From Arthrobacter sp. 31Y (GTDB lineage Bacteria; Actinomycetota; Actinomycetes; Actinomycetales; Micrococcaceae), in contig NZ_JAFW01000001.1 of assembly GCF_000526335.1 (NCBI RefSeq), forward strand, positions 3,410,001 to 3,474,000: DNA of 64,000 nucleotides, given 5' to 3'. Under the pieces are notes generated by a model. The model saw nothing but the letters and a program-made list of their open reading frames with translations, searched no databases and had not been told where the DNA came from. The position numbers were made by a program, and so were the translations under genes. Shown here piece after piece: positions 1 to 64,000 of the stretch. Every line of letters begins with the position of its first letter. The stretch's first letter is position 1.

Positions 1-1
1 C

Positions 2-322
2 GGGTTTACGACGGCGGCGAAGACTTCCGCTGCGACTGCCGCCGTCGCGGCGGGTACCCTAAGCGCACCCATTCCCACCATCTCGGGCGCACAGACGGTG
101 GGCAGCACGCTCACCGCGACTCCCGGCACGTGGGGGCCCGCTCCGGTGACGCTGACCTACCAGTGGTTCCGCGGAAGCACTGCCATTTCGGGCGCCACCG
201 CCCAGACGTACAAATTGGTCGCGGCGGACAAGGGAACTGCCATCAAAGTACGCGTGACAGGCACCAAGACTGCGTACACCACGCTGGCCCGATACTCTGC
301 GGCTACGGCCCTGATCGGCTAA
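2..322 (+). CDS. C-terminal fragment of a secreted/surface protein with an Ig-like repeat domain (partial, 5' end outside window)
   Basis: The reading frame is open from the left edge and stops at 320-322, so only the last ~106 residues are seen. After an Ala/Thr-rich linker comes a domain of about 85 residues with the pattern GTW..PVTLTYQWFR, then AISGAT..TYKL, then DKGTAIKVRVTGTK. This pattern is typical of the tandem bacterial Ig-like modules in large exported Arthrobacter proteins, often behind hydrolase or peptidase domains. Its catalytic or binding partner domain lies upstream and cannot be named. The stretch ends in ATALIG without an LPXTG sorting signal or a terminal membrane segment, so a freely secreted or otherwise held protein is more likely than a sortase substrate (inference). 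Confidence 0.75.
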   Translation, partial: GFTTAAKTSAATAAVAAGTLSAPIPTISGAQTVGSTLTATPGTWGPAPVTLTYQWFRGSTAISGATAQTYKLVAADKGTAIKVRVTGTKTAYTTLARYSAATALIG

Positions 323-399
323 ACAAAAGTTGCCGCCGGGGAACTCGCTTGGTCAGCGGCGGACGATCGTGGCGAGGTTGAGCCTTGCCGTGACCGGCA

Positions 400-708
400 C
401 TACTCGGGCTTGAACGATGACAGCCGGCTGATCCTCCGCCGTGCCGAAGCTATGAGAGGGCGTGCTGCCAGAACGCCTGCCTTCAACGAACCAAGAACCT
501 TGTTGAAGCTGGCTTCGAAGCGGCCTTTGCTTCGCAAGTTTTGCGTCAGTTCCCACGTTGTGCGGACGGAGTGCACGGCGAGTACGACGGTAAAGAGTGA
601 GATCACCAAGCCAGCGATGGAGGCGGCCACGATCATCACACCTGTGATGTGCACCAAGAGGACGGCAGAGATCACAACTGTGTGGGCGTCAAGAAGTTCC
701 ATATTCAT
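400..708 (-). CDS. Small putative membrane protein, unknown
   Basis: A 102-residue ORF with two adjacent hydrophobic stretches (about residues 10-45, rich in V, I, A and L) followed by a basic C-terminal tail (RRRISRLSSF). This is a believable topology for a small integral membrane protein with a cytoplasmic tail. The ribosome binding site is weak (a short GAG-type stretch a few bases before ATG), and the opposite strand also carries an open frame, so it may be spurious. It stands alone between the surface-protein fragment and the HTH/Clp-N pair. No family is recognised. Confidence 0.4.
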   Translation of the reverse strand: MNMELLDAHTVVISAVLLVHITGVMIVAASIAGLVISLFTVVLAVHSVRTTWELTQNLRSKGRFEASFNKVLGSLKAGVLAARPLIASARRRISRLSSFKPE

Positions 709-781
709 TTCTCGTTATGCGGGATGGTGAGTTGGTAGTGCCAGGGTGCGGGAGGCGGCAGCCCGCTACTAGGTACGCGGG

Positions 782-1015
782 TTGCACCTGCAGTTTCGTC
801 TTTATCCTAGCGATGAGCACCTAAAGGTTCGTTGGCAACGCGTCACGAACTTGTCAGAACTCGAGTCAGCGCAGGTCTTTGGAATCCGTGGACTGGTCAA
901 GGTAGCCGGCACGGTAGACGGGCACCCGCTCACTGGAGCCTTGAAGTTCGCCTCAACCATAGCGGCCTGTCAGGCTAGATTGACAGCCGCCGGCTGTCAG
1001 TCTAGCCTGACAGAT
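782..1015 (+). other. Non-annotated stretch with a possible decayed DUF1905-like segment in frame with the downstream HTH gene
   Basis: The frame of the HTH gene stays open upstream to a TTG at 782. Its translation contains GLVKVAGTVDGHPLTGAL, which resembles the core of DUF1905 domains (VRGTVDGxPF type), but the rest does not match a full domain and the segment runs into a long inverted repeat. I read it as a remnant or chance extension, not as part of the HTH protein, because small HTH partners of Clp-N proteins are usually about 70 residues long and an ATG follows at 1016. Confidence 0.3.
968..1012. promoter_or_regulatory. 45-bp operator-like inverted repeat with four TGTCA/TGACA half-sites
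   Basis: Arms 968-988 and 992-1012 are reverse complements over 21 bp with one mismatch and a 3-bp centre. Inside, the pentamer TGTCA or its complement TGACA occurs at 968, 981, 995 and 1008, i.e. with spacings of 13, 14 and 13 bp. The repeat ends 3 bp before the ATG at 1016. It probably binds the small HTH protein encoded just downstream (autoregulation, inference). Confidence 0.7.
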
Positions 1016-1219
1016 ATGGAAGCTGATGATCTCTCCGAGCAGATCCATTCGACAAACCCCGCCGTGGGCCTACGCGCAGTGGGAGCCCTTCACCGCCTGG
1101 CCGAGCAGGTTGAGGCCGTCCATGTAAGGGCGGCCCGCGAGCAGGGGTGGACGTGGGAACAAATTGGTGACGCCTTGGGCGTCTCCCGACAATCAGTACA
1201 CGCAAAATACCGGGAATGA
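1016..1219 (+). CDS. Small helix-turn-helix DNA-binding protein, partner of Clp-N protein
   Basis: A protein of 67 residues from the ATG at 1016. The first half is an amphipathic helix (LRAVGALHRLAEQVEAVHV) and the second half is a clear helix-turn-helix, GWTWEQIGDALGVSRQSVH. This pairing of a short HTH protein with a downstream Clp N-terminal-domain protein (9 bp gap) recurs in actinobacterial genomes; the HTH protein is thought to be the transcription factor of the unit. I prefer ATG 1016 to the upstream TTG at 782, because the longer start would put an operator-like inverted repeat inside the coding region. Likely autoregulated through the four half-sites directly upstream. Target genes beyond its own operon are not known. 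Confidence 0.75.
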   Translation: MEADDLSEQIHSTNPAVGLRAVGALHRLAEQVEAVHVRAAREQGWTWEQIGDALGVSRQSVHAKYRE

Positions 1220-1227
1220 GTTGAGCC

Positions 1228-1680
1228 ATGTTTGAACAGTTTGCCCGCGATACCCGCAGGATCGTGGGGTATGCCATGGAAGAAGCCCGGGGCAGGGGTG
1301 ATAAGCGGCTGGGAACGGAGCACCTGCTTTTGGGCGCGCTCCACGAGCCGGAACCCTCTGCGGTCCTAGGTATCACTCTTGACGATGCTCATGACGCGGC
1401 ATCACGCTTGGATGCCGCTGCGCTGAAGGCTATTGGCCTCGAAACCCGGAATCTCAAGGGGGCAACGATGCCAACAAAGGGAAGGAAGCCGCCGTTCAGT
1501 TCGGGCGCCAAGGAAGTGATGGCAAACATGGTGAAGCAGGCAATAGATCAAAAGTCCCGGCAGATCACTACATCAAACCTTCTGGTGGCGCTTCTGGACC
1601 GTGAAGAACACGATCCTGTGTCTGCTCTCTTAGAAGAGCTAAAGGTGGATAAGGTGGCGGTCCGGGCGCGACTCGGGTGA
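1228..1680 (+). CDS. Clp N-terminal (Clp-N repeat) domain protein
   Basis: 150 residues made of two Clp-N type helical repeats: MFEQFARDTRRIVGYAMEEA followed by GTEHLLLGALHEP in the first, and SGAKEVMANMVKQA followed by ITTSNLLVALLDRE in the second. These are the substrate/adaptor-binding repeats found at the N-terminus of ClpA/ClpC, but here there is no AAA+ ATPase part, so this is a stand-alone Clp-N protein. It follows the small HTH gene by 9 bp and is probably translated from the same mRNA. A role in sensing or capturing damaged protein, feeding back on the HTH regulator, is an attractive inference but is not shown by the sequence. It ends 60 bp before the convergent DedA gene. Confidence 0.85.
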   Translation: MFEQFARDTRRIVGYAMEEARGRGDKRLGTEHLLLGALHEPEPSAVLGITLDDAHDAASRLDAAALKAIGLETRNLKGATMPTKGRKPPFSSGAKEVMANMVKQAIDQKSRQITTSNLLVALLDREEHDPVSALLEELKVDKVAVRARLG

Positions 1681-1739
1681 ACTAAAAAATAGCGGGCTGG
1701 AAAGACCTCAATGACGGGTGCGCAACTTCGATGCCGCAG

Positions 1740-2384
1740 CTATTGGGCGCTTTCCTTGCGCTTCTTGACCCTCCGGATGATGAGCCATACGACGAACGCG
1801 GCGAGCCCTGCATACACGGCGTAATTGAGGAATCGAGAGTACTGGTCAACCAAGTGATATTGCTTGCCGAGAAGTGCTCCCGCACCAATGAGCAGGGCAT
1901 TCCATACGCCCGTCCCCGCGACGGTAAAGATGCTGAACGTCACCAGGTTCATGCGTTCGGCACCTGCCGGGAGGGAGATGAGACTGCGCACGCCGGGAAG
2001 CAGCCGACCAAAGAAGATGGCGGACTTGCCGTGGCGTTCGAACCATTCGGCGGCTTTCTCGAAATCTTCCCGATCAACCAGGGGCAGTTTTGAAAGTAGC
2101 TTAATGGACCTCTCCAGCCCCACCTTGTAGCCCAGCCAGTACAGGAGCATCGCTCCGGCGTAGGCGCCCAGTGTGCTGGTGACAAACACCAGGATCAGGT
2201 TAATGCCGCCCTGCTGGGTGAGGAATCCGGCCAGTGGGAGGATCACCTCACTGGGAATGGGCGGAAACACGGTCTCCAGAAGCGTTAGCAAGCCCACGCC
2301 CCATTCACCAAGGGCCTCGATGACCTGCGCAGCGATTCCCACAATCCCGGTTAACTCATCGGCTGCAGCGGTCGCCTTGAGCAA
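1740..2384 (-). CDS. DedA family (VTT/SNARE-associated) membrane protein
   Basis: 214 residues with the DedA/VTT signature: an N-terminal re-entrant/TM region with ETVFPPIPSEVILPLAGFL, a central soluble loop, and the conserved F.GRLLPGVRSLISLPAGAERM segment with its essential arginines, then two C-terminal TM helices and a short basic tail. DedA proteins are inner-membrane undecaprenyl-phosphate or phospholipid flippase-like transporters needed for envelope homeostasis. Length is normal for the family. The gene reads away from the LacI operon, whose terminator-like hairpin lies between them (2462-2494), and converges on the Clp-N gene. Confidence 0.9.
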   Translation of the reverse strand: MLKATAAADELTGIVGIAAQVIEALGEWGVGLLTLLETVFPPIPSEVILPLAGFLTQQGGINLILVFVTSTLGAYAGAMLLYWLGYKVGLERSIKLLSKLPLVDREDFEKAAEWFERHGKSAIFFGRLLPGVRSLISLPAGAERMNLVTFSIFTVAGTGVWNALLIGAGALLGKQYHLVDQYSRFLNYAVYAGLAAFVVWLIIRRVKKRKESAQ

Positions 2385-2461
2385 GCTGATCAGGTCGATC
2401 TCCGTTCATGAAGGACGCTCCCGTAAACGACTGAAGCGCAGCAAAGCTGACGTATCCATGG

Positions 2462-2494
2462 GGAAGCCCAGTGATGGGGGACCACTGGGCTTCC
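2462..2494 (-). terminator. Terminator-like hairpin at the end of the levan operon
   Basis: A perfect 12-bp inverted repeat (arms 2462-2473 and 2483-2494, GGAAGCCCAGTG type) with a 9-nt loop lies 56 bp beyond the lacI stop codon. There is no clear T run, which is usual for many actinobacterial terminators. It separates the levan operon from dedA. Confidence 0.65.
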
Positions 2495-2549
2495 ACCTCA
2501 ACGCTATGCCCATCCACGTCCGCGAGCAACAAGCAATGTCAACAGGTTT

Positions 2550-3629
2550 TTAGGCTGGTGAGTGCACTGCCACAGAGGCGCGCTCGACTGCAGGGCAGGC
2601 AATCTTCACCGCAGAATCGAGAGGCGCCGCATCCAGGCCCAGCAGCATTCGAACACCCGCAGCGCCAAGCTCGTAGTGGGGTAGTGACACCGTTGAAAGT
2701 GGAGGTCGCAGGTGGGCCGCGATGACTTCCTGGTTGTCGAAACCCACCACGGCTATGTCATCTGGAATGGAGAGGCCGTTCTCCCTCAAGCCATCGTAAA
2801 GGCCCATCGCCATCCGGTCGTTGTAGCAATAGACGGCACTGACCTTGAGCTTGAGCAGGTCATCGGTGGCGCCGTAGCCACCTTCCTGATCCGGGTAGGC
2901 TTCGAGCACCAAATCGGGGTCAAATGGTACTCCGGCGCCCTCGAGTGCGGACTTGTAGCCCTGGAGACGACCATCCTTGGCAGGTGCGGGGGTGGTGGTG
3001 TTGATGAAGGCGATTCGCCGGTGGCCTTCGCGAAGCAGGATTTCCGTGGCTGACTGTCCGCCTTGTGCCTCATCAGGTACTACGGCGCGGGCGGCACCGG
3101 CCTCGGGGGAGAAACAGTTGACCAGGACAAAGTCTGCCTCGCGAAGGGTCTCCGGGACATCAGTGGGGCGGTGGAACCACGTTGAGTACAGGATGCCGCG
3201 TACTTTGTATTCCAGCATCATGGCGATTGCGTCTTGTTCGAGGTCTTTGTTGCCTTCGGTGTTGGCGATCAGCAAAGCGTAACCGTGTTTCCATGCTTCA
3301 TCCTGAGCCCCATGGATGATCTGGCCGGCGAAGGGCGTGGTGGCAACGCCGTCGGCTACCAAACCGATGAATTTCGAGGTTCCGCTGACCAACGTTTTGG
3401 CCATGGCATTCGGGCGGTAGCCCAGCTTGGATATGGCCTCCGTGACCCGTTGACGCGTCTCATCAGCGATGCGCGCGTTCTTCTTTTTGTTGATGACCAA
3501 CGAGACTGTGGCAGTGGAAACACCAGCCAATTCAGCGACTTCGCGGAGGGTCACCGGATGAGCGCGGTCCGCTCTGGCATGAATGTCTGGGCCGGCCCCG
3601 TTGCCTGAATTTTTCTCCTGCGAAATCAT
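2550..3629 (-). CDS. LacI family transcriptional regulator of the levan/fructan operon
   Basis: About 359 residues from the ATG at 3629, which has a strong GGAGG 4 bp upstream. A longer form starts at 3671 and overlaps the permease stop by 4 bp (ATGA), so either start is possible. The N-terminus holds the LacI DNA-binding domain (TLREVAELAGVSTATVSLVI plus hinge helix YRPNAMAKTLVSG). The remainder is a periplasmic-binding-protein-like sensor that ends with FDNQEVIAAHLRPPLSTV. It is the last gene of an operon with two permeases, a lipoprotein and a GH32 enzyme. The three identical-type operators in the 8.33-8.43 kb promoter region have the central CG and AAxCGxTT symmetry expected of LacI sites, so it most likely represses both directions until a fructo-oligosaccharide or dianhydride binds (inference). 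Confidence 0.9.
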   Translation of the reverse strand: MISQEKNSGNGAGPDIHARADRAHPVTLREVAELAGVSTATVSLVINKKKNARIADETRQRVTEAISKLGYRPNAMAKTLVSGTSKFIGLVADGVATTPFAGQIIHGAQDEAWKHGYALLIANTEGNKDLEQDAIAMMLEYKVRGILYSTWFHRPTDVPETLREADFVLVNCFSPEAGAARAVVPDEAQGGQSATEILLREGHRRIAFINTTTPAPAKDGRLQGYKSALEGAGVPFDPDLVLEAYPDQEGGYGATDDLLKLKVSAVYCYNDRMAMGLYDGLRENGLSIPDDIAVVGFDNQEVIAAHLRPPLSTVSLPHYELGAAGVRMLLGLDAAPLDSAVKIACPAVERASVAVHSPA

Positions 3630-3667
3630 CTGTCCTCCGTCTGGAGTATATCCGTCTGCCGTGGCCG

Positions 3668-4570
3668 TCATCCCTTATTCGCCCCGCTTTCCAAGCCTTG
3701 AATCATGGCTTTGTTCAGGACGAGGAACACCAGGAGCAAGGGAGTGATGGTCACGCACACCGCAGCAAACGTGGCGGTCCAATCCACCTTTCCCATGGCA
3801 CCGATGTAATTTTGCAAGCCCAGTGGAATGGTCTTCAGGTCCTCTGACAGGACAAAGGTGTTGGCGAAGATGAAGTCGTTCCAAATGAAGATGCTGTTCA
3901 CTAGGACAACTGTGACCACGGTGTTGAGTGACAGCGGCAGGGTGATCAGTCCAAAAATCCTGTAGGGTCCGGCGCCATCCAAGGACGCGGCCTCGTACGT
4001 TTCACGCGGAATGTATTCGAAGAAGGATGAGAACAGATAGATGGACATGGGCAGGGCGAAACCGGCCAGGGGGATGATCATGGACTGATAGGTGTCCAGC
4101 AGGTTCACGGCGGAGTAGTCGATGAACAGGGGGACCAATGCGATCTGAACCGGAACAATGATCCCTATCAGGAACAAGGCACGGACGAAGCGGCTCAGCC
4201 GGAATCCCAGGACCTGAATGGCGTAGGCGGCCATCATGCCGAACAACACAATGAGGATGTTGGCGCCCATGGTGACAATGAAACTGTTCAGGATGTTCCG
4301 GCCCAAATCGCCAGTTTCGAAGGCCCTCGCGTAGTTTTCCCACGTCAACGAACTGGGAAGTGCGAATGGATCACCGGTTGCAAAGTCGTGTTCTGTCCGC
4401 AGGCTGGTAAGGAACAGCCAGGCGAGCGGGTAGACCTGAACGATCACGATGAGCATGATCAGCACCCGCGAGAATGTCCGGTACAGGCTGGGCTTGCGCC
4501 GGCGTCGTTGTTGAACCGGCGAGGATGGAGCTGACGCGCGCGGGGTAGACGGGGCTGTCTGGGTGATCAT
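3668..4570 (-). CDS. ABC sugar transporter permease (MalG/CUT1 type)
   Basis: 300 residues from the ATG at 4570, which overlaps the stop of the preceding permease by 4 bp (ATGA); a longer frame to 4852 has no support. Six TM segments are seen, with the N-terminal SRVLIMLIVIVQVYPLAWLF helix after a basic Pro/Arg/Ser-rich tail. The EAA loop reads ETYEAASLDGAGPYRIFGLI, the contact site for the shared ATPase. No ATPase is encoded in the operon, which is normal for actinobacterial CUT1 systems using a common MsiK-type ATPase elsewhere. Works with the permease and lipoprotein upstream to import the levan breakdown product. Confidence 0.9.
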   Translation of the reverse strand: MITQTAPSTPRASAPSSPVQQRRRRKPSLYRTFSRVLIMLIVIVQVYPLAWLFLTSLRTEHDFATGDPFALPSSLTWENYARAFETGDLGRNILNSFIVTMGANILIVLFGMMAAYAIQVLGFRLSRFVRALFLIGIIVPVQIALVPLFIDYSAVNLLDTYQSMIIPLAGFALPMSIYLFSSFFEYIPRETYEAASLDGAGPYRIFGLITLPLSLNTVVTVVLVNSIFIWNDFIFANTFVLSEDLKTIPLGLQNYIGAMGKVDWTATFAAVCVTITPLLLVFLVLNKAMIQGLESGANKG

Positions 4571-5448
4571 GAATCTGCTTTCCGCTTGAGCATGAACAAG
4601 ATGAGGCCGACGGCGACGAGGCACTCGATCACGATGAACACGGAGATGGTACTTGCGTAGCCGAAGTCCGTACTGGTGAAGGCTGTCTTGTACATGTAGG
4701 TGGTGAGCAGTTCGGAGGACTGCCCGGGGCCACCGTTGGTCATGAGGTACGGGATATCGAAACCGCGCAGGCCGTAGGTGGTGGCCATGATGGTGGTGGT
4801 GATCCACACGGGACGTATATAGGGGAACCGGATCTTGGTGAAGAGTGTCCACTTCGAGGCGCCGTCCAGCACGGCGGCTTCTTCCAGCTCCTTGGGCACG
4901 GCGATCAGTGCAGCGTAGATGATGAGCATGTAAAGCCCCGTGAACCGCCAGCCTTCAGGGGCGGACACGGCTGCCAGCACGGTGTTCACGTCCGAGAGCC
5001 ACGCCCGCTCAAGGGACCCCAAACCCACCCAATGCAGCAGCTGGTTCAACAGGCCAACCGGATCAATGGAGTAGATGCGGACAAAGAGGAACGCGATTGC
5101 GACGGTAGAGATCACCGCTGGCAGCAGATACAGGGTTTTGATGAGTTCCCGGCCTCGGCGCAAGGATGTGAGCAAACTGGCTACAAGCAGTGCTCCGCCA
5201 AGTTGCAGCACCAGGCAGATGGCCAGGTAGAGGAGTGCGTTGAAGAAGGACCTCCAGAAAATATCGTCCGCTGTGAGCATCCGGACGTAGTTTTCGAGCC
5301 CAACGAACTCCATCTCGCTGATGCCGTTCCAAGAGAAGAAGCTCAGGAACAGCGATTGAAGAATCGGGAACAGTACTGCTGCGCAGTAGAGCAGCAGGGG
5401 TGGAAGCAGGAAGACCAGGACTGAGGTCCTTGACCTGTTGGGAAGCAT
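4567..5448 (-). CDS. ABC sugar transporter permease (MalF/CUT1 type)
   Basis: 293 residues, six TM segments (first: VLVFLLPPLLLYCAAVLFPI), with the EAA-type loop ELEEAAVLDGASKWTLFTKI about two thirds along. It is the MalF-like half of the importer and is translationally coupled to the MalG-like half downstream (4-bp overlap). It lies 46 bp after the lipoprotein gene, with a strong GC hairpin in the gap that may lower its level relative to the binding protein. Substrate is inferred from the flanking fructan enzymes, not from the permease sequence itself. Confidence 0.9.
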   Translation of the reverse strand: MLPNRSRTSVLVFLLPPLLLYCAAVLFPILQSLFLSFFSWNGISEMEFVGLENYVRMLTADDIFWRSFFNALLYLAICLVLQLGGALLVASLLTSLRRGRELIKTLYLLPAVISTVAIAFLFVRIYSIDPVGLLNQLLHWVGLGSLERAWLSDVNTVLAAVSAPEGWRFTGLYMLIIYAALIAVPKELEEAAVLDGASKWTLFTKIRFPYIRPVWITTTIMATTYGLRGFDIPYLMTNGGPGQSSELLTTYMYKTAFTSTDFGYASTISVFIVIECLVAVGLILFMLKRKADS

Positions 5449-5461
5449 GGTGGGCCTTTCG

Positions 5462-5486
5462 GGCGGGGGCCTTGGGAGCCCCCGCC
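5462..5486 (-). promoter_or_regulatory. GC-rich intercistronic hairpin between binding protein and permease genes
   Basis: Arms 5462-5470 and 5478-5486 (GGCGGGGGC and its complement) form a perfect 9-bp stem with a 7-nt loop. It lies directly after the lipoprotein stop codon. Such hairpins often act as partial terminators or 3'-end protectors that make the binding protein more abundant than the permeases (established for other ABC operons; inferred here). Confidence 0.6.
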
Positions 5487-5494
5487 GCTTCGGT

Positions 5495-6832
5495 TTACTT
5501 GAAGAACTTGGGGGCGTTCTGCTTGATGGCGTCGTCCATGGTCTTGGTGAACTGTTCGGGCGTGATGTTGCCCTGGACTAGGAGAACGAGTTCCTGCTGC
5601 AGCCTGCCGTTGGTGGTGGGGTCAAGCTGGGTATCCCATGGCATGGCTTGCTTGCCCCCAAGGGTGTTGGCCGTTTCGAGCGCTTTCTTGTACAGCGGAG
5701 TCGCGTTCCCGGGGATGGCAGTTTGCACGTTGGTGGTGGGGGAGAGGGCGCCGGTGGCGGCATACTCGGCCGGGTACTTCTCCAAGGCGAACTTCAGGAA
5801 GTCACTCACCAGCGGATCGTAGGTTTTGGAGTTCACTGCCATGCCAATGCCGGAGGGGGAGACGAACTCGTTGGCGGAGGTCACCGAACCTTCGGTGGTG
5901 GGCAACGTGAAGAAATCGATGTCGTTCCGGACCTCGGAGTTGAGCTTGTCGGTGGCGAGGCTCGGAAGTTCCCACGTGCCGATGTTGTACATGGCGGCTT
6001 GCCCCGAGGTGAACTGGTTCTGCGCATCCGAGTAACCCTGCGCGGAGAAGCCCTCCTGGAAGCATTGGGCCTTGCCGAGGTCGGCCATCCAGGTCACGGT
6101 CTTCTGGCCGGCGTCGTCCGCAAACGATGCCTCGCCTTTCCTCAGCTTCTGCACGAAGTCCGGTCCCGCTTCACGGAACGGCTGGTACGCAACGTAGCGT
6201 TCCAGCGGCCACTGGTCCTGCCCGTCGATGGCGATCGGGGTGATCCCCGCATTCCGCAGGGCAGTGCACATGGCGGGAACGTCATCGAGGGACTTCGGCA
6301 CGGAAACACCGGCCTTTTCGAACAATGCTTTGTTGTACCAGATGAATTCGAGCTCGAACTGGAACGGAATCATGTACAGGGAGCCGTCGTCGAAGCGCTG
6401 GTAGTCCAGGGCGCCGGGGCGGTAGTCGTCATAGACGTCCAGTGATTTCAGGAGCTTGTCCGCCTCCACCATTTTTCCTTGCTTGGCAAGTTCCTGAGCG
6501 AAGGGGGTGGCATCGGTGTCGAACAATTCCGGCAGCTTGTTGGCTGCGGCCAGGGTTTCGAGTTTTTGAATGTAGGAGGGCCGGTCCGGGGTGGTGATGA
6601 GGTTCAGTGCAAAGCCTGGGTGGTCCTTGGCGTAGTCGTCCGCGAGCTTTTTCATGATGTTGATGACAGCTCCGTCGGCGGGCCTGGAGAGCAGCCATGA
6701 TATTTCGCGGGGTTTGATCTCCCCGGTGGGGCTGACGTTTGACGGGTCAGTGGCAGCACCTCCGCCGCCACAAGCTGTCAAAGCCAAGGCGGCGGCGGCT
6801 GCGACGGCGGCAGCACGGAGTAGTTTCTTCAT
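5495..6832 (-). CDS. Extracellular solute-binding lipoprotein (sugar ABC transporter, family 1)
   Basis: 445 residues. A signal peptide with a lipobox LTAC places the modified cysteine at residue 21, so the mature protein is membrane-anchored outside the cell. The rest fits family 1 solute-binding proteins: KLADDYAKDHPGFALNLIT near the N-terminus, LPELFDTDATPFAQELAKQG, and the GQAAMYNIGTWELP signature in the middle. It is the second gene of the operon, 45 bp after the GH32 gene. As the specificity subunit it should bind what the exported levan enzyme releases, probably a difructose dianhydride or short fructan; this is inferred from context. Confidence 0.9.
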   Translation of the reverse strand: MKKLLRAAAVAAAAALALTACGGGGAATDPSNVSPTGEIKPREISWLLSRPADGAVINIMKKLADDYAKDHPGFALNLITTPDRPSYIQKLETLAAANKLPELFDTDATPFAQELAKQGKMVEADKLLKSLDVYDDYRPGALDYQRFDDGSLYMIPFQFELEFIWYNKALFEKAGVSVPKSLDDVPAMCTALRNAGITPIAIDGQDQWPLERYVAYQPFREAGPDFVQKLRKGEASFADDAGQKTVTWMADLGKAQCFQEGFSAQGYSDAQNQFTSGQAAMYNIGTWELPSLATDKLNSEVRNDIDFFTLPTTEGSVTSANEFVSPSGIGMAVNSKTYDPLVSDFLKFALEKYPAEYAATGALSPTTNVQTAIPGNATPLYKKALETANTLGGKQAMPWDTQLDPTTNGRLQQELVLLVQGNITPEQFTKTMDDAIKQNAPKFFK

Positions 6833-6877
6833 TGCGGCAATCTCCCTTGATTGGAACAGAGGTTGGGGTGGGGGTAT

Positions 6878-8314
6878 TCAGTTGTCGGTTCGCTGGCGTA
6901 TCTCGAGTTCGGTGAGGGTCACGGTTCCTTCTCCGGCGAAGACGCCGATCCGGCCGGTATCGAGGTCGTAAATCCTGGCGCTGAGCGCCACTTGACGGTC
7001 GACGACGGCGACGCAAGTGTCGCCGTCGACGATGACCTCAAGGGTGTGCTCGCCGGGGGCGAGGTTGCAGGGTCGCTCAAGTTCGACGTCGAACGGGACG
7101 TCCCCGGAAACGTGCCACTGAGCATCGCCGGTGATGGTGCGGGGCCAGCGGTCCAAGACGAGCCGGTCACGCTTGGGTTCCAGACGCAGGACGTAGGAAT
7201 GGTCGCCGTCGTGGCTCGAGCGGAGCAGCAAACCGCACTCGGTTGTATTGGGAGTGATATCCAGTACCGCCTTGGCGTAAAACTGCTGCGGCAGTTCCTC
7301 GTCGGACACCATGGCCGTGTACCCGTCCGGCACCTCGAGCCGCGCCGGCAACGCGCCGCTCAGGGAAACCGGGACGTCTTCCCAGAAGCTCTCCACGAGT
7401 TCATCTGCGAACGAAAATCCCAAGGTCCCGTCAGGGTTTTGGAGGGCTTCCAGCACGGACATGGTTCCTGCCCACTGCCATGGCCCGTGATCGGTGTTGC
7501 CTTCTTTGCTGGCAATCCATCCGAAGAAGAAGCGTCGCCCGTCGCGTTCTGCCGTCTTTGAGGCGTAGAAGGCGCGGCCGTCGATGCTGTCCAAAGCGGG
7601 CACCATCCACGGGCCGTCGGGGCTCTTGGCCATGCGGTAGCGGGTGGTGAACGTTTCCGAGAACTCGGAGTAGACCATGTACCACCAGTCACCCCAGGCG
7701 AAGACGTCCGGGCATTCGTGCGTGATGTAGCGGCGCGGGTCCCAGAACGGTTCGGTGTGTTGCCACGTCATCAGGTCCGCGGATAGGCACTGCGCGATGA
7801 CGCCGCGGCGGCGTTCGGGCCCGCTCGAGTGCCTTGCCGCGAGAAGCATCCTCCACAGGTTCTTGTTGTCATCCCAAAACACGAAGGGATCGCGCCAATC
7901 ACCGGATTCGTAGCCGGCTGGGGCGCCGAAGGTGTGCTCGGGGTGCTTGTGCCAGGTCCGCATACCGTCGGTACTCGTGGCATGCATGACCAACTGCAGG
8001 GGCGCCCCATCGGGACCGAGGTTGCGGGGGTTCTGGCCGGTGTAGAACAGGTGATGGACGCCGGATTTGTCCGTGACGATGCTGCCTGTGTAGGCGTTGA
8101 AGTCCAGGTCTGTTTCGCTGCCGTGGTGCAACGATACGCCGTGGTCCTCAAACTGGGTGAGGTCTTTGGTGGTGACCAGGTTCCATGAGGTGCCCGGTTT
8201 TGGTTCTGAGCGGTCTTCGTGAAGGTAGAAGAGCCAGAACTCCCCGTCCTTTTCGAAGGGGATGAGGTCTCCAACCCAGCCGTCGGCTGGTTGGAAGAAG
8301 ACTGAGCGTTTCAT
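6878..8314 (-). CDS. Intracellular glycoside hydrolase family 32 enzyme (candidate DFA IV / fructo-oligosaccharide hydrolase)
   Basis: 478 residues with no signal peptide, first gene of the operon. The three GH32 motifs are present but divergent: the nucleophile motif is DGWVGDLIPF (Asp16) instead of WMNDPNG, followed by the WRDPFVF motif and the acid/base motif HECPDVF. The five-bladed propeller is followed by a C-terminal beta-sandwich region (roughly residues 310-478). The divergence from ordinary invertases/levanases, the cytoplasmic location, and co-transcription with an importer opposite a levan fructotransferase suggest that it hydrolyses imported difructose anhydride IV or levanbiose to fructose. 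That specificity is inference; the hydrolase fold and motifs are seen. Its ATG at 8314 follows a well-formed promoter (8356-8384). Confidence 0.85.
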   Translation of the reverse strand: MKRSVFFQPADGWVGDLIPFEKDGEFWLFYLHEDRSEPKPGTSWNLVTTKDLTQFEDHGVSLHHGSETDLDFNAYTGSIVTDKSGVHHLFYTGQNPRNLGPDGAPLQLVMHATSTDGMRTWHKHPEHTFGAPAGYESGDWRDPFVFWDDNKNLWRMLLAARHSSGPERRRGVIAQCLSADLMTWQHTEPFWDPRRYITHECPDVFAWGDWWYMVYSEFSETFTTRYRMAKSPDGPWMVPALDSIDGRAFYASKTAERDGRRFFFGWIASKEGNTDHGPWQWAGTMSVLEALQNPDGTLGFSFADELVESFWEDVPVSLSGALPARLEVPDGYTAMVSDEELPQQFYAKAVLDITPNTTECGLLLRSSHDGDHSYVLRLEPKRDRLVLDRWPRTITGDAQWHVSGDVPFDVELERPCNLAPGEHTLEVIVDGDTCVAVVDRQVALSARIYDLDTGRIGVFAGEGTVTLTELEIRQRTDN

Positions 8315-8332
8315 CTGCGCTGATGTCCATTC

Positions 8333-8425
8333 TGCTAAAGCGTTTGATCACTCGTAAGTTAGCGCGGATTTCTAGAGTGTTCAAGCGTTTTAGCAAAACT
8401 CTTTTTCCCCTGCTAAAACGCTTGA
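8333..8425. promoter_or_regulatory. Three copies of a LacI-type operator in the divergent levan promoter region
   Basis: Copies are at 8333-8347 (TGCTAAAGCGTTTGA), 8381-8395 (the exact complement of the third) and 8411-8425 (TGCTAAAACGCTTGA). All have the central CG with AAxCGxTT symmetry of LacI sites. The middle copy overlaps the -35 box of the minus-strand operon, the first lies just after its expected start of transcription, and the third overlaps the -35 box of the plus-strand levan enzyme gene. Confidence 0.85.
8356..8384 (-). promoter_or_regulatory. Promoter of the GH32-ABC-lacI operon
   Basis: On the minus strand TTGAAC (8379-8384) and TAACTT (8356-8361) are spaced by 17 bp, a good match to a vegetative sigma promoter. 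The -35 box lies inside an operator copy. Confidence 0.6.
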
Positions 8426-8451
8426 CCAGCCTCACTCGCTGCCGCTAATGT
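8422..8451 (+). promoter_or_regulatory. Promoter of the levan fructotransferase gene
   Basis: TTGACC (8422-8427) and TAATGT (8446-8451) are spaced by 18 bp. The -35 box overlaps the third operator copy, so the same LacI protein can repress both directions. Confidence 0.55.
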
Positions 8452-8530
8452 CCTGCATAGCTTCGGCTTCCCCCACCCGCTGGATGACGTTTGGCGCACT
8501 GTTGCCCCAAACGCCGAGAGGAACGAATCA

Positions 8531-10090
8531 ATGACGAATCACATTTCTCGACGCACGGCCCTGCAAGGCGCCGGAGTTGGCGCCATGGCGCTGTTCCTGA
8601 GCAATGCTGTACCTGCAGCTGCGCACGCCCAAGCATCGCTAAGGGCCATTTACCACATGACTCCGCCCTCGGGCTGGCTGTGTGATCCGCAGCGTCCGGT
8701 CCATACCAATGGCGCCTACCAGCTCTACTATCTCCATTCCGGGCAGAACAATGGTCCGGGCGGCTGGGACCACGCAACCACAAGTGACGGCGTCTCCTTC
8801 ACCCACAACGGCGTCGCTATCCCCCTGCAGCCCGACTTCCCGGTGTGGTCAGGATCGGCTGTGGTGGACTCGGCGAACACGGCTGGTTTCGGTGCCGGAG
8901 CGGTAATTGCGCTGGCAACTCAGCCGACCGGCGGCGTTCGAAAGTTCCAGGAGCAATACCTCTATTGGTCTACCGACGGCGGCTACACGTTCTCCGCACT
9001 TCCTGATCCGGTGATCGTTAATACCGACGGGCGAAGTGCAACCACCCAATCTGAGATTGACAACGCAGAGTGGTTTCGCGACCCGAAGATCCACTGGGAC
9101 GTTGTACGCAATGAGTGGGTGTGTGTGATCGGACGGGCACGCTATGCGGCCTTTTACACCTCAACGAACCTGCGGGATTGGAGTTGGAAATCGAACTTCG
9201 ACTACCCGAACCATGCCTTGGGCGGAATCGAGTGCCCGGATCTGTTCGAAATGACGGCCGGAGACGGCACCCGGCATTGGGTGTTCGGTGCGAGCATGGA
9301 CGCGTACAGCATTGATCTGCCAATGACCTTTGCCTATTGGACGGGCGCTTGGAACGGCACAGCCTTCATTGCTGATGACCTCACGCCGCAGTGGCTCGAC
9401 TGGGGATGGGACTGGTATGCCGCCGTGACGTGGCCGTCTGTTGAAGCACCCGAAACCAAACGCCTGGCCATCGCCTGGATGAACAACTGGAAGTATGCTG
9501 CCCGCGACGTACCCACGGATGCCTCTGATGGCTACAACGGGCAGAACTCCATAACTCGTGAACTGCGGTTGGAGCGCCAGTCGGGAGGCTGGTACAGCTT
9601 GATCAGCTCCCCGGTTGAGGCGCTGCAGGGTTACGTCACTGCCACCACCACCCTGCCTGACCAGACGGTTAACGGCAGCGTCGTGCTGCCATGGAGCGGC
9701 CGCGCCTACGAGCTTGAGCTTGATATTTCATGGAACCTGGCCACGAACGTCGGGGTATCTGTTGGCCGTTCCCCGGACGGCTTCCGACATACCAACATTG
9801 GCAAGTACGGTGACGAGCTGTATGTGGACCGCGCGCCGTCGGACCAAGGAGGGTACTCGCTGGTGCCCTACACGCGGGCCGCTGCGCCTATAGATGCCAA
9901 CGCGCAGTCAGTCCATCTGCGCATCTTCGTGGACAAGCAGAGCGTGGAGGTGTTTGTGAACTCCGGGCACACTGTGATTTCTCAGCAGGTTCACTTCGCC
10001 GACGGCGACACCGGGGTCTCTCTCTATGCGGACGGGGGCGCCGCGAACTTCACCGGAATCACCATCCGCGAGTTTGGCGGTCCTCTGTAG
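8531..10090 (+). CDS. lftA: Tat-exported levan fructotransferase (GH32; forms DFA IV from levan)
   Basis: 519 residues. The N-terminus SRRTALQGAGVGAMALFL is a twin-arginine signal, cleaved probably after AHA (residue 33). The catalytic triad of GH32 is visible: nucleophile Asp52 in GWLCDPQRP, Asp184 in WFRDPKIHW and acid/base Glu234 in GGIECPDLF. The WLCDPQRP form of the first motif, the length and the overall sequence agree with the levan fructotransferases of Arthrobacter ureafaciens and relatives as I remember them; these split levan by intramolecular transfer and release difructose anhydride IV (EC 4.2.2.16). A plain levanase is the alternative. A GAGAGG ribosome site precedes the ATG. 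The gene diverges from the importer operon and shares its operators. Confidence 0.82.
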   Translation: MTNHISRRTALQGAGVGAMALFLSNAVPAAAHAQASLRAIYHMTPPSGWLCDPQRPVHTNGAYQLYYLHSGQNNGPGGWDHATTSDGVSFTHNGVAIPLQPDFPVWSGSAVVDSANTAGFGAGAVIALATQPTGGVRKFQEQYLYWSTDGGYTFSALPDPVIVNTDGRSATTQSEIDNAEWFRDPKIHWDVVRNEWVCVIGRARYAAFYTSTNLRDWSWKSNFDYPNHALGGIECPDLFEMTAGDGTRHWVFGASMDAYSIDLPMTFAYWTGAWNGTAFIADDLTPQWLDWGWDWYAAVTWPSVEAPETKRLAIAWMNNWKYAARDVPTDASDGYNGQNSITRELRLERQSGGWYSLISSPVEALQGYVTATTTLPDQTVNGSVVLPWSGRAYELELDISWNLATNVGVSVGRSPDGFRHTNIGKYGDELYVDRAPSDQGGYSLVPYTRAAAPIDANAQSVHLRIFVDKQSVEVFVNSGHTVISQQVHFADGDTGVSLYADGGAANFTGITIREFGGPL

Positions 10091-10105
10091 CCGGCCGGGC
10101 CTGCG

Positions 10106-10339
10106 CTAGGCGCCGTGTGGCCGAATGCGGGCGTGGTGCCCGGAGCGGACTTTAAGGGTGGATGGCCGGAACCGGTGGACGGCACGTGGCTCCCCCTTTG
10201 GGTGGCGGGGGAAGTGCGCCTTGGGCCTGTGCTCCTCTTCTGCGCGCGAGGAGCGGAGCAGGGCCAGCGGCAGGATGGTGCCTGCGAGCCAGACAACCAC
10301 GCCGATAAGCACTAGAAGGATGGCTGAAGTGGGCTCCAT
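10106..10339 (-). CDS. Small membrane protein with basic tail, unknown
   Basis: 77 residues from ATG 10339 (MEPTSAILLVLIGVVVWLAG). One N-terminal TM helix of about 22 residues is followed by a soluble tail very rich in Arg, His and Pro. The upstream extension to 10498 looks non-coding and overlaps the divergent reductase gene. No good ribosome site is seen. The gene is convergent with the levan enzyme gene, 15 bp apart. Family not recognised; it may be a genus-level small protein. Confidence 0.45.
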   Translation of the reverse strand: MEPTSAILLVLIGVVVWLAGTILPLALLRSSRAEEEHRPKAHFPRHPKGEPRAVHRFRPSTLKVRSGHHARIRPHGA

Positions 10340-10442
10340 GAGATCAGCATAGACACATTGGACGCCGTTGATAAGTAGCCTGATTACCACCTTTTCCGGG
10401 CAGTGTCCTTGACAAGCCCGGCGGTGCCACCAGACTGATTCC

Positions 10443-11064
10443 ATGTACCGGAACAGCCGCGTGTCAGCCCAGTTTTCCATGTCACTTGACGGATACATCG
10501 CTCGGGATGATGACGGAATCGGCCCGCTCTTCGACTGGTATGAGGCCGGATCAGTTGAAACCTGGATGCCAGGTCACCCTGTGCCGTTTCATCTCAGCGA
10601 AGCCGATGCCGCCTACTGGACGTCACTCCCACGGGAGGGAGCGTTCATCTGCGGCAGGCGGATCTTCGATGTGACAAAGGGGTGGGGCGGTCATCCGCCT
10701 AACGAGTCACCAACGGTTGTTCTGACGCACCGCGCACCCCCGTCGGATTGGCCACCAGTCCGGCGGGATGCTCAGCCTGTCCCGTTCGAATTCGTAGGGG
10801 GATCTGGATTCGGCCTTGGAGCGTGCCGCCCACCTCGCGGGAGGCAAGGAGATCGGTGTAGCCGGCGCGGACGTGGTGCAGCAGTGCTTGCGCCTGGGGG
10901 TGGTGGATGAACTCCGGGTTGATTTGGTACCTGTATTGTTCGGACGCGGTATTCGCTGGTTCGCGGACCTTGAGACGGACATCATGCTCGACGATCCCGT
11001 GATCGTTCCCGGAACCCGCGTTACTCACCTCAGCTATCAGGTGCGCCGCCGGGACCCGCGCTAA
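10443..11064 (+). pseudogene. RibD C-terminal/dihydrofolate-reductase-like protein, broken by a 1-nt insertion
   Basis: Two overlapping frames together give one complete family member of about 206 residues. The first part (from ATG 10443) has SMSLDGYIARDDDGIGPLFDW and GRRIFDVTKGWGG. It then runs into nonsense after FEFV. The second frame continues with DLDSALERAAHLAGGKEIGV, then VVDELRVDLVPVLFGRG, the usual C-terminal half. Removing one G from the five-G run at 10797-10801 restores one frame exactly (FVGDLDSALE). The family are NADPH-binding reductases related to RibD and are usually poorly characterised. It is either a recent pseudogene or a base-calling error in the G run. The gene stands alone between two unrelated units. 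Confidence 0.8.
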
Positions 11065-11191
11065 CGTCACCCATCCGGGGTTATCCACAACCGCGTAAAC
11101 AGCGTACGACGGCGGGGACCCGCCCGCGCTAGGCTGGTCACCTCGGCTGATGCAAGTGGCCGCAGGAACCACAACGCGGAGCCATATCTTC

Positions 11192-12856
11192 ATGTCCGAT
11201 GCCCTTGTCCTGACCGCCTTGGCGGCCTCTTCCTTTTCCTTGCCCGAGCTGCGCGAAGGCCAACTCGCCGGCATGATGGCCCTCGTCCAGGGGCGTGATG
11301 TCCTCGCTGTCATGCCCACCGGGTACGGAAAATCAGCTACCTATCAAGTCGCAGCACTGCACCTTCACCACACAACGGGCCGGCCCGCCGTCGTCGTTTC
11401 GCCGCTCATCGCCTTACAAGAGGATCAAAAGGATGGGCTGACTGAGGACTTGGGTGAGGACGCCGCCGTCGTCATCAATTCTTCGCTCAGCAACTCAGAG
11501 GTGGAGGCCGCCTGGCTGGCAGTCGAATCCGGAAAAGCGATTTTCCTGTTCCTCGCTCCTGAGCAATTGGCCAAGCAGGAAACCATGGAGCGGGTCGCCA
11601 AGCTGAACATCACCATGTTCGTAGTGGATGAGGCACATTGCGTATCTTCCTGGGGCCATGACTTCCGCCCGGACTACCTCGAATTGGGCAGCGTCCGCGA
11701 GCGCCTGGGTAACCCGCCGGTTATAGCCCTGACCGCAACTGCGTCCCCACCCGTGCGTGAGGAAATCGTCAAGTCGTTGGGCATGACGGAACCGCTGGTT
11801 CTCGTCCGTGGCTTCGATCGCCCCAACATCAGCCTCGACGTTGTCCGGCACCAAGACGATAAAGGCAAGCGGAGAGCCGTTGTGGAGCAGGTTGTCGCGC
11901 TTGCCAAAGCGGAGGGCCTGGGGCTGCTTTATGCCGCCACCCGCAAAGACACCGAGAAGTACGCGGCTGCGCTGACGGAGCAAGGTCTGCGCGCCGAGGC
12001 GTACCACGCGGGCCGGGCGGACGCGGACCGGGAAAGCATCCATGAGCGGTTCCTGGATGACCAACTGGATGTAGTCGTCGCCACAACAGCTTTTGGCATG
12101 GGCATCGACAAACCCAATGTCCGGTTCGTTGTGCACGCAGATATTCCGGAGTCCTTGGACGCTTACTACCAGGAGATTGGCCGTGCGGGTCGCGACCGTA
12201 AACCGGCAGCGGCCATACTGCATTACCGTGCCGAGGACCTTGGGTTGCGTAAGTTCTTCGCCACCCATGCCCCGGATGCGGAGGAGCTCATGACCGTGCT
12301 GAAAGTCATCAAGAACGCCGGCGCACCAGCTCCTCTGACCGCCTTGGCAGAGCTCACCGGCTTCCCTGCGCGCCGTGTCACAGCACTGGTGAACCAGTTG
12401 GAAGAAGCGGGTGCCGTGAGAACCGGCAAGCGTGGCGCCCGGCTCAGTTCCAAAGCCAAACTGAGCGCACTGGTGGACCGGGCCGTTCACCTGGCTGAGG
12501 CGCGTCAACGCGTTGAACAGTCCCGGCTCACCATGATGCGTGGGTACGCGGAGACGGACGGCTGCCGTCGCCAATTCCTTCTGGGCTACTTCGGGGAGGA
12601 TCTGCCGCGGCCCTGCGGCAACTGCGATGCGTGCGCTGAAATGCCCGACGCCGCCGGGCCGGGTGACGCCGGCCAGTGCGCCTCAACAGCCGGGAAGGTG
12701 TTCCCCTTGCAGTCCACCGTGATCCACAAAGAGTGGGGGCCGGGGTTGGTGATGCGGCACGAGGACGACGTCATGACTGTTCTGTTCGAAAAGGAAGGCT
12801 ACAAAACCCTGTCCCGTACCGCCGTCGTCGAGCATGAATTGCTCAAACCGGCTTAA
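11192..12856 (+). CDS. recQ: RecQ family ATP-dependent DNA helicase
   Basis: 554 residues from ATG 11192 (a GGAG lies about 10 bp upstream; the frame stays open to 11150 without support). Helicase motifs are clear: Walker A MPTGYGKS (Lys47), DEAH box [27 protein letters not shown], and the C-terminal helicase motif QEIGRAGRD. The RecQ zinc-binding cluster follows as [20 protein letters not shown] plus CDAC. In place of an HRDC domain the protein ends with a short beta-rich segment ([20 protein letters not shown]) seen in short actinobacterial RecQ forms. It unwinds DNA 3' to 5' during recombination and repair of stalled forks. Its stop overlaps that of the convergent membrane protein gene by 4 bp. 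Confidence 0.93.
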
Positions 12857-13161
12857 GTGCGGGCCGTGCGCATCCCAGGCTTTCCACGAAAGACCATCAC
12901 CATCAGCGTGCCGACCAGTGCCGCCGCGCTGACCAGGCCCAGCAGACCGCCCCATGGAGTGTAGTCACCACCGGATATGAAGAAGGCGTCTGCCAAGGCC
13001 ATACCAGCGGAAAAAGATGCAAAGAAATACATGGGTGCGCCGAGCGGATTCCACACGAGGATCTGCAACGCTGCGGTGAGCCCGTAGGCCGCTATTGCTA
13101 TCAGCCCAACGATGCTGACGATGACGCGCGATGTTTGTGTGCTGCTTCCCTTGGTCCCCAT
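12853..13161 (-). CDS. Small integral membrane protein, unknown
   Basis: 102 residues with three hydrophobic segments: [39 protein letters not shown] and [20 protein letters not shown], and a short basic C-terminus. The loop [12 protein letters not shown] separates the last two. This has the look of a conserved actinobacterial membrane protein, but no family can be named. The gene lies between convergent recQ (4-bp overlap of the ends) and nnrD, 18 bp from the stop of nnrD, on the same strand as nnrD and the phosphatase. Confidence 0.7.
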
Positions 13162-13179
13162 GCAGGCAGCCTAGGGGAA

Positions 13180-14106
13180 TCAGGTATTGAGCTCCAGCAT
13201 GAGGGCGGGCAGTTCGTCGGCGAGCTCGCGGGCCAGAAACCCCAGGGGCCCGAGCTTGCTGGCCAGACGGTCGGCGGCGGCCGCGTGAAGATGGGTGCCC
13301 CAACAGGCGGCTTGAGCATCGCTGGTGCCTCGCGCGCGGAGCCCGGCGATTGCCCCTGCCAAAACATCGCCACTGCCTGAGGTGCCTAGGCCGCCGTAGC
13401 CGGTGGTGATCTTCCACAGCGGAGAGGCAGCAGCCTCGCCCGGCGGTCCGGCGATGTAACCTTGGCAGCTCACCACCGCATCAAACTTCCGGGCGACCTC
13501 AGCAACGTCTGTTTCCAAGTCCTCCACGTCCCTGCCCAGAAGAAATCCGGTTTCGGTCGGATTTGGTGTAAGGATCAGCCGGCCGCGCCACGGCCCCAAA
13601 TCATCCTCAATCTTCACCAAGCCGCCCAAGGCGAAGGCATCAAGAACGATGGCGGGAGCGCCGCCGTCGTTGGTTGCAGTGCGGGACTTTTCCCGCTCCA
13701 GCAGCGCTCGCAGCAGCGATTCGGCCAGTTCCGGATCGTCCAGGCCCGGTCCGATCAGCACAGCATCAGCCCGATCCAGATAGGAGGAGATCCTGTCGAG
13801 TCCTTCCCCGGTGACGGACCCTTTCAGGTTCTCGGGCATGCCCACGGAACCGCATTCCGGGAGCGCAACCCCCACTGGGACCGCTACGGATTCGGCCACT
13901 GCCAAAGTGATCTTTCCTGCGCCGGCACGAAGGGCTGAGGTGCCGGCCAGTAACGCCGCGCCGGGAGTTGCGCGAGCTCCACCGATCACCAGGACTGCGC
14001 CGCGCGAGTACTTGTCCTCTCCGGGGGCCGGCAGCGGCCAGTCGCGCAGAAGCGACGGCGTCACCAGCGTGGGTGCCTGGGAATTATTGTGGATGGACAC
14101 TGGCAT
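13180..14106 (-). CDS. nnrD: ADP-dependent NAD(P)H-hydrate dehydratase
   Basis: 308 residues with the ribokinase-like carbohydrate kinase fold of YjeF C-terminal/CARKD proteins: KYSRGAVLVIGGARATPGAA near the start, LTPNPTETGFLLG in the middle, and the nucleotide and catalytic loop GGLGTSGSGDVLAGAIAGLR (about residues 238-257). The enzyme repairs hydrated NADH and NADPH by ATP/ADP-dependent dehydration. Only the dehydratase half is present; the epimerase half (NnrE) is not fused, so it should be elsewhere. The start overlaps the 3' end of the phosphatase gene by 23 bp, so the two are co-transcribed. Confidence 0.9.
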   Translation of the reverse strand: MPVSIHNNSQAPTLVTPSLLRDWPLPAPGEDKYSRGAVLVIGGARATPGAALLAGTSALRAGAGKITLAVAESVAVPVGVALPECGSVGMPENLKGSVTGEGLDRISSYLDRADAVLIGPGLDDPELAESLLRALLEREKSRTATNDGGAPAIVLDAFALGGLVKIEDDLGPWRGRLILTPNPTETGFLLGRDVEDLETDVAEVARKFDAVVSCQGYIAGPPGEAAASPLWKITTGYGGLGTSGSGDVLAGAIAGLRARGTSDAQAACWGTHLHAAAADRLASKLGPLGFLARELADELPALMLELNT

Positions 14107-14869
14107 CTCCAGAATGCTCGGTGACCGTAACGCCCTGTTCGGTGAGGTGGTCAGCTACATTGAAGCTCTCCAGCTCCCACGGCCCGGCGCCCGAGGGACG
14201 AACGTACCGGGTGATCGATGCATTCAGCACCGATGTGGTGGCCGCAAGGTCAAGGACTTCCTGCTCGGACATGCCCTCCAGAACATAACGGACCAGCAGG
14301 ATGACGGCGTCGTGGCAGACCAGCATCACCCGTTGCCCTGTTCCCACGGTATTGAGCTCATCCAGGATTGATCGCAGACGGAGTGCGACGTCAGCCCACG
14401 ATTCACCACCAGGCGGCCGGTAGTACAGCTTGCCCAGCCACAGCCGTCGCTCGGCTTCGTCGGGATATCGGGTCTCCACACCCAGCCGCGTCAGCCGGTC
14501 CAGGATGCCCAGCTCCCGGTCGCGGAGACGTTCATCAGTGAGTACCTTCACGGGCCAGCCGGCGGTTTCAACGGCGATTTCCGCGGTCTGCCGGGCCCTT
14601 GCATAGGGGGAGGAGACAATGGCATCCGGGCGAAGTTCTTCGGCGATCCTTGCCAGCGCTGTTCCGAGTGCTTTGGCCTGGTCCCGCCCGGTGCTCGACA
14701 GATTCACATCAGCATCCCTGGCTGGAACGTCAATGACTTCGGCTCCAGACAGGCGGGCCTCCGTTGCGGCCACGTTGCCTTCGCTCTCGCCGTGCCGGAT
14801 CAGGAGCAACTCCACGGCGCCCGCCTCCTGCACAGCATCCGTCAGCCCGTCCTCGTTCACAAAGATCAC
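14084..14869 (-). CDS. Histidine phosphatase family protein (phosphoglycerate-mutase-like)
   Basis: 261 residues. The signature LLLIRHGESEGN puts the phospho-accepting histidine at residue 26; the second conserved region is SSPYARARQTAEIA, and the catalytic histidine near the end is in MLVCHDAVILLVRYVLEGM. A phosphatase of the cofactor-dependent phosphoglycerate mutase superfamily, cytoplasmic, with unknown substrate; close relatives act on sugar phosphates or phosphoglycerate. The 23-bp overlap with nnrD suggests translational coupling. Confidence 0.88.
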   Translation of the reverse strand: MIFVNEDGLTDAVQEAGAVELLLIRHGESEGNVAATEARLSGAEVIDVPARDADVNLSSTGRDQAKALGTALARIAEELRPDAIVSSPYARARQTAEIAVETAGWPVKVLTDERLRDRELGILDRLTRLGVETRYPDEAERRLWLGKLYYRPPGGESWADVALRLRSILDELNTVGTGQRVMLVCHDAVILLVRYVLEGMSEQEVLDLAATTSVLNASITRYVRPSGAGPWELESFNVADHLTEQGVTVTEHSGDASVHPQ

Positions 14870-14993
14870 CCTTCCGTGTGCGTTGCCGAATGCAGAACAC
14901 TACCCACTGCGTACCCACAGGAACAGAGGATAAACGCTCGACGCCGGTCGCGAACCTCTGTTGCGGGAACTGGGAGTGCAGTAAGTTGCTCGC

Positions 14994-16274
14994 ATGGAGG
15001 ACTCATACCCAGTCATCATTGTCGGTGCCGGATTCGCGGGCGTTGCAGCTGCAAGAGAGCTGGGCCGCAAGGGCATCCGTGTCTTGCTGATCGACTCAAA
15101 TAACTATCACCAGTTCCAGCCGCTCCTCTATCAAGTGGCAACCTCCCAAATCGGAGTGTCCGCCATTGCCCGGCCTCTGCGTTCCGTTTTCCGACGCTAC
15201 AAAAGTGTCAAGGTTCTGACCTCGCGGGTGAATTCGGTAAACGCTGCTGAGCGCTTGGTCACAACTGCCGAGGGGCGCACTTTCCGGGCGGATGTCCTGG
15301 TCATCGCCGTTGGGGCGGTCCCGAACTTCTTCAATACCCCCGGAGCAGAAGAGCATGCCTTCCCACTGTATTCCGTCACGGATGCGACGAAGCTGGGGAG
15401 CGGCCTCACCCGTTTGTTGGACGAAGCCGATAGGAACCCGGACGGGTCTGTGGACGTAGTGGTGGTGGGAGGCGGGCCCACCGGTGTTGAAACGGCCGGA
15501 GCCATGGCCGAAAACGTCAAATATGTGGTGAGCAAGTACTTCTCGCCGGAACTCGCGTCACGCTGCCGGGTCCATTTGGTAGACATGGTTCCCACTGTCC
15601 TGAATATGTTCTCTGCAAAGTCCCAGAGCTATGCCACTGATCATTTGAAGAAGGTGGGCGTTCAACTCCACATGGGACAGGGTGTCACCGAGGTAAGGAA
15701 AGACGGAGTGACCCTGGCTGACGGAAGCTCCGTGCCCGGGCAAATTGTGGTGTGGGCCGGTGGACTAAAAGCGGGCGACCTCATTGGCGGTTCGGGCTTG
15801 ACCCAGGGGAGGGGAGGTCGCGTTGACGTCAAGACGGACCTGACTGCCCCTGGCGTTGAGGGCGTGTATGTCATAGGGGATTGCGCCAACATCACCGATT
15901 CAACGGGGGCAAAATTGCCCCAGCTGGGTTCGGTGGCTCAGCAGGCCGGAAAATGGGCCGCGTCGAACATTCTCGCGGATCTCAAGGGCGAGAGCCGTGC
16001 TCCGTTCCGGTACGTCGACAAAGGCTATATGGCGATGGTGGGGCGTGGCGCTGCAGTGGCAGAGCTGGGCCGCAAGCGAATCCAACTACAAGGCATCCTG
16101 GCCTTCTTGTCCTGGCTGTTGGTCCACCTCGCCCTTTTGTCCGGGCTCCAGCAAAAAATCCGTGCTCTGTTCTCCTGGCTTAACGGATACATCCTTCACA
16201 GCCCTGCACAGGTGGTAGTCAGCGGGCCCATCGAGAAGGAAACGCCCGAACAGTCGCCTCCTCCCGCCCCTTGA
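14994..16274 (+). CDS. ndh: Type II NADH dehydrogenase (NDH-2, non-proton-pumping)
   Basis: 426 residues. An FAD-binding GxGxxG at VIIVGAGFAGVAAARELG near the N-terminus and an NADH-binding one at VVVVGGGPTGVETAGAMAE (about residue 155) are visible. The conserved quinone-side motif LPQLGSVAQQAGKWAA and the GYMAMVGRGAAVAELG segment follow, with a hydrophobic amphipathic C-terminus (LAFLSWLLVHLALLSGL) that holds it to the inner face of the membrane. It passes electrons from NADH to menaquinone without pumping protons. It stands alone and diverges from the phosphatase gene. Confidence 0.9.
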   Translation: MEDSYPVIIVGAGFAGVAAARELGRKGIRVLLIDSNNYHQFQPLLYQVATSQIGVSAIARPLRSVFRRYKSVKVLTSRVNSVNAAERLVTTAEGRTFRADVLVIAVGAVPNFFNTPGAEEHAFPLYSVTDATKLGSGLTRLLDEADRNPDGSVDVVVVGGGPTGVETAGAMAENVKYVVSKYFSPELASRCRVHLVDMVPTVLNMFSAKSQSYATDHLKKVGVQLHMGQGVTEVRKDGVTLADGSSVPGQIVVWAGGLKAGDLIGGSGLTQGRGGRVDVKTDLTAPGVEGVYVIGDCANITDSTGAKLPQLGSVAQQAGKWAASNILADLKGESRAPFRYVDKGYMAMVGRGAAVAELGRKRIQLQGILAFLSWLLVHLALLSGLQQKIRALFSWLNGYILHSPAQVVVSGPIEKETPEQSPPPAP

Positions 16275-16293
16275 GCCCCGCCCGACGTTTTAC

Positions 16294-16316
16294 TCGCAAT
16301 GACTGGTCCATTGCGA
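16294..16316 (+). terminator. Terminator-like hairpin after ndh
   Basis: A perfect 8-bp inverted repeat (TCGCAATG at 16294-16301 and CATTGCGA at 16309-16316) with a 7-nt loop begins 20 bp after the ndh stop. There is no T run. The rest of the 253-bp gap to 16527 shows nothing recognisable apart from the GAGC/GGAG-type ribosome site of the next gene. Confidence 0.45.
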
Positions 16317-16527
16317 TGCCCGGTTGGCAGAAGCCGCCAGTCGACTTTGCTTGTACGCCGAAGATGCCCAGTGCAGGTGACTGAGAGTTACGGGGGACGG
16401 CAACGAGCACTAGTGCGGCGAGGACGCGCCACAGGAACATCCGAACCATGCGCGGCTTGGCTCCGCGAAACATCCCCCATGCACTCATTCTGGGAAGATA
16501 ACAGGAGGAACCCAAACAAGGAGCATC

Positions 16528-16989
16528 ATGACACTCAAAGAACGCCTCAAAGCGGACGTCGTCGACCATATGAAGGCGGGCAACAAGCTTGCGCTGACCA
16601 CTGTGCGCAACGTGCTGGGTGAGATCACCACCCGTGAGAAGTCAGGCAAGATGCCGGTGGAGCTCGACGACGCGCAGGTCACCTCGCTGCTTCAGAAGGA
16701 AGCCGCAAAGCGTCGGGATACGGCTCGGATCTACACCGAGGCGGGCGAGGCAGATCGGGCCGCAGCCGAGGTGGCGGAGGCCGAAATCATCGAAGCCTAC
16801 CTGCCGAAAGCCCTCACTCGGGAAGAAGTGGAAGTAATCGTTGACGACGCCGTGGAGGCACTGAAAGCTGAAGGGCAGGAGCTGTCCATGCGTTCCATCG
16901 GAGCCGTCATGAAGCCCGTCACCGCCAAGGTTGCTGGACGTTTTGATGGCAAGACTGTCAGCGAGATCGTGCGGGGTCGCCTGGCGTAG
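16528..16989 (+). CDS. GatB/YqeY domain protein
   Basis: 153 residues, the usual length. The helical YqeY fold is recognisable from MTLKERLKADVVDHMKAGNK, ALTTVRNVLGEI, VTSLLQKEAAKRRDTARIY and the C-terminal half DGKTVSEIVRG. It resembles the tail domain of GatB that binds tRNA in the amidotransferase, but the free-standing protein has no firmly proven job; a tRNA-related role is assumed. ATG 16528 is preceded by AAGGAGC. Alone in its transcription unit and convergent with the DUF72 gene. Confidence 0.9.
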   Translation: MTLKERLKADVVDHMKAGNKLALTTVRNVLGEITTREKSGKMPVELDDAQVTSLLQKEAAKRRDTARIYTEAGEADRAAAEVAEAEIIEAYLPKALTREEVEVIVDDAVEALKAEGQELSMRSIGAVMKPVTAKVAGRFDGKTVSEIVRGRLA

Positions 16990-17023
16990 CTGCTCCGGCC
17001 ATCTTGGCTTGGGGTCGGCGAGC

Positions 17024-17755
17024 TCAGCTGAACCCAAGCAGCCAACGCAAAGTGTCAGCATTCCGCACGGCGTTACCACCGCCGTCGTTGTTGAAGTATA
17101 CGTACACGTCCTTGCCGGAACTGGCCCACTCGCGAATCCGGTCAGCCCACCATCGCAGATCATCATCGGAGTATGAGCCGCCGTAGAGGTGCTCATGGTC
17201 CGGGCCGTGCAGTCGAACGTACACGAAGGGTGCGGTGGCCCGGAGGATGCACGGCAGATGGGCGCCACTCATGATGCAGTAGGCTGCGCCTCGGCGCTCC
17301 AGCAGGGCGTGGACGTCCGGGTGGTCCCAACTGTCGTGGCGGAACTCGACGGCGACGCGAACCCACTGCGGAAGCGTGGCCAGGAAGTAGTCGAGCCGGG
17401 CGTCGTCGCGTTGAAAATCAGGCGGAAGCTGGACCAGGAGTACAGCCCTTTTGTCGCCGAGTTCGTGCCAGCAGCGGACGATCCGTTCCACCCAAACTTC
17501 AGGACTGTACAGCTTTTTGCCGTGCGTAAGACCGCGTGGCGCTTTCACCGACATGGCAAAGCCGGCAGGGAGCCGCTCCCTCCAACTCGCGAAGGACGTA
17601 TCGCGCGGCCACCGGTAAAAACTTGCGTTTAGCTCAACCGTGCTAAATCGCGCAGTGTAGTGGGCCAGACGCTTGGCCATGGGAAGACTCGGGGGATACA
17701 GCACGTTCTCCCAATGGTCGTAGCTCCAGCCTGAAGTGCCAATGTGGATGCCCAT
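17024..17755 (-). CDS. DUF72 family TIM-barrel protein
   Basis: 243 residues with the DUF72 hallmark start IHIGTSGWSYDHWENVLYPP, the ARFSTVELNASFYRWP strand and VAVEFRHDSW in the middle, then FVYVRLHGPD and YVYFNNDGGGNAVRNA near the end. The family has a YecE-like barrel fold and no established reaction. The Asp/Glu/His residues along the barrel are kept. The gene diverges from the membrane-anchored immunity-like gene at 17859. Confidence 0.88.
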   Translation of the reverse strand: MGIHIGTSGWSYDHWENVLYPPSLPMAKRLAHYTARFSTVELNASFYRWPRDTSFASWRERLPAGFAMSVKAPRGLTHGKKLYSPEVWVERIVRCWHELGDKRAVLLVQLPPDFQRDDARLDYFLATLPQWVRVAVEFRHDSWDHPDVHALLERRGAAYCIMSGAHLPCILRATAPFVYVRLHGPDHEHLYGGSYSDDDLRWWADRIREWASSGKDVYVYFNNDGGGNAVRNADTLRWLLGFS

Positions 17756-17858
17756 GGTGTGGATGGTAGCGGGTTACTCACGTAAGCGATGGCTTGTTTG
17801 GGCGGCAATCCGGCGCTGGCCTAGACTCGAAGGGCCAATTCCAGTTGATGGGGGAACC

Positions 17859-18722
17859 ATGGAGAACCAGATCAATTCTGCTGCGCAAGAGACAGGTGAT
17901 CAGCCCGACCGCACGGTGAGGGGCCCTGTTCCACCGGAATGGCTGGGGCCGGTCCTTGCCCTCGCCGCCTTCGCACTGATCTTCGTCGGGTCGATCATCC
18001 GGGGAGGGATTCTTCTTGGGGTTATCGGATCGCCACTTCTCCTTACCTTTCTTCTTTATGTCTTCTTGAGGAGATGGGCGAGGCGCACCAAAGGGTATAT
18101 CGGCCTTGCCGTTGTGCTCCTCGCCATGGTGGGCAGTTTCGGTTCCGCCGCGGGGATTCCACTTCACGCCGTTCTTTCCCAAGGCATCGGCCCAGCCTTG
18201 GCCATTGCGGCTGCCTGGTGTTTCCGCCAGCGCGCTCCTCTGGCACCCGCAGCCGTTGCGCGATCCGGACCATCCTCCGCCGGGGCATCGGGTGGGCTGC
18301 ATAGCTCCATCGACGCCATGCAGAACATCACCGCGGTTCTTGTTGGACTGTTCCCCACCCTCCCGCCGACGTGGTCTTCGGCTTGGTTGGAATTCAGGGA
18401 AATCGGCTCTCATCGCGAATGCATCTTCAACGTGCAAACGGGAGGGGCGCGGTTCACCACGGAAGTTCCAGCACACTTGGCTAACCGGATGTCTGAGGCG
18501 AGGAGCATCATGCGTGGACCCGGTGGCAATACGTGGTTCGCGGTCACGGTCACACTCAGCCCAGCGGATCCCGGGAGTTACCAAACCGAGTTCAACTATG
18601 ACAAGGAACCGGAGTGGCTCACCGAGCCGACTAAGACCGAGTGCCTAAGGGAAACTCTACGTGTCCGAAAGCTTGGGACTCTCCCTGAATGGGCACATCA
18701 GCGGATGGGCTCCGTCAAATAA
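17859..18722 (+). CDS. Membrane protein with a YezG/DUF600-like C-terminal domain (possible membrane-tethered immunity protein)
   Basis: 287 residues from ATG 17859, which follows GGGGAA. The first half holds about four TM segments (WLGPVLALAAFALIFVGSII; GVIGSPLLLTFLLYVFL; IGLAVVLLAMVGSF; IGPALAIAAAWCF). The second half is soluble. Its last ~110 residues carry SEARSIMRGPGGNTWFAVTV, then SYQTEFNYDKEPEW and, near the end, LPEW. The pattern (conserved GTWF, FNYDxEPxW, PxW) is that of YezG/DUF600-type immunity proteins of polymorphic toxins. It opens the immunity gene island on its left side but is on the opposite strand. Function as a tethered immunity protein is inference. Confidence 0.6.
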   Translation: MENQINSAAQETGDQPDRTVRGPVPPEWLGPVLALAAFALIFVGSIIRGGILLGVIGSPLLLTFLLYVFLRRWARRTKGYIGLAVVLLAMVGSFGSAAGIPLHAVLSQGIGPALAIAAAWCFRQRAPLAPAAVARSGPSSAGASGGLHSSIDAMQNITAVLVGLFPTLPPTWSSAWLEFREIGSHRECIFNVQTGGARFTTEVPAHLANRMSEARSIMRGPGGNTWFAVTVTLSPADPGSYQTEFNYDKEPEWLTEPTKTECLRETLRVRKLGTLPEWAHQRMGSVK

Positions 18723-18967
18723 TCCGCCAGGCGCTAGGCTAAGGACCCCGCGAAACACTGTTTTTGGGTGACCCGGCTGACAACGACCCACGATGACGGA
18801 CTCCGAGACCCCTATGCAGCCTCACCGCGTATTTTCCCCATTGACATTTCGACGACGGCGCCATCGCTGGGTGGGTAGCGGCTCCACATGATCGGTCGTC
18901 CTTTTTCGCAGGTCTGGGTCACGGCTGGCTTTGCTTGGCGAGGCCAGTGCCGTTCGCCGGGTTGGGG

Positions 18968-19612
18968 TTAGCTGCCGAAGAGTTTCTTGCCGATCTTCGC
19001 GAAGATACCCGGTTCTTTGGATGGGTCTATGATTTCAGGTTGGACGGAGAAGTCGGTGCCATTTTCGGTGACAGGAAGGCGTTTGTTGGCTCGCTCGACC
19101 GTTTTGAGTTGTGGGTTGTAGACCGGGGGTGTGACGCCTTCCGCGCGGAACACCGTCCACATCCACTGCGGTATGTTGTCCAGCGTTCGCGGGAACGCTT
19201 TGAGGTCCTGTAACAGCGTCAGTGCGTCCGCCGGACGGTCAGGGATGGTTGTTTCATGGGCGGGTCTGAGGAGCTCGGTGTCGAAGGCCTCGAGTCTGCC
19301 AGCCGAATCTGGATAGAGATATACCTTGCAGCTTGTCCACGTTCCAAAGCCTGGGGCGTACGACTCGCGGCGGATTTCCTCTAGCCAATCAATCATGGAC
19401 TCGCGGGAAAAATCTTGGGAGAAGCTACGCGGTCCCCAGACACCGTCTCGCAAGATTGTCTCAGTTTGTTGGGACCAGGCCTGATGAATGACCGAGGTAC
19501 TTATAACCTCCTGGGCGCCGAAACCGAGACCGCCGTCCCTGAAGGTTTCAGCCTGCAACCGGTGAAGTCCTGCCTCCACGGATGGGCTCCATATAACTTT
19601 GCCGGCACTCAT
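18968..19612 (-). CDS. Tandem paralog 2 of a YezG/DUF600-like putative immunity protein
   Basis: 214 residues from ATG 19612, chosen because AGGAG lies 7 bp upstream and the length then equals that of its neighbour; a longer frame to 19753 has no support. Nearly every segment matches the gene at 19713-20357: GLGFGA, GTWTSCKVYLYPDS, PDRPADALTLLQDLKAFPRT, LDNIPQWMWTVFRAEG, YNPQLKTVE, IFAKIGKKLFG. The order GTW, acidic strand, DL..FPR..IPQWM recalls YezG/DUF600-type immunity domains. Probably a recent tandem duplicate that follows its parent by 100 bp. Its toxin partner is not obvious here. Confidence 0.7.
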   Translation of the reverse strand: MSAGKVIWSPSVEAGLHRLQAETFRDGGLGFGAQEVISTSVIHQAWSQQTETILRDGVWGPRSFSQDFSRESMIDWLEEIRRESYAPGFGTWTSCKVYLYPDSAGRLEAFDTELLRPAHETTIPDRPADALTLLQDLKAFPRTLDNIPQWMWTVFRAEGVTPPVYNPQLKTVERANKRLPVTENGTDFSVQPEIIDPSKEPGIFAKIGKKLFGS

Positions 19613-19712
19613 GATGACTCCTGGATGTTCTAGGGCAGCTTCGAAAACTGCATCGCGGCTGCTCTGGGTGACCGTGCTGGTGACGGCGGACGTTGTCCAT
19701 TGGTGGTGCTGC

Positions 19713-20357
19713 CTAACCGCCGAAGAGTTTCTTGCCGATTTTGGCGAAGACACTAGGTTCTTTGGATGGGTCTATGAATTCAGGCTGGGCTGAGAAGTCG
19801 GTGCCTTTTTCGTTGACGGGGAGTCGTTTGTTGGCCCACTCGACTGTTTTGAGTTGGGGGTTGTAGACAGGGGGTGTGATGCCTTCGGCGCGGAACACCC
19901 TCCACATCCACTGCGGTATGTTGTCCAGCGTTCTCGGGAACGCTTTGAGGTCCTGGAACAGAGTCAGTGCGTCCGCCGGACGATCAGGAATTCCATCGTC
20001 GCTGTCCGGCCTAAAGAGTTCAAAATCGAAGGTTTCGAGTCTGCCGTCGGAGTCAGGATAGAGAAAGACCTTGCAACTCGTCCATGTTCCAATGCCTGGG
20101 ACATACGAGCTACGACGAATATCTTTGAGCCAGTAGTCCATGGATTCTACCGAGAAATCTTGGAAACTATGGTTGAACCCCCAGACACCGTTCCGGAGAA
20201 TATCCTCTGTCCGTCGACTCCAGGCTTGATGCATGATGATATGGCTGATGATTGCTTCTGCTCCGAACCCCAGACCGCCTTGGGCGAAGGCCTCAGTCCG
20301 CAGCCTTTGGAGACCGTTATTCACTTCGACCCCAGAAATCCGCGTTCCTGTCATCAT
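19713..20357 (-). CDS. Tandem paralog 1 of a YezG/DUF600-like putative immunity protein
   Basis: 214 residues; the ATG at 20357 follows GAGGAGG at a good distance and overlaps the stop of the upstream 82-codon ORF by 4 bp. Features are SGVEVNNGLQRLRTEAFAQG, GTWTSCKVFLYPDSDGRLET, FQDLKAFPRTLDNIPQWMWR and the tail FAKIGKKLFGG. It is clearly the same family as the next gene downstream, with strong DNA similarity as well. Family function is unknown to me beyond the YezG-like pattern; the setting among toxin and immunity genes supports an immunity role (inference). Confidence 0.7.
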   Translation of the reverse strand: MMTGTRISGVEVNNGLQRLRTEAFAQGGLGFGAEAIISHIIMHQAWSRRTEDILRNGVWGFNHSFQDFSVESMDYWLKDIRRSSYVPGIGTWTSCKVFLYPDSDGRLETFDFELFRPDSDDGIPDRPADALTLFQDLKAFPRTLDNIPQWMWRVFRAEGITPPVYNPQLKTVEWANKRLPVNEKGTDFSAQPEFIDPSKEPSVFAKIGKKLFGG

Positions 20358-20602
20358 TCGATTGCCTCCTCAGAAAATGGAAAGTTGGAGAAATATTCTG
20401 AACTATTCTCTCCGGAGTCGAGCCAGTGAGTGACTTTCAATTCATTCGGCAGACAGGGTTTTGGTCTTGGGACGGCTTCTACCTTTAGGTGTAAGCCTAG
20501 GGGTTGTCCGGTGTCGACGGGGTGGAGGACCTTTGTCATCAGCTCTCGTTTGGTGGCTCCGTCGCAATAGCTCCAGAACTGGCACCTCGACACCCGCTGC
20601 AT
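20354..20602 (-). CDS. Small hypothetical protein in the immunity island
   Basis: 82 codons from ATG 20602, with an inner ATG at 20539 that might be the real start. Its TGA overlaps the ATG of the 214-residue protein downstream by 4 bp, which supports translation of this frame. The text (ATKRELMTKVLHPVDTGQPL and HWLDSGENSSEYFSNF) matches no family I know. It may be a small immunity protein, or the tail of a larger gene cut by rearrangement. Another reading frame over its first half is also open. Confidence 0.35.
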   Translation of the reverse strand: MQRVSRCQFWSYCDGATKRELMTKVLHPVDTGQPLGLHLKVEAVPRPKPCLPNELKVTHWLDSGENSSEYFSNFPFSEEAIE

Positions 20603-20694
20603 TTCGCACTACCACCGGAGGGTCTCATAACTGGCGACCAAAAGCCGGCGCAGTTTCTAATCGGGCTATCGTAGATGTCTTTCCGGTCCCCGGG

Positions 20695-21465
20695 CTACCT
20701 ACTGAAGCGGGGGTTTGGCATGCCCTCGTAGAGATCCCTGAATAACTCTTCATAGGCTAAGACGGATTCCAGCGTCCAATCTTTCAGGATGGCAAGAGTG
20801 CCGCCGTTCAACGGACGTGCGTCAACTAGGGGGCTCGCTGGGAGGGTGTAGGTGGCGTTCTCTGCGAAGTAGGTGATGACGCCAATAGGCGGGTACAAAA
20901 TGCGATCGTTTCTGTGTCGCTTGGCTAATTCCAATCCGTCGATGGCTCCACGCGTAGGCCTCCAGATCTTCACAAGCGAAGCGAAACTCTCAATAATGCT
21001 GTCGCGGTCCGGAACCAGTGCGTCGTCAAAACTCAGTCGGAAGGAGTTACCTGACCGTGGGTCTTGATCGCCGTCAACTACCGAGAGATCAAAGGGGGCC
21101 ACGCGACGATCGCCCCTGGCCAAGAATCCGAGTATGGACACTGAATAGCCCCAACTGGCATAAAACTGTCCAGCATCGTCCTTACGAGCACCGTCCTTCA
21201 CGCTGAGTTCCATTTGTGGTTGAGTTCGCGGAAGCTTGTTGTCGCTACCCATTCTGTGTTCGGAGTAATTTACGTGGAGCCACTCCATCGGGCGGGTGTC
21301 TAAAGTTTCAAGAAGGTCCAAAGTCGTAAGGACCTTTTCGGCGATGTCGGATGGATTTGAAACCCGGCCTCCCAGCTGCATGTGGAGCTCGATAGATCGG
21401 AAGGCTGGGTCGAATAGATCGGCAGCAGTCACCTTTACCACTTCGTCCTCCTTACCTGCAATCAT
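20695..21465 (-). CDS. Imm52-like putative immunity protein
   Basis: 256 residues, mainly soluble and acidic. The start carries SIELHMQLGGRVSNPSDIAE and MEWLHVNYSEH; the C-terminal third carries VKIWRPTRGAIDGLELAKRH, then PPIGVITYFAE and LNGGTLAIL. The layout of a central W-rich/GAYWG-like stretch with a late P.xGW.TY-like strand and GGTLxI recalls Imm52 immunity proteins of polymorphic toxin systems, but the match is by eye and partial. It heads the minus-strand run of three further genes. No adjacent toxin is visible, so it may be an orphan that neutralises toxins of competitors (inference). Confidence 0.55.
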   Translation of the reverse strand: MIAGKEDEVVKVTAADLFDPAFRSIELHMQLGGRVSNPSDIAEKVLTTLDLLETLDTRPMEWLHVNYSEHRMGSDNKLPRTQPQMELSVKDGARKDDAGQFYASWGYSVSILGFLARGDRRVAPFDLSVVDGDQDPRSGNSFRLSFDDALVPDRDSIIESFASLVKIWRPTRGAIDGLELAKRHRNDRILYPPIGVITYFAENATYTLPASPLVDARPLNGGTLAILKDWTLESVLAYEELFRDLYEGMPNPRFSR

Positions 21466-21584
21466 GGTTGGTGATTCATCGGAACGTATCTAACGAAAAT
21501 TTCGATTGCACCAACCGCTGAATTGAGCCTTATGGCATTGGGCTCGCCTTGGAGAGAGTATGCTCCTGAGGCGAGGTACCTAGG

Positions 21585-21761
21585 CTACCTTCGACGCGAA
21601 AGCAGCTTGAAGAAGCCCGCCTTGAATTGTGTCCATGAGTCTTGCATTCGCATGGTAGCTGAAGGCCAGAGGATGTCCATGATTTTCAGCGGCATGGGCC
21701 CTGGTTTGCTGTGCAAGGCCTGCATTACCTCAGGCGTTAGCTTCTTATATCTATTGCTCAT
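21585..21761 (-). CDS. Possible 58-residue protein
   Basis: A 58-codon ORF from ATG 21761 to TAG 21585 on the same strand as its neighbours: MSNRYKKLTPEVMQALHSKP, then MPLKIMDILWPS, then a basic end FKAGFFKLLSRRR. Charge pattern and codon use look protein-like, and the plus strand is poorer. The ribosome site is weak (GAAAG). It lies in an AT-rich stretch between two immunity-type genes and may be the surviving tail of a deleted gene. Nothing is known of its function. Confidence 0.35.
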   Translation of the reverse strand: MSNRYKKLTPEVMQALHSKPGPMPLKIMDILWPSATMRMQDSWTQFKAGFFKLLSRRR

Positions 21762-21830
21762 ATTGTACTTTCATAGTCTCATTTAGTAATTACCCTAATA
21801 ATCACAGGCTTATCGTCACAATTAGCGGAC

Positions 21831-21906
21831 TAAAGAAGTTCTCAAAGACTGCCAAGTGCTTCGCGTATATCAAGCTCTCCGAATCGGACAATAGCGAGTG
21901 ATAGAC
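21831..21906 (-). pseudogene. Possible remnant of a third immunity gene of the TNT-associated family
   Basis: Directly after the stop of the gene at 21907 the DNA around 21872-21902 aligns with the coding stretch 22946-22978 of the related immunity gene (shared CGGACAATA and CGAGTGAT in the same order). On the minus strand the remnant reads SLAIVRFGELDI against SHIVRLGSVVDL in the intact gene. It is short and has stops, so it is only a trace, likely left by recombination. Confidence 0.35.
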
Positions 21907-22416
21907 CTAATGATTCAATGGCCGGAAAATGGAATTTTCGGCGTGATTCATGGACGTCCAGAGTTCGTAGGGACTCATGTCTGCATAGTGGGAAAACTCA
22001 ATAAGCGTGATCTGTCGTCCAGTCCGTCGCGGGCCATCGGGTGATTGCAGCAGCCATGTGCCGTTAAAGTCCTTGGAGACTGTGTAGCCGGGGGCGGCTT
22101 TGCTCGCCGTTACGGGCACCGATGTTGGCATGAGAAACGGCCGGCGTTCACGGCGGCGAAAGAGATTCGTGAATCGGTAGAGGAGCGCCAGCTCGATATC
22201 GACCAGTTGTGGTGAAGTGAAAAGTATGTGTTCATCGCGCGCGCGCTCAGTGGTGCTCAATACGTAAAGGTCATCCACCTGCCGAAGGTAGATCTTGATT
22301 TCACCACCCAGGTTATACAGGCACCATGAGCCATCCTGCGATGTAACGATCGAATATCCGGCTGCATGGATCGTTTCCAGCAAGCGATCAATCATCGGCT
22401 CTATTTCACTGCTCAT
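21907..22416 (-). CDS. Immunity protein of the TNT-toxin-associated family (copy 2, paired with orphan toxin)
   Basis: 169 residues. Shares layout and motifs with the protein at 22832-23344: G.SI...DGSWCLYN near the N-terminus, KIYLRQVDDLYVLSTTERAR, LLYRFTNLFRRRERRPFLMP, V..KAAPGYTV and the late LIEFSHYADMSPYELWT. The family sits directly behind TNT-domain toxins, resembling the Imm61 type (by eye). The start overlaps the end of the orphan TNT ORF by 11 bp, so toxin piece and immunity gene form one cassette. It should bind and block the NAD-cleaving domain in the cytoplasm (inference from position and family). Confidence 0.7.
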   Translation of the reverse strand: MSSEIEPMIDRLLETIHAAGYSIVTSQDGSWCLYNLGGEIKIYLRQVDDLYVLSTTERARDEHILFTSPQLVDIELALLYRFTNLFRRRERRPFLMPTSVPVTASKAAPGYTVSKDFNGTWLLQSPDGPRRTGRQITLIEFSHYADMSPYELWTSMNHAENSIFRPLNH

Positions 22417-22795
22417 AGGCCAGGACTCCCGACTTTATTAGTTCCTCAACGGTCAGAAGCGAGTGTTGTTCGTCGAAGAACAGTACTTGGGTTGCCCCGC
22501 CTCTCCGTCCGAAGTCGGGCGCCGCAACGGATGACTCGACGAGCCACCCACGAGCGCCCGCGGGCCACTCATTCGCTAGGCGATAGCGGGCGTATGGCAG
22601 CTCAAGATCACTGACAGGGAGCGAGCGAGCTTCGAAACTTTCCGGCTCGCCGTCCTTGAATGCGTAGAGATACGAACCGTCTTCGAATCCAACACGGTCG
22701 AGAACTTCGCCGAACTGGTGGCTGAACTGGGATAGGTCATGGGTCTGACGGCTGTCGAGGACGGCGCCGTCGTTAGCGGGATAGCGGTTCCACAT
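22406..22795 (-). CDS. Orphan TNT (NAD glycohydrolase) toxin domain without N-terminal delivery part
   Basis: 129 residues that consist only of the TNT fold: NRYPANDGAVLD at the start, then VLDRVGFEDGSYLYAF, FEARSLPVSDL with Arg57, and DFGRRGGATQVLF with Gln103. These arginine and glutamine positions correspond to the conserved catalytic region of tuberculosis necrotizing toxin homologs. It matches the last ~128 residues of the full-length toxin at 23344-25464 but diverges in sequence. There is no ESX-type N-terminus or signal, so it cannot be exported as is. It lies 36 bp after one immunity gene and overlaps the next; a spare toxin tip that can be swapped onto the full-length gene by recombination is the likely meaning. 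Confidence 0.75.
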   Translation of the reverse strand: MWNRYPANDGAVLDSRQTHDLSQFSHQFGEVLDRVGFEDGSYLYAFKDGEPESFEARSLPVSDLELPYARYRLANEWPAGARGWLVESSVAAPDFGRRGGATQVLFFDEQHSLLTVEELIKSGVLAYEQ

Positions 22796-22831
22796 GGTTG
22801 GGGATTCCTTCCAAGCTCTGGCTCGTAGGGC

Positions 22832-23344
22832 CTACGGTCGCGGAAAAAATGGCAACTTGCCGTTCGGCTCCATACAAGCCGTCCGCAATTCATTTCCTGA
22901 GAGGTTGACATAGTGGGAAAATTCAACGAGATCAACAACACTCCCTAACCGGACAATATGTGACGAGTGATGAATGAGCCTTGAATTCCTGCCAATAGCT
23001 TCGATTCGAAAGCCGGGCGCCACTTTATCGAGGGTGACGGGGATGGGAACCACTAATAGCATTGGGAGCTGCTTATCGAACCTTGATATAGTGCAAAACC
23101 TGTAGGTAAGGTACTTCTCCATATCTTCCAGGAGGGGTGTCGTGAATACATGATTCTCCGCTTGTCCCCTGTCCGAGGCACCTAAGACGAAGCTCTCATT
23201 TTCAATCTTGAGATGCAAGCGAACGTCGTCGGACGTGAAGAACCATGTGCCATCTAAGGGGTCTTGTCCGACATCGATGCCGGCCGCGCGCGAGGTCGCG
23301 CGAATTCGTGATTCCAGTTCACTCAAAGGATCTGTGACACCCAC
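22832..23344 (-). CDS. Immunity protein for the full-length TNT toxin (copy 1)
   Basis: 170 residues from a GTG at 23344 that overlaps the toxin stop codon by one base, so toxin and immunity protein are co-translated. It contains DGTWFFTSDDVRLHLKIENE, YLTYRFCTISRFDKQLPMLL, VTLDKVAPGFRIEAIG and VVDLVEFSHYVNLSGNELRT, in the same order as the protein at 21907-22416. It has no signal or TM segment and should act in the cytoplasm of the producer by binding the TNT domain. The cognate pairing is inferred from the immediate linkage. Confidence 0.75.
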   Translation of the reverse strand: MGVTDPLSELESRIRATSRAAGIDVGQDPLDGTWFFTSDDVRLHLKIENESFVLGASDRGQAENHVFTTPLLEDMEKYLTYRFCTISRFDKQLPMLLVVPIPVTLDKVAPGFRIEAIGRNSRLIHHSSHIVRLGSVVDLVEFSHYVNLSGNELRTACMEPNGKLPFFPRP

Positions 23345-25464
23345 TATGACAACACTCCCATGCGAAGTAATTCGTTGACAGGAACAGCAATGCCGGATTC
23401 ATCGCGAACCAACACCTGCCGGGATCCGCCCTTGCGGCCGAATGCCGGGGCAATTTTCGAAAGCTCGATCGTCCAGCCTTCTGTACCGGGGGGCCACTCT
23501 TTAGCCCACTTGTACTGAAAGTAACTCTTGCCTAGTGAATTGACAGGTAGAGATCTTGCCTCGAACGTTGCCGCTTTTCCATGTTCCATAACACCCAAAT
23601 AGGATCCATTGGGGTTGCCAACCCGGTCCAGTCTATCGCCGTGTTCGTGGACGAACTTCTCCAAACTGTGGAAGTCCTGGCGCGACCCCCTAACTGCGCC
23701 GGCGTTTGGCGGGTAGTTGTCCCAAGCAGACTGCCCGTCGCGGCTGGGAACTGCGTATCGTTTGTCGTAGTCATCCTTTGTCAGAGGTGTACCGGAGCCA
23801 TTATCCGACCGGCCCCAGGGTGCATCCGGGTCGGAGACGAGGTCCATGGTCTTTCGGTTTTGGTCGGTTAGTTCCGGGTACGCAGCGTGCTGGGCGTGTC
23901 CTGATAGAGGTTTACCGTAGAGCTGATCTTTGGGTGTCGGCGAGTCATCCGGATGTTGGAAAGGACCATCGTCGGTCCCGCTGAATGGATGCGTTCCGCT
24001 AGGGACCTCCCCGACGTCGGCATGATGGTGGCCCCCGGGAGAACCTGTCAATGTATCGCGGCCCCCGAGCTCGTTGCCGGTTTGGCCTCCGCCCCCCGGG
24101 CGTTGGGTTGGAGAGTGGTCGGTCAATCCTCCTGTTTCAGGGATAGCAGGGGGTAGTCGGCCCTGTAGGGGGCTTCCTGGTTCAGGGATTTTGATGACGC
24201 CCGCCAGGGCGGGTTGTGGTCCGTTGAGGGTTTGGTTGAGTTTGGCCAGTCCGTTGTCGAGTTTGTCGAGGGCTGTGCCGACGCCGTGGTCCCAGATGGC
24301 GACCCGGGCTTGGGCGAGTTTGGCGGTGACGGCTGTGGTGGTTTCGCCGAGCATGGTGCGGGTTGCGCCGGTGATACTGGTCGTGGCTTTGGACAAAGTG
24401 GCGGCTTTGGAGAGGGCGGCGGTTTCGGCACCTAGTTTGCCGCCGAGGGATGCTCCCTTAATCCCGAGTCCGGTGCCGCCGATGAACATCGAGCCGACGT
24501 CGAAGGTGGTGGCGCCGATGGCGTAGCCGGGGTTGGTGCCCCATTCGTCGTAGTGGATGGTTTCCTTGGCCACGTTGACGGTGGTCAGTATGGCTTGCGC
24601 TTCGTCGGCGGTCATGTCTTTGCCGCCGCGGTCCAGAACGTTCTTAGTGGTGAGTACTGCGGCCCCGGCGGCGAACATTCCTTGCCAGGCTTGGATTTGT
24701 TTGGCTGTGTCGGTGGTCAGTAGCAGGGTGTGCAGGCCTTGCCCGGCGCCGATCAGGGCGCTGGTGAATCCTTGGGCGGCCGAGGCGGGCCCGGCCAGCC
24801 GGACGGAGATGTTCGGTGGTCCCCAGGGAAGGTCGGGGAGTTTCTCGTCGTTGCCAAGGTAGTGCTGGACGTGGGTGAAGCCGTTGGAGATGAAGTCGGT
24901 GGAGTTGTTGAGGTTCGCCCGGGGGATGGTCGGGGGAGCGTAGCTTTGCCCGCCGGTCAGGGCGGCCAGTGCGGTGGCGCAGGTGGCGTCGGAGTCGAGG
25001 ATGGCTTGGGCCAGGGCGCTGGCTTTGTCCATGGTGTTGCGGTGCTGGTCCACGATCTTCAGGTTGGAGTGCCAGTCGTCGTTGCCGCCGATGAGCTCGT
25101 CCAGGGCGTGGACTTCGGCCCGGAGGGTGTTGATGCGTTGTTTCAGTTCCCTGGCCCGGTCCGCGTAAGCGGCCAGCACGGTTGCGGCGTTGCTGGTCAG
25201 GTTGGCGAGGTCTTGGGAGCGGGAGAACACGGGGTTGAAAGCGGTCAGGACCTGCCCGGCTTCGGGGGCTTCGTAGGCGTTGGAAAGACCTGCCCAGGAC
25301 CTGGCGGCGTCGTTGACCCCGGAATGAACGGCGTTCCCGGACGCTGCGAGGGCTTGGCCCTGGCTGTCCACCGCGTCGGGGTCCGGCAGCGGCGGGAGAC
25401 CATCAACGCTGATCCCGGACGCGCCGGGACCTGCGACACACACCTGACTGAAGTCCATACTCAC
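23344..25464 (-). CDS. ESX/T7SS-exported polymorphic toxin with C-terminal TNT NAD-glycohydrolase domain
   Basis: 706 residues. Residues ~1-190 form a helical ESX-type N-terminus (MDFSQVCVAGPGASGISVDG, long Ala-rich helices). Residues ~200-430 form a helical, Ala/Gly-rich middle with repeated K-A-x-T segments. A Pro/Gly/His-rich linker (~430-560) with PGGHHHADVGEVPSGTHPF follows. The last ~128 residues are the TNT fold: NYPPNAGAVRG, RLDRVGNPNGSYL, FEARSLPVNSLGKSY (Arg ~637) and AFGRKGGSRQVLV (Gln ~683). TNT domains hydrolyse NAD and kill the target cell. The start overlaps the preceding ESX-type gene by 4 bp, and the immunity gene overlaps the stop. Export through the adjacent EccC/EccD machine into competitors is inferred. 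Confidence 0.85.
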   Translation of the reverse strand: MSMDFSQVCVAGPGASGISVDGLPPLPDPDAVDSQGQALAASGNAVHSGVNDAARSWAGLSNAYEAPEAGQVLTAFNPVFSRSQDLANLTSNAATVLAAYADRARELKQRINTLRAEVHALDELIGGNDDWHSNLKIVDQHRNTMDKASALAQAILDSDATCATALAALTGGQSYAPPTIPRANLNNSTDFISNGFTHVQHYLGNDEKLPDLPWGPPNISVRLAGPASAAQGFTSALIGAGQGLHTLLLTTDTAKQIQAWQGMFAAGAAVLTTKNVLDRGGKDMTADEAQAILTTVNVAKETIHYDEWGTNPGYAIGATTFDVGSMFIGGTGLGIKGASLGGKLGAETAALSKAATLSKATTSITGATRTMLGETTTAVTAKLAQARVAIWDHGVGTALDKLDNGLAKLNQTLNGPQPALAGVIKIPEPGSPLQGRLPPAIPETGGLTDHSPTQRPGGGGQTGNELGGRDTLTGSPGGHHHADVGEVPSGTHPFSGTDDGPFQHPDDSPTPKDQLYGKPLSGHAQHAAYPELTDQNRKTMDLVSDPDAPWGRSDNGSGTPLTKDDYDKRYAVPSRDGQSAWDNYPPNAGAVRGSRQDFHSLEKFVHEHGDRLDRVGNPNGSYLGVMEHGKAATFEARSLPVNSLGKSYFQYKWAKEWPPGTEGWTIELSKIAPAFGRKGGSRQVLVRDESGIAVPVNELLRMGVLS

Positions 25465-25799
25465 CGCCCTAACGCCGAAACGGGCAGGTGCACAGTTGAG
25501 GCACTGGACGCCGCTGTTGATGCCATGGACAGGTCGCCGTTGGCGTAATGGCTCACGGCTTGGGAGGTCCCGGTCAGGGCCGCGGTGCTGCGTTCGAGCA
25601 CGTCCTTGGTGGCCGGAACCACCCCGTTCTCGATCAACGCCCCCAACGCTTCTTGAACCTGGGCGGATGGGACGGCCGCGGCGATTCCTTCCACCGCGCC
25701 CTGCAACCTGGCCAACGGCTCCTCCAACGCCGACACCGAGCTCGCGGTCGAGGAGATCACCGCCCGCGCGGTGCCCACATCAATACTCCACACAGCCAT
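25461..25799 (-). CDS. Small helical ESX-associated protein (toxin partner)
   Basis: 112 residues from ATG 25799 (an AGGTGA site lies just upstream; a GTG at 25808 is the alternative). Sequence is Ala/Ser/Val-rich and nearly all helical: WSIDVGTARAVISSTASSVS, LQGAVEGIAAAVPSAQVQEA, TKDVLERSTAALTGTSQAVS. The ~110-residue size and position directly before a T7SS toxin (4-bp overlap) fit the small helical partners that pair with LXG/WXG-type toxins for targeting to the secretion ATPase. No WXG turn is seen. A DUF6507-like family is possible but not certain. Confidence 0.7.
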   Translation of the reverse strand: MAVWSIDVGTARAVISSTASSVSALEEPLARLQGAVEGIAAAVPSAQVQEALGALIENGVVPATKDVLERSTAALTGTSQAVSHYANGDLSMASTAASSASTVHLPVSALGR

Positions 25800-25830
25800 A
25801 CCAGTCACCTGCCTTTATAGGGCTGCCGGG

Positions 25831-26136
25831 TTAGCCGATGCTCTGCACGGCGTTGCGGGCAGAGGTCGCGGCGGTGGTGGCGGTCTCGTCGTTGGTTCCC
25901 AGGGTGGTGCGGACCAGGGCGATGATGGCTTTGACTTCGTCGGCTGCTGAGGTCCAGCGGGTTTCGACTGCCTGGTATTCGGTGTCGACGCCGTCGGCGC
26001 GGAAGTCTGCCATGGCCTGGTTCACGTCGGCTTGGCGGGCGGCGATGAGGTTTTCGAGGTGCGCGGCGAGGGCTTGGATGTCGGATTGGACCTGGGCGGA
26101 GACGTTGGTGTCGTAGGCGATGCGGTTGGTGGTCAT
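25831..26136 (-). CDS. WXG100-like small ESX substrate A
   Basis: 101 residues, the standard length of ESAT-6/WXG100 proteins. Two helices (YDTNVSAQVQSDIQALAAHL and VDTEYQAVETRWTSAADEV) are joined near ETRWTSAAD, where a WTS replaces the classic WxG turn. Lies 4 bp from the next ESX-type gene upstream on the same strand. Expected to form a heterodimer with that protein and to be exported by the EccC ATPase. Confidence 0.75.
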   Translation of the reverse strand: MTTNRIAYDTNVSAQVQSDIQALAAHLENLIAARQADVNQAMADFRADGVDTEYQAVETRWTSAADEVKAIIALVRTTLGTNDETATTAATSARNAVQSIG

Positions 26137-26140
26137 GGTG

Positions 26141-26479
26141 TTATGCCCGTCCTTGGAATCGTGCGGCGTCGAAGTTCGCGGCCCCTTCGGAGCGTCGTGC
26201 GTTATCCGAGGCTGCCAGGTCGCCTTGGGTGAAGGCGGTGTTCATCCCGGACTGTCCTTGGACGATGCCGGCCAGGGCGGTGTTCAGTTCGGAGGCGACG
26301 AGGTCGGACCGGTTTTTGAAGGAGTCGAACGCGGCTTTGCCCGCACCGCTGAATTTTCCTTCGAGCGGGGTGACGGCGTCCACGAACCGGCGGACCAGAG
26401 CGCCGAGGTCCTGGTGGGACGCGTCGGTTTGTTTGCTCAGGTTCCCGAGTGTTTCGGCGCCCATGTCAAAGATGGCCAT
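26141..26479 (-). CDS. WXG100-like small ESX substrate B
   Basis: 112 residues from ATG 26479 (GGGGGA site). First gene of the toxin operon. Helix 1 is LSKQTDASHQDLGALVRRFV; the turn is KFSGAGKAAFDS, a form of WXG with the aromatic replaced by Phe; helix 2 is DLVASELNTALAGIVQGQSG. A tail with FTQGDLAASDNARRSEGAAN follows and may carry the export signal. Partner of the 101-residue protein downstream. Confidence 0.75.
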   Translation of the reverse strand: MAIFDMGAETLGNLSKQTDASHQDLGALVRRFVDAVTPLEGKFSGAGKAAFDSFKNRSDLVASELNTALAGIVQGQSGMNTAFTQGDLAASDNARRSEGAANFDAARFQGRA

Positions 26480-26935
26480 TGGTTCCCCCAAAGGTAGATG
26501 GTTGTGCTGGAGCACTTTAACAGCATGGTGAACACGGTGTGTTATGTCCAGTCGATGCACTAACAAGAAGCAAGTGCCTTATGACGGCTTAGTCACAAAC
26601 CGAAAAGGTTACCGACGAAGCCCCACGGGGTTCACCCTGCCCCACCAGAGGGGACACCTAGGGCCGAAAAGCACCCTCTAGGTGCCGTTTCGGGCCTGTC
26701 TAGGTGCCGAAAACCCCCAAAATGAGTGCTCCCCACCACCGACTAGGTGCTCGGTGCCAAACAACAAGGACCTGGCCTTCGTGCCAGTGCGAGTGCCGCA
26801 GCCCTTGCACCAGAAGTCCTGGAGCAAACATTGTCGCAGGCAGATGCTAGGGTCTGGACCGTATTGAAACCGGCCCATGGAATAGGGTTGATGGCACTAT
26901 GACGCCGTACAGGAGCCTGATGGGGGAGGCCGCAC
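26480..26935. other. 456-bp divergent regulatory region between ESX substrates and ESX machinery
   Basis: No convincing gene. The region separates the minus-strand toxin operon from the plus-strand secretion operon and should hold both promoters. It carries repeated CTAGGTGC elements (26677-26687, 26699-26709 and 26743-26750) plus a related ACACCTAGG at about 26654. Confidence 0.55.
26677..26750. repeat. TCTAGGTGCCG direct repeats (candidate regulator sites)
   Basis: The 11-mer TCTAGGTGCCG occurs at 26677-26687 and again at 26699-26709, 22 bp apart (two helical turns). A third, shorter copy CTAGGTGC lies at 26743-26750. The in-phase spacing suggests binding of a dimeric regulator. Confidence 0.5.
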
Positions 26936-27199
26936 ATGGCTGAAGATTATGATTCCCGGCTGCTTGAGTCCGCCCGGGTAAGGAAGTATAGGCTCGACGA
27001 TTCACTGTTGTTCGGCCAGAACCCGCAGGAACGCAACTACAAGACGGCGACCACCCGGCTCATGCAGTCACTACTGATCGCAGCGCTCATCGCTGCCATC
27101 TGTGTTGGTTTCAGTTTTGTCCAGCATCTACTCAGTGAACAGGCGGCCAAACAGGCAGTGACGTCAGCATCAGCAACTCTCATCGAAGGAACCCCATGA
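26936..27199 (+). CDS. Small single-pass membrane protein at the head of the ESX machinery operon
   Basis: 87 residues: a charged cytoplasmic N-terminus (YDSRLLESARVRKYRLDDSL), one TM helix (LMQSLLIAALIAAICVGFSF) at about residues 43-62, then a short outside part ending in IEGTP. Its stop overlaps the eccD start by 4 bp. The topology (basic N-terminus, one helix) recalls the start of EccB, but the large periplasmic domain is missing. It may be a reduced EccB-like or a lineage-specific component; this is inference. Confidence 0.7.
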   Translation: MAEDYDSRLLESARVRKYRLDDSLLFGQNPQERNYKTATTRLMQSLLIAALIAAICVGFSFVQHLLSEQAAKQAVTSASATLIEGTP

Positions 27200-28548
27200 G
27201 CATGGCCTTGAGCCGGGTCACCGTCATCGCGGCGCACCGGCACCTCGATGTGAGGCTCCCCTCCGATGAAGCCATCGCATCGCTCATGCCGCAGATCCTG
27301 AGCCTGATGAACGAGCCCACCAGCGTTAGGGCATCTTCCGGGGCCACCGCCGCGATCCTTACTTCGTCGGTGCTTACCACTAGCGTGGGCATCACTTTGG
27401 AAAGTTCACTGACGCTGCGCCAGGCTGGCATCTCCGACGGTTCCATGCTCTATCTTCGCGACGAACGGGATGTCCCGGCGGCACCTGACGTTTACGACGT
27501 CCCCTCCTTCGCGGCCGAATCAACAGAGCGACTCCCAGCACTGTGGGCCGGACCGCTGAGGGCCGTAGGTCTCGCGACCGTTGCCGGTTTGTTGATGGCC
27601 GCTGCCTGTTCGTCGTTCGTGGTTGTTCTGCGTGGAACCGGAAACAGGGATGCAGCCTTCATCGGCATCGCGATCGCTGCCACCTTGATGTTGCTCGGCG
27701 CCATAGCCGGACGCGTACGCACCGTCTCCGGAGGACTCGCGTTCGTGGCTGCCGGGCTGGCCACCGCCGGTGCCACAGCTTTCATTGTGTCGCCTTTCGC
27801 GACTGGAGCATTGCTCCTGACTGCCGCTTTGGTCGTCGCCGCGGCTGCGTCCGGCGTGGCAACCGGCAAGTACATTACTTTCCTTTCGAGTGCCGGGCTG
27901 CTCCTCATTTTGGGCGGGATGTGGGCATTGTTGGGCTTCAGCACGCGGGACCAGCCACTCTCGGCAGGAATCACAGGGATCGTGGCTATCTTTGCGCTGG
28001 GTGTGGCACCCCGACTGGCTACAGTACTGACCGGCCTTAGCGGTTTGGACGACGATCAACGCCAAGGCAAGCGGATCACCCGCAGCACAACTCTGGACGC
28101 CGTCCACGCAGCGCACGCCACGCTGACCGGCTGGACACTCACTGCAGCATTGGTGGCGGGCGTCGCGGTGGTGGTGGTTGCGACGGCGAAAAACCGGCCC
28201 GTCTGGGCCGTACTGCTCGCTGTTGCATTGTTGGGGGCCTTGACATTCAGAGGGTTGGCGCTGCCGTTGCTTGCACAGCGAGCCGGTGTGTATGTGGCAG
28301 CAGCTGGTGCCTGCTGGGGCGCCACCCAGGTCTTCGCCCTGGCCACCAAACAGCCTCTCTGGCTTGCTGTGGCAGCAGCGTTGGCTGTTTTGGTGCTGGT
28401 TGCCTGTGTGGTGGTGGTCCGGGAACAGACTGCCGCCAGGCTCCGAGTCATCGCCTCACGGCTGGAGCTTGTGTGTGTCCTCGCCACGATTCCCTTGGTG
28501 CTCGGACTTTCCGGGGCCTACACACAGCTAGGACAGACTTTTGGCTGA
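27196..28548 (+). CDS. eccD: EccD-type T7SS membrane channel component
   Basis: 450 residues. Residues 1-90 are a ubiquitin-like YukD domain (VTVIAAHRHLDVRLPSDEAI, LRQAGISDGSMLYLRDE), followed by about 11 TM helices (first LRAVGLATVAGLLMAAACSS) up to LGLSGAYTQLG. This is the domain order of EccD, the pore-lining dimer of ESX systems. Length is normal. It is translationally coupled to the small membrane protein before it and followed after 22 bp by the MinD-like gene. Confidence 0.9.
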   Translation: MSMALSRVTVIAAHRHLDVRLPSDEAIASLMPQILSLMNEPTSVRASSGATAAILTSSVLTTSVGITLESSLTLRQAGISDGSMLYLRDERDVPAAPDVYDVPSFAAESTERLPALWAGPLRAVGLATVAGLLMAAACSSFVVVLRGTGNRDAAFIGIAIAATLMLLGAIAGRVRTVSGGLAFVAAGLATAGATAFIVSPFATGALLLTAALVVAAAASGVATGKYITFLSSAGLLLILGGMWALLGFSTRDQPLSAGITGIVAIFALGVAPRLATVLTGLSGLDDDQRQGKRITRSTTLDAVHAAHATLTGWTLTAALVAGVAVVVVATAKNRPVWAVLLAVALLGALTFRGLALPLLAQRAGVYVAAAGACWGATQVFALATKQPLWLAVAAALAVLVLVACVVVVREQTAARLRVIASRLELVCVLATIPLVLGLSGAYTQLGQTFG

Positions 28549-28570
28549 GACAACGCGTTCAGGATTTCCC

Positions 28571-29596
28571 ATGAGCCAGACGACGACGCCGGTGGGCGGC
28601 TTTCCGGGGATGGGCGGCACTGCGACACCAGCCCCAGTCCCAGCCGCTTCGGATGCCGCCGCGCCAGCAGCAGCACCTCCCGAAGCGCCGAAGACACCGC
28701 ATACTGAGCTGCCGCCGTCGAGCCCTTCCGCCCCTGCGCCGCATGCCGCACGCATCGCCGCAAAGCGTCGGAAAAGTGGTGACAGTTGGTGGGAAAGGGT
28801 CCGCTTCGAGGTGACCGACGCCGTGACCTCCGGATCGCTGTCCGAGCGCCTCATCAGGGCGAGTTCAGCGGTTGAAGCCCCCATCACCACCGGGCGGCGC
28901 ATCGTAGTACTTGGCACAGCGGGTGGCGCGGCCACCACCACCGTCGCGGCGTTGATGGCCAAGCTACTGGGCAGCATCCGGCAGGAACCCGTTATCGCTG
29001 TAGATGCCACCGATCACGGCGGAAATCTTCTGCGACACCTCGGGGCCTCAGAGGCCGCCCCACTCACAAAACTCATGCAGCAGTTCCGAACAGAACCCGT
29101 TCGAACGCTGCCGGATGCCGTCAAGAACGCTGCAGCCTGCGGCAACCAGGTCTTTGCCGCCGGAAGGGCGGACGTTCCGGCTTTGGCGGACGCGCCCGTC
29201 GGTTTGCAGGAGTGGACCGACGTTTCATCCACGTTGTCCCGCTTTATGGCGGTAACAGTCGTCGACGGCGGCGCCTCACCTTTGTCCCGACACGCAGCAG
29301 CGCTGATGGGAACCGCCCACGCCGTGGTGCTGGTATCACCGCCGGGAACTCAGGAGGCCGCCAAACTCGCGTCACTTCAAGAATCCCTGGGAACATCATT
29401 CCCGGACGTTCACCAAGTGGCAGTGGTGGTACGGTCCCGCCAGAATCATGAGGCAGCATTGAGCGATGGCGTGTTGCCCTATGATCGGCATTTGGCCAGT
29501 GGCAGCAGCCTTCAGCTCAGCCGGCTCGGCTCCCGAACCAGGATTGCGGCCACTGAACTCACCGGCAAGGCCCTGATGGCCGCGAACAGGGCCTAA
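28571..29596 (+). CDS. MinD/ParA-like T7SS accessory protein with degenerate P-loop
   Basis: 341 residues from ATG 28571 (AGGA site; a TTG at 28541 would overlap eccD). The first ~75 residues are Pro/Ala-rich and disordered (APVPAASDAAAPAAAPPEAP), then a ParA/MinD fold begins: GRRIVVLGTAGGAATTTVAA. The Walker A Lys is absent (GTAGGAATTT for GGxGKTT), so ATP hydrolysis is doubtful; strands VIAVDATDHGGNL and AHAVVLVSPPGTQE are kept. It lies between eccD and eccC, like the Pro-rich EspI-type proteins of ESX loci. A scaffold or regulatory role is inferred. Confidence 0.8.
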   Translation: MSQTTTPVGGFPGMGGTATPAPVPAASDAAAPAAAPPEAPKTPHTELPPSSPSAPAPHAARIAAKRRKSGDSWWERVRFEVTDAVTSGSLSERLIRASSAVEAPITTGRRIVVLGTAGGAATTTVAALMAKLLGSIRQEPVIAVDATDHGGNLLRHLGASEAAPLTKLMQQFRTEPVRTLPDAVKNAAACGNQVFAAGRADVPALADAPVGLQEWTDVSSTLSRFMAVTVVDGGASPLSRHAAALMGTAHAVVLVSPPGTQEAAKLASLQESLGTSFPDVHQVAVVVRSRQNHEAALSDGVLPYDRHLASGSSLQLSRLGSRTRIAATELTGKALMAANRA

Positions 29597-29600
29597 CCGC

Positions 29601-32600
29601 ATGACAACACGGATAGTCCATCGTCCTGCCCGGACCACACTTCCCGAAAAGACACCCCAAGCTGCACAGCTGGACGCTCCGCCGCAGCTGGCCGGCGGCG
29701 CAGGCGGGATGAACCTCCTTGCCCTGGTGCCCATGCTGGGAGCCGCTACATCGGTAACAGTCATGATGCTCTTCCGGGGATCATCCCTGGCCGGCATCGG
29801 CGCGATCATGATGGTGGCCACTGTCTTGGCTTCGGTGGTGCTCATGTTCTCCCAGCGCGGCAAGGCTACGCGACAAAGGGCGACCAAACGCCGCCTGTAT
29901 ATGGACTACCTCAGGCGCCGCCGCTCAGACTTTGAGGCAGAAGAACAACGTGCGCGGGCTGGCGCAAATGCGGCCCATCCGCCGGTGGATCGCTTGGTGC
30001 AAAGCGTGGTCAACCATCCCCACCGGCTCTGGGAACGCCGCCGGACGAGTCCTGACTTCCTGGTCACCCGGTTCGGCACCGGCAGTGTTCCGCGCAGACC
30101 CATCACGATTCAGGACAGCGGCGATGCTGTTGAACGTCCGGATGCCTTTATGCTCTCTGAAGCCGAACAGCTTCGCCATCGTTTTGGCAGCAATCCGGAC
30201 ATGCCGCTGACGCTGCCGCTGGCTGCAGTGTCCGACGTATCAATCGTGGGGGACCGGGAAACGGCACTGACGGTATGCCGCAGCCTGGTCTGCCAGCTTT
30301 CTGCCGCACAATCTCCCGAGGACGTGGAGCTGGCGATCGTTGTTGGTGAAGCCGAGCTGGAGCGCTGGGAGTGGACCAAATGGCTGCCACATCTGCAGGA
30401 CCGCGGAACACTTCGCAGGGCGGGTTCCTTGACCGAATTGGCCGGCCTGTTGGAAAACTCCTTGGGTGCGCGGCTCACGGCCGTTAACAGCGCCGCTCGA
30501 AACTTCCAACAAGTCCCCGCGGACGCCCTTCCGCGACTGATTATTATCACGGACCTCCCGGAGCAAAACGCTGTTGCGCTCCCCGGGGTGCCGGCTGACC
30601 TTCCGTTGTCCCGGCTTGCGGTGACTCGAATCCATGTTTTGGCTGAACAGCAGCAAGAGCCGGAACGGGTTGATCTCCGCTTGATGGTCTCGCCTGACGC
30701 GCTGAGCTTGGAAGCTACCGCCACCGGCCAAACCATGCAAGGCGTTGCTGATGACGTGCCTGAGGTGGTTGCCGAATCCGTAGCCAGGGCGTTGGCTCCG
30801 CTGCGTCTCTCGGAGTTGTCCCACGAATTCGGGGAGCACAAGTCTTCGCGCAGCTACGCCGAGGCATTGGGTCTCACCGACTACACAGCCGAGGCCATGC
30901 TCCGACTGTGGAAGAGCCAGCGCGGCTCGGACTTCCTGCGGGTTGCCATCGGAGAAGACGAGGACGGAACACCGGTTCACCTGGACCTGAAAGAACCGGC
31001 CCAGCAAGGCATGGGTCCGCACGGGCTATGCGTGGGCGCAACTGGTTCGGGCAAGTCCGAGCTCCTGCGAACAATTGTGCTGTCGTTGATCGCCACCCAT
31101 TCACCCGGGGACCTCAACATGGTCCTGGTGGACTACAAAGGCGGCGCGACGTTCGCCCCGTTCGAGGCAGCCCCGCATGTTTCCGGGTTGGTCACAAACC
31201 TGGTCAGCGATGCCAGCCTGGTGGACAGAATCTACTCCAGCCTTGCGGGAGAGGTTAAACGCAGGCAGGAGTTGCTGAAGAACGGTGGCGACTTCGCTCA
31301 CATCAACGATTACCGGAGCGCCCGTAGCAGGAACCCTGACAACCCGGCACTTGCTGAGCCGCTGCCCTATCTGTTCGTGTGCATCGACGAATTCGGGGAG
31401 TTGCTGACCGCACGAGCAGATTTCATCGACCTCTTGTTGTCCATCGGCAGGATCGGCCGCTCAATCGGCATCCATCTGCTCCTGGCGTCCCAGAAAGTGG
31501 AGCAAGGCATGCTCCGCGGGCTCGATACCTATCTGGCCTACCGGATAGCGCTCCACACCAATTCGGAGAGCGAAAGCCGGACAATCATCGACGTCCCCGA
31601 TGCCTATCACCTGCCAAGTACCCCCCGGCCACGGCATCCTCAAAGTGGACACCACCGTGTTCAAACGATTCCGTGCGGCTTACGTCTCCGGCGCCTTGCC
31701 CCTACAGGAGGACGACGCCGTAGATACAGTTGCGGAGTCCGTCCCTGTGCAGTCCTTCCGCCTGGCAGAGGATTCGGTCACCGAGGTGCCTGATCACGCC
31801 TTGATGAGAAGCACGGTGATGAGCGCCCGTTCCGTAGAAGGCAAGCGCCCCTCGAATGAGGCAGAAAGCGCAACCATCCTCTCCGCCGTCGTGGGTTTCG
31901 CCGCTGAACAGCCGCGACTAACGCAACCCGTATGGCTTCCGCCCTTGCCGGCGGCCGTGTCCCTCGCGGGAACCGGTGCCTCACTGGACCTCACCTCCAC
32001 AGGGCCCAGGCTCACCCAGCCGCAATACCTAAGCCCAGCCGTCGGGATCCTGGACGACCCGGCCCGGCAGTGGCAAGGGCCATGGCACCTGGACCTCACC
32101 GCCCGAGGCGGCAACATAGCGATCATCGGCGCCCCGCACAGCGGCAAATCCACCGCGCTGCGGACCATCGCGGCATCGCTGGCCTTGAGCCATGGGGTGG
32201 ATGACATCAATATCTACGCGGTGGACCTCCTTGGAAATGCGCTTGCAGGGCTGGCGGGGCTTCCTCACTGCAGCGGGGTGGCCGGCCGCGGCAACCGGGA
32301 GTTGCTCCGGAGAACCATTGAGGAAGTTCAAGGGCTGCTTAACGTCCGGCAGTCCGTGTTCGATCACCACAAACTGGATTCACTACAAGCCATGCGTGCT
32401 CTCCGATCCAGGGGCGGGCTCGGAGAGCTGGCATGCACCGACGCTTTACTTTTCATCGACGGCTTCGGAAGCCTGACCTCCGAGTTTCCTGAACTGGAGG
32501 AAGCGGTGCACGACGTCATGACACGTGGCAGCACCTTGGGCGTGCACGTGGTGGTAAGCCTGCGGAGTTGGGCCGAAGTCCGGATGTCCAGGCAGTCACT

Positions 32601-33576
32601 CTTGGGAACGAGGATTGAGCTGCACCTTGCCGATCCCGCGGATTCACTTGATCGCCGCCTCGCAACAACCCTTGGGGCAAACCGGCCAGGACGTGCCCTG
32701 ACAATGGACAAGACGGTTGGACATTTCGCCCTTCCGTCGTTGTCCCCAACTCCGGATCGGGACAATGCCGGGCAGGAACTTGCCGAGCTCGGGTCGGTCC
32801 TGCGCAAGTACAACGCGTTGAGCGCTCCTCCGGTGCGCGTCCTGCCCACCATCACGAGGCTTTCGCCGGATCACCGTCCGATCCGCGGCAGTATTGCGCT
32901 GGGCATCCGGGAGCACGACGCCGACATCGATCACCTTGATCTTTTCGGCGCGGACAGGGGAGCCGTGGTGGTTGGGGACCCCGAAACCGGCCGGACCAAC
33001 TTGCTGCGGACTGCAGCCTCCCAGTTGATGGCCTCGCACGGACCGGGTCAGCTGGCCTTTGCGGTGTTCGATCCTCGCCAGCAGCTGCAGGACTTCATCC
33101 CCGATGAGTACCTGGGAGAGTATGCGTCCAACGGACAAAAGGCAGCCCAGCTTGCCGACTTCGTTGCAGGGCAGGTGCGGGACCGGTTGGGCGATGGAAG
33201 CAGCGCACCCGTCCGGACGCCCAAGATCGTCCTCTTGGTGGACGACTATGACATTTTGGCGGCCACCGGAAACCAGCCGTTGCGGGCACTGGCAAGCTAC
33301 CTTCCCTCGGGGGCAGATGTTGGACTTTTTGCCATGGTCACCAGCAGGACCACCGGGAGCGGCATGATGATGCACGACTCCTTCATTGCCAGTCTCCGGG
33401 CCGCCGGCGCTCCCGTGATTATGTTCTCGGGGGACCGCTCAGAAGGAGTGATCGCCAACGGTGAGCGCCCAGTTCCACTGCCTGCGGGTCGGGCAAGGAT
33501 TCTGCGCACCAGCCGGCCACCCGTGACGGTCCAGACCTTCTACCAGGATCACGAGGTTGTTCACCATGAGCTATGA
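29601..33576 (+). pseudogene. eccC: EccC-type FtsK/SpoIIIE ATPase of the T7SS, split by a 1-nt frameshift
   Basis: Two frames (29601-31793 and 31600-33576) form one EccC of about 1324 residues when one C of the six-C run at 31621-31626 is ignored: the joined text reads DAYHLPSTPGHGILKVD, the usual family sequence. Two N-terminal TM helices (MNLLALVPMLGAATSVTVMM; ASVVLMFSQ) precede three FtsK-type domains. Domain 1 has an intact Walker A GATGSGKSELLRT (~residue 480) and Walker B LFVCIDEFGEL. Domain 2 has GAPHSGKSTALRT. Domain 3 is degenerate (GDPETGRTNLLRT). EccC is the motor that binds ESX substrates. As written, the protein is truncated after domain 1 plus out-of-frame residues; whether this is an error, inactivation or recoding is open. 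Confidence 0.85.
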
Positions 33577-33946
33577 CTTTCACCTGATTTGCGATGAGGA
33601 TCCGCGCGAAGGCCGGTTCGCCTATGCCTGCGGCGAGTTCGAAAACAAGTTCTTTGTCAACGCCGTGGAGGGCTCCGAGAACCTTGTGGTGAATCTCGCG
33701 GGGGAAGATCTAGGGCTCATCAGCGTTCCCCTGAACGTGCCGAATTCTGAAGTGCGCCGGGTCTTTGGTGAGGAGGTAGCCCACCAGCTTGCCGGGGACG
33801 CCTGGGTCTCTGAGGTCAACTGCCCTTATGACAAAGACACTGCCGAGGCCGTGCGCGCCTTCCTCATGATCACGGTGATCGGAACCAAAGGACTTCTCAT
33901 TGATCCGCAGTCCAACGAGGTCATCAACGCGGAATGGGGAGCATGA
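33566..33946 (+). CDS. Hypothetical protein of the T7SS operon
   Basis: 126 residues from ATG 33566, overlapping the end of eccC by 11 bp. Soluble, acidic, with SYDFHLICDEDPREGRFAYA at the start, SVPLNVPNSEVRRVFGEEVA in the middle and FLMITVIGTKGLLIDPQSNE near the end. The fold and family are not recognised; the final IDPQ..E strand recalls small immunity or chaperone proteins but this is weak. The tight overlaps on both sides (11 bp with eccC, 4 bp with the next gene) show it belongs to the secretion operon. Confidence 0.7.
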   Translation: MSYDFHLICDEDPREGRFAYACGEFENKFFVNAVEGSENLVVNLAGEDLGLISVPLNVPNSEVRRVFGEEVAHQLAGDAWVSEVNCPYDKDTAEAVRAFLMITVIGTKGLLIDPQSNEVINAEWGA

Positions 33947-34869
33947 GTTCAATACCGTTGGTGCCCGTTCCCACTCCAGCGGGCCGTCCATGGCTTAGCA
34001 GGACGCTGCGCGGGGATCTGCAGCAAGCTGCGGCTGCATCGGCGGGAAACGGCATAGTCGCCCTGCAGACACAAGCCGATGCTGCCGTCAGTTACCCGCT
34101 GCTGGCATTTCTCAAAGCCGCACGAATCCCTTGGGTGGTGGAAGGATCCGACGGCGAGGCGCGCGATGCCCTCATGGCCGCCGAGGACTCCGCGGCGACC
34201 GAGGCCTTTGCGGCGACCGAGGCCTTAACGGCGGCGGGCGCGCCAGAGGTGAGCCCCGCCGTCGTGATGTATGGCAGTGTGCTGCATGCTGCCTCGGGAG
34301 ACCTGATGCTGGGAGCCTTCACGTCCGCCATGTTGGCTGCTGCCGGATGTACTCCCGAATACATGGGGCCAGTAGAGCCACTCCACGAGCCGTGGGACCC
34401 GGCCGTGTTGACTGCCGGGCTTCGGGAGGACATGCCCTTGGGGATCTGGCTGCTTTCCGGGCAGGGTTTCGCAGGAGTAGTGACTGCATACCGCGCGGAG
34501 GCAGGTGTGGTGGAGGCTTTCGATGTGATGACCATGGCTCCCGGCATTGATGCGCTGGCAGATCCGGCTGCCCTGGAGGCCGCAGTGCGGGCCAACGCAC
34601 AGGAATTCGGCGCGGAGCTCCATGTCGGGGCCTCAGGTCTCAGCGTCGGCGTGGGACAGGATTTCTTGAGGGTGCCGCAGTTGCTGGTACTGGGGCCGTC
34701 GTTGCGCCGAATCGTGCCTGAAAGCCTTATGGAGGAGCCCACAGGGATGACCGCCCAGGACCTGGGCTACGCGCCGTTCCAGCATCTGGCCATCCGGTAC
34801 CCGGCGGCTTCCACGTGGGATGGCGGCATAGCCCGCGCCACGCAGCAACGGATACTCGGCGCGGCGTAA
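33943..34869 (+). CDS. Hypothetical T7SS-operon protein
   Basis: 308 residues from ATG 33943, which overlaps the preceding stop by 4 bp; a start at 33934 is less likely. The protein is Ala-rich and soluble: LSRTLRGDLQQAAAASAGNG near the start, SPAVVMYGSVLHAASGDLML in the middle, FLRVPQLLVLGPSLRRIVPE and YAPFQHLAIRYP later. No TM helix or signal. No family recognised with confidence; a DUF6177-like T7SS protein is one possibility. Last gene of the plus-strand secretion operon and convergent with the MinD-like gene. Confidence 0.65.
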   Translation: MSSIPLVPVPTPAGRPWLSRTLRGDLQQAAAASAGNGIVALQTQADAAVSYPLLAFLKAARIPWVVEGSDGEARDALMAAEDSAATEAFAATEALTAAGAPEVSPAVVMYGSVLHAASGDLMLGAFTSAMLAAAGCTPEYMGPVEPLHEPWDPAVLTAGLREDMPLGIWLLSGQGFAGVVTAYRAEAGVVEAFDVMTMAPGIDALADPAALEAAVRANAQEFGAELHVGASGLSVGVGQDFLRVPQLLVLGPSLRRIVPESLMEEPTGMTAQDLGYAPFQHLAIRYPAASTWDGGIARATQQRILGAA

Positions 34870-34906
34870 GCGAAGCACTGGGGAGGCCGCGGGGCCAGTA
34901 GCTGGC

Positions 34907-36181
34907 CTAGACGTAACCGTCCACGATCGCTGCGGCGATCTCCTTGTAAGCCCGCCGGGTTCCGCCCGAAATCTTGTCCAACGAAATGCGGTCGCCATCA
35001 GCGACGCCGCGATCGTGGGGCACCGTAATGAGCTGCCGGCAGAAACCGGCAAGGTGCTCTTCGATGGCACGTTTATTGACGCGGCTGGACACTTGGTCTT
35101 TGTCCGTGACCACCACAATGGCGTTTCTTGCCAGATTCTCGTACCCATGGTCGGCTAGCCACTGGAGGGTGTTGCGGGCACGTTTTGCACCGCTCACTGC
35201 GTAACCGGAGGCGATGACCAAGTTGGTTGCTTCCGGGAGCACTCCGGCCATGGCCGGGTGTGACACGCCCGTGCCGCAATCAGTAAGAGTCACCGAATAG
35301 TACTGGGAAACCAGGTGCTTGATCTTCAGGTATTCAGCAGCCGTCAAGGCATCGGACAACGCCGGGTCCTGCTCGCCTGCCACAAGGTGCAGCCTGTTGG
35401 CGTGATGCATGTAATCGGTGAGCATTGTCAGCGAGGTGATCTTTTCGATGTCCCGGACAATATCCGTAATGGTGCGTGGCTTGACCTTTTGATAGAGCAT
35501 TTCGCCCAGTGCGCGTTCGGCCAGATCCCCGCTGTCAGGGTTGGCATCGATCGCGCACGGGTGATCGCCCCGGTATTCGGCAAGGATCATGCCCACACCC
35601 ACCGTGGTGGATGTCTTGCCGATGCCGCCCTTGAGGCTGAGGATCGCTGTGTTGAAGCTGCCGGAGAGCGGACGGGCGATCCGGCGCTCCAACTCCGCCT
35701 CGTCCTGGTCTTTGGCGCTGGGGCCCAGGTTCACGAAACCACCCGTGGCAGAATACAGGGCGCCGCGTAACCCAGTGGTGGGGCGGGGCCGGTCCGGCCT
35801 GACGAATTGAGTCTCGAGGTGTGCAGAACCGTAGCTCGGGTTTGCCGGGGGAGCATCGGCCGATTCTGCAGCGGATTGGGCTGATTCTGCGGGCGAGGAG
35901 TCTACTGACCCCGGGAATCCAGTCACCGCTTCTGCGCGACCGTCTGGATGCACGTGGAACCGGCCCTCTTGACCCTTGGCATGGTCGATCGCGGCCGCCA
36001 GAACCGGCGCTCCGGATGACTTGGCATAGTCCGCAAGTACCGCAATTGCCGCCGAGTAAGGATCGGTCCCCTCAGGAGGAGAAATGGCCTCTCCGCCTAC
36101 TGTTACCCTGCCGTCGGCAAACACTTCGACGCGTGTGGCCCCCAGTTCCATCGCTGTACCCTTCGATATTCCGCTAAGCAT
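34907..36181 (-). CDS. MinD/ParA-like ATPase linked to the T7SS locus
   Basis: About 424 residues from ATG 36181; an ATG at 36151 (MELGATRVEVFADGRVTVGG) is an equally possible start and 36223 is less likely. Residues up to ~150 form a small N-terminal domain and a Ser/Ala/Pro linker. Then comes a full deviant Walker A, FNTAILSLKGGIGKTSTTVG, followed by HPCAIDANPDSGDLAERALG, VTLTDCGTGVSHPAM and LVIASGYAVSGAKRAR, the MinD/ParA series. Unlike the MinD-like protein at 28571 the catalytic lysine is present. It probably positions or energises the secretion machine (inference). Confidence 0.85.
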   Translation of the reverse strand: MLSGISKGTAMELGATRVEVFADGRVTVGGEAISPPEGTDPYSAAIAVLADYAKSSGAPVLAAAIDHAKGQEGRFHVHPDGRAEAVTGFPGSVDSSPAESAQSAAESADAPPANPSYGSAHLETQFVRPDRPRPTTGLRGALYSATGGFVNLGPSAKDQDEAELERRIARPLSGSFNTAILSLKGGIGKTSTTVGVGMILAEYRGDHPCAIDANPDSGDLAERALGEMLYQKVKPRTITDIVRDIEKITSLTMLTDYMHHANRLHLVAGEQDPALSDALTAAEYLKIKHLVSQYYSVTLTDCGTGVSHPAMAGVLPEATNLVIASGYAVSGAKRARNTLQWLADHGYENLARNAIVVVTDKDQVSSRVNKRAIEEHLAGFCRQLITVPHDRGVADGDRISLDKISGGTRRAYKEIAAAIVDGYV

Positions 36182-36265
36182 CTTGGCGACGCTCCAACCA
36201 GTGATACTAGCCGGGGTAGGCACGGCGGGTCATGTCACGTGTCCTGCGCCGGTATATCCAGCCTG

Positions 36266-37030
36266 CTATTTGGAACCGGTCATTGATCCATTCATGGTGC
36301 TCAGCCTGTTGTTTTCGTCGAACGCGATAGTGGCCTTCCCGTCGTCGAACGTTACCTCAAGGGTGCCCGGAGACGGTTCGGTGACTGGTGTCTGAAGCCG
36401 GAAGCGGGCGTAGCTTTCCACGGCTCGGCGGTGGTCCTCGATCATGCCGGCGGCCACCGCCTCCATGACGCGCATCTGGAAGGTGAGGGCTGATGGCGGC
36501 CCCAGCTCCAGGCTGCCGTGGTTATAGGCGACCACGGCCATGGAGCCCCTGCCGATGTCGGATGTGAAGTGGTTCGCCCGGCCGGTAATCATTTTCACTG
36601 CGGTGGCAATCTTGAAGGCCACCAAGGTTGATCCGGCCTTTTCTGCGCTGAGCCTGACTTCCTCATCCGCAAATGCTGGGACGATGCTGGTGAAGGGAAC
36701 CTCACCATTGGTCAGTTCCTCAATGCCGTAGTGCCGGCCGAATGCCACTACTTGGTCAAAGACTTCCTTTTGGGCAGGCGTGGCCGCAACATTCGGATTC
36801 GCCCATCCCCACAGGAAACTCTTGGGACCAGGGCCGGACGTTCCCACAAAAGCAGTCTGCAAATGCTTTGAACTTCTCCCGGGAAAGTGGAATTCCACAC
36901 TGGCGAACTGATCGTCAGTGTTCCAACGCTCGTAGCCCCATTCCTCAAAACGATCGTCCTGCATGTGATGGGTTTCGAGGAAAAGGATGGCACCGTCGTC
37001 GACGATGTTTTGGAAGGTCAGCTCAGTCAT
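36266..37030 (-). CDS. DUF6882-like hypothetical protein
   Basis: 254 residues from ATG 37030. Soluble. Features are ELTFQNIVDDGAILFLETHH, FVGTSGPGPKSFLWGWANPN, a middle GIEELTNGEVPF and a C-terminal half with RANHFTSDIGRGSMAVVAYN. The SFLWGWAN stretch with the following FG..YGI..L pattern is that of DUF6882 proteins, whose function is unknown. Not obviously coupled to the T7SS genes: there is an 84-bp gap to the MinD-like gene. Confidence 0.65.
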   Translation of the reverse strand: MTELTFQNIVDDGAILFLETHHMQDDRFEEWGYERWNTDDQFASVEFHFPGRSSKHLQTAFVGTSGPGPKSFLWGWANPNVAATPAQKEVFDQVVAFGRHYGIEELTNGEVPFTSIVPAFADEEVRLSAEKAGSTLVAFKIATAVKMITGRANHFTSDIGRGSMAVVAYNHGSLELGPPSALTFQMRVMEAVAAGMIEDHRRAVESYARFRLQTPVTEPSPGTLEVTFDDGKATIAFDENNRLSTMNGSMTGSK

Positions 37031-37111
37031 GGGACCCAGCCTAGACATGGGGCCGGACAGTGAAGCAAGTCAAGAAGGCCGGTTGTTGATAAGTGCCATT
37101 TGTCGACTTTC

Positions 37112-37330
37112 CTAGTGCCGTCCGCTGGTCCTAGCCATTAAGGCCTGGAGGTCTTCGGCAACCTTGGCTACCTCACGCTGCCTTGAAGTGCGGACAGGCT
37201 TTGATCCATGCGTTGCCTGCCGGGTCGGCCGGTTGGTAGCGCGGGTTTGGCGGTGGACTTGAGGATCGCGAACGGGTGCGTCGACGGTGACGGCGCCCTG
37301 CAGGGGATCGTGGAAAAGGGGGAAGCTCAT
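37112..37330 (-). CDS. Small basic hypothetical protein
   Basis: 72 residues from ATG 37330 with an AGGA site about 10 bp upstream. The sequence begins SFPLFHDPLQGAVTVDAPV and goes on to a very basic, Thr/Arg/Gln-rich middle, ending VAKVAEDLQALMARTSGRH. It has no known family. It is downstream of the MarR gene (109 bp) on the same strand, and could also be a chance ORF. Confidence 0.35.
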   Translation of the reverse strand: MSFPLFHDPLQGAVTVDAPVRDPQVHRQTRATNRPTRQATHGSKPVRTSRQREVAKVAEDLQALMARTSGRH

Positions 37331-37439
37331 AGTTTCTGATCCTGACAGAAACGCCCCTTTGCCGATATGGACAGGTGCATACGGTAGCCGGGGGCTGCTG
37401 TGCAGATGTCCATCCATCGCCCCCAATCGAGGGACGACC

Positions 37440-37898
37440 TTACCCCCAGAGCGCCTTCTTCAACAGTGCCCTCAGCTGCACGTTCTCTTCCTCGCTGAGT
37501 GCCGCGAGCTGTGTCCGCTCGCACTCTTCCAGTCCGGTCCGTGCTTTGTTGTGGATCCTGCGGCCTTCAGCGGTGGAGACGATGATCTTGGCCCGGCGGT
37601 CCTGCTTGCCTTGGGCTCGTTTGACCAGGCCGCGGTGCTCCAGATCGTCTACGAGGCTGACTACCTGGCTGGGATCCAGGCTGAGGAAATCGGCGAGTTC
37701 ACGTTGTGTGGGTTCCAACCCGCTGCAGGCGAGCGTCAGTACGGAGAAGGACCGCTCCCGGAGGCCGTAGTCGGCCAGGGCTTTGTTGTTGAGGAGTGAA
37801 CCGGTGGCGTGCAGTTTGGCCAGCAACAAGCCCACATCACTGCCGATTTTTGCTGCGGCGAGGCGCGGGGTTTCCACTTCGGTGCTTTGCGGGCCCAT
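37440..37898 (-). CDS. couR: MarR family regulator, CouR-like
   Basis: 152 residues from ATG 37898, picked because GGAG lies 5 bp upstream. A winged-helix MarR: GLRERSFSVLTLACSGLEPT, QRELADFLSLDPSQVVSLVD (recognition region) and the wing VKRAQGKQDRRAKIIVSTAE. It diverges from the catabolic operon at 38038 and an inverted repeat TCAATGA/TCATTGA lies in the shared gap. In Rhodococcus jostii the cou genes are controlled by the MarR protein CouR, which releases DNA on binding hydroxycinnamoyl-CoA; the same is inferred here from gene content. Confidence 0.8.
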   Translation of the reverse strand: MGPQSTEVETPRLAAAKIGSDVGLLLAKLHATGSLLNNKALADYGLRERSFSVLTLACSGLEPTQRELADFLSLDPSQVVSLVDDLEHRGLVKRAQGKQDRRAKIIVSTAEGRRIHNKARTGLEECERTQLAALSEEENVQLRALLKKALWG

Positions 37899-37924
37899 GA
37901 CAACTCCAATAGTAATGAAAAACA

Positions 37925-37963
37925 ATCGTTGACTTTTTCAATGATCCGTATTCTCATTGATCA
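37925..37963. promoter_or_regulatory. Candidate CouR/MarR operator
   Basis: TCAATGA (37938-37944) and TCATTGA (37954-37960) form a perfect 7-bp inverted repeat with a 9-bp centre. A third related half-site, ATCGTTGA, lies at 37925-37932. The region is midway between the marR ATG and the first catabolic gene. Confidence 0.6.
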
Positions 37964-38037
37964 TGACAAGGATCTCACGTTGCAGTGGGATCGGCCTCAC
38001 CGGCTCCGGCCGGTTACTGCATGCGAAGGAGCACGCC

Positions 38038-38991
38038 ATGAGCTTGAACGGCAAGGTTGCAATCGTCACCGGGAGTGGACAGGGTCTTGGACTCGCTTAC
38101 GCGAGGGAACTCGCCCGCCAGGGTGCCGCCGTCGTGATTAACGACGTGAATGCTGCGACTGCGGCGGAGGCTGTTGCGCTGATTGAGGCCGACGGCGGCC
38201 GGGCCACCGCCGTGGTGGTTCCGGTTGGATCGACAGATGCTGCGAAGGCTTTGGTGGCCGGTGCTGTTGAAACGTTCGGCCGGCTGGACATCCTGGTGAC
38301 GAACGCCGGGATTCTGCGGGACAAGAGCCTGTTGAAGATGACGGATGAGGATTTTGACGTCGTCATCAACGTCCATCTGAAAGGCACATTCACCTGTGTC
38401 CGTGAAGCGTTTGCGTACTTCAAGGAGAACAACGTCGCGGGCCGGATCATCACGATTGGTTCGCCGACCGGCCAGCGCGGCAACTTTGGCCAGACGAACT
38501 ACGCCGCGGCGAAGGCCGGCATCGTCGGCATGGTGCGCACGTGGGCCCTGGAGATGAAGAAGGCCGGTGTGACGGTGAATTCGGTGATTCCGGTGGCGGC
38601 TACGGCAATGACCAAGACGGTGCCGTATTTCCAGAAAGCTGTCGAGGCTGACGAGCGTGGCGAGGCGATGCCGTCGTTCTTCCGTCACGATCTTGGTTTT
38701 GGAACGGCCGACGACGTTGCCGGGCTGATTGCCTTCCTCGCCTCTGATGAGGCTGCCGGGATCACGGGCCAGGCGATCGGTGCCGGTGGTGACCGGTTGC
38801 AGGTGTGGACGCACCCGACGGCGGCGAGCACTGAGTACCGAGAAGGCGGCTGGAGCTACGAGGCGCTGCAGGAGAACGCCGGTTCGCTGTTCGGCGCCGA
38901 GGCGCTGCAGAGCTTCGGTGAGGAATTCCTGCCCTTGCCCGCGGAGTTGCAGCCCGAGCCGGCTAAATCTGAAGCGGTTCAGGCGCGCTGA
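38038..38991 (+). CDS. couN: SDR family dehydrogenase, CouN-like (3-hydroxyacyl-CoA dehydrogenase)
   Basis: 317 residues from ATG 38038 with AAGGAG at a good distance; the longer frame to 37957 crosses the regulator region. Rossmann motif VTGSGQGLGLAYARELARQG, NDV at the end of strand 2, NAGILRDKSL, and catalytic Ser/Tyr/Lys in TIGSPTGQRGNFGQTNYAAA followed by KAG. It should oxidise the 3-hydroxyacyl-CoA formed by the MaoC-type hydratase in a beta-oxidative side-chain shortening of hydroxycinnamates. First gene of a seven-gene operon (2 bp before the next). Confidence 0.8.
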   Translation: MSLNGKVAIVTGSGQGLGLAYARELARQGAAVVINDVNAATAAEAVALIEADGGRATAVVVPVGSTDAAKALVAGAVETFGRLDILVTNAGILRDKSLLKMTDEDFDVVINVHLKGTFTCVREAFAYFKENNVAGRIITIGSPTGQRGNFGQTNYAAAKAGIVGMVRTWALEMKKAGVTVNSVIPVAATAMTKTVPYFQKAVEADERGEAMPSFFRHDLGFGTADDVAGLIAFLASDEAAGITGQAIGAGGDRLQVWTHPTAASTEYREGGWSYEALQENAGSLFGAEALQSFGEEFLPLPAELQPEPAKSEAVQAR

Positions 38992-38993
38992 TC

Positions 38994-39884
38994 ATGGCCG
39001 ACCGCTACGAATTAGGCATCGACGCCTCCGGGCTGGATGCGATCGACATGCACGTCCACCTCGAAGTGGACAGCTGCGGGCACGGCTCGCTGCCGGAGGC
39101 GTTGACGGAGGCTTCGGCGAAGTACTTCAAGTCCGAGGACCGCACCCCGTCGCTGGACAGGATCGCGGAGGTGTACCGGGAGCTGAACATGGCCGCGGTC
39201 GTTTTCACGGTGGATGCCCGGACGCAGCTCAAGCATGAGCCCAACAGCATCCCGGAACTGATTGCCGGAGCTGCGCGGAACAATGATGTGCTCATTCCGT
39301 TCGGCAGTGTTGACCCCAGGACCGGGGAGGACGCGATCGCGGGGGCGAAGCATCAGGCTGTTGAGCTCGGTGCCCGCGGCTTCAAGTTCCACCCGTCGTT
39401 GCAGGGCTTTGATCCGTCCAACGAGGCGTTCTACCCGTTGTGGGAGGCCCTGCAGGAGTTGGGGTTGCCGTGTATTTTCCACACGGGCCAGAACGGCATG
39501 GGTGCTGGCCTTCCGGGTGGTTATGGGATCAAGCTGGCGTTCTCGAATCCGTTGTTGCTGGATGCGGTGGCTGCTGATTTCCCGGGTTTGCAGATCATCA
39601 TGGCCCACCCGTCGGTGCCGTGGCAGGACGAGGCGAACTCCATCGCGACGCACAAGTCCAACGTCTTCATCGACCTCTCCGGGTGGTCGCCCAAGTACTT
39701 CCCGGAATCGCTGGTTCGTCTGTCGAATTCGGTGTTGCAGGACAAGGTCCTGTTCGGCACGGACTTCCCGCTGATCACTCCGCAAAAGTGGCTCGGTGCA
39801 TTCGCGGACCTGCCCTTGAAGGACGAGGTCCGTCCCAAGATCCTCAAGGACAACGCCGTCAGGCTGCTGGGACTGGGTGGCTGA
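38994..39884 (+). CDS. couO: Amidohydrolase-superfamily beta-keto hydrolase, CouO-like
   Basis: 296 residues. Metal-binding series of amidohydrolase family 2: DMHVHLE near residue 18-24, GFKFHPSLQGFD, IFHTGQNG, IIMAHPSVPWQDE and VLFGTDFPLITP. Counting from the ATG the last aspartate is residue 257, the same number as the metal-ligand Asp257 reported for CouO of Rhodococcus jostii RHA1. CouO replaces thiolase and thioesterase in beta-oxidative deacetylation of p-hydroxycinnamates. The gene lies 2 bp after the SDR and 1 bp before the acyl-CoA dehydrogenase. Confidence 0.82.
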   Translation: MADRYELGIDASGLDAIDMHVHLEVDSCGHGSLPEALTEASAKYFKSEDRTPSLDRIAEVYRELNMAAVVFTVDARTQLKHEPNSIPELIAGAARNNDVLIPFGSVDPRTGEDAIAGAKHQAVELGARGFKFHPSLQGFDPSNEAFYPLWEALQELGLPCIFHTGQNGMGAGLPGGYGIKLAFSNPLLLDAVAADFPGLQIIMAHPSVPWQDEANSIATHKSNVFIDLSGWSPKYFPESLVRLSNSVLQDKVLFGTDFPLITPQKWLGAFADLPLKDEVRPKILKDNAVRLLGLGG

Positions 39885-39885
39885 G

Positions 39886-41106
39886 ATGACCACGAATGTG
39901 GTGGATCAAAGGCTGTACCCGGTGGCGGACTGGTACGACGCCGAGGCGCTGCTCAGTACCGAGGAACGCCAGGTTCTTGGCCGCCTGCGTACCTTCCTGG
40001 AGACCGAAGCGAAACCTCTGTTGGCCGAATACTGGGAGCGCGGCGAGTTCCCGGAACAACTCGCGCAGCCGTTGATCGACCTTGATCTGATGGAACCGGC
40101 CGATCTCACCGTCGATGCCCCCGCGAGGGGGATCTTCCACGGCTTTCGGATCTTCGAACTTGCCCGCACGGACGCTTCCCTGGCTACTTGGTACACGGCG
40201 CAGGCTGGTTTGTTCCGCACCGCGATCCGGGTGGGGGCGTCCGAGGAGCAGCAGCGTGAGTGGATGCCCAAGGTCATCGACTTCGCCCTCAAAGGCGTTT
40301 TCTCGCTGACGGAACCGGAACACGGCTCGGACATCGCCGGTGGGTTGTCCACCACCGCGCGTTTCGAACCATGTCCTGGGGCAGAGGCCGACGGCGGCAG
40401 CTGGGTTCTGGACGGCGCCAAGCGGTGGATCGGGGGAGCCTCCACAGCGGATGTGTTGTGCGTGTTCGCCCGTGACGTCGCCGACGGACAGGTCAAAGCT
40501 TTCCTGGTGGACCGCGCCGCGGACGGAGTAAACCTGGAGAAGATCCAGGGCAAGACCTCGCTGCGGATGATGCAGAACGCCCACATCACACTGGACAATG
40601 TCCGCGTCCCTGAGGCCATGCGCCTGCATAACGTGAACTCGTTCAAGGACGTCGCCGCCATGCTGCGGGCCATGCGATCGGACGTTGCCTGGATCGCCAC
40701 CGGTATCCAGGCCGGAGCGTTTGAAGCCGCCCTGGCCTACGTGAAGGAACGCCAACAGTTCGGCCGCTCGCTGGGATCGTTCCAACTGGTCCAGGAAAAA
40801 CTGGCCCGCATGCTCGGCAACATCACCGCTTCGCTTTCCCTGGTGGTGCGGCTGACTGAGCAGCAAGGTTGGGGCATCTACCGGGACCAGGACTCGGCCC
40901 TGGCCAAAATGCAGACGTCCCTGATGATGCGCGAAACCGTCGCGCTGGCCCGCGAAGTGGTGGGCGGCAACGGCATCACCCTCGCCGCCGACGTCGCGCG
41001 TTTCCATGCCGACGCCGAAGCCGTCTATTCCTACGAGGGCACCCACGAAATCAACGCCCTCATCATCGGCCGCGCCCTCACCGGTGCCAGTGCTTTTACC
41101 AACTAA
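39886..41106 (+). CDS. Acyl-CoA dehydrogenase
   Basis: 406 residues from ATG 39886, one base after the stop of the amidohydrolase gene (TGAGATG). Typical acyl-CoA dehydrogenase domains: SLTEPEHGSDIAG for the FAD-site loop, KRWIGGASTADVLCVFARDV, RQQFGRSLGSFQLVQEKLAR and the C-terminal YSYEGTHEINALIIGRALTG where the catalytic glutamate (EGTHE) is found. It oxidises an acyl-CoA to the 2-enoyl form. In the cou setting it would let saturated side chains (phenylpropanoates such as dihydrocinnamate) enter the same route; this extra step is inference. Confidence 0.88.
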   Translation: MTTNVVDQRLYPVADWYDAEALLSTEERQVLGRLRTFLETEAKPLLAEYWERGEFPEQLAQPLIDLDLMEPADLTVDAPARGIFHGFRIFELARTDASLATWYTAQAGLFRTAIRVGASEEQQREWMPKVIDFALKGVFSLTEPEHGSDIAGGLSTTARFEPCPGAEADGGSWVLDGAKRWIGGASTADVLCVFARDVADGQVKAFLVDRAADGVNLEKIQGKTSLRMMQNAHITLDNVRVPEAMRLHNVNSFKDVAAMLRAMRSDVAWIATGIQAGAFEAALAYVKERQQFGRSLGSFQLVQEKLARMLGNITASLSLVVRLTEQQGWGIYRDQDSALAKMQTSLMMRETVALAREVVGGNGITLAADVARFHADAEAVYSYEGTHEINALIIGRALTGASAFTN

Positions 41107-41137
41107 ATCTCTTCAAACAACACCACAGGAGGCAAAG

Positions 41138-41593
41138 ATGCCCAATCTCGTCGTCGATTTCGACACCCTGCTCACCATGTCCGGCAAGGACCTCGGCACC
41201 ACCGACTACCGCGAAATCACCCAGCAGCAGATCAACCTGTTCGCCGACGCCACGGACGACCAGCAATGGATCCACACCGACCCCGAACGCGCCAAGGACG
41301 GGCCCTTCGGCGCTCCCATCGCCCACGGTTTCCTTACCCTGTCCCTCATCATCCCGTTCTGGGGCGAACTCTTCGACGTCGAGGGCGTGACCACCAAGGT
41401 CAACTACGGCCTGGACAAAGTCCGCTTCACCTCACCGGTGAAGGTCGGTTCCAAGGTCCGCATGAACGGCAGCATCGCCGAAGTCACCGAGGTCAAGGGC
41501 GGCGCCCAGATCAAGGTAAACGCCACCATCGAAATCGAAGGCCAGGAACGCCCCGCCGTCGTCGCCGAATTCCTCGCCCGCTTCTACAAGTAA
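41138..41593 (+). CDS. couM: MaoC-like (R)-enoyl-CoA hydratase, CouM-like
   Basis: 151 residues from ATG 41138 with AGGAGG upstream. Hot-dog fold with the hydratase-2 motif DDQQWIHTDPERA, then FGAPIAHGFLTLSLI; the Asp/His pair is in DATDDQQWIHTD. It hydrates the trans-cinnamoyl-CoA-type double bond to a 3-hydroxyacyl-CoA, the step before the SDR. Located between the dehydrogenase and the transporter, in the same operon. Confidence 0.82.
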   Translation: MPNLVVDFDTLLTMSGKDLGTTDYREITQQQINLFADATDDQQWIHTDPERAKDGPFGAPIAHGFLTLSLIIPFWGELFDVEGVTTKVNYGLDKVRFTSPVKVGSKVRMNGSIAEVTEVKGGAQIKVNATIEIEGQERPAVVAEFLARFYK

Positions 41594-41626
41594 ACCCACA
41601 CCTCCCTCCTCTCCCAAGGAACAGCC

Positions 41627-42952
41627 ATGTCAGGACAAACTGCGCTTGCATCGTCGAGCACGGCCGCCAAGCGCAAAGAAGCGCGCACGGTCATCATGTC
41701 CAGCTATCTGGGCAGCACCATCGAGTTCTACGACTTCCTGCTGTATGCAACAGCCGCAGCAGTTGCCTTCCCCAAGGTGTTCTTCGCCGGCACTGACGAG
41801 TGGGTGGGCGTCGTAGCCGCCTACGCCACGTTCGCCGCCGGATATGTTGCCCGGCCTTTGGGCGGCATCATCTTTGGACACTTCGGTGACCGCATCGGCC
41901 GCAAGGGCATGCTGATCGTGTCCATGGCCATGATGGGCATCGCGTCGACGTTGATTGGCTTAGTCCCGGGAGCCAACATCATTGGTCCGTGGGGCGCCGT
42001 GATCCTGGTGGTCTTGAGAGTCTGCCAGGGAATCGCTGTGGGCGGTGAATGGGGCGGGGCCGCACTCATGGCCTTGGAGCACTCGGATCCCAAACGGCGC
42101 GGGTTCGCGGCGTCGTTCGTCAATGCCGGCGCCCCGACGGGTGCAGTCCTCGGCACCGTCGTGATGGGCATCTTCTCCGCCCTTCCTCAGGACGCGTTCC
42201 TGGCCTGGGGCTGGCGTGTGCCGTTCCTGTTGTCGTTCGTGCTCTTGATCGTGGGTATGTTCGTGAGGCTGCGGGTTTCCGAGAGTCCGATCTTCGCTGA
42301 GGCTGTGGCCAAGGAAAGCGCCCAGGGCACCAAGCGCAAAATCCCGTTGCTGGAAGTATTGAAGCGCCCCAAGGCGCTCATCATGATCATGTTTGCCGGA
42401 GCTGCAGGCTTCGGCCTCCAGGTAGTGCTGCCAACGTTCTCCGTCACCTATGCAGTGTCCAAGGGCGCACCGCAGCAGGGTGTGCTCTATGCCTTCGCAG
42501 GTGCCTCGGCCATCTCCATCCTGTTCGTCCTCTTGGGCGGCAGGCTCTCGGATCGCTTTGGCCGCCGGCCGGTCATGGTCACCGGCCTGGGCTTGTTCAT
42601 CCTGTACTTGTTCCCCATGTTCGGGATGCTCAGCTCCGGCAATATCGCCTTGGTCTTCCTGGCCTTCACCGTGGCGCTGATCTTGCATTCGTCCCTCTAC
42701 GGCCCGCTTGCAGCGTTCGTTTCCGAGCAGTTCGGCACCACTAACCGCTATACCGGCGCAGCAGTCGGCTACCAGTTGGCAACCCTGATCGGCGCGGGCT
42801 TCACACCCGGCATTGTGGCGGGCCTTTATAAGGACTCCGGCCAGAGCATCGTCCCCGTGGTGGTGTTCCTGTCCGTCATGTCGCTGGTATCGATTGTCTT
42901 CATTCTGCTGACGCGGGAGTCTAAGAACAACGACCTCTCTACGGTCAGTTAG
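41627..42952 (+). CDS. couT: MFS transporter, metabolite:H+ symporter type, CouT-like
   Basis: 441 residues with 12 TM segments. The MHS family signature GSTIEFYDFLLYATAAAVAF near the start and the loop FGDRIGRKGMLIVSMAMMGI are present, then VGGEWGGAALMALEHSDPKR in helix 5. Members import aromatic acids, shikimate, citrate or betaine with protons. Position between the MaoC and CoA ligase genes suggests uptake of hydroxycinnamate or phenylpropanoate. Start ATG 41627 follows CAAGGAAC. Confidence 0.85.
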   Translation: MSGQTALASSSTAAKRKEARTVIMSSYLGSTIEFYDFLLYATAAAVAFPKVFFAGTDEWVGVVAAYATFAAGYVARPLGGIIFGHFGDRIGRKGMLIVSMAMMGIASTLIGLVPGANIIGPWGAVILVVLRVCQGIAVGGEWGGAALMALEHSDPKRRGFAASFVNAGAPTGAVLGTVVMGIFSALPQDAFLAWGWRVPFLLSFVLLIVGMFVRLRVSESPIFAEAVAKESAQGTKRKIPLLEVLKRPKALIMIMFAGAAGFGLQVVLPTFSVTYAVSKGAPQQGVLYAFAGASAISILFVLLGGRLSDRFGRRPVMVTGLGLFILYLFPMFGMLSSGNIALVFLAFTVALILHSSLYGPLAAFVSEQFGTTNRYTGAAVGYQLATLIGAGFTPGIVAGLYKDSGQSIVPVVVFLSVMSLVSIVFILLTRESKNNDLSTVS

Positions 42953-42964
42953 GAGTACCGCACC

Positions 42965-44515
42965 ATGGACAACAACGGAGTTGGATCCTGGCTGCACCGG
43001 CGCCGGATCAAGTCGGGTACCAAAACTGCCATCATTTCCGGTGAGCACACTGTGAGCTACGCGGAACTCGCAGAACGGTCCGATCGCCTTGCCAACGCCC
43101 TTAAGCACAGGGGCGTGGCCAAGGGCGACAGGGTGGCTTACCTCGGTGAGAATCACCCGTCCTTTGTGGAGACGTTCTTCGCCTGCGGGCTGCTGGGCGC
43201 CATCTTCGTCCCGTTGAACACCCGTTTGGCAGCCCCGGAGCTGCAGTTTCAACTGCAGGACTCAGGCGCGCGGACCCTCATCAGCGCGGCATCGTTGGAG
43301 GTCGTCGCCGCCGCGTCTTGCCTCGACACCGAGGTGACCCACCGTCTTGTAGTGGCGCCCGACGACGTCACTGACGGTTCCGCTCCTAAGCTGCCATCCG
43401 GCGTCGAGCACTATGGTGAGGTGCTTGACGCTGCAACCGCGGCGACGCTGGATGTAGCGGTGACGTTGGAAGACGGCGCCATGATCCTCTACACGTCCGG
43501 CACCACCGGCAAGCCAAAAGGGGCGTTGCTGACACACGGCAACATCACCTGGAACTGCTTCAACACGGTGGTGGACATGGACCTGAACCGCAACGACGTC
43601 GCGCTCATGATCTCACCGCTGTTCCACGTGGCATCCCTTGATATGGGTCTGCTTCCCATGCTGCTCAAGGGTGCCACCGTGGTGCTTGAAGCCAAGTTCG
43701 ACGCCGGCCGGGTGCTGGAGCTGGTGGAGCAGCACAAGGTCACCACGCTCAACGGCGTCCCGACCACTTTCCAGATGCTCTGTGACCATCCCGGATGGTC
43801 GACGGCGGACCTCAGCTCCCTGGACAAGCTCACCTGCGGTGGTTCTGCCGTTCCGCAGCGGGTGCTGGATGCGTATGAGCAACGCGGCGTAGGTTTCACC
43901 AGCTGTTATGGCATGACCGAAACCGCGCCCGGGGCCACCATGTTGCCGGTTTCGAGGTCCAAGGAAAAGGCCGGCTCTGCGGGCCTGGCGCACTTCTTCA
44001 CTGACGTGCGGATTGCCGATCCACTGGGCGGCATCGCAGGCCTTGGCGAGGTAGGGGAGATCCAAATCTCCGGCCCCAACGTGATCAAGGAGTACTGGAA
44101 CCGGCCCGAAGCTACCGCCGAAAGCTATTCCGAGTCGGTCTGGTTCCGCTCCGGGGACATGGGATACCAAGACGGGGAGGGCTTCCTGTTCGTCTCGGAC
44201 CGCATCAAGGACATGATCATTTCCGGAGGCGAGAACATCTACCCGGCTGAGGTAGAGGCTGCCATCGCGGAGCTTCCCGCGGTGGGAAGCGTGGCCGTGA
44301 TCGGTGTTGATGACCCGAAGTGGGGAGAAGTGCCCCGGGCGATCGTCACCTTGCGTGAGGGCGAATCCCTGACCGAGGAACAACTGCGCTCGCATTTGGA
44401 AGGCCGGTTGGCGCGGTACAAGATTCCCAAATCCGTGGTGTTTGTTGAGGAGATGCCACGAACCGCCAGCGGGAAGATCAGGAAGATGGACCTCCGGAAG
44501 GACTACGCGCAGTGA
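42965..44515 (+). CDS. couL: Acyl-CoA/aryl-CoA synthetase, CouL-like
   Basis: 516 residues with all adenylate-forming motifs: MILYTSGTTGKPKGALLTHG (P-loop), SCYGMTETAPGATML, WFRSGDMGYQDGEGFLFVSD and the C-terminal lysine region PRTASGKIRKMDL. It activates a carboxylic acid to the CoA thioester through an AMP intermediate. Within this operon the substrate is probably a (hydroxy)cinnamate or phenylpropanoate. Located 12 bp after the transporter and overlapping the next start by 4 bp. Confidence 0.88.
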   Translation: MDNNGVGSWLHRRRIKSGTKTAIISGEHTVSYAELAERSDRLANALKHRGVAKGDRVAYLGENHPSFVETFFACGLLGAIFVPLNTRLAAPELQFQLQDSGARTLISAASLEVVAAASCLDTEVTHRLVVAPDDVTDGSAPKLPSGVEHYGEVLDAATAATLDVAVTLEDGAMILYTSGTTGKPKGALLTHGNITWNCFNTVVDMDLNRNDVALMISPLFHVASLDMGLLPMLLKGATVVLEAKFDAGRVLELVEQHKVTTLNGVPTTFQMLCDHPGWSTADLSSLDKLTCGGSAVPQRVLDAYEQRGVGFTSCYGMTETAPGATMLPVSRSKEKAGSAGLAHFFTDVRIADPLGGIAGLGEVGEIQISGPNVIKEYWNRPEATAESYSESVWFRSGDMGYQDGEGFLFVSDRIKDMIISGGENIYPAEVEAAIAELPAVGSVAVIGVDDPKWGEVPRAIVTLREGESLTEEQLRSHLEGRLARYKIPKSVVFVEEMPRTASGKIRKMDLRKDYAQ

Positions 44516-44982
44516 CGCTCATTCCGGAGCCGCCAGCACTAACGTTCCTCGCCACCTTGAACGTGGAGGTAGGCGAACCAATTGACGCCGGTGTCACTCC
44601 GGAGGGGCACCGGCGCATCATTCCCATTGTTGGGGGAACAGTGTCCGGGCCGCAGTTCCAAGGGCGCGTTTTGCCGGCCGGTGCGGACTACCAGATTCTC
44701 CGGAACGCCGAGCTGACGGAGTTGGACGCCAGATACGCAGTGGAACTCGAAGGGGGAGCCGTGGTCTACGTGCACAACGCGGCTCTCCGCTTTGGCGCCG
44801 CGGAAGACATCGCCAGCTTGAACAGGGGAGAGGACGTAGACCCTGCCCTGATATATTTCCGGTGCAGTCCACGGTTTTCCACCGGTTCGCCTGAGTGGGC
44901 TTGGCTCAACCACACGGTCATGGTGGGAACGGGGCGGCGCCGGCCCGGTTCGGTGGAAATCGACGTGTTCGCCGTCAGCTAG
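44512..44982 (+). CDS. DUF3237 domain protein
   Basis: 156 residues from GTG 44512 (GTGA overlap with the ligase stop). DUF3237 features: ATLNVEVGEPIDAG, GHRRIIPIVGGTVSGPQFQG, RVLPAGADYQILR, ELDARYAVELEGGAVVYVHN and the final LNHTVMVGTGRRRPGSVEID. A small beta-barrel protein with no proven reaction, often linked to aromatic or steroid degradation. Last gene of the operon; it might help remove or isomerise a side product, but this is not known. Confidence 0.85.
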   Translation: MTLIPEPPALTFLATLNVEVGEPIDAGVTPEGHRRIIPIVGGTVSGPQFQGRVLPAGADYQILRNAELTELDARYAVELEGGAVVYVHNAALRFGAAEDIASLNRGEDVDPALIYFRCSPRFSTGSPEWAWLNHTVMVGTGRRRPGSVEIDVFAVS

Positions 44983-45165
44983 GGCATTGCAAAAACGATG
45001 TCTCACGAAAAGTCCTCAAGGACGAAATATTGCGTTACCAGGCTAAATCCGGGTTAACTTCCTCCATCGAACTGCCTAATTCGCTGTTGGGGCATTACGA
45101 TAAGCACGACTCACTCTGAGCACTAAGCTTCATCACGACTCACACCTAACCCGGGGGATATACCA

Positions 45166-45660
45166 ATGAGCACTTACCCGCAACAACCGCAACAAACCGA
45201 ACAGTACGGCGTCCAGGCCGGCGAGCCGCCGCTGTGGGCTCCGTACTACGGCGCTCCGATTGGTGCAGCCGTCAAGCGTTTCTTCAAGAAGTACACCGCC
45301 TTCTCAGGCCGCGCCAGCCGCAGTGAATACTGGTGGGTCGCCCTTGTACTGGGCGTCATCGGCTTCGCCATTCAGATCCTCACCTTGGTTCTGGGCAGTG
45401 CCGGGGCCACCGTTTCTGCAAGCGGAACCGCTACGCCCGGCCCGGGCTCTGTCGTCGGCCTTATTCTGGCCCTCGTCTTCTACTTGGCAATCCTCATCCC
45501 GTCCATCGCCCTGCTGGTGCGCCGCCTCCATGACGGCAACTTCAGCGGGTGGCTCGTCCTTCTCGGCCTGATTCCCGGCTTGGGCGGACTGGCGCTCTTC
45601 GTGTTCTCGCTCCTGCCGTCTAACCCGGCCGGCCAGCGTTTCGATCAGCCGACTGCATAG
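45166..45660 (+). CDS. DUF805 family membrane protein
   Basis: 164 residues. A Gln/Pro-rich cytoplasmic start (STYPQQPQQTEQYGVQAGEP) precedes the DUF805 core: KRFFKKYTAFSGRASRSEYW, VALVLGVIGFAIQILTLVLG, LIPSIALLVRRLHDGNFSGW and LLGLIPGLGGLALFVFSLL. The motifs R.SRSEYWW and RRLHD are diagnostic of the family, which is widespread and of unknown function. GGGGG ribosome site 8 bp upstream; the 183 bp before it hold the promoter. It ends at a clear terminator. Confidence 0.9.
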   Translation: MSTYPQQPQQTEQYGVQAGEPPLWAPYYGAPIGAAVKRFFKKYTAFSGRASRSEYWWVALVLGVIGFAIQILTLVLGSAGATVSASGTATPGPGSVVGLILALVFYLAILIPSIALLVRRLHDGNFSGWLVLLGLIPGLGGLALFVFSLLPSNPAGQRFDQPTA

Positions 45661-45696
45661 TCAGCCACGTAGCAAGTAGTACGTTCTAAAGAAAAG

Positions 45697-45725
45697 GGGC
45701 GGCACCTCGCGTGCCGCCCTTTTTC
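45697..45725 (+). terminator. Rho-independent terminator after the DUF805 gene
   Basis: Perfect 9-bp stem GGGCGGCAC/GTGCCGCCC (45697-45705 and 45711-45719), 5-nt loop, followed by a run of five T. The best canonical terminator of the window. Confidence 0.9.
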
Positions 45726-45835
45726 GTGCCCTTTTTGTTCTGTTTTCGGTCTTCACGTGCCGGGGACGCAGCACCCGTGAAATGCTGTGACTGACCCACC
45801 CCCACGACGGACTCACCCCAACGACGAGGAGTGCT

Positions 45836-47053
45836 ATGACCCATCCTCCACACCTGAGGACCATCAAGCGGTGTGCCGTGGTTGGTGGCGGGATCATCGG
45901 AATTGCGGTGGCGAGGGAACTCAGCAACAGGCTCGACGACGTCCAAGTCACCGTCTACGAAAAGGAAGACCGGCTGGCAGCACACCAGACCGGGCACAAC
46001 TCCGGGGTGGTTCATGCGGGCCTTTACTACGAGCCCGGCGGGCAGAAGGCGAAGCTTTGCCGCAGGGGAGTGGAGCTGCTGCAGGAATTCTGCGCCATGA
46101 AGAACCTGCCCTACGATCCCTGCGGCAAGCTGGTCATCGCCCAGACCCCCGAGGAATCCAAGCGCCTGGACAGCATTTTCGCCCGAGCCACAGCCAACGG
46201 GGTGCCCGGTGCGCGGATGCTTCGGGGAGAGCAGATACGCGAGGTGGAGCCGAACGCCGTCGGGCTCGCTGCCTTGCACTCGCCGGAAACGGCGATCGTT
46301 GACTACACGGCCATCACCAACGCGCTCGCCGACGACATCCGCAGCTCGGGCGGGACCATCCGTCTGGGACAGGAAGTCATCGCGCTTGAGCAGCAGGACA
46401 ACGGTGTGGTGGTGAGTACCAAGGACGGCGGCGAACATTACGACCTCGTGGTGGCGTGCGCAGGTCTTCAGTCGGATCGCGTGGCCGAAGCGACCGGTGA
46501 ACCGGCAACGCCTCGGATCGTGCCGTTCTTCGGGCAGTACTTCCTGTTGGGCAAGGAAGCCCGGGACCAAGTGCGCGGCCTCATTTATCCCGTCCCGGAC
46601 CCCAAGCACCCTTTCCTCGGCGTCCACCTCACCAAACGCATCGACGGCGAAATGATGCTCGGCCCGAACGCGTTCATCTCCTTCGGCCGCGAGTCCTATG
46701 CATGGAATGAGGTGAGTGTGCGCGACGTCCTTAATTACACGCTTTTTCCGGGGTTCTGGAATTTCGCTCGACAAAACGTCCCCTCAGCCGTTCGGGAATT
46801 CCAGACCGTAGTGAGCAGGAAAAAGTTCATCCGAGAGGCCATGCGCTTCGTGCCCTCACTGGAAGGCGCCACCATTCTTCCCGGCACCCGCGGCGTGCGC
46901 GCCCAGGCCATGAACGGTGACGGTTCGCTGGTGGACGACTTTGTCATCGCACGACGCCGGGACGCGGTCTTGGTGCGCAATGCACCGTCTCCGGGGGCTA
47001 CTTCGTCCATGGCCATAGCGGAGTACATTGTGGAGCAGGCATTGCAGGACTGA
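45836..47053 (+). CDS. lhgO: L-2-hydroxyglutarate oxidase
   Basis: 405 residues of the DAO superfamily. FAD-binding GxGxxG in AVVGGGIIGIAVARELSNRL, then AHQTGHNSGVVHAGLYYEPG, the flavin-site stretch that is diagnostic of LhgO. YYEPGGQKAKLCRRGVELLQ and the C-terminal VRAQAMNGDGSLVDDFVIA also match. It oxidises L-2-hydroxyglutarate, a side product of central metabolism, to 2-oxoglutarate and passes electrons to the quinone pool or oxygen. Length is standard. Stands alone after a strong terminator. Confidence 0.9.
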   Translation: MTHPPHLRTIKRCAVVGGGIIGIAVARELSNRLDDVQVTVYEKEDRLAAHQTGHNSGVVHAGLYYEPGGQKAKLCRRGVELLQEFCAMKNLPYDPCGKLVIAQTPEESKRLDSIFARATANGVPGARMLRGEQIREVEPNAVGLAALHSPETAIVDYTAITNALADDIRSSGGTIRLGQEVIALEQQDNGVVVSTKDGGEHYDLVVACAGLQSDRVAEATGEPATPRIVPFFGQYFLLGKEARDQVRGLIYPVPDPKHPFLGVHLTKRIDGEMMLGPNAFISFGRESYAWNEVSVRDVLNYTLFPGFWNFARQNVPSAVREFQTVVSRKKFIREAMRFVPSLEGATILPGTRGVRAQAMNGDGSLVDDFVIARRRDAVLVRNAPSPGATSSMAIAEYIVEQALQD

Positions 47054-47469
47054 GAGTTAACAAGCTCGTGATCCACCGGAAACCGCCTCCAAACGCGGGC
47101 TGGATACCGTTACCGCATGATCGGATCACTAGCCTCGCTTGCCAGTTCAGTCGGCTCCACCATAGTGGCCTGGATCGAGGCTGCCTACGTCCTGGATTGC
47201 ACTGATCCGTCAGCGGAGGAAGACGTCACGGGCAGGCAAGGAACCATGAGCGATTTGTCGTGGCTCCCAGCCCTCAGCGGCGTCACGGTTGCCAGCGCGC
47301 AGGCCATCCAATCGCACGCCCTGAGGGGGCAAACAGAGCTGTAGAACCCGCCGGGAATGCTGCAGAATGTCGCGTTGGGCACACTATTCGTTGATCACGT
47401 GTAATATGCCCTAAACTGCTTCACTGAGGTGCCGGAATAGGCACTATGCAGCAACGAAAGCGAACCTCA
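47054..47469. other. 416-bp region without a supported gene
   Basis: A 74-codon frame (47117-47344) is open but has no ribosome site and no protein-like pattern. The stretch 47390-47420 is AT-rich (TTGATCACGTGTAATATG) and probably holds the promoter of the DUF4193 gene. Nothing else is seen. Confidence 0.4.
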
Positions 47470-47772
47470 ATGGCTACTGATTACGATGCCCCGCGCAAGA
47501 CAGAAGAAGAGTCTCCCGCCGAATCGCTTGAGGCCCTTCAGGCATCCCGTGGAAACACTGCGCAGACTGCGGTTATCGACGTCGAGGAAAACGACACCGC
47601 CGAGGGAATTGACCTGCCCGGCGCGGATCTTTCCGGTGAAGAACTTACCGTCATTGTGGTCCCGGAGCAGTCCGACGAATTCACGTGCGGCTCCTGCTTC
47701 CTGGTCCGCCACAGGTCCCAGATTGCGCTGGAGAAGAACGGTCTTAAGTTCTGCAAGGACTGCGAAGGCTAA
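47470..47772 (+). CDS. DUF4193 family protein with a C-terminal zinc-ribbon-like cysteine pair set
   Basis: 100 residues. ATDYDAPRKTEEESPAESLE is the near-invariant start of the actinobacterial DUF4193 family. The C-terminus contains EFTCGSCFLVRHRSQIAL and FCKDCEG: two CxxC pairs that should bind zinc or iron. The acidic middle (EENDTAEGIDLPGADLSGEE) is typical. It is conserved in most actinobacteria, often near RNA polymerase-associated or ssDNA genes; function is unknown. The ATG at 47470 is chosen because the family starts there. Confidence 0.9.
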   Translation: MATDYDAPRKTEEESPAESLEALQASRGNTAQTAVIDVEENDTAEGIDLPGADLSGEELTVIVVPEQSDEFTCGSCFLVRHRSQIALEKNGLKFCKDCEG

Positions 47773-47988
47773 GTAACGCAAAGGTCTCGTTATCTTCGGT
47801 TACGAACATGGGCGCGCGGACCCTTTATGCGGCCGCTGATCACCCAAAAAACTGCGCTTCAATAACCCTCTTGTGACCGCAGCCGCACCCACTTAACGGT
47901 TGCGCCCCGAAGCGGCCACAACCCACCCAAACACCCTGATGCACTCCTACAGTTGAAGTATCAACTTCGCCTGAAGGGGGCACAAAAA

Positions 47989-48534
47989 ATGAGGAAACTT
48001 GGAGCGGGTTTGACAGCGGTCATGGCTGCTGCCGGGCTCGGTCTGGTGGCACCGGGGCCCGCCTCGGCAGCTACATATTGCGGTATCTCGTGGGGTTCCA
48101 TGGCCAAGGCCGACCTCGACTGGAGCTCCGCCAACGTCACCAACGTTCGCACGGGCCAACAGCCCTGCTACGACCGTCTGGTGATTGACATGACCGGCAA
48201 GGTGGCCGGCTACGTGGTTCAGTATGTTCCGGTGGTGACCCAGGATGCCACCGGCTACCCCATCCCGGTGCTGGGTGATGCGGATCTGCAAGTGATGGTC
48301 ACAGCGCCGTCGTACAACCAGAACAACCAGCCGACGTATGTGCCGGCAGCCAAGGCCGAACTGTCCAACGTCTCCGGTTACCAGACCTTCCGGCAAGTGG
48401 TTTACGCGGGCAGTTTTGAGGGCACCACGAGCATCGGGCTGGGTGTCCGGGCCCGCCTTCCGTTCCGGGTGTTCACCTTGGACGGGCCCGACGGCGGTTC
48501 GCGTCTGGTGGTGGATGTGGCGCATCGTTGGTGA
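47989..48534 (+). CDS. Secreted AMIN-like domain protein
   Basis: 181 residues from ATG 47989 (AAGGGGG site). Sec signal peptide RKLGAGLTAVMAAAGLGLVA, cut after PASA (~residue 27). The mature part has WGSMAKADLDWSSANVTNVR, CYDRLVIDMTGKVAGYVVQY, VYAGSFEGTTSIGLGVRARL and GGSRLVVDVAHRW, the AMIN-like beta-fold (FDR/YDRxVxD start, SRLVVDV end). Two cysteines (in TYCG and QPCY) may form a disulfide. Probably binds cell wall glycans outside the cell (inferred from AMIN domains). A long hairpin follows the gene. Confidence 0.85.
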   Translation: MRKLGAGLTAVMAAAGLGLVAPGPASAATYCGISWGSMAKADLDWSSANVTNVRTGQQPCYDRLVIDMTGKVAGYVVQYVPVVTQDATGYPIPVLGDADLQVMVTAPSYNQNNQPTYVPAAKAELSNVSGYQTFRQVVYAGSFEGTTSIGLGVRARLPFRVFTLDGPDGGSRLVVDVAHRW

Positions 48535-48563
48535 TTGACGGGGCGCTGAAGTGCCCAGAACGT

Positions 48564-48614
48564 GGGAAAGCTGCCACTTCGTCCGGAGATTTCCGGCGAA
48601 CTGGCAGCTTTCCC
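48564..48614. terminator. Long hairpin, bidirectional terminator between convergent genes
   Basis: 18-bp arms 48564-48581 and 48597-48614 (GGGAAAGCTGCCACTTCG against its complement with one mismatch) and a 15-nt loop. It lies 30 bp after the AMIN-like gene and 28 bp after the end of the APC gene on the other strand. Confidence 0.75.
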
Positions 48615-48641
48615 GCGATTTCGCGGGGTTGCAGCGGCGTT

Positions 48642-50180
48642 TTACTCCGGCACCACCAGTGCCGGGGTGTCCTTCCGGATAGTCTCGCCACGGAAGAACC
48701 CGGGCCGGACGCGGGACATGATCAGCATGACCACGGCGCCCAACGCCAGGATCCCGATCCCGAGCACGAACACCAGTCCCACTCCGAAGATCTCCGAGCC
48801 ACTGCCGAACTCAGGAGCCCAGCTGTCCACGGCCGTCTGCAGGAACACGACGAACAGGCCAACTCCACCCAGCAGCGGGCAGACGAGTCGCAGGAAGAAG
48901 TTCCTGGCGCTGGAGAACACGCTTTTGCGGAAGTACCAGACGCAGGCGATGGCTGTGAGCCCGTAGTAGAAGCAGATCATCAGGCCCAAGGCCAGGATGG
49001 TGTCGTTGAGGACGTTCTCGCTGATTACGTGCATCACCGCGTAGAAGCCCGCGGACAGGACGCCGGCCGCAATGGTGGCGAAGCCCGGCGTCGAGAACTT
49101 CTTGCTCATGTGGCTGAAGCGCTCCGGCAGGGCGCCGTAGTGCGCCATGGCCAGCAGGCTACGGGACGGCGACGTGAACGTGGACTGCAGAGAGGCGGCC
49201 GAGCTGGACAGTACGGCGAGGGACATCAGGATGGCGAACGGACCCATGACCGGTGATGCCAGTGCTGTGAAGACGTTGGCGTGGTTCTCGGCGTTGTTGA
49301 GGCCGATTCCCGTGTCTCCGACGCCCGCAAACATCATGGTGGCGATGGTGACCAGCAGGTAGATACCCAGGACAATTACCGCTGTGAGCGTGCCTGCGAG
49401 TCCGGCGGTTTTCTTGCCATTGGCGGTTTCCTCGTTCACGGTGAGGCAGACGTCCCAGCCCCAGTAGACGAAGATCGACAACGAGATGCCTGCCGCGATC
49501 TGGCCGAAGGTCTCGATCTTGGTGACGTCGAACCAGTCCCAGCTGAAGGGAACAGCGGACTCGGAGGTGGACCAGTTGGCGAAGGCCATGGCAACAAACA
49601 GACCCAGAACCAGTAGTTGGAAACCTACCAAGCCGTACTGGACGATCTTGGTGGTGTGAAGTCCCCGGTAGCTGATCCACACGGCAAGCGCCACGAAAAC
49701 GAAGCAGGTGGCAACGTTCAGCAGCTTGTTCGAGGCGAGGTCGGCGAGCTCGGGTGAGCCCGTGGCCTGCGCCAGGAAGAGGTAGAAGAAGTCCACGGCC
49801 ACGCCGGCCAGGTTGGAGAGGACGATGATGTTGGCTGCAAGCAAACCCCAGCCGCCCATCCAGCCAACCCAGGGGCCGAATGCTTTGGTGACCCAGGTGA
49901 ACGTGGTTCCGCTGTCCGGGGAGTCTGCGTTGAGCTCCCGGTAGGCCAGCGATACAAGGATCATCGGGATGAAACCGATCAGGAAGATGACGGGCAGCTG
50001 TAGCCCCACCTCGTTGACGGTTGGACCGAGTGCGCCGGTGAGCGTGTACGCCGGGGCGATGGTTGAAATGCCAAGAACGACGACGGCGAGGAGCCCCAGC
50101 TGCCCCGTCTTCAGTCCCTTGCCGCTGATGTCATGCGACTCTGCAGCGTTACTGCCGCTGCGCTGGATTGTCTGGCTCAT
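48642..50180 (-). CDS. APC family amino acid/polyamine permease
   Basis: 512 residues with 12 TM segments. Helix 1 region is LAVVVLGISTIAPAYTLTGA; the unwound substrate-site motif GISTIAPAYTL is typical of APC carriers, and FTWVTKAFGPWVGWMGGWGL follows in helix 3. Directly downstream (12 bp) of agmatine deiminase and read from the same mRNA, so agmatine or putrescine is the most likely substrate (inference). Ends at a shared terminator hairpin. Confidence 0.85.
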   Translation of the reverse strand: MSQTIQRSGSNAAESHDISGKGLKTGQLGLLAVVVLGISTIAPAYTLTGALGPTVNEVGLQLPVIFLIGFIPMILVSLAYRELNADSPDSGTTFTWVTKAFGPWVGWMGGWGLLAANIIVLSNLAGVAVDFFYLFLAQATGSPELADLASNKLLNVATCFVFVALAVWISYRGLHTTKIVQYGLVGFQLLVLGLFVAMAFANWSTSESAVPFSWDWFDVTKIETFGQIAAGISLSIFVYWGWDVCLTVNEETANGKKTAGLAGTLTAVIVLGIYLLVTIATMMFAGVGDTGIGLNNAENHANVFTALASPVMGPFAILMSLAVLSSSAASLQSTFTSPSRSLLAMAHYGALPERFSHMSKKFSTPGFATIAAGVLSAGFYAVMHVISENVLNDTILALGLMICFYYGLTAIACVWYFRKSVFSSARNFFLRLVCPLLGGVGLFVVFLQTAVDSWAPEFGSGSEIFGVGLVFVLGIGILALGAVVMLIMSRVRPGFFRGETIRKDTPALVVPE

Positions 50181-50192
50181 GTGAGGCCCTTT

Positions 50193-51218
50193 CTAGATGG
50201 CCGAAGGCTGCTGCTGCGTAATGCAGTGGATGCCGCCGCCCCTGGCGAACAGTTCGCGCGCGTCAACACTGACCACGCGGCGGCCGGGGTAGGCATCGGC
50301 GAGAATGCGGAGGGCTTTCTCGTCCATGGGGTCATTGAAACTGCAGGCGATGACCCCGCTGTTGACCACGAGGTGGTTGATGTAGCTGTAATCCACATAC
50401 CCCTCGTCGTCGGTGAGTGTTTCCGGGGCGGGAACTTCGATGATGTTCCAGTCCCGGCCTGCTGCGTCGTGGGTGGTGCGCAGGAAATCGATGATCTCGC
50501 GGGAGACTTGGTGGTCCGGGTGCTCCGGGTTCTGCTGCGAGTGGACCAACAACGTGCCCGGGCTCGGAATTGTGGCCACGATGTCCACGTGTCCGCGGGT
50601 GCCGAACTTTTCGGAGTCGCGGGTGAGGCCCCGAGGAAGCCAGATCACGTGGGTGGCGCCGATGGTTCGGGCGAGTTCCTGCTCGATGTCAGCCTTGGTC
50701 AGGCCAGGGTTGCGGCCTTGGTCCAGCTGAACCGTTTCGGTGACCAGGACGGTGCCTTCGCCATCAACCTGAATGCCCCCGCCTTCGTTGACGATCCCCG
50801 AGGGGAGATGCCGCGCGTTGGCGCGGCCGCTGATGGCCTCGGCGATGAGCGAGTCCTTGTCCCAGGTTGCCCAGTCCTGACCGCCCCAGCCGTTGAAGAT
50901 CCAGTCCACAGCGCCCAGTTGCTTGTTGGCGTCCAGGACGAACGACGGACCGATGTCCCGCATCCAGGCGTCGTTGAGGTCAGCGGTAATTACCTCAACG
51001 CGTGGGTCCAGGTAGCGCGCAGCCGTTTCGACGTCGTCGGGCGATACCACCATGGTGACGGGCTCGAACTCGAGGATGGCGTTTGCCACCGCAGCCCAGG
51101 TGGAACGCGCTGCGTGGGCCTCTTCTTCTGTCTCGCCCAAGGTGTAGCCGCCCGTGGGGAAGGCCATCCAGACGCGATCTTGGGGTGCCGTTTCCGATGG
51201 CATGCGCCACGCGCTCAC
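50193..51218 (-). CDS. aguA: Agmatine deiminase (peptidylarginine deiminase family)
   Basis: 341 residues from GTG 51218, which overlaps the stop of the small ORF upstream by 4 bp. Key parts: RVWMAFPTGGY near the start, AWMRDIGPSF (Asp), NGWGGQ, EGGGIQVDGEGTVLVTE, RGHVDIVATIP (His) and the catalytic cysteine in RGGGIHCITQQQP at about residue 332. It turns agmatine into N-carbamoylputrescine and ammonia. It shares the operon with an APC permease; no aguB-type amidase is seen, so the next step must be encoded elsewhere. Confidence 0.92.
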   Translation of the reverse strand: MSAWRMPSETAPQDRVWMAFPTGGYTLGETEEEAHAARSTWAAVANAILEFEPVTMVVSPDDVETAARYLDPRVEVITADLNDAWMRDIGPSFVLDANKQLGAVDWIFNGWGGQDWATWDKDSLIAEAISGRANARHLPSGIVNEGGGIQVDGEGTVLVTETVQLDQGRNPGLTKADIEQELARTIGATHVIWLPRGLTRDSEKFGTRGHVDIVATIPSPGTLLVHSQQNPEHPDHQVSREIIDFLRTTHDAAGRDWNIIEVPAPETLTDDEGYVDYSYINHLVVNSGVIACSFNDPMDEKALRILADAYPGRRVVSVDARELFARGGGIHCITQQQPSAI

Positions 51219-51355
51219 GCGGTAACTGCCTGGGTTTGTTGCGTTCTTACTGTGCCGAGCGGGGCGTTGGGGTCCACCGCTTCGGCAGGGTGCCGACGGT
51301 TTGCCGGGCTGGTGGTTAGGGAAGTGAAGGCTTCCGAGTGTCTGATTTCAATCAT
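51215..51355 (-). CDS. 46-residue small ORF translationally coupled to aguA
   Basis: 46 codons from ATG 51355, with GGAG about 10 bp upstream, to a TGA that overlaps the aguA GTG start (GTGA). It reads MIEIRHSEAFTSLTTSP, then RRHPAEAVDPNAPLGTVR and ends QAVTA. Such coupling argues that ribosomes pass through it. It may be a real small protein of the operon or a leader ORF that controls aguA translation. No family known. Confidence 0.5.
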   Translation of the reverse strand: MIEIRHSEAFTSLTTSPANRRHPAEAVDPNAPLGTVRTQQTQAVTA

Positions 51356-51382
51356 GGGGGTTTACTCCGTGAGACGACTGTC

Positions 51383-51407
51383 ACTAAATGAATAGCGTTC
51401 ATTTAGT
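51383..51407. promoter_or_regulatory. 25-bp palindromic operator upstream of the agmatine operon
   Basis: ACTAAATGAA (51383-51392) and TTCATTTAGT (51398-51407) are a perfect 10-bp inverted repeat with the 5-bp centre TAGCG. It lies 28 bp before the small ORF and is typical of a TetR- or GntR-type repressor site; the regulator is not encoded next to it. Confidence 0.7.
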
Positions 51408-51669
51408 ATGACGGGAGTCACCCTCAAGCGCAAGATGCGGACGGAGGCCCCTCATTTATGACTCGGTTTCCGGTGGTCAGGGCGGGCGTGAACGGCCGTT
51501 TCACGGTTTCCTGGATTCAGGGCTCGATGGTTTTCCACATAGGACGATGACCGCCTTATGCCAGCCCAGCCCCACCCCTGCCCGGGCATCAGCGCAGGCC
51601 AGGGCGCGTACGGGGCTCAGCGCCGGAGCAGTCCAATAATTAGCGCCGACTTGCAAGTCAGCGTACGGC
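51408..51669. other. Gap between the agmatine operator and the map gene without recognisable features
   Basis: No ORF with support and no strong hairpin was found. It lies between the end of the methionine aminopeptidase gene and the operator of the agmatine operon, and should hold the end of the first and the promoter of the second. Confidence 0.4.
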
Positions 51670-52443
51670 TCAGAGCGTCGGCAGAGTCAGGATTTCGGCT
51701 CCGTCGTTGGTGATGGCGATGGTGTGCTCACTATGGGCAGTCCGGCAACCGGTCGCGCTGCGGAGGGTCCAGCCGTCGGCGTCGGTGACAAGCTGGGCGG
51801 TGTCGGCCATCACCCAGGGCTCCAGGGCCAGCAGCAGTCCAGGGCGTAGCTTGTACCCTCGGCCGGGTCGGCCCATGTTGGGAACGTGTGGTTCCTGGTG
51901 CATGGTTGAGCCAATGCCGTGGCCGCCGAACTCGGTGTTGACGGGGTATCCGGCCTCGCTGAGGACTGAGCCGATCGCGTAGGCGAGGTCGCCGATGCGG
52001 GCGCCGGGGCGGGCGGCCTCTATGCCCGCGCGCAATGCACGTTCGGTTGCTTCGATCATCGCGACACTCTCAGCCGGCTTGGACTCGCCAACGATGAAGC
52101 TGATGGCCGAGTCTGCTGCTATTCCGTCCTTCAGCACCGCCAGATCCAGGGTCAGGAGGTCGCCATCGGCCAGGTTGTAGTCCGTGGGCAACCCGTGCAG
52201 GACAGCATCGTTGACGCCGGTGCAGATGTAATGGCCGAATGGCCCGCGACCAAAGGAAGGAGCGTAGTCCACGTAACAGGAGACGCCACCGGCCTCGAGG
52301 ATCATGCCCTTTGCCCATCGGTCTATGTCAAGGAGGTTGGTGCCCACCTTTGCGCGGCCCTTCAGCGTGTGCAAAATGTTGGCCACCAGGGTGCCGGCCT
52401 CCTTGGCGCGGCCTAGTTCTGAACGGCTCAGGATCTCAATCAT
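51670..52443 (-). CDS. map: Type I methionine aminopeptidase (additional copy)
   Basis: 257 residues, close to the minimal type I length, without the N-terminal zinc/SH3-binding extension. The five metal ligands are visible: the aspartates in LTLDLAV and AADSAISF, the histidine in GGHGIGSTMHQEPHV, and glutamates in LALEPWV and SEHTIAI. It removes the first methionine of new proteins. The usual housekeeping map gene of actinobacteria lies near the ribosomal operon, so this is probably a second enzyme. It diverges from a small XRE regulator gene, which suggests controlled expression. Confidence 0.88.
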   Translation of the reverse strand: MIEILSRSELGRAKEAGTLVANILHTLKGRAKVGTNLLDIDRWAKGMILEAGGVSCYVDYAPSFGRGPFGHYICTGVNDAVLHGLPTDYNLADGDLLTLDLAVLKDGIAADSAISFIVGESKPAESVAMIEATERALRAGIEAARPGARIGDLAYAIGSVLSEAGYPVNTEFGGHGIGSTMHQEPHVPNMGRPGRGYKLRPGLLLALEPWVMADTAQLVTDADGWTLRSATGCRTAHSEHTIAITNDGAEILTLPTL

Positions 52444-52472
52444 GCGGGACCTTTCGTGGGGTAACCAATAAC

Positions 52473-52494
52473 TATCCCGGCCATATTATCCCGG
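52473..52494. promoter_or_regulatory. TATCCCGG direct repeats between map and the XRE gene
   Basis: TATCCCGG occurs at 52473-52480 and 52487-52494, 14 bp apart, in the 67-bp gap of the divergent pair. Candidate binding sites of the XRE protein. Confidence 0.45.
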
Positions 52495-52510
52495 TATTAC
52501 AATTGGAGCC

Positions 52511-52813
52511 ATGGTCAGGTTGCCTCTTACACCCGCAGAGGCCGAGCGCGGACAGCGCCTCGGCGCTCTTTTGCGTCGCGCCCGGGGTGAACGCTCCATG
52601 CTGGAGACGGCTCTGGACGCCCGCGTCTCGCCCGAAACGCTCCGAAAGATCGAATCAGGCCGGGTGGCTACTCCTGCGTTCCCCACCGTCGCTGCAATTG
52701 CGGATGTCCTTGGGCTCTCCCTCGATGAGGTGTGGGCGGAGATCAATCAGCAGGAGCATGCGGCCGAGCCGGCAGGGCCGCGTCGAAGTGCACGTGAATG
52801 GCTGGCTTCGTAA
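52511..52813 (+). CDS. XRE family helix-turn-helix regulator
   Basis: 100 residues. Cro/C1-type HTH: AERGQRLGALLRRARGERSM, LETALDARVSPETLRKIESG, then FPTVAAIADVLGLSLDEVWA, followed by a short tail. Compared with common XRE proteins the first helix of the HTH has an unusual MLETALDARVS. Diverges from map with two direct repeats in the gap, so map is the likely target. The TAATTGGAGCC site precedes the ATG. Confidence 0.85.
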   Translation: MVRLPLTPAEAERGQRLGALLRRARGERSMLETALDARVSPETLRKIESGRVATPAFPTVAAIADVLGLSLDEVWAEINQQEHAAEPAGPRRSAREWLAS

Positions 52814-52856
52814 CCAGGTGCTGGTAACCAGGGGCCTGTAGCCAGAGTTTGCCGTC

Positions 52857-53438
52857 TCAGCGTTTGGGGCGGGCCCGCACATGGAGCCGTTCGCCTTGCT
52901 GCCCGAAGAGGGTGAGTAGCTCCACCGGTTGCGTGGTGGCGCTGGCAAACCAGTGCGGTGTGCGGGTATCAAATTCCGCCACCTCGCCCGGCTTCAGGAC
53001 AAAGTCGTTCTCACCCAGCACCAACCGGAGCTTGCCGTTGAGGATATACACCCAGTCGTAGCCCTCATGTGATTGCGGCGTGGGAGTCTCCTTGCCTGTG
53101 CCGCCCTTGAGGACCATCTTGAAGGCCTGGATACCGCCGGGGCGTCGGGTCAGTGGAACGGCCGTACCCCATTCGTGAACGTGCGGCTTGAGATGAATGC
53201 GGGGATCGCCCGTTTCAGGGGCATCAATAAGCTCTTCCAAAGGGACCTGATGCAGCCGCGCGATGGGGAGAAGAAGCTCCAAAGTCGGTTTGCGTTGGCC
53301 CGATTCCAGCCTGGAAAGCGTGCTGACGGAGATGCCGGTGACTTCCGAAGCCTCCGCGAGGGTCACGTTGCGTTGGGTCCGCATGGCACGCAGGCGAGGG
53401 CCGACGGCGTCGAGCATGGTGCTGAAATCGGTAGTCAT
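52857..53438 (-). CDS. XRE regulator with C-terminal cupin domain
   Basis: 193 residues from ATG 53438; the longer frame to 53549 runs through the operator. N-terminal HTH (LRAMRTQRNVTLAEASEVTG, SVSTLSRLESGQRKPTLELL), then a cupin barrel from residue ~110 with HEGYDWVYILNGKLRLVLGE, FVLKPGEVAEFDTRTPHWFA. Such XRE-cupin proteins sense small ligands or act in amino acid or redox control. It diverges from the flavin reductase gene and a perfect inverted repeat (53455-53476) lies in the shared region. Confidence 0.87.
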   Translation of the reverse strand: MTTDFSTMLDAVGPRLRAMRTQRNVTLAEASEVTGISVSTLSRLESGQRKPTLELLLPIARLHQVPLEELIDAPETGDPRIHLKPHVHEWGTAVPLTRRPGGIQAFKMVLKGGTGKETPTPQSHEGYDWVYILNGKLRLVLGENDFVLKPGEVAEFDTRTPHWFASATTQPVELLTLFGQQGERLHVRARPKR

Positions 53439-53454
53439 GCCACTAGTTTGCCAT

Positions 53455-53476
53455 AACAGCAAAATTCCTTGCTGTT
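53455..53476. promoter_or_regulatory. 22-bp palindrome between XRE-cupin and flavoprotein genes
   Basis: AACAGCAA (53455-53462) and TTGCTGTT (53469-53476) form a perfect 8-bp inverted repeat with a 6-bp centre. It starts 16 bp before the regulator ATG and 64 bp before the flavoprotein start. Likely operator of the XRE-cupin protein. Confidence 0.65.
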
Positions 53477-53539
53477 CTATGTCGTCCTGACCAACCATGG
53501 AAGGAGCGGCGCAGGGCCGGTGGATACGTGGAGGCATTC

Positions 53540-54547
53540 GTGAATACAAGAATTGAGAACAACATCATGGCGGAGGAGTACGACGTCGTTGTGGTGGGTG
53601 GTGGCGCGGCTGGGTTAAGTGCCGCGGTCACGCTGGGCAGGGCCTTGCGATCCGTCCTCGTCATCGACGCCGGCGAGCCGCGCAACGCACCGGCAGCCGG
53701 GGTGCACGGATTCCTGTCGCGGGACGGAATCAACCCCAAGGAACTTCTGGAACTCGGACGAGCGGAGGCGCTCCAGTACGGGGCGGACATAATGTCCGGC
53801 ATCGCAGTTGGGGCACGCTCGACGGCGGAGCCAACGGACGGTTCAGAGCTCGCCTTCGAGGTGGACCTGGCCGACGGTCAAACTGTCAAAGCGCGCCGAC
53901 TACTTGTCACCACCGGGCTGGTGGACATCTTGCCCGACGTTGAGGGCATCCGGGAACGTTGGGGACGCGATGTCCTGCACTGCCCCTACTGCCACGGCTG
54001 GGAGGTCCGGAATAAAGCAATCGGAATCCTAGGGTCAGTGCCCATGGCGTTGCACCAGGCGTTGTTATTCCGCCAGTGGAGCCCCAACATCACCCTGTTC
54101 CTCAATGACATCGTGGAACCGACAGAAGAACAGTGGGAACAACTGGCTGCCCGATCCATCAACGTGGTGGACGGCAAAGTCCATGCCCTGCAAGTAACTG
54201 ACGACGCTTTGACGGGTGTCGTCCTGGCGTCGGGAACCATGATTCCGGTGGACGCTGTAGTCACTGGCCCACGGCTGGAGGCAAGATCCGGCGTGCTGGA
54301 AACCCTGGGTGTTCCTGTGGTGGAGCACCCGATGGGCATCGGAACCCACGTTGAAGTGAACCCTCTGGGAGGGGCAACGTCCGTGCCCGGAGTATGGGCC
54401 GCCGGGAACGTGACTGATCTGACCGGGCAGGTGATGGCCTCGGCAGCCGCTGGGGTCATGGCAGGTGCGGCAATCAATGCCGATTTGATGATGGAGGAAA
54501 CCCGAGCTGCTGTAGAGGAGGCACGCCAGGCAGCTCTCGCCCACTAA
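53540..54547 (+). CDS. NAD(P)/FAD-dependent oxidoreductase, thioredoxin-reductase-like
   Basis: 335 residues from GTG 53540, preceded at 5 bp by GGAGG. FAD motif YDVVVVGGGAAGLSAAVTLG; active-site pair in HCPYCHGWEV (CxxC, redox-active as in thioredoxin reductases); final FAD-contact region GATSVPGVWAAGNVTDLTGQ. The family reduces disulfides of thioredoxin-like partners or acts in dithiol chemistry of natural products; the true partner is unknown. It is under probable control of the divergent XRE-cupin protein. Confidence 0.88.
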   Translation: MNTRIENNIMAEEYDVVVVGGGAAGLSAAVTLGRALRSVLVIDAGEPRNAPAAGVHGFLSRDGINPKELLELGRAEALQYGADIMSGIAVGARSTAEPTDGSELAFEVDLADGQTVKARRLLVTTGLVDILPDVEGIRERWGRDVLHCPYCHGWEVRNKAIGILGSVPMALHQALLFRQWSPNITLFLNDIVEPTEEQWEQLAARSINVVDGKVHALQVTDDALTGVVLASGTMIPVDAVVTGPRLEARSGVLETLGVPVVEHPMGIGTHVEVNPLGGATSVPGVWAAGNVTDLTGQVMASAAAGVMAGAAINADLMMEETRAAVEEARQAALAH

Positions 54548-54588
54548 GCCGGTTGATCAGCTGGGCGCTGGTTGGACAAAGGGGTGCG

Positions 54589-55812
54589 TTAGGACTTGGT
54601 GGCCAGGAACTCCCGGGCAGCCGTCACGAGCGCTTCCGTTCCGCGCGCCAGCGTTGGCTGGATAACAGGCGCGAAGTGCGGCGAGTGATTCGATGGAATG
54701 TCCTCTGGGAGGCGACCCGTCGTGGCGAATTCCTTGAACAAGGCAGGCTCGGCACCTCCCAGGAACCAGAAGACAAGGGGAGCGCCAGCGGCCTTCGCCA
54801 GGATTCCCACGTCCTCGCTTCCGGATACGGGGCCGGGGTCAATGATCTGTGTTTCGCCGAACTTTGCTGCGAAAACAGCGGACACCCTGGCGGTTGCGGC
54901 TGGGTCGTTGAAGGTCAGCGGGAAACGCTCTTCAAACTGAATCTCGGGGTCCTTGGGCGCACCTGAGGCTGTGGATTCCCCCTTGGCAATGCGCTCAATG
55001 GAACCGAGGATTTTATCCCTGGTGGCATCACTGAAAGTGCGGACGCTGAGGCCCAACGTTGCTGTTTCAGGGATGATGTTGTTCTTCGTTCCCGAGTGAA
55101 TCTGCCCAACAGTCACCACGGCGGAGTCACTGGCGGCGAGCTCACGCGAGACGATGCTCTGTAGCCGCACAGTAGTTGCAGCAGCCATGAGCACCGGGTC
55201 AACAGTGGTCTCCGGACGCGATCCGTGACCACCTCGTCCGTGCAAGGTGATGTTGAGGGAATCGGCCGACGCCATGGTGACGCCGGGACGCATGCCGAAC
55301 CATCCGGCGGGGAAGGGGGCCACATGTTGGCCCAGGACGATGTCGGGTTTCGGCACCCCGTCATACAGTCCGTCGGCAACCATGGTTTCTGCGCCGCCGC
55401 CCCATTCTTCGGCCGGCTGGAAGAGTGCGATCAGCGTGCCTTGCCACTCATCGCGCTGAGCGGCCAGGACCTCCACCGCGCCAACAAGGCAGCTGACATG
55501 CACATCATGGCCGCAAGCGTGCATGACCGGCATGTCCTTGCCCTCGTGATCAACACCCACCGCCGTGCTGGCGTAGTCCAAACCCGTTGCTTCCTTGACC
55601 GGCAATGCATCCATGTCCGCCCTGAGCATCACCACCGGTCCGGGTCCATTTTCCAGAACCCCCACAACCCCGGTCTTCCCGATGTTGCGATGAACGGCGA
55701 AGCCGAGATCTTCGAGATATCCCGCAGCGATCCCGGCGGTTCGGGTCTCTTGGAACGACAACTCGGGATGGGTGTGCAGGTCTTTGTAAAGCTCTTCGAG
55801 GTCAATGGTCAT
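54589..55812 (-). CDS. M20 family metallo-amidohydrolase/peptidase
   Basis: 407 residues from ATG 55812 (AAGGG site; the frame to 55872 has no support). Typical M20D series: LHTHPELSFQETRTAG, LRADMDALPVKEATGLDYAS, HACGHDVHVSCLVGAVEVLA, LFQPAEEWGGGAETMVADGL and GGHGSRPETTVDP. These hold the two-metal site (Asp, His, Glu, Glu, His). The family cleaves N-acyl amino acids, hippurate or indole conjugates; the exact substrate is unknown. Convergent with the flavoprotein gene and divergent from the cyclodeaminase-like gene. Confidence 0.87.
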   Translation of the reverse strand: MTIDLEELYKDLHTHPELSFQETRTAGIAAGYLEDLGFAVHRNIGKTGVVGVLENGPGPVVMLRADMDALPVKEATGLDYASTAVGVDHEGKDMPVMHACGHDVHVSCLVGAVEVLAAQRDEWQGTLIALFQPAEEWGGGAETMVADGLYDGVPKPDIVLGQHVAPFPAGWFGMRPGVTMASADSLNITLHGRGGHGSRPETTVDPVLMAAATTVRLQSIVSRELAASDSAVVTVGQIHSGTKNNIIPETATLGLSVRTFSDATRDKILGSIERIAKGESTASGAPKDPEIQFEERFPLTFNDPAATARVSAVFAAKFGETQIIDPGPVSGSEDVGILAKAAGAPLVFWFLGGAEPALFKEFATTGRLPEDIPSNHSPHFAPVIQPTLARGTEALVTAAREFLATKS

Positions 55813-55901
55813 GAGTCTGCCCTTTTCATTCGACGCCATGGTTTGGCCAGTGTATCCAGCCCAAAGCTGCAAAGGCTGGGAAGCCCCGGCAGACTGGATG
55901 C

Positions 55902-56552
55902 ATGAACGATTCTGAATCAGTCACCACACAGCAATCCACTGTTGAGGAGTGGACCAGAGCGTTGGCAGAATCCAGCGGGTCTCCCGGAGGCGGCGCCGGA
56001 GCCGGAGTGATGCTTTCCATCGCGGCCTCGCTAACGTCCATGGTGGCCGGCTACACCGAGGCGGAGAAGAATCAGCAAGAGGAACTCGCCGGCATTCACT
56101 CCCGTGCCCGTGAACTTCGCCAAACCGCGCTTCAACTAGCTGACGACGACGCTTCCGCCTCCAACGCCTTCGGTGCCGCCTTCCGCCTGGATCCCGGATC
56201 GGAACGCGAGAAAGCCATTCATCGGGCGTCCGTCGATGCGGCCAAAGCTTCAGCAGTCCTCGGGGAGCGGGCCATTGATGCCGTTGAAGACCTCGGCTGG
56301 CTCGCTTCAAACGGCAACCCTGCGCTGATCGCGGACGTCGTGGTGGGCTTCGGAGCCCTCCGGGCCGCCATAACTGGAGCCCGAACCAACGTGAGCTTCG
56401 ACCTGACCTCCGCCGGTACTGACCTGGAGCACGTTAGGGAAGAACATCCGCACCTATGGGACACCGTCAGCCGGCTCAGCGACGCCCTCCGCAGAATCGA
56501 CGAACTGACCGCCGGCGTCGACAAGAAAGCGGCGCCGACCGAAGCCGTCTAG
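55902..56552 (+). CDS. Cyclodeaminase/cyclohydrolase family protein (FTCD C-terminal-like)
   Basis: 216 residues, all helical. The N-terminal part TQQSTVEEWTRALAESSGSP is followed by the signature GGGAGAGVMLSIAASLTSMV, which forms the folate-binding loop of formiminotransferase-cyclodeaminases. Free-standing members work on folate one-carbon units (methenyl-THF cyclohydrolase type). Not linked to other folate genes here except the more distant gcv cluster. Probably its own promoter in the 89-bp gap to the M20 gene. Confidence 0.82.
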   Translation: MNDSESVTTQQSTVEEWTRALAESSGSPGGGAGAGVMLSIAASLTSMVAGYTEAEKNQQEELAGIHSRARELRQTALQLADDDASASNAFGAAFRLDPGSEREKAIHRASVDAAKASAVLGERAIDAVEDLGWLASNGNPALIADVVVGFGALRAAITGARTNVSFDLTSAGTDLEHVREEHPHLWDTVSRLSDALRRIDELTAGVDKKAAPTEAV

Positions 56553-56584
56553 CCTCGGTCAGCACCGCGTTCACTACTGCTTTA

Positions 56585-56626
56585 CTACTGCGCCTTCGGC
56601 GCTGTACCCGCTACTGCGCCTTCGGC
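56585..56626. repeat. 16-bp direct repeat at the end of the MFS gene
   Basis: CTACTGCGCCTTCGGC occurs at 56585-56600 and 56611-56626, 26 bp apart. The second copy carries the stop codon and last residues of the MFS gene, so the 3' end of the gene has been partly duplicated. Confidence 0.6.
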
Positions 56627-58161
56627 ACACGCCTGAGTACGACGGCGGCGAGCACCGCCGCGCCGGCCATCAGTACCAGCCCAATCGCCGCGGTGATGTG
56701 GACGCCGGACTCGAAAGCTGTCCGGGCGGCATGTGTCAGCGCCTCCGACAATGGAGCCGGAAGGGCAGCCGCCGCATCAACAGCGCCAGCGAGGGTCTCA
56801 CCGGAATTCCCGGCGGCCTGCTCGGAGATGCCGTCCGGCATGATCAGGTTGTGCTGGTAGGACGCCGTGAGGATGGAGCCGAGCACCGCGGTTCCCAGGA
56901 GTGACCCCAGTTCGTAGCCGGTCTCGGAGATAGCCGAGGCGGCGCCGGATTTGTCGGCCGGCACTGAAGCCAGAATGAGGTCGTTGGAGATGGTCTCCGC
57001 AGCGCCCACGCCGACGGCCAGGACGGTCAGGGCTGACAACAGGAACACCGGTCCGCTGCCGTGATCGCCCACTACGACGATCAGATAGCCCACGGCACTG
57101 AGCGTCAGGCCTGCCGCCACAACGAACCCTGGCCGCACACGCTTGACCAGAGGTACCACCAGCAGGCCGGCGATGACTGTTGCCAGGAGGGCGGGAATCA
57201 TCGCGATACCGGCTTCCATGGGGGACTGGCCCTCAACAAGTTGCAGGTGCTGGGCGAAGAAGTAGATGAAGCCCGTCATGGAGAACAGGGACAGGACGTT
57301 CGCCACGATTGCCGTGCTGAACACCTTGTTCTTGAACAAGGCAACATCCAGCATGGGGTTCTCGATCCGCTGCTGGCGACGCACGAACAGGATGCCCATC
57401 ACCACGCCAAAGCCCATGAAGGCAGCTGCGGACGCCCCGAAACCATGAACCGCGAATTCCTTGATCCCGTAAACGAACGGCGCCATGGTGACGACGGAGA
57501 GGAGAATGCTGCGCACATCCACACGTCCGGGATTGGCATCTTTGGACTCGGGAATCAGTACCCGGCCGAAAGCAAGCAGGGGCAAAAGCAGGAATGCTGC
57601 GACCAGGAAGACGGCGCCCCACCAGAAGTGCTCCACCAGCCAGCCGCCAAAGATCGGGCCAAGGGCGGCGCCGCCGGAGAACCCTGCGGCCCAAACGGCG
57701 ATCGCGAGCCGACGCCGGTTCGGGTCGGTAAAGATGTTCCGGATCAGGGAAAGCGTGGACGGCATCAACATGGCGCCGAAGACGCCAAGGCCGGCGCGTC
57801 CGGCAATCAGCCACTCCGCGGTCGGTGCGAATGCTGTAGCAGCCGAAACCGCTGCGAAGCCCGTGCTGCCGACCAGCAGCAGCCGCCGTCGACCGATCCT
57901 GTCTCCCAAGTTGCCCATGGACACCAACAGCGCGGCGAGGACTAGCGGATACGCGTCAACAATCCAGAGCAATTGGACGCCGCCCACGTTCAGGGAGCGG
58001 GCGATTTCAGGCAGGGCAAAGGTGAGCGCGGTGTTGTCGACGGCCACCAGCAGCACCGGAAACATCAGGAGTGCCAGTGCCGTCCAGTCGCGCCACGGTG
58101 CTGCCTGGCCCTTAACGGGGTGGGCGGAGCGGGGTGCTGGGGTTGAGGACGGCGAGAACAT
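56611..58161 (-). CDS. DHA2 family (14-TM) MFS drug exporter
   Basis: 516 residues with 14 TM segments. QacA/EmrB features: TALALLMFPVLLVAVDNTAL with the Asp, LWIVDAYPLVLAALLVSMGN, LGDRIGRRRLLLVGSTGF, and AGRAGLGVFGAMLMPSTLSL. Exports hydrophobic cations or other toxic compounds with protons. The gene diverges from a TetR gene; a promoter with -35 TTGAAA and -10 TACAGT puts the start of transcription at the ATG itself, so the mRNA is probably leaderless. The TetR site lies inside the promoter. Confidence 0.88.
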   Translation of the reverse strand: MFSPSSTPAPRSAHPVKGQAAPWRDWTALALLMFPVLLVAVDNTALTFALPEIARSLNVGGVQLLWIVDAYPLVLAALLVSMGNLGDRIGRRRLLLVGSTGFAAVSAATAFAPTAEWLIAGRAGLGVFGAMLMPSTLSLIRNIFTDPNRRRLAIAVWAAGFSGGAALGPIFGGWLVEHFWWGAVFLVAAFLLLPLLAFGRVLIPESKDANPGRVDVRSILLSVVTMAPFVYGIKEFAVHGFGASAAAFMGFGVVMGILFVRRQQRIENPMLDVALFKNKVFSTAIVANVLSLFSMTGFIYFFAQHLQLVEGQSPMEAGIAMIPALLATVIAGLLVVPLVKRVRPGFVVAAGLTLSAVGYLIVVVGDHGSGPVFLLSALTVLAVGVGAAETISNDLILASVPADKSGAASAISETGYELGSLLGTAVLGSILTASYQHNLIMPDGISEQAAGNSGETLAGAVDAAAALPAPLSEALTHAARTAFESGVHITAAIGLVLMAGAAVLAAVVLRRVPKAQ

Positions 58162-58167
58162 GTCACT

Positions 58168-58196
58168 ACTGTACCGTCCAGACGGTATAGTTTCAA
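58168..58196 (-). promoter_or_regulatory. Leaderless promoter of the MFS gene with TetR operator in the spacer
   Basis: On the minus strand TTGAAA (58191-58196) and TACAGT (58168-58173) are 17 bp apart and the -10 box ends 6 bp before the ATG. The perfect inverted repeat TACCGTC-CA-GACGGTA (58172-58187) fills the spacer and overlaps the -10 box. Confidence 0.7.
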
Positions 58197-58233
58197 ATAT
58201 AGACCCCGAGAGCCTTTAGGGAATGATGGACAC

Positions 58234-58773
58234 ATGCCACGAAAACCAATTGCCCGGGACGCCGTCCTGGATGCCTTTGAAGCCCTCCTTATTGAGGTAG
58301 GGGAGCGGGCTGCCACGCTCGATGCCGTTGCCAAACGCGCAGGGGTGTCCAAAGGTGGGCTGCTGTACCACTTCCCAAACAAGGAAGCGCTGATCACGGC
58401 CCTTTTGGAACGTTTGGACCGGCTCGCCGACGAAGATACCGAACTGATGAAGGCGGCGCCGGATGGTTCGGCTGCCTACTTCATCAAGTCCTCGCTCTGG
58501 GCAGATACGCCCATGGACCGGGCCTTCGTCGCCGCCACAAGGCTGGCTGAAGTGGCTCACGAGGAAACCCGCCGCAGGTTTGCCGCAATCCAACAGCGGT
58601 GGCTGGACGTGCTGGCAGAAGACGTCGGACCGGACGTTGCCAAGGCCGTCAGTTACATGGGCGATGGCCTCTACTTCAATGCGATCTTTGAAGGCGGCCA
58701 GGAAGGCGGCAACGCCGGGCGGGAGGCCGACGTCGAAATCCTCTTGGGCGTCCTAGAGCGGCTGCGGAAGTAG
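58234..58773 (+). CDS. TetR family regulator of the adjacent exporter
   Basis: 179 residues. HTH at residues ~25-50: RAATLDAVAKRAGVSKGG, then LLYHFPNKEALITALLERL; the ligand domain follows with DRAFVAATRLAEVAHEETRR and AVSYMGDGLYFNAIFEG. Close in layout to TetR regulators of DHA2 exporters. It most likely represses the divergent MFS gene and itself through the palindrome at 58172-58187 and releases on binding an exported compound. An AGGGA site precedes the ATG. Confidence 0.88.
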   Translation: MPRKPIARDAVLDAFEALLIEVGERAATLDAVAKRAGVSKGGLLYHFPNKEALITALLERLDRLADEDTELMKAAPDGSAAYFIKSSLWADTPMDRAFVAATRLAEVAHEETRRRFAAIQQRWLDVLAEDVGPDVAKAVSYMGDGLYFNAIFEGGQEGGNAGREADVEILLGVLERLRK

Positions 58774-58869
58774 CAGATCATCCATTTGCTGCTGAGGCCG
58801 GAGCGTAGGACAATTAACTCTTGTGGCGTGCCCAGTGCGGTGCCCATATACAACTGAACATGCCTTTGA

Positions 58870-59098
58870 TCTGCGGCGGGAGAGTCCTGCAAGCAATGAT
58901 GCAGGCGCCGTAGGAGCAAACCCTCCCCAGGAATCTCTCAGGCCCACGCACCGCCGCGGCGAGGCAACTCTGGAAAGCAGCAGGCACTCAGCACCTCAGG
59001 GTAAAGAGAGCTGTGCTCACCGACGGTGCAAGCGATGGTTGTCCAACAACGCGCGGAAACTCTCAGGTCCAATACAGAGCGGGGAGGAACCCAGCCGC
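58870..59098 (+). ncRNA. Tandem glycine riboswitch upstream of gcvP
   Basis: Two glycine aptamers in a row. Aptamer 1 (about 58873-58985) shows GCGGGAGAGTCC, the CGCCGTAGGAGCAA turn, AATCTCTCAGGCCC and the closing CTCTGGAAAGC stretch. Aptamer 2 (about 58997-59095) shows GTAAAGAGAGCTG, the GACGGTGCAAGCGATGG arm, GGAAACTCTCAGGTCC and CAGAGCGGGGAGG. Glycine binding should turn on gcvP and the rest of the operon. A TATACA at 58847-58852 may be the -10 box. Confidence 0.92.
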
Positions 59099-59139
59099 TG
59101 TGGCGTACCCAAACGCTGCCCAAGTAATGGAGTTCCTTC

Positions 59140-61986
<2,847 letters not shown>

Positions 61987-62000
61987 GACGGTCCGCAGAA

Positions 62001-63149
62001 ATGACTGAGAACTACACAGCCCTTTACGAAGAGCACAAAAAGCTCGGCGCCTCCTTCACCGACTTCGGTGGCTGGCAGATGCCGCTCAAGTACTCGTCCG
62101 AGTTGGCCGAGCACCACGCGGTCCGCAAAACCGCTGGCTTGTTCGACCTCTCCCACATGGGCGAAGTCTGGGTCACCGGTCCCGAAGCAGCCGCGTTCCT
62201 CGACTACGCCCTGGTAGGCAAGATCTCCGCCATGGCCATCGGCAAAGCCAAGTACTCGCTGATCTGCCAGGAAGACGGCGGCATCATCGATGACCTCATC
62301 ACGTACCGTCGCCCCTCTACCGAAGAAGGCGCCGACAAGTTCCTGGTGGTTCCGAACGCAGGTAATGCTTCGGTAGTTGCGGCTGCTTTGCTTGAACGTG
62401 CCGCCGGTTTCGACGTCGTTGTTGACGACGCGTCCGCTGACACCTCGCTGATTGCTGTCCAGGGGCCGCTTGCCGAAGCGATCCTCCTTCGCCTGGTGCC
62501 CACCGAACAGCACGCGCTTGTCACCGAGCTGAAGTACTACGCGGCGGTTGACGTTCCGTTCACGTTCGACGGCGGCACCCAGGACCTGCTGCTGGCCCGC
62601 ACGGGGTACACCGGCGAAGACGGCTTCGAGATCTTCGTGGCCAACGAATCTGCGGCAGCTCTCTGGCAGGCAATCGCCGCTTCCGCGAATGAAGGTGAGC
62701 TGATCCCGGCCGGGCTGGCATCGCGCGATTCCCTGCGTCTGGAAGCGGGAATGCCCCTCTACGGCAACGAACTCTCCCGCGAAGGCAACCCCTTCGCTGC
62801 AGGACTCGGACCCGTGGTGGCGCTCTCCAAGGAAGGCGACTTCGTCGGCAAAGAGGCACTCACTGCCCTCAAAGCTGACGGCGCCGGCTCCACCAGCGGA
62901 CGCAAACTCGTTGGCCTCAAGGGCCTCGGGCGCCGTGCCGGGCGCGGCCACTACCCGGTCCTCAAGGACGGCGCAGTGGTTGGCGAAGTCACGTCCGGTC
63001 AGCCCAGCCCCACGCTCGGGTACCCGGTAGCGTTGGCGTATGTCGACGTCGCTTTTGCTGAGCTGGGCACCGCCCTGGACATCGACCTCCGGGGTAAGAG
63101 CGAGCCGTTCGAAGTCGTCGCATTGCCGTTCTACAAGCGCCAAAAGTAG
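62001..63149 (+). CDS. gcvT: Aminomethyltransferase, T-protein of the glycine cleavage system
   Basis: 382 residues. Family text: FTDFGGWQMPLKYSSELAEH, GLFDLSHMGEVWVTGPEAAA, ARTGYTGEDGFEIFVANESA, and SLRLEAGMPLYGNELSREGN, with the folate-side Asp/Glu residues. It takes the aminomethyl group from GcvH, releases ammonia and forms 5,10-methylene-THF. Lies 14 bp behind gcvP and 120 bp before gcvH in one unit. Confidence 0.95.
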   Translation: MTENYTALYEEHKKLGASFTDFGGWQMPLKYSSELAEHHAVRKTAGLFDLSHMGEVWVTGPEAAAFLDYALVGKISAMAIGKAKYSLICQEDGGIIDDLITYRRPSTEEGADKFLVVPNAGNASVVAAALLERAAGFDVVVDDASADTSLIAVQGPLAEAILLRLVPTEQHALVTELKYYAAVDVPFTFDGGTQDLLLARTGYTGEDGFEIFVANESAAALWQAIAASANEGELIPAGLASRDSLRLEAGMPLYGNELSREGNPFAAGLGPVVALSKEGDFVGKEALTALKADGAGSTSGRKLVGLKGLGRRAGRGHYPVLKDGAVVGEVTSGQPSPTLGYPVALAYVDVAFAELGTALDIDLRGKSEPFEVVALPFYKRQK

Positions 63150-63269
63150 GTCACGGGCTTTCGAGCCTGCCGCCCGGCGGGTCCGACCTCCTCTGCATGT
63201 TCCGAAGGCCGGACTCGCGGCCCCGCCGCGACACAATTAGATGTAGCCACTACACGTAAAGGAAACAGA

Positions 63270-63656
63270 ATGCCCAAAGTAGCGCCCGAACTTCAGTACT
63301 CCGACGAGCACGAGTGGGTTTCACGCGGCGACGGTAACTCCGTGTCCGTTGGTATCTCCGAGGTTGCCACCGACGCCCTGGGCGACATTGTGTACGTTGA
63401 TCTGCCCGAAGTTGGTTCTTCTGTGACTGCAGGGGAGACCTGTGGCGAAGTTGAGTCCACCAAATCCGTCTCTGACCTGTACTCGCCGGTTACCGGTGAG
63501 GTCACGGAGATCAACGACGCCGTTGTTTCCGACCCCGCCCTGATCAACAACGATCCCTACGGCGCCGGCTGGCTGTTCAAGGTTGCCGCCGAGTCCGAGG
63601 GCCCGCTGCTCTCGGCCGAGGAATACGCCTCCAAGAATGGCGGAGACCTCTCCTAA
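63270..63656 (+). CDS. gcvH: Glycine cleavage system H protein
   Basis: 128 residues. Lipoyl domain with the attachment lysine in [15 protein letters not shown]; the start [20 protein letters not shown] and the end [10 protein letters not shown] are standard. Carries the lipoate arm between GcvP, GcvT and the L protein (dihydrolipoyl dehydrogenase, not here). AAAGGAAAC ribosome site before ATG 63270. Third gene of the riboswitch-controlled cluster. Confidence 0.95.
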
Positions 63657-63973
63657 CATCCTCCCCGGCCGAGTCCGATTCGGGGGTTCGCTGCTGGATG
63701 TGCCGTGCGCACGGCATGTTCTGCAGCTAGGCCCCGAATTGGGCGACCGAGCCCGCGGAGGACGTCGGCCCAACGGGCCCGAACTCTCGCAGGCAGCACC
63801 GGCCCACAAGGCGTAGCGTGGGATTGTAGAACTGAATAGTATTGCGACGCCGGGTTGCCGCCTTTGGGGGCCATCCGGCGTCGTGCTTCGGTCGACTACC
63901 GCCACAAGCGGTGGAGGCCATCCGGCAGGACCATCTGCCGGACCGTTTCAAGCTGTATTAAGGGATCCCGACC
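63657..63973 (+). promoter_or_regulatory. 317-bp leader of sdaA with two tandem stem-loops
   Basis: No ORF with support. Two hairpins stand before sdaA: GACGCCGG/CCGGCGTC (63846-63853 and 63875-63882) and TCCGGCAG/CTGCCGGA (63921-63928 and 63935-63942). The 11-mer GGCCATCCGGC is repeated at 63869-63879 and 63916-63926, in the 3' arm of the first and the 5' arm of the second, so the two hairpins could exchange pairing. TAGTAT (63837-63842) is a possible -10 box. Confidence 0.5.
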
Positions 63974-64000
63974 ATGGCTGTTGGTGTTTTCGATCTGTTC
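63974..64000 (+). CDS. sdaA: L-serine ammonia-lyase, start only (cut by window edge)
   Basis: Only nine codons are inside the window, reading MAVGVFDLF. This is the typical start of single-chain iron-sulfur L-serine dehydratases (MAVSVFDLFxIGIGPSSSHT), and the position right behind gcvPTH is a common actinobacterial arrangement: glycine is turned into serine via methylene-THF and serine into pyruvate and ammonia. The assignment rests on these few residues and the setting. Confidence 0.7.

Follow-up and report, generated by a model that had tools for sequence, protein, structure and literature searches.

Organization of the locus

The locus raises the question of which genes would serve the uptake and hydrolysis of difructose anhydride IV (DFA IV), the cyclic sugar that an exported levan fructotransferase is expected to form from levan. 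In the window, by which the whole 64-kb stretch of DNA analysed is meant, the transferase gene is divergent from a five-gene minus-strand operon that encodes a glycoside hydrolase of family 32 (hereafter the inner GH32), a lipoprotein, two permeases and a LacI-type regulator:

2550-3671, minus strand: LacI-family regulator, final gene of the operon (PF00356 and PF13377)
~3668-4573, minus strand: MalG/UgpE-like ABC permease (BPD_transp_1, weak family matches; start inferred from tblastn extents in relatives, the longest ORF reaching 4852)
4567-5448, minus strand: MalF/UgpA-like ABC permease (BPD_transp_1, weak family matches)
5495-6832, minus strand: sugar-binding lipoprotein of a CUT1-type ABC importer (SBP_bac_1; sugar-binding relatives in the PDB; lipobox LTAC by eye)
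6878-8314, minus strand: candidate DFA IV hydrolase, GH32, 478 aa, without signal sequence by eye; D16, D142 and E200 catalytic
8333-8347, plus strand: LacI-type operator 1, exact TGCTAAARCGYTTGA, 18 bp upstream of the GH32 start codon
8381-8395, minus strand: LacI-type operator 2, 48 bp from operator 1
8411-8425, plus strand: LacI-type operator 3, on the transferase side
8531-10090, plus strand: exported levan fructotransferase (GH32, Tat-type start), 519 aa; PF00251 and PF08244; WLCD/RDP/ECP

Both enzyme genes are located where an earlier, sequence-only reading had placed them, and the opposite-strand ABC importer described there was also found, although outside the interval 6878-10090 to which that reading had assigned it (with the LacI gene it spans 2550-6832). 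The substrate-binding lipoprotein and the two permeases, together with a MalK-type ATPase available in the genome, are the components of a CUT1-type importer. No ATPase gene was seen among the operon genes (LacI, permeases, lipoprotein, GH32); the genome encodes one OB_MalK-type ATPase (C1:3377146, outside the window), which may energize the putative DFA IV importer.

The exported enzyme

Among solved structures, the exported protein best matches the levan fructotransferase of A. ureafaciens (4fff, 953 bits over residues 39-517), and it exhibits a twin-arginine start (SRRTALQ, motif recognized by eye), the GWLCDPQRP motif and the catalytic residues D52, D184 and E234 (precursor numbering), with RDP and ECP in place. 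WLCDPQRP was present in all transferase relatives of at least 61.9% identity with the region covered (which leaves out the fragment L078), LevB1-like enzymes reading W[KML]NDPQRP, and it appears diagnostic for levan fructotransferases. The GH32 triad, this motif and the similarity to the solved enzyme are those expected for EC 4.2.2.16, and the sequence strongly supports a levan fructotransferase, DFA IV-forming by homology, in agreement with the Arthrobacter-type enzyme of 519 residues with Tat signal and GWLCDPQRP proposed earlier. A transferase of the same kind is described with a DFA IV yield of 73-75% in the available part of PMC6245366. Public names of its orthologues include "levanbiose-producing levanase", and the tree of transferase relatives displays long branches and serves descriptive use only.

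Transferase relatives of ~830 aa, reading WLSDPQRP and with 53-56% identity, were also observed (L134:6545-9040, L143:4757-7246, L144:4840-7329 and L040:15845-18337); they show operator sites upstream and a C-terminal extension of ~300 residues, which gave no Pfam match in L134, the single one analysed. Closely following the transferase gene, the window contains at 10443-11063 a 155-aa ORF, seemingly shortened by a frameshift, that presumably resembles a RibD/DHFR-type reductase, and L139 carries a 206-aa version of it with a similar start.

Conservation and linkage of the two arms

Among 43 inner-GH32 loci, the transferase is divergent and adjacent in 21 and adjacent on the same strand in 2, while the rest comprise two with remnants, one with a 55% relative nearby and 17 with none nearby. 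Across 395 genomes of the family, the inner GH32 (>590 bits) occurs in 40 and the transferase (>900 bits) in 31, and all 31 also carry the inner GH32; nine of the 40 GH32-bearing genomes have no intact transferase orthologue, including G316, with a broken copy, and G236, with a 55% relative. At the order level (396 genomes) the transferase (at least ~62% identity) was detected in seven genomes, each with the GH32 in the same cassette, and the inner GH32 (at least 50% identity) in 18, 11 of them without an intact transferase orthologue. The class scan (178 genomes) returned the transferase (E 1e-130) from the window's own genome only, and the GH32 (E 1e-60) from four. About the top three first-look candidates were scored per genome in these scans, and therefore a very diverged copy could escape. 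In Streptomyces sp. NPDC051940 and Streptacidiphilus sp. EB103A, each genome's transferase-like and GH32-like proteins are found on contigs of identical size, which suggests that the linkage extends beyond the order.

No conserved gene replacing the transferase was seen by eye in the 20 loci without an adjacent intact copy. We read the transferase-free genomes as those of scavengers, even though another substrate would serve equally well as explanation. Conversely, three order genomes with transferase relatives of 54-57% (G568, G581 and G650) gave no inner GH32 at E 1e-60, their transferase clusters each holding instead a GH32N-only protein of 306-330 aa (L228:14990-15901, L229:9739-10656 and L230:3978-4892). 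Further copies of this small protein lie near the inner GH32 (L040:8937-9866 and L223:10992-11906), and in L131 a relative adjoins a DFA-IIIase (819 bits to 5zks); the small protein may be an alternative DFA IV opener or a levanbiose/inulobiose hydrolase.

Operators shared by both arms

Three exact copies of TGCTAAARCGYTTGA are situated between the arms, for an expectation of 0.23 matches per window at up to two mismatches. Exact copies are unique in the genome to this inter-arm region, and at up to one mismatch only one further site occurs genome-wide, inside a coding region; the additional operator-like site, TGCTGAAGCGCTTGA, sits within a gene that we take to be paaA. No sigma-70 consensus was found between the arms.

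All 43 loci conserve the GH32-side operator pair, spaced 45-51 bp apart, when two mismatches are allowed. The third site accompanies the transferase: all 21 loci in which the latter is divergent have it, versus 6 of the 22 others, with phylogeny ignored in the Fisher tests. L001 keeps an exact third site although its transferase gene is lost, which looks like a recent gene loss, and the inverted transferase of L022 and L027 has an operator pair of its own. More distant transferase relatives (55%) also bear the motif, with two sites 23-72 bp upstream of the ORF where the relative is near the GH32 (G236 and Leifsonia L040), a pair 113-161 bp upstream where it is on another contig (G012, G014 and G015), and a single site upstream of a frame-broken copy (G018). 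Since G012, G014, G015 and G018 are similar to each other, these cases may reflect a single event.

No copy of the motif with two mismatches or fewer was found in the operon-type cassettes L130, L133, L136 and L138, and L131 and L132 have just one, with two mismatches and at the GH32 start; the operator is therefore a feature of the closer relatives. A search for further operator-controlled genes in 28 genomes with no intact transferase orthologue adjacent gave no excess over the control, with 25 further one-mismatch sites (not counting those that belong to the GH32, to transferase relatives or to old third sites) versus 42 matches of the backwards control; these 28 handles represent at most 24 distinct genomes, given the identical sites in the pairs G009/G143, G017/G316, G011/G385 and G019/G379.

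The importer and the inner GH32 are strongly supported as the dedicated partners of the transferase by their co-occurrence with it, by several arrangements of linkage and by the operator that the arms share; the sequence-only reading had called them the natural candidates for DFA IV uptake and hydrolysis. That the transferase arm and the operon arm serve one pathway is hardly in doubt.

Fold and active site of the inner GH32

The inner GH32 starts straight at the propeller, no signal sequence being recognizable by eye, and retains D16, RDP (D142) and ECP (E200). PF00251 and PF08244 matches above cut-off, the D/RDP/EC triad and a five-bladed propeller with a beta-sandwich place it in the family. 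Its predicted model aligns with the endo-levanase BT1760 over 446-451 residues (26% identity in the structural alignment), and both its closest fold and its pocket residues are those of an endo-levanase of this type. Nonetheless, it shows no sign of the export that would let it reach polymeric levan, and it is not classed here as an endo-levanase because of the absence, by eye, of a signal sequence and its being encoded with an importer. The cytoplasmic protein of 478 aa opening on DGWVGDLIPF that had been announced from the sequence is thus recovered in full; the qualification of unusual holds for the presence of WVGD, but this motif is not unique, as BT1760, the best solved relative, reads FVGD.

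Asn and Gln hold O6 in exo-enzymes, and the change of that Asn to Gly before the nucleophile was considered as proof of an O6-open site, then dropped as decisive because LevB1-type endolevanases keep Asn. The available part of PMC7545266 describes both residues as involved in substrate binding of exo-enzymes. By eye, BT1760 and LevB1 share the Gln-to-Leu change with the inner GH32 and the transferase. For the inner GH32 and its relatives, 129 distinct ORF sequences were compared, a set in which some entries are truncated copies of a single gene, and this position reads Leu in 114 and Gln in 10, with 5 unread.

A distant clade of GH32 proteins reading WVGD or WFGD (30-35% identity) was additionally observed in seven genomes (1.7-2.2 Mb) of one other family, f4 (L203-L206, L208, L210 and L213), and a GH32 of the distant clade adjoins LacI and a CUT1-type importer at L232:7047-8435.

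Ordinary GH32 enzymes beside the cassette and alternative readings

Outside the window's genus, an ordinary GH32 lies beside the cassette in 12 of the 24 examined (L130-L136, L138, L214-L227, L233 and L237, several of them closely related to each other; the count omits L137, from the genome of L037, L139, from the window's genus, and the 35-37% relatives L231 and L232). These are L131-L133, L136 (with two), L214-L219, L222 and L237 (at ~0.9 kb), and none was seen beside the other 12, nor in cassettes of the window's genus including L139. At the two positions that are WVGD and FYL in the inner GH32, all 13 second proteins display W.NDP and F.Q/Y.Q; in that of L237, RDP and EC motifs were not found by simple search. 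Of the second enzymes, that of L131 most closely resembles an exo-inulinase (364 bits to 8i12). In L216 the second GH32 is followed by a PfkB sugar kinase, a kinase-like start being recognizable also in L214, L217, L218 and L219. The window's own genome contains elsewhere (L140, C1:4780000-4796000) a second fructan cluster with LacI, Dpp-type ABC genes, a cytosolic GH32 and a PfkB kinase, which also encodes an exported-looking GH32 (503 bits to the endolevanase LevB1, 9h8i).

In DFA IV, as described in PMC6245366 and with the Bifidobacterium dentium DFA I system, the two fructoses are joined to each other through C2 and O6. DFA IV therefore offers no terminal fructose with a free O6 to the pocket of an exo-enzyme, and its opener must accept an O6-substituted fructose at -1. 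Endo-levanases and the transferase can be argued to do so, and opening would give levanbiose. BT1760 is described as not cleaving levanbiose, and a second, ordinary enzyme would then be needed. From its context, we infer that the inner GH32 probably opens DFA IV, the best reading of an endo-levanase-like structure and a frequently adjoining ordinary GH32.

A variant overlapping this explanation assumes that the inner GH32 performs both steps, from DFA IV to levanbiose and on to fructose, with no second enzyme. It would suit the window and its close relatives, in whose cassettes no second GH32 was seen, but we consider it rather doubtful, as the nearest solved relative, BT1760, is described as stopping at levanbiose and several lineages retain a second GH32 beside the cassette. 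Less plausible still is an inner GH32 acting as an intracellular hydrolase of levanbiose and short levan-oligosaccharides, with an importer for levanbiose and small oligosaccharides and with DFA IV as a by-product or otherwise handled. An endo-levanase as closest fold, the many GH32-bearing genomes without transferase and the levanase name given to some orthologues of the exported enzyme are in its favour; it is nevertheless unlikely considering (i) the proportion of DFA IV that the available part of PMC6245366 gives for such a transferase, (ii) that BT1760 itself, as described, leaves levanbiose uncut, (iii) the ordinary GH32 adjoining half of the 24 cassettes, and (iv) the separate fructan system with a LevB1-like enzyme in the own genome. 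That the cassette is meant for a different fructoside (inulobiose, DFA III or sucrose-type oligosaccharides), the transferase being a merely co-regulated neighbour, is highly improbable, despite the common transferase-free cassettes and a distant relative (35%) that has LacI and ABC genes as neighbours in L232, a stretch in which no transferase-like gene lies, since the operator is on both arms even with the transferase relative on another contig, DFA III has its own GH91 cassette, next to the DFA IV cassette in L131, and the own genome shows only a weak match to DFA-IIIase (24%, E 5.8e-4).

Proposed pathway

A levan pathway that converts, imports and opens is the best explanation overall, and a reasonably likely one. 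The exported transferase would convert levan into DFA IV, as established for its close homologue, and this cyclic disaccharide, which lacks a free chain end, would enter through the lipoprotein and two permeases, with energy probably supplied by a MalK/MsmX-type ATPase that is shared and whose gene lies elsewhere. In the cytoplasm, the WVGD-type GH32 would hold one fructose of DFA IV at -1 despite its substituted O6, and D16 would attack C2 and release levanbiose, the final step of the transferase run backwards with water. Levanbiose would then be cleaved to fructose for phosphorylation by an ordinary exo-type GH32 of the cytosol, whose gene adjoins the cassette in many relatives and is located elsewhere in the own genome. 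Meanwhile, LacI would repress both arms through the shared operators until a sugar of the pathway arrives.

It is somewhat likely, moreover, that the inner GH32 founds a DFA IV hydrolase family within a DFA IV pathway that parallels those for DFA III and DFA I, where relatives without the transferase would be scavengers and the small GH32N-only protein might be another opener. If so, the cassette would explain the production of a cyclic sugar from levan as the turning of a public polymer into a private form, and it predicts scavengers of DFA IV that do not produce it. Levan fructotransferase is used for the enzymatic production of DFA IV, which has been studied as a food ingredient. Ring-opening enzymes are assigned for DFA III and DFA I, and the cassette offers a candidate gene, importer and regulator for DFA IV.

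Comparison with known systems

No gene for a DFA IV hydrolase or other DFA IV-opening enzyme was found in the open-licence PMC literature searched, a scope that excludes subscription papers, in line with the earlier remark that no well-described gene set is known for DFA IV uptake and hydrolysis. The exported enzyme corresponds motif for motif to its close homologue LftA of A. ureafaciens (4FFF-4FFI), and no difference in kind is apparent between their sequences.

For cyclic difructoses, PMC8605356 (available part) suggests three-stage pathways, one in Arthrobacter for DFA III and one in Streptomyces davawensis for DFA I, and a two-step intracellular breakdown of DFA III by GH91 and then GH32 enzymes is described (PMC11538131, available part). 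The Arthrobacter DFA III pathway, as outlined in these excerpts, resembles the one proposed here in that the polymer becomes a cyclic difructose outside, which is imported, opened inside and split by an ordinary GH32; it comprises a secreted inulin fructotransferase, import, a GH91 DFA-IIIase and a GH32 beta-fructofuranosidase, whereas here the polymer is levan instead of inulin, and the transferase and the putative opener are GH32 and not GH91 enzymes. Both types of cyclic-sugar cassette are adjacent in L131 (G342), where the DFA III cassette (L131:2122-6736), with LacI, a 328-aa GH32N-only protein, a PfkB kinase and the GH91 protein (819 bits to DFA-IIIase 5zks), lies directly upstream of the DFA IV cassette.

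The DFA I system of Bifidobacterium dentium, according to the available part of its description, likewise combines LacI, an ABC importer, a ring-opening enzyme and a GH32 in one operon, and the strain is reported there to have no GH91 inulin fructotransferase gene. On the contrary, DFA I contains an alpha-fructofuranosyl bond, opened by the retaining GH172 enzyme alpha-FFase1, whereas DFA IV has two beta-2,6 bonds. Finally, BT1760 from Bacteroides thetaiotaomicron, also a GH32, is described in the available excerpt as cell surface bound and cutting polymeric levan; the inner GH32, with 26% identity to it over the structural alignment, differs in its lack of a signal sequence and in being encoded with an importer.
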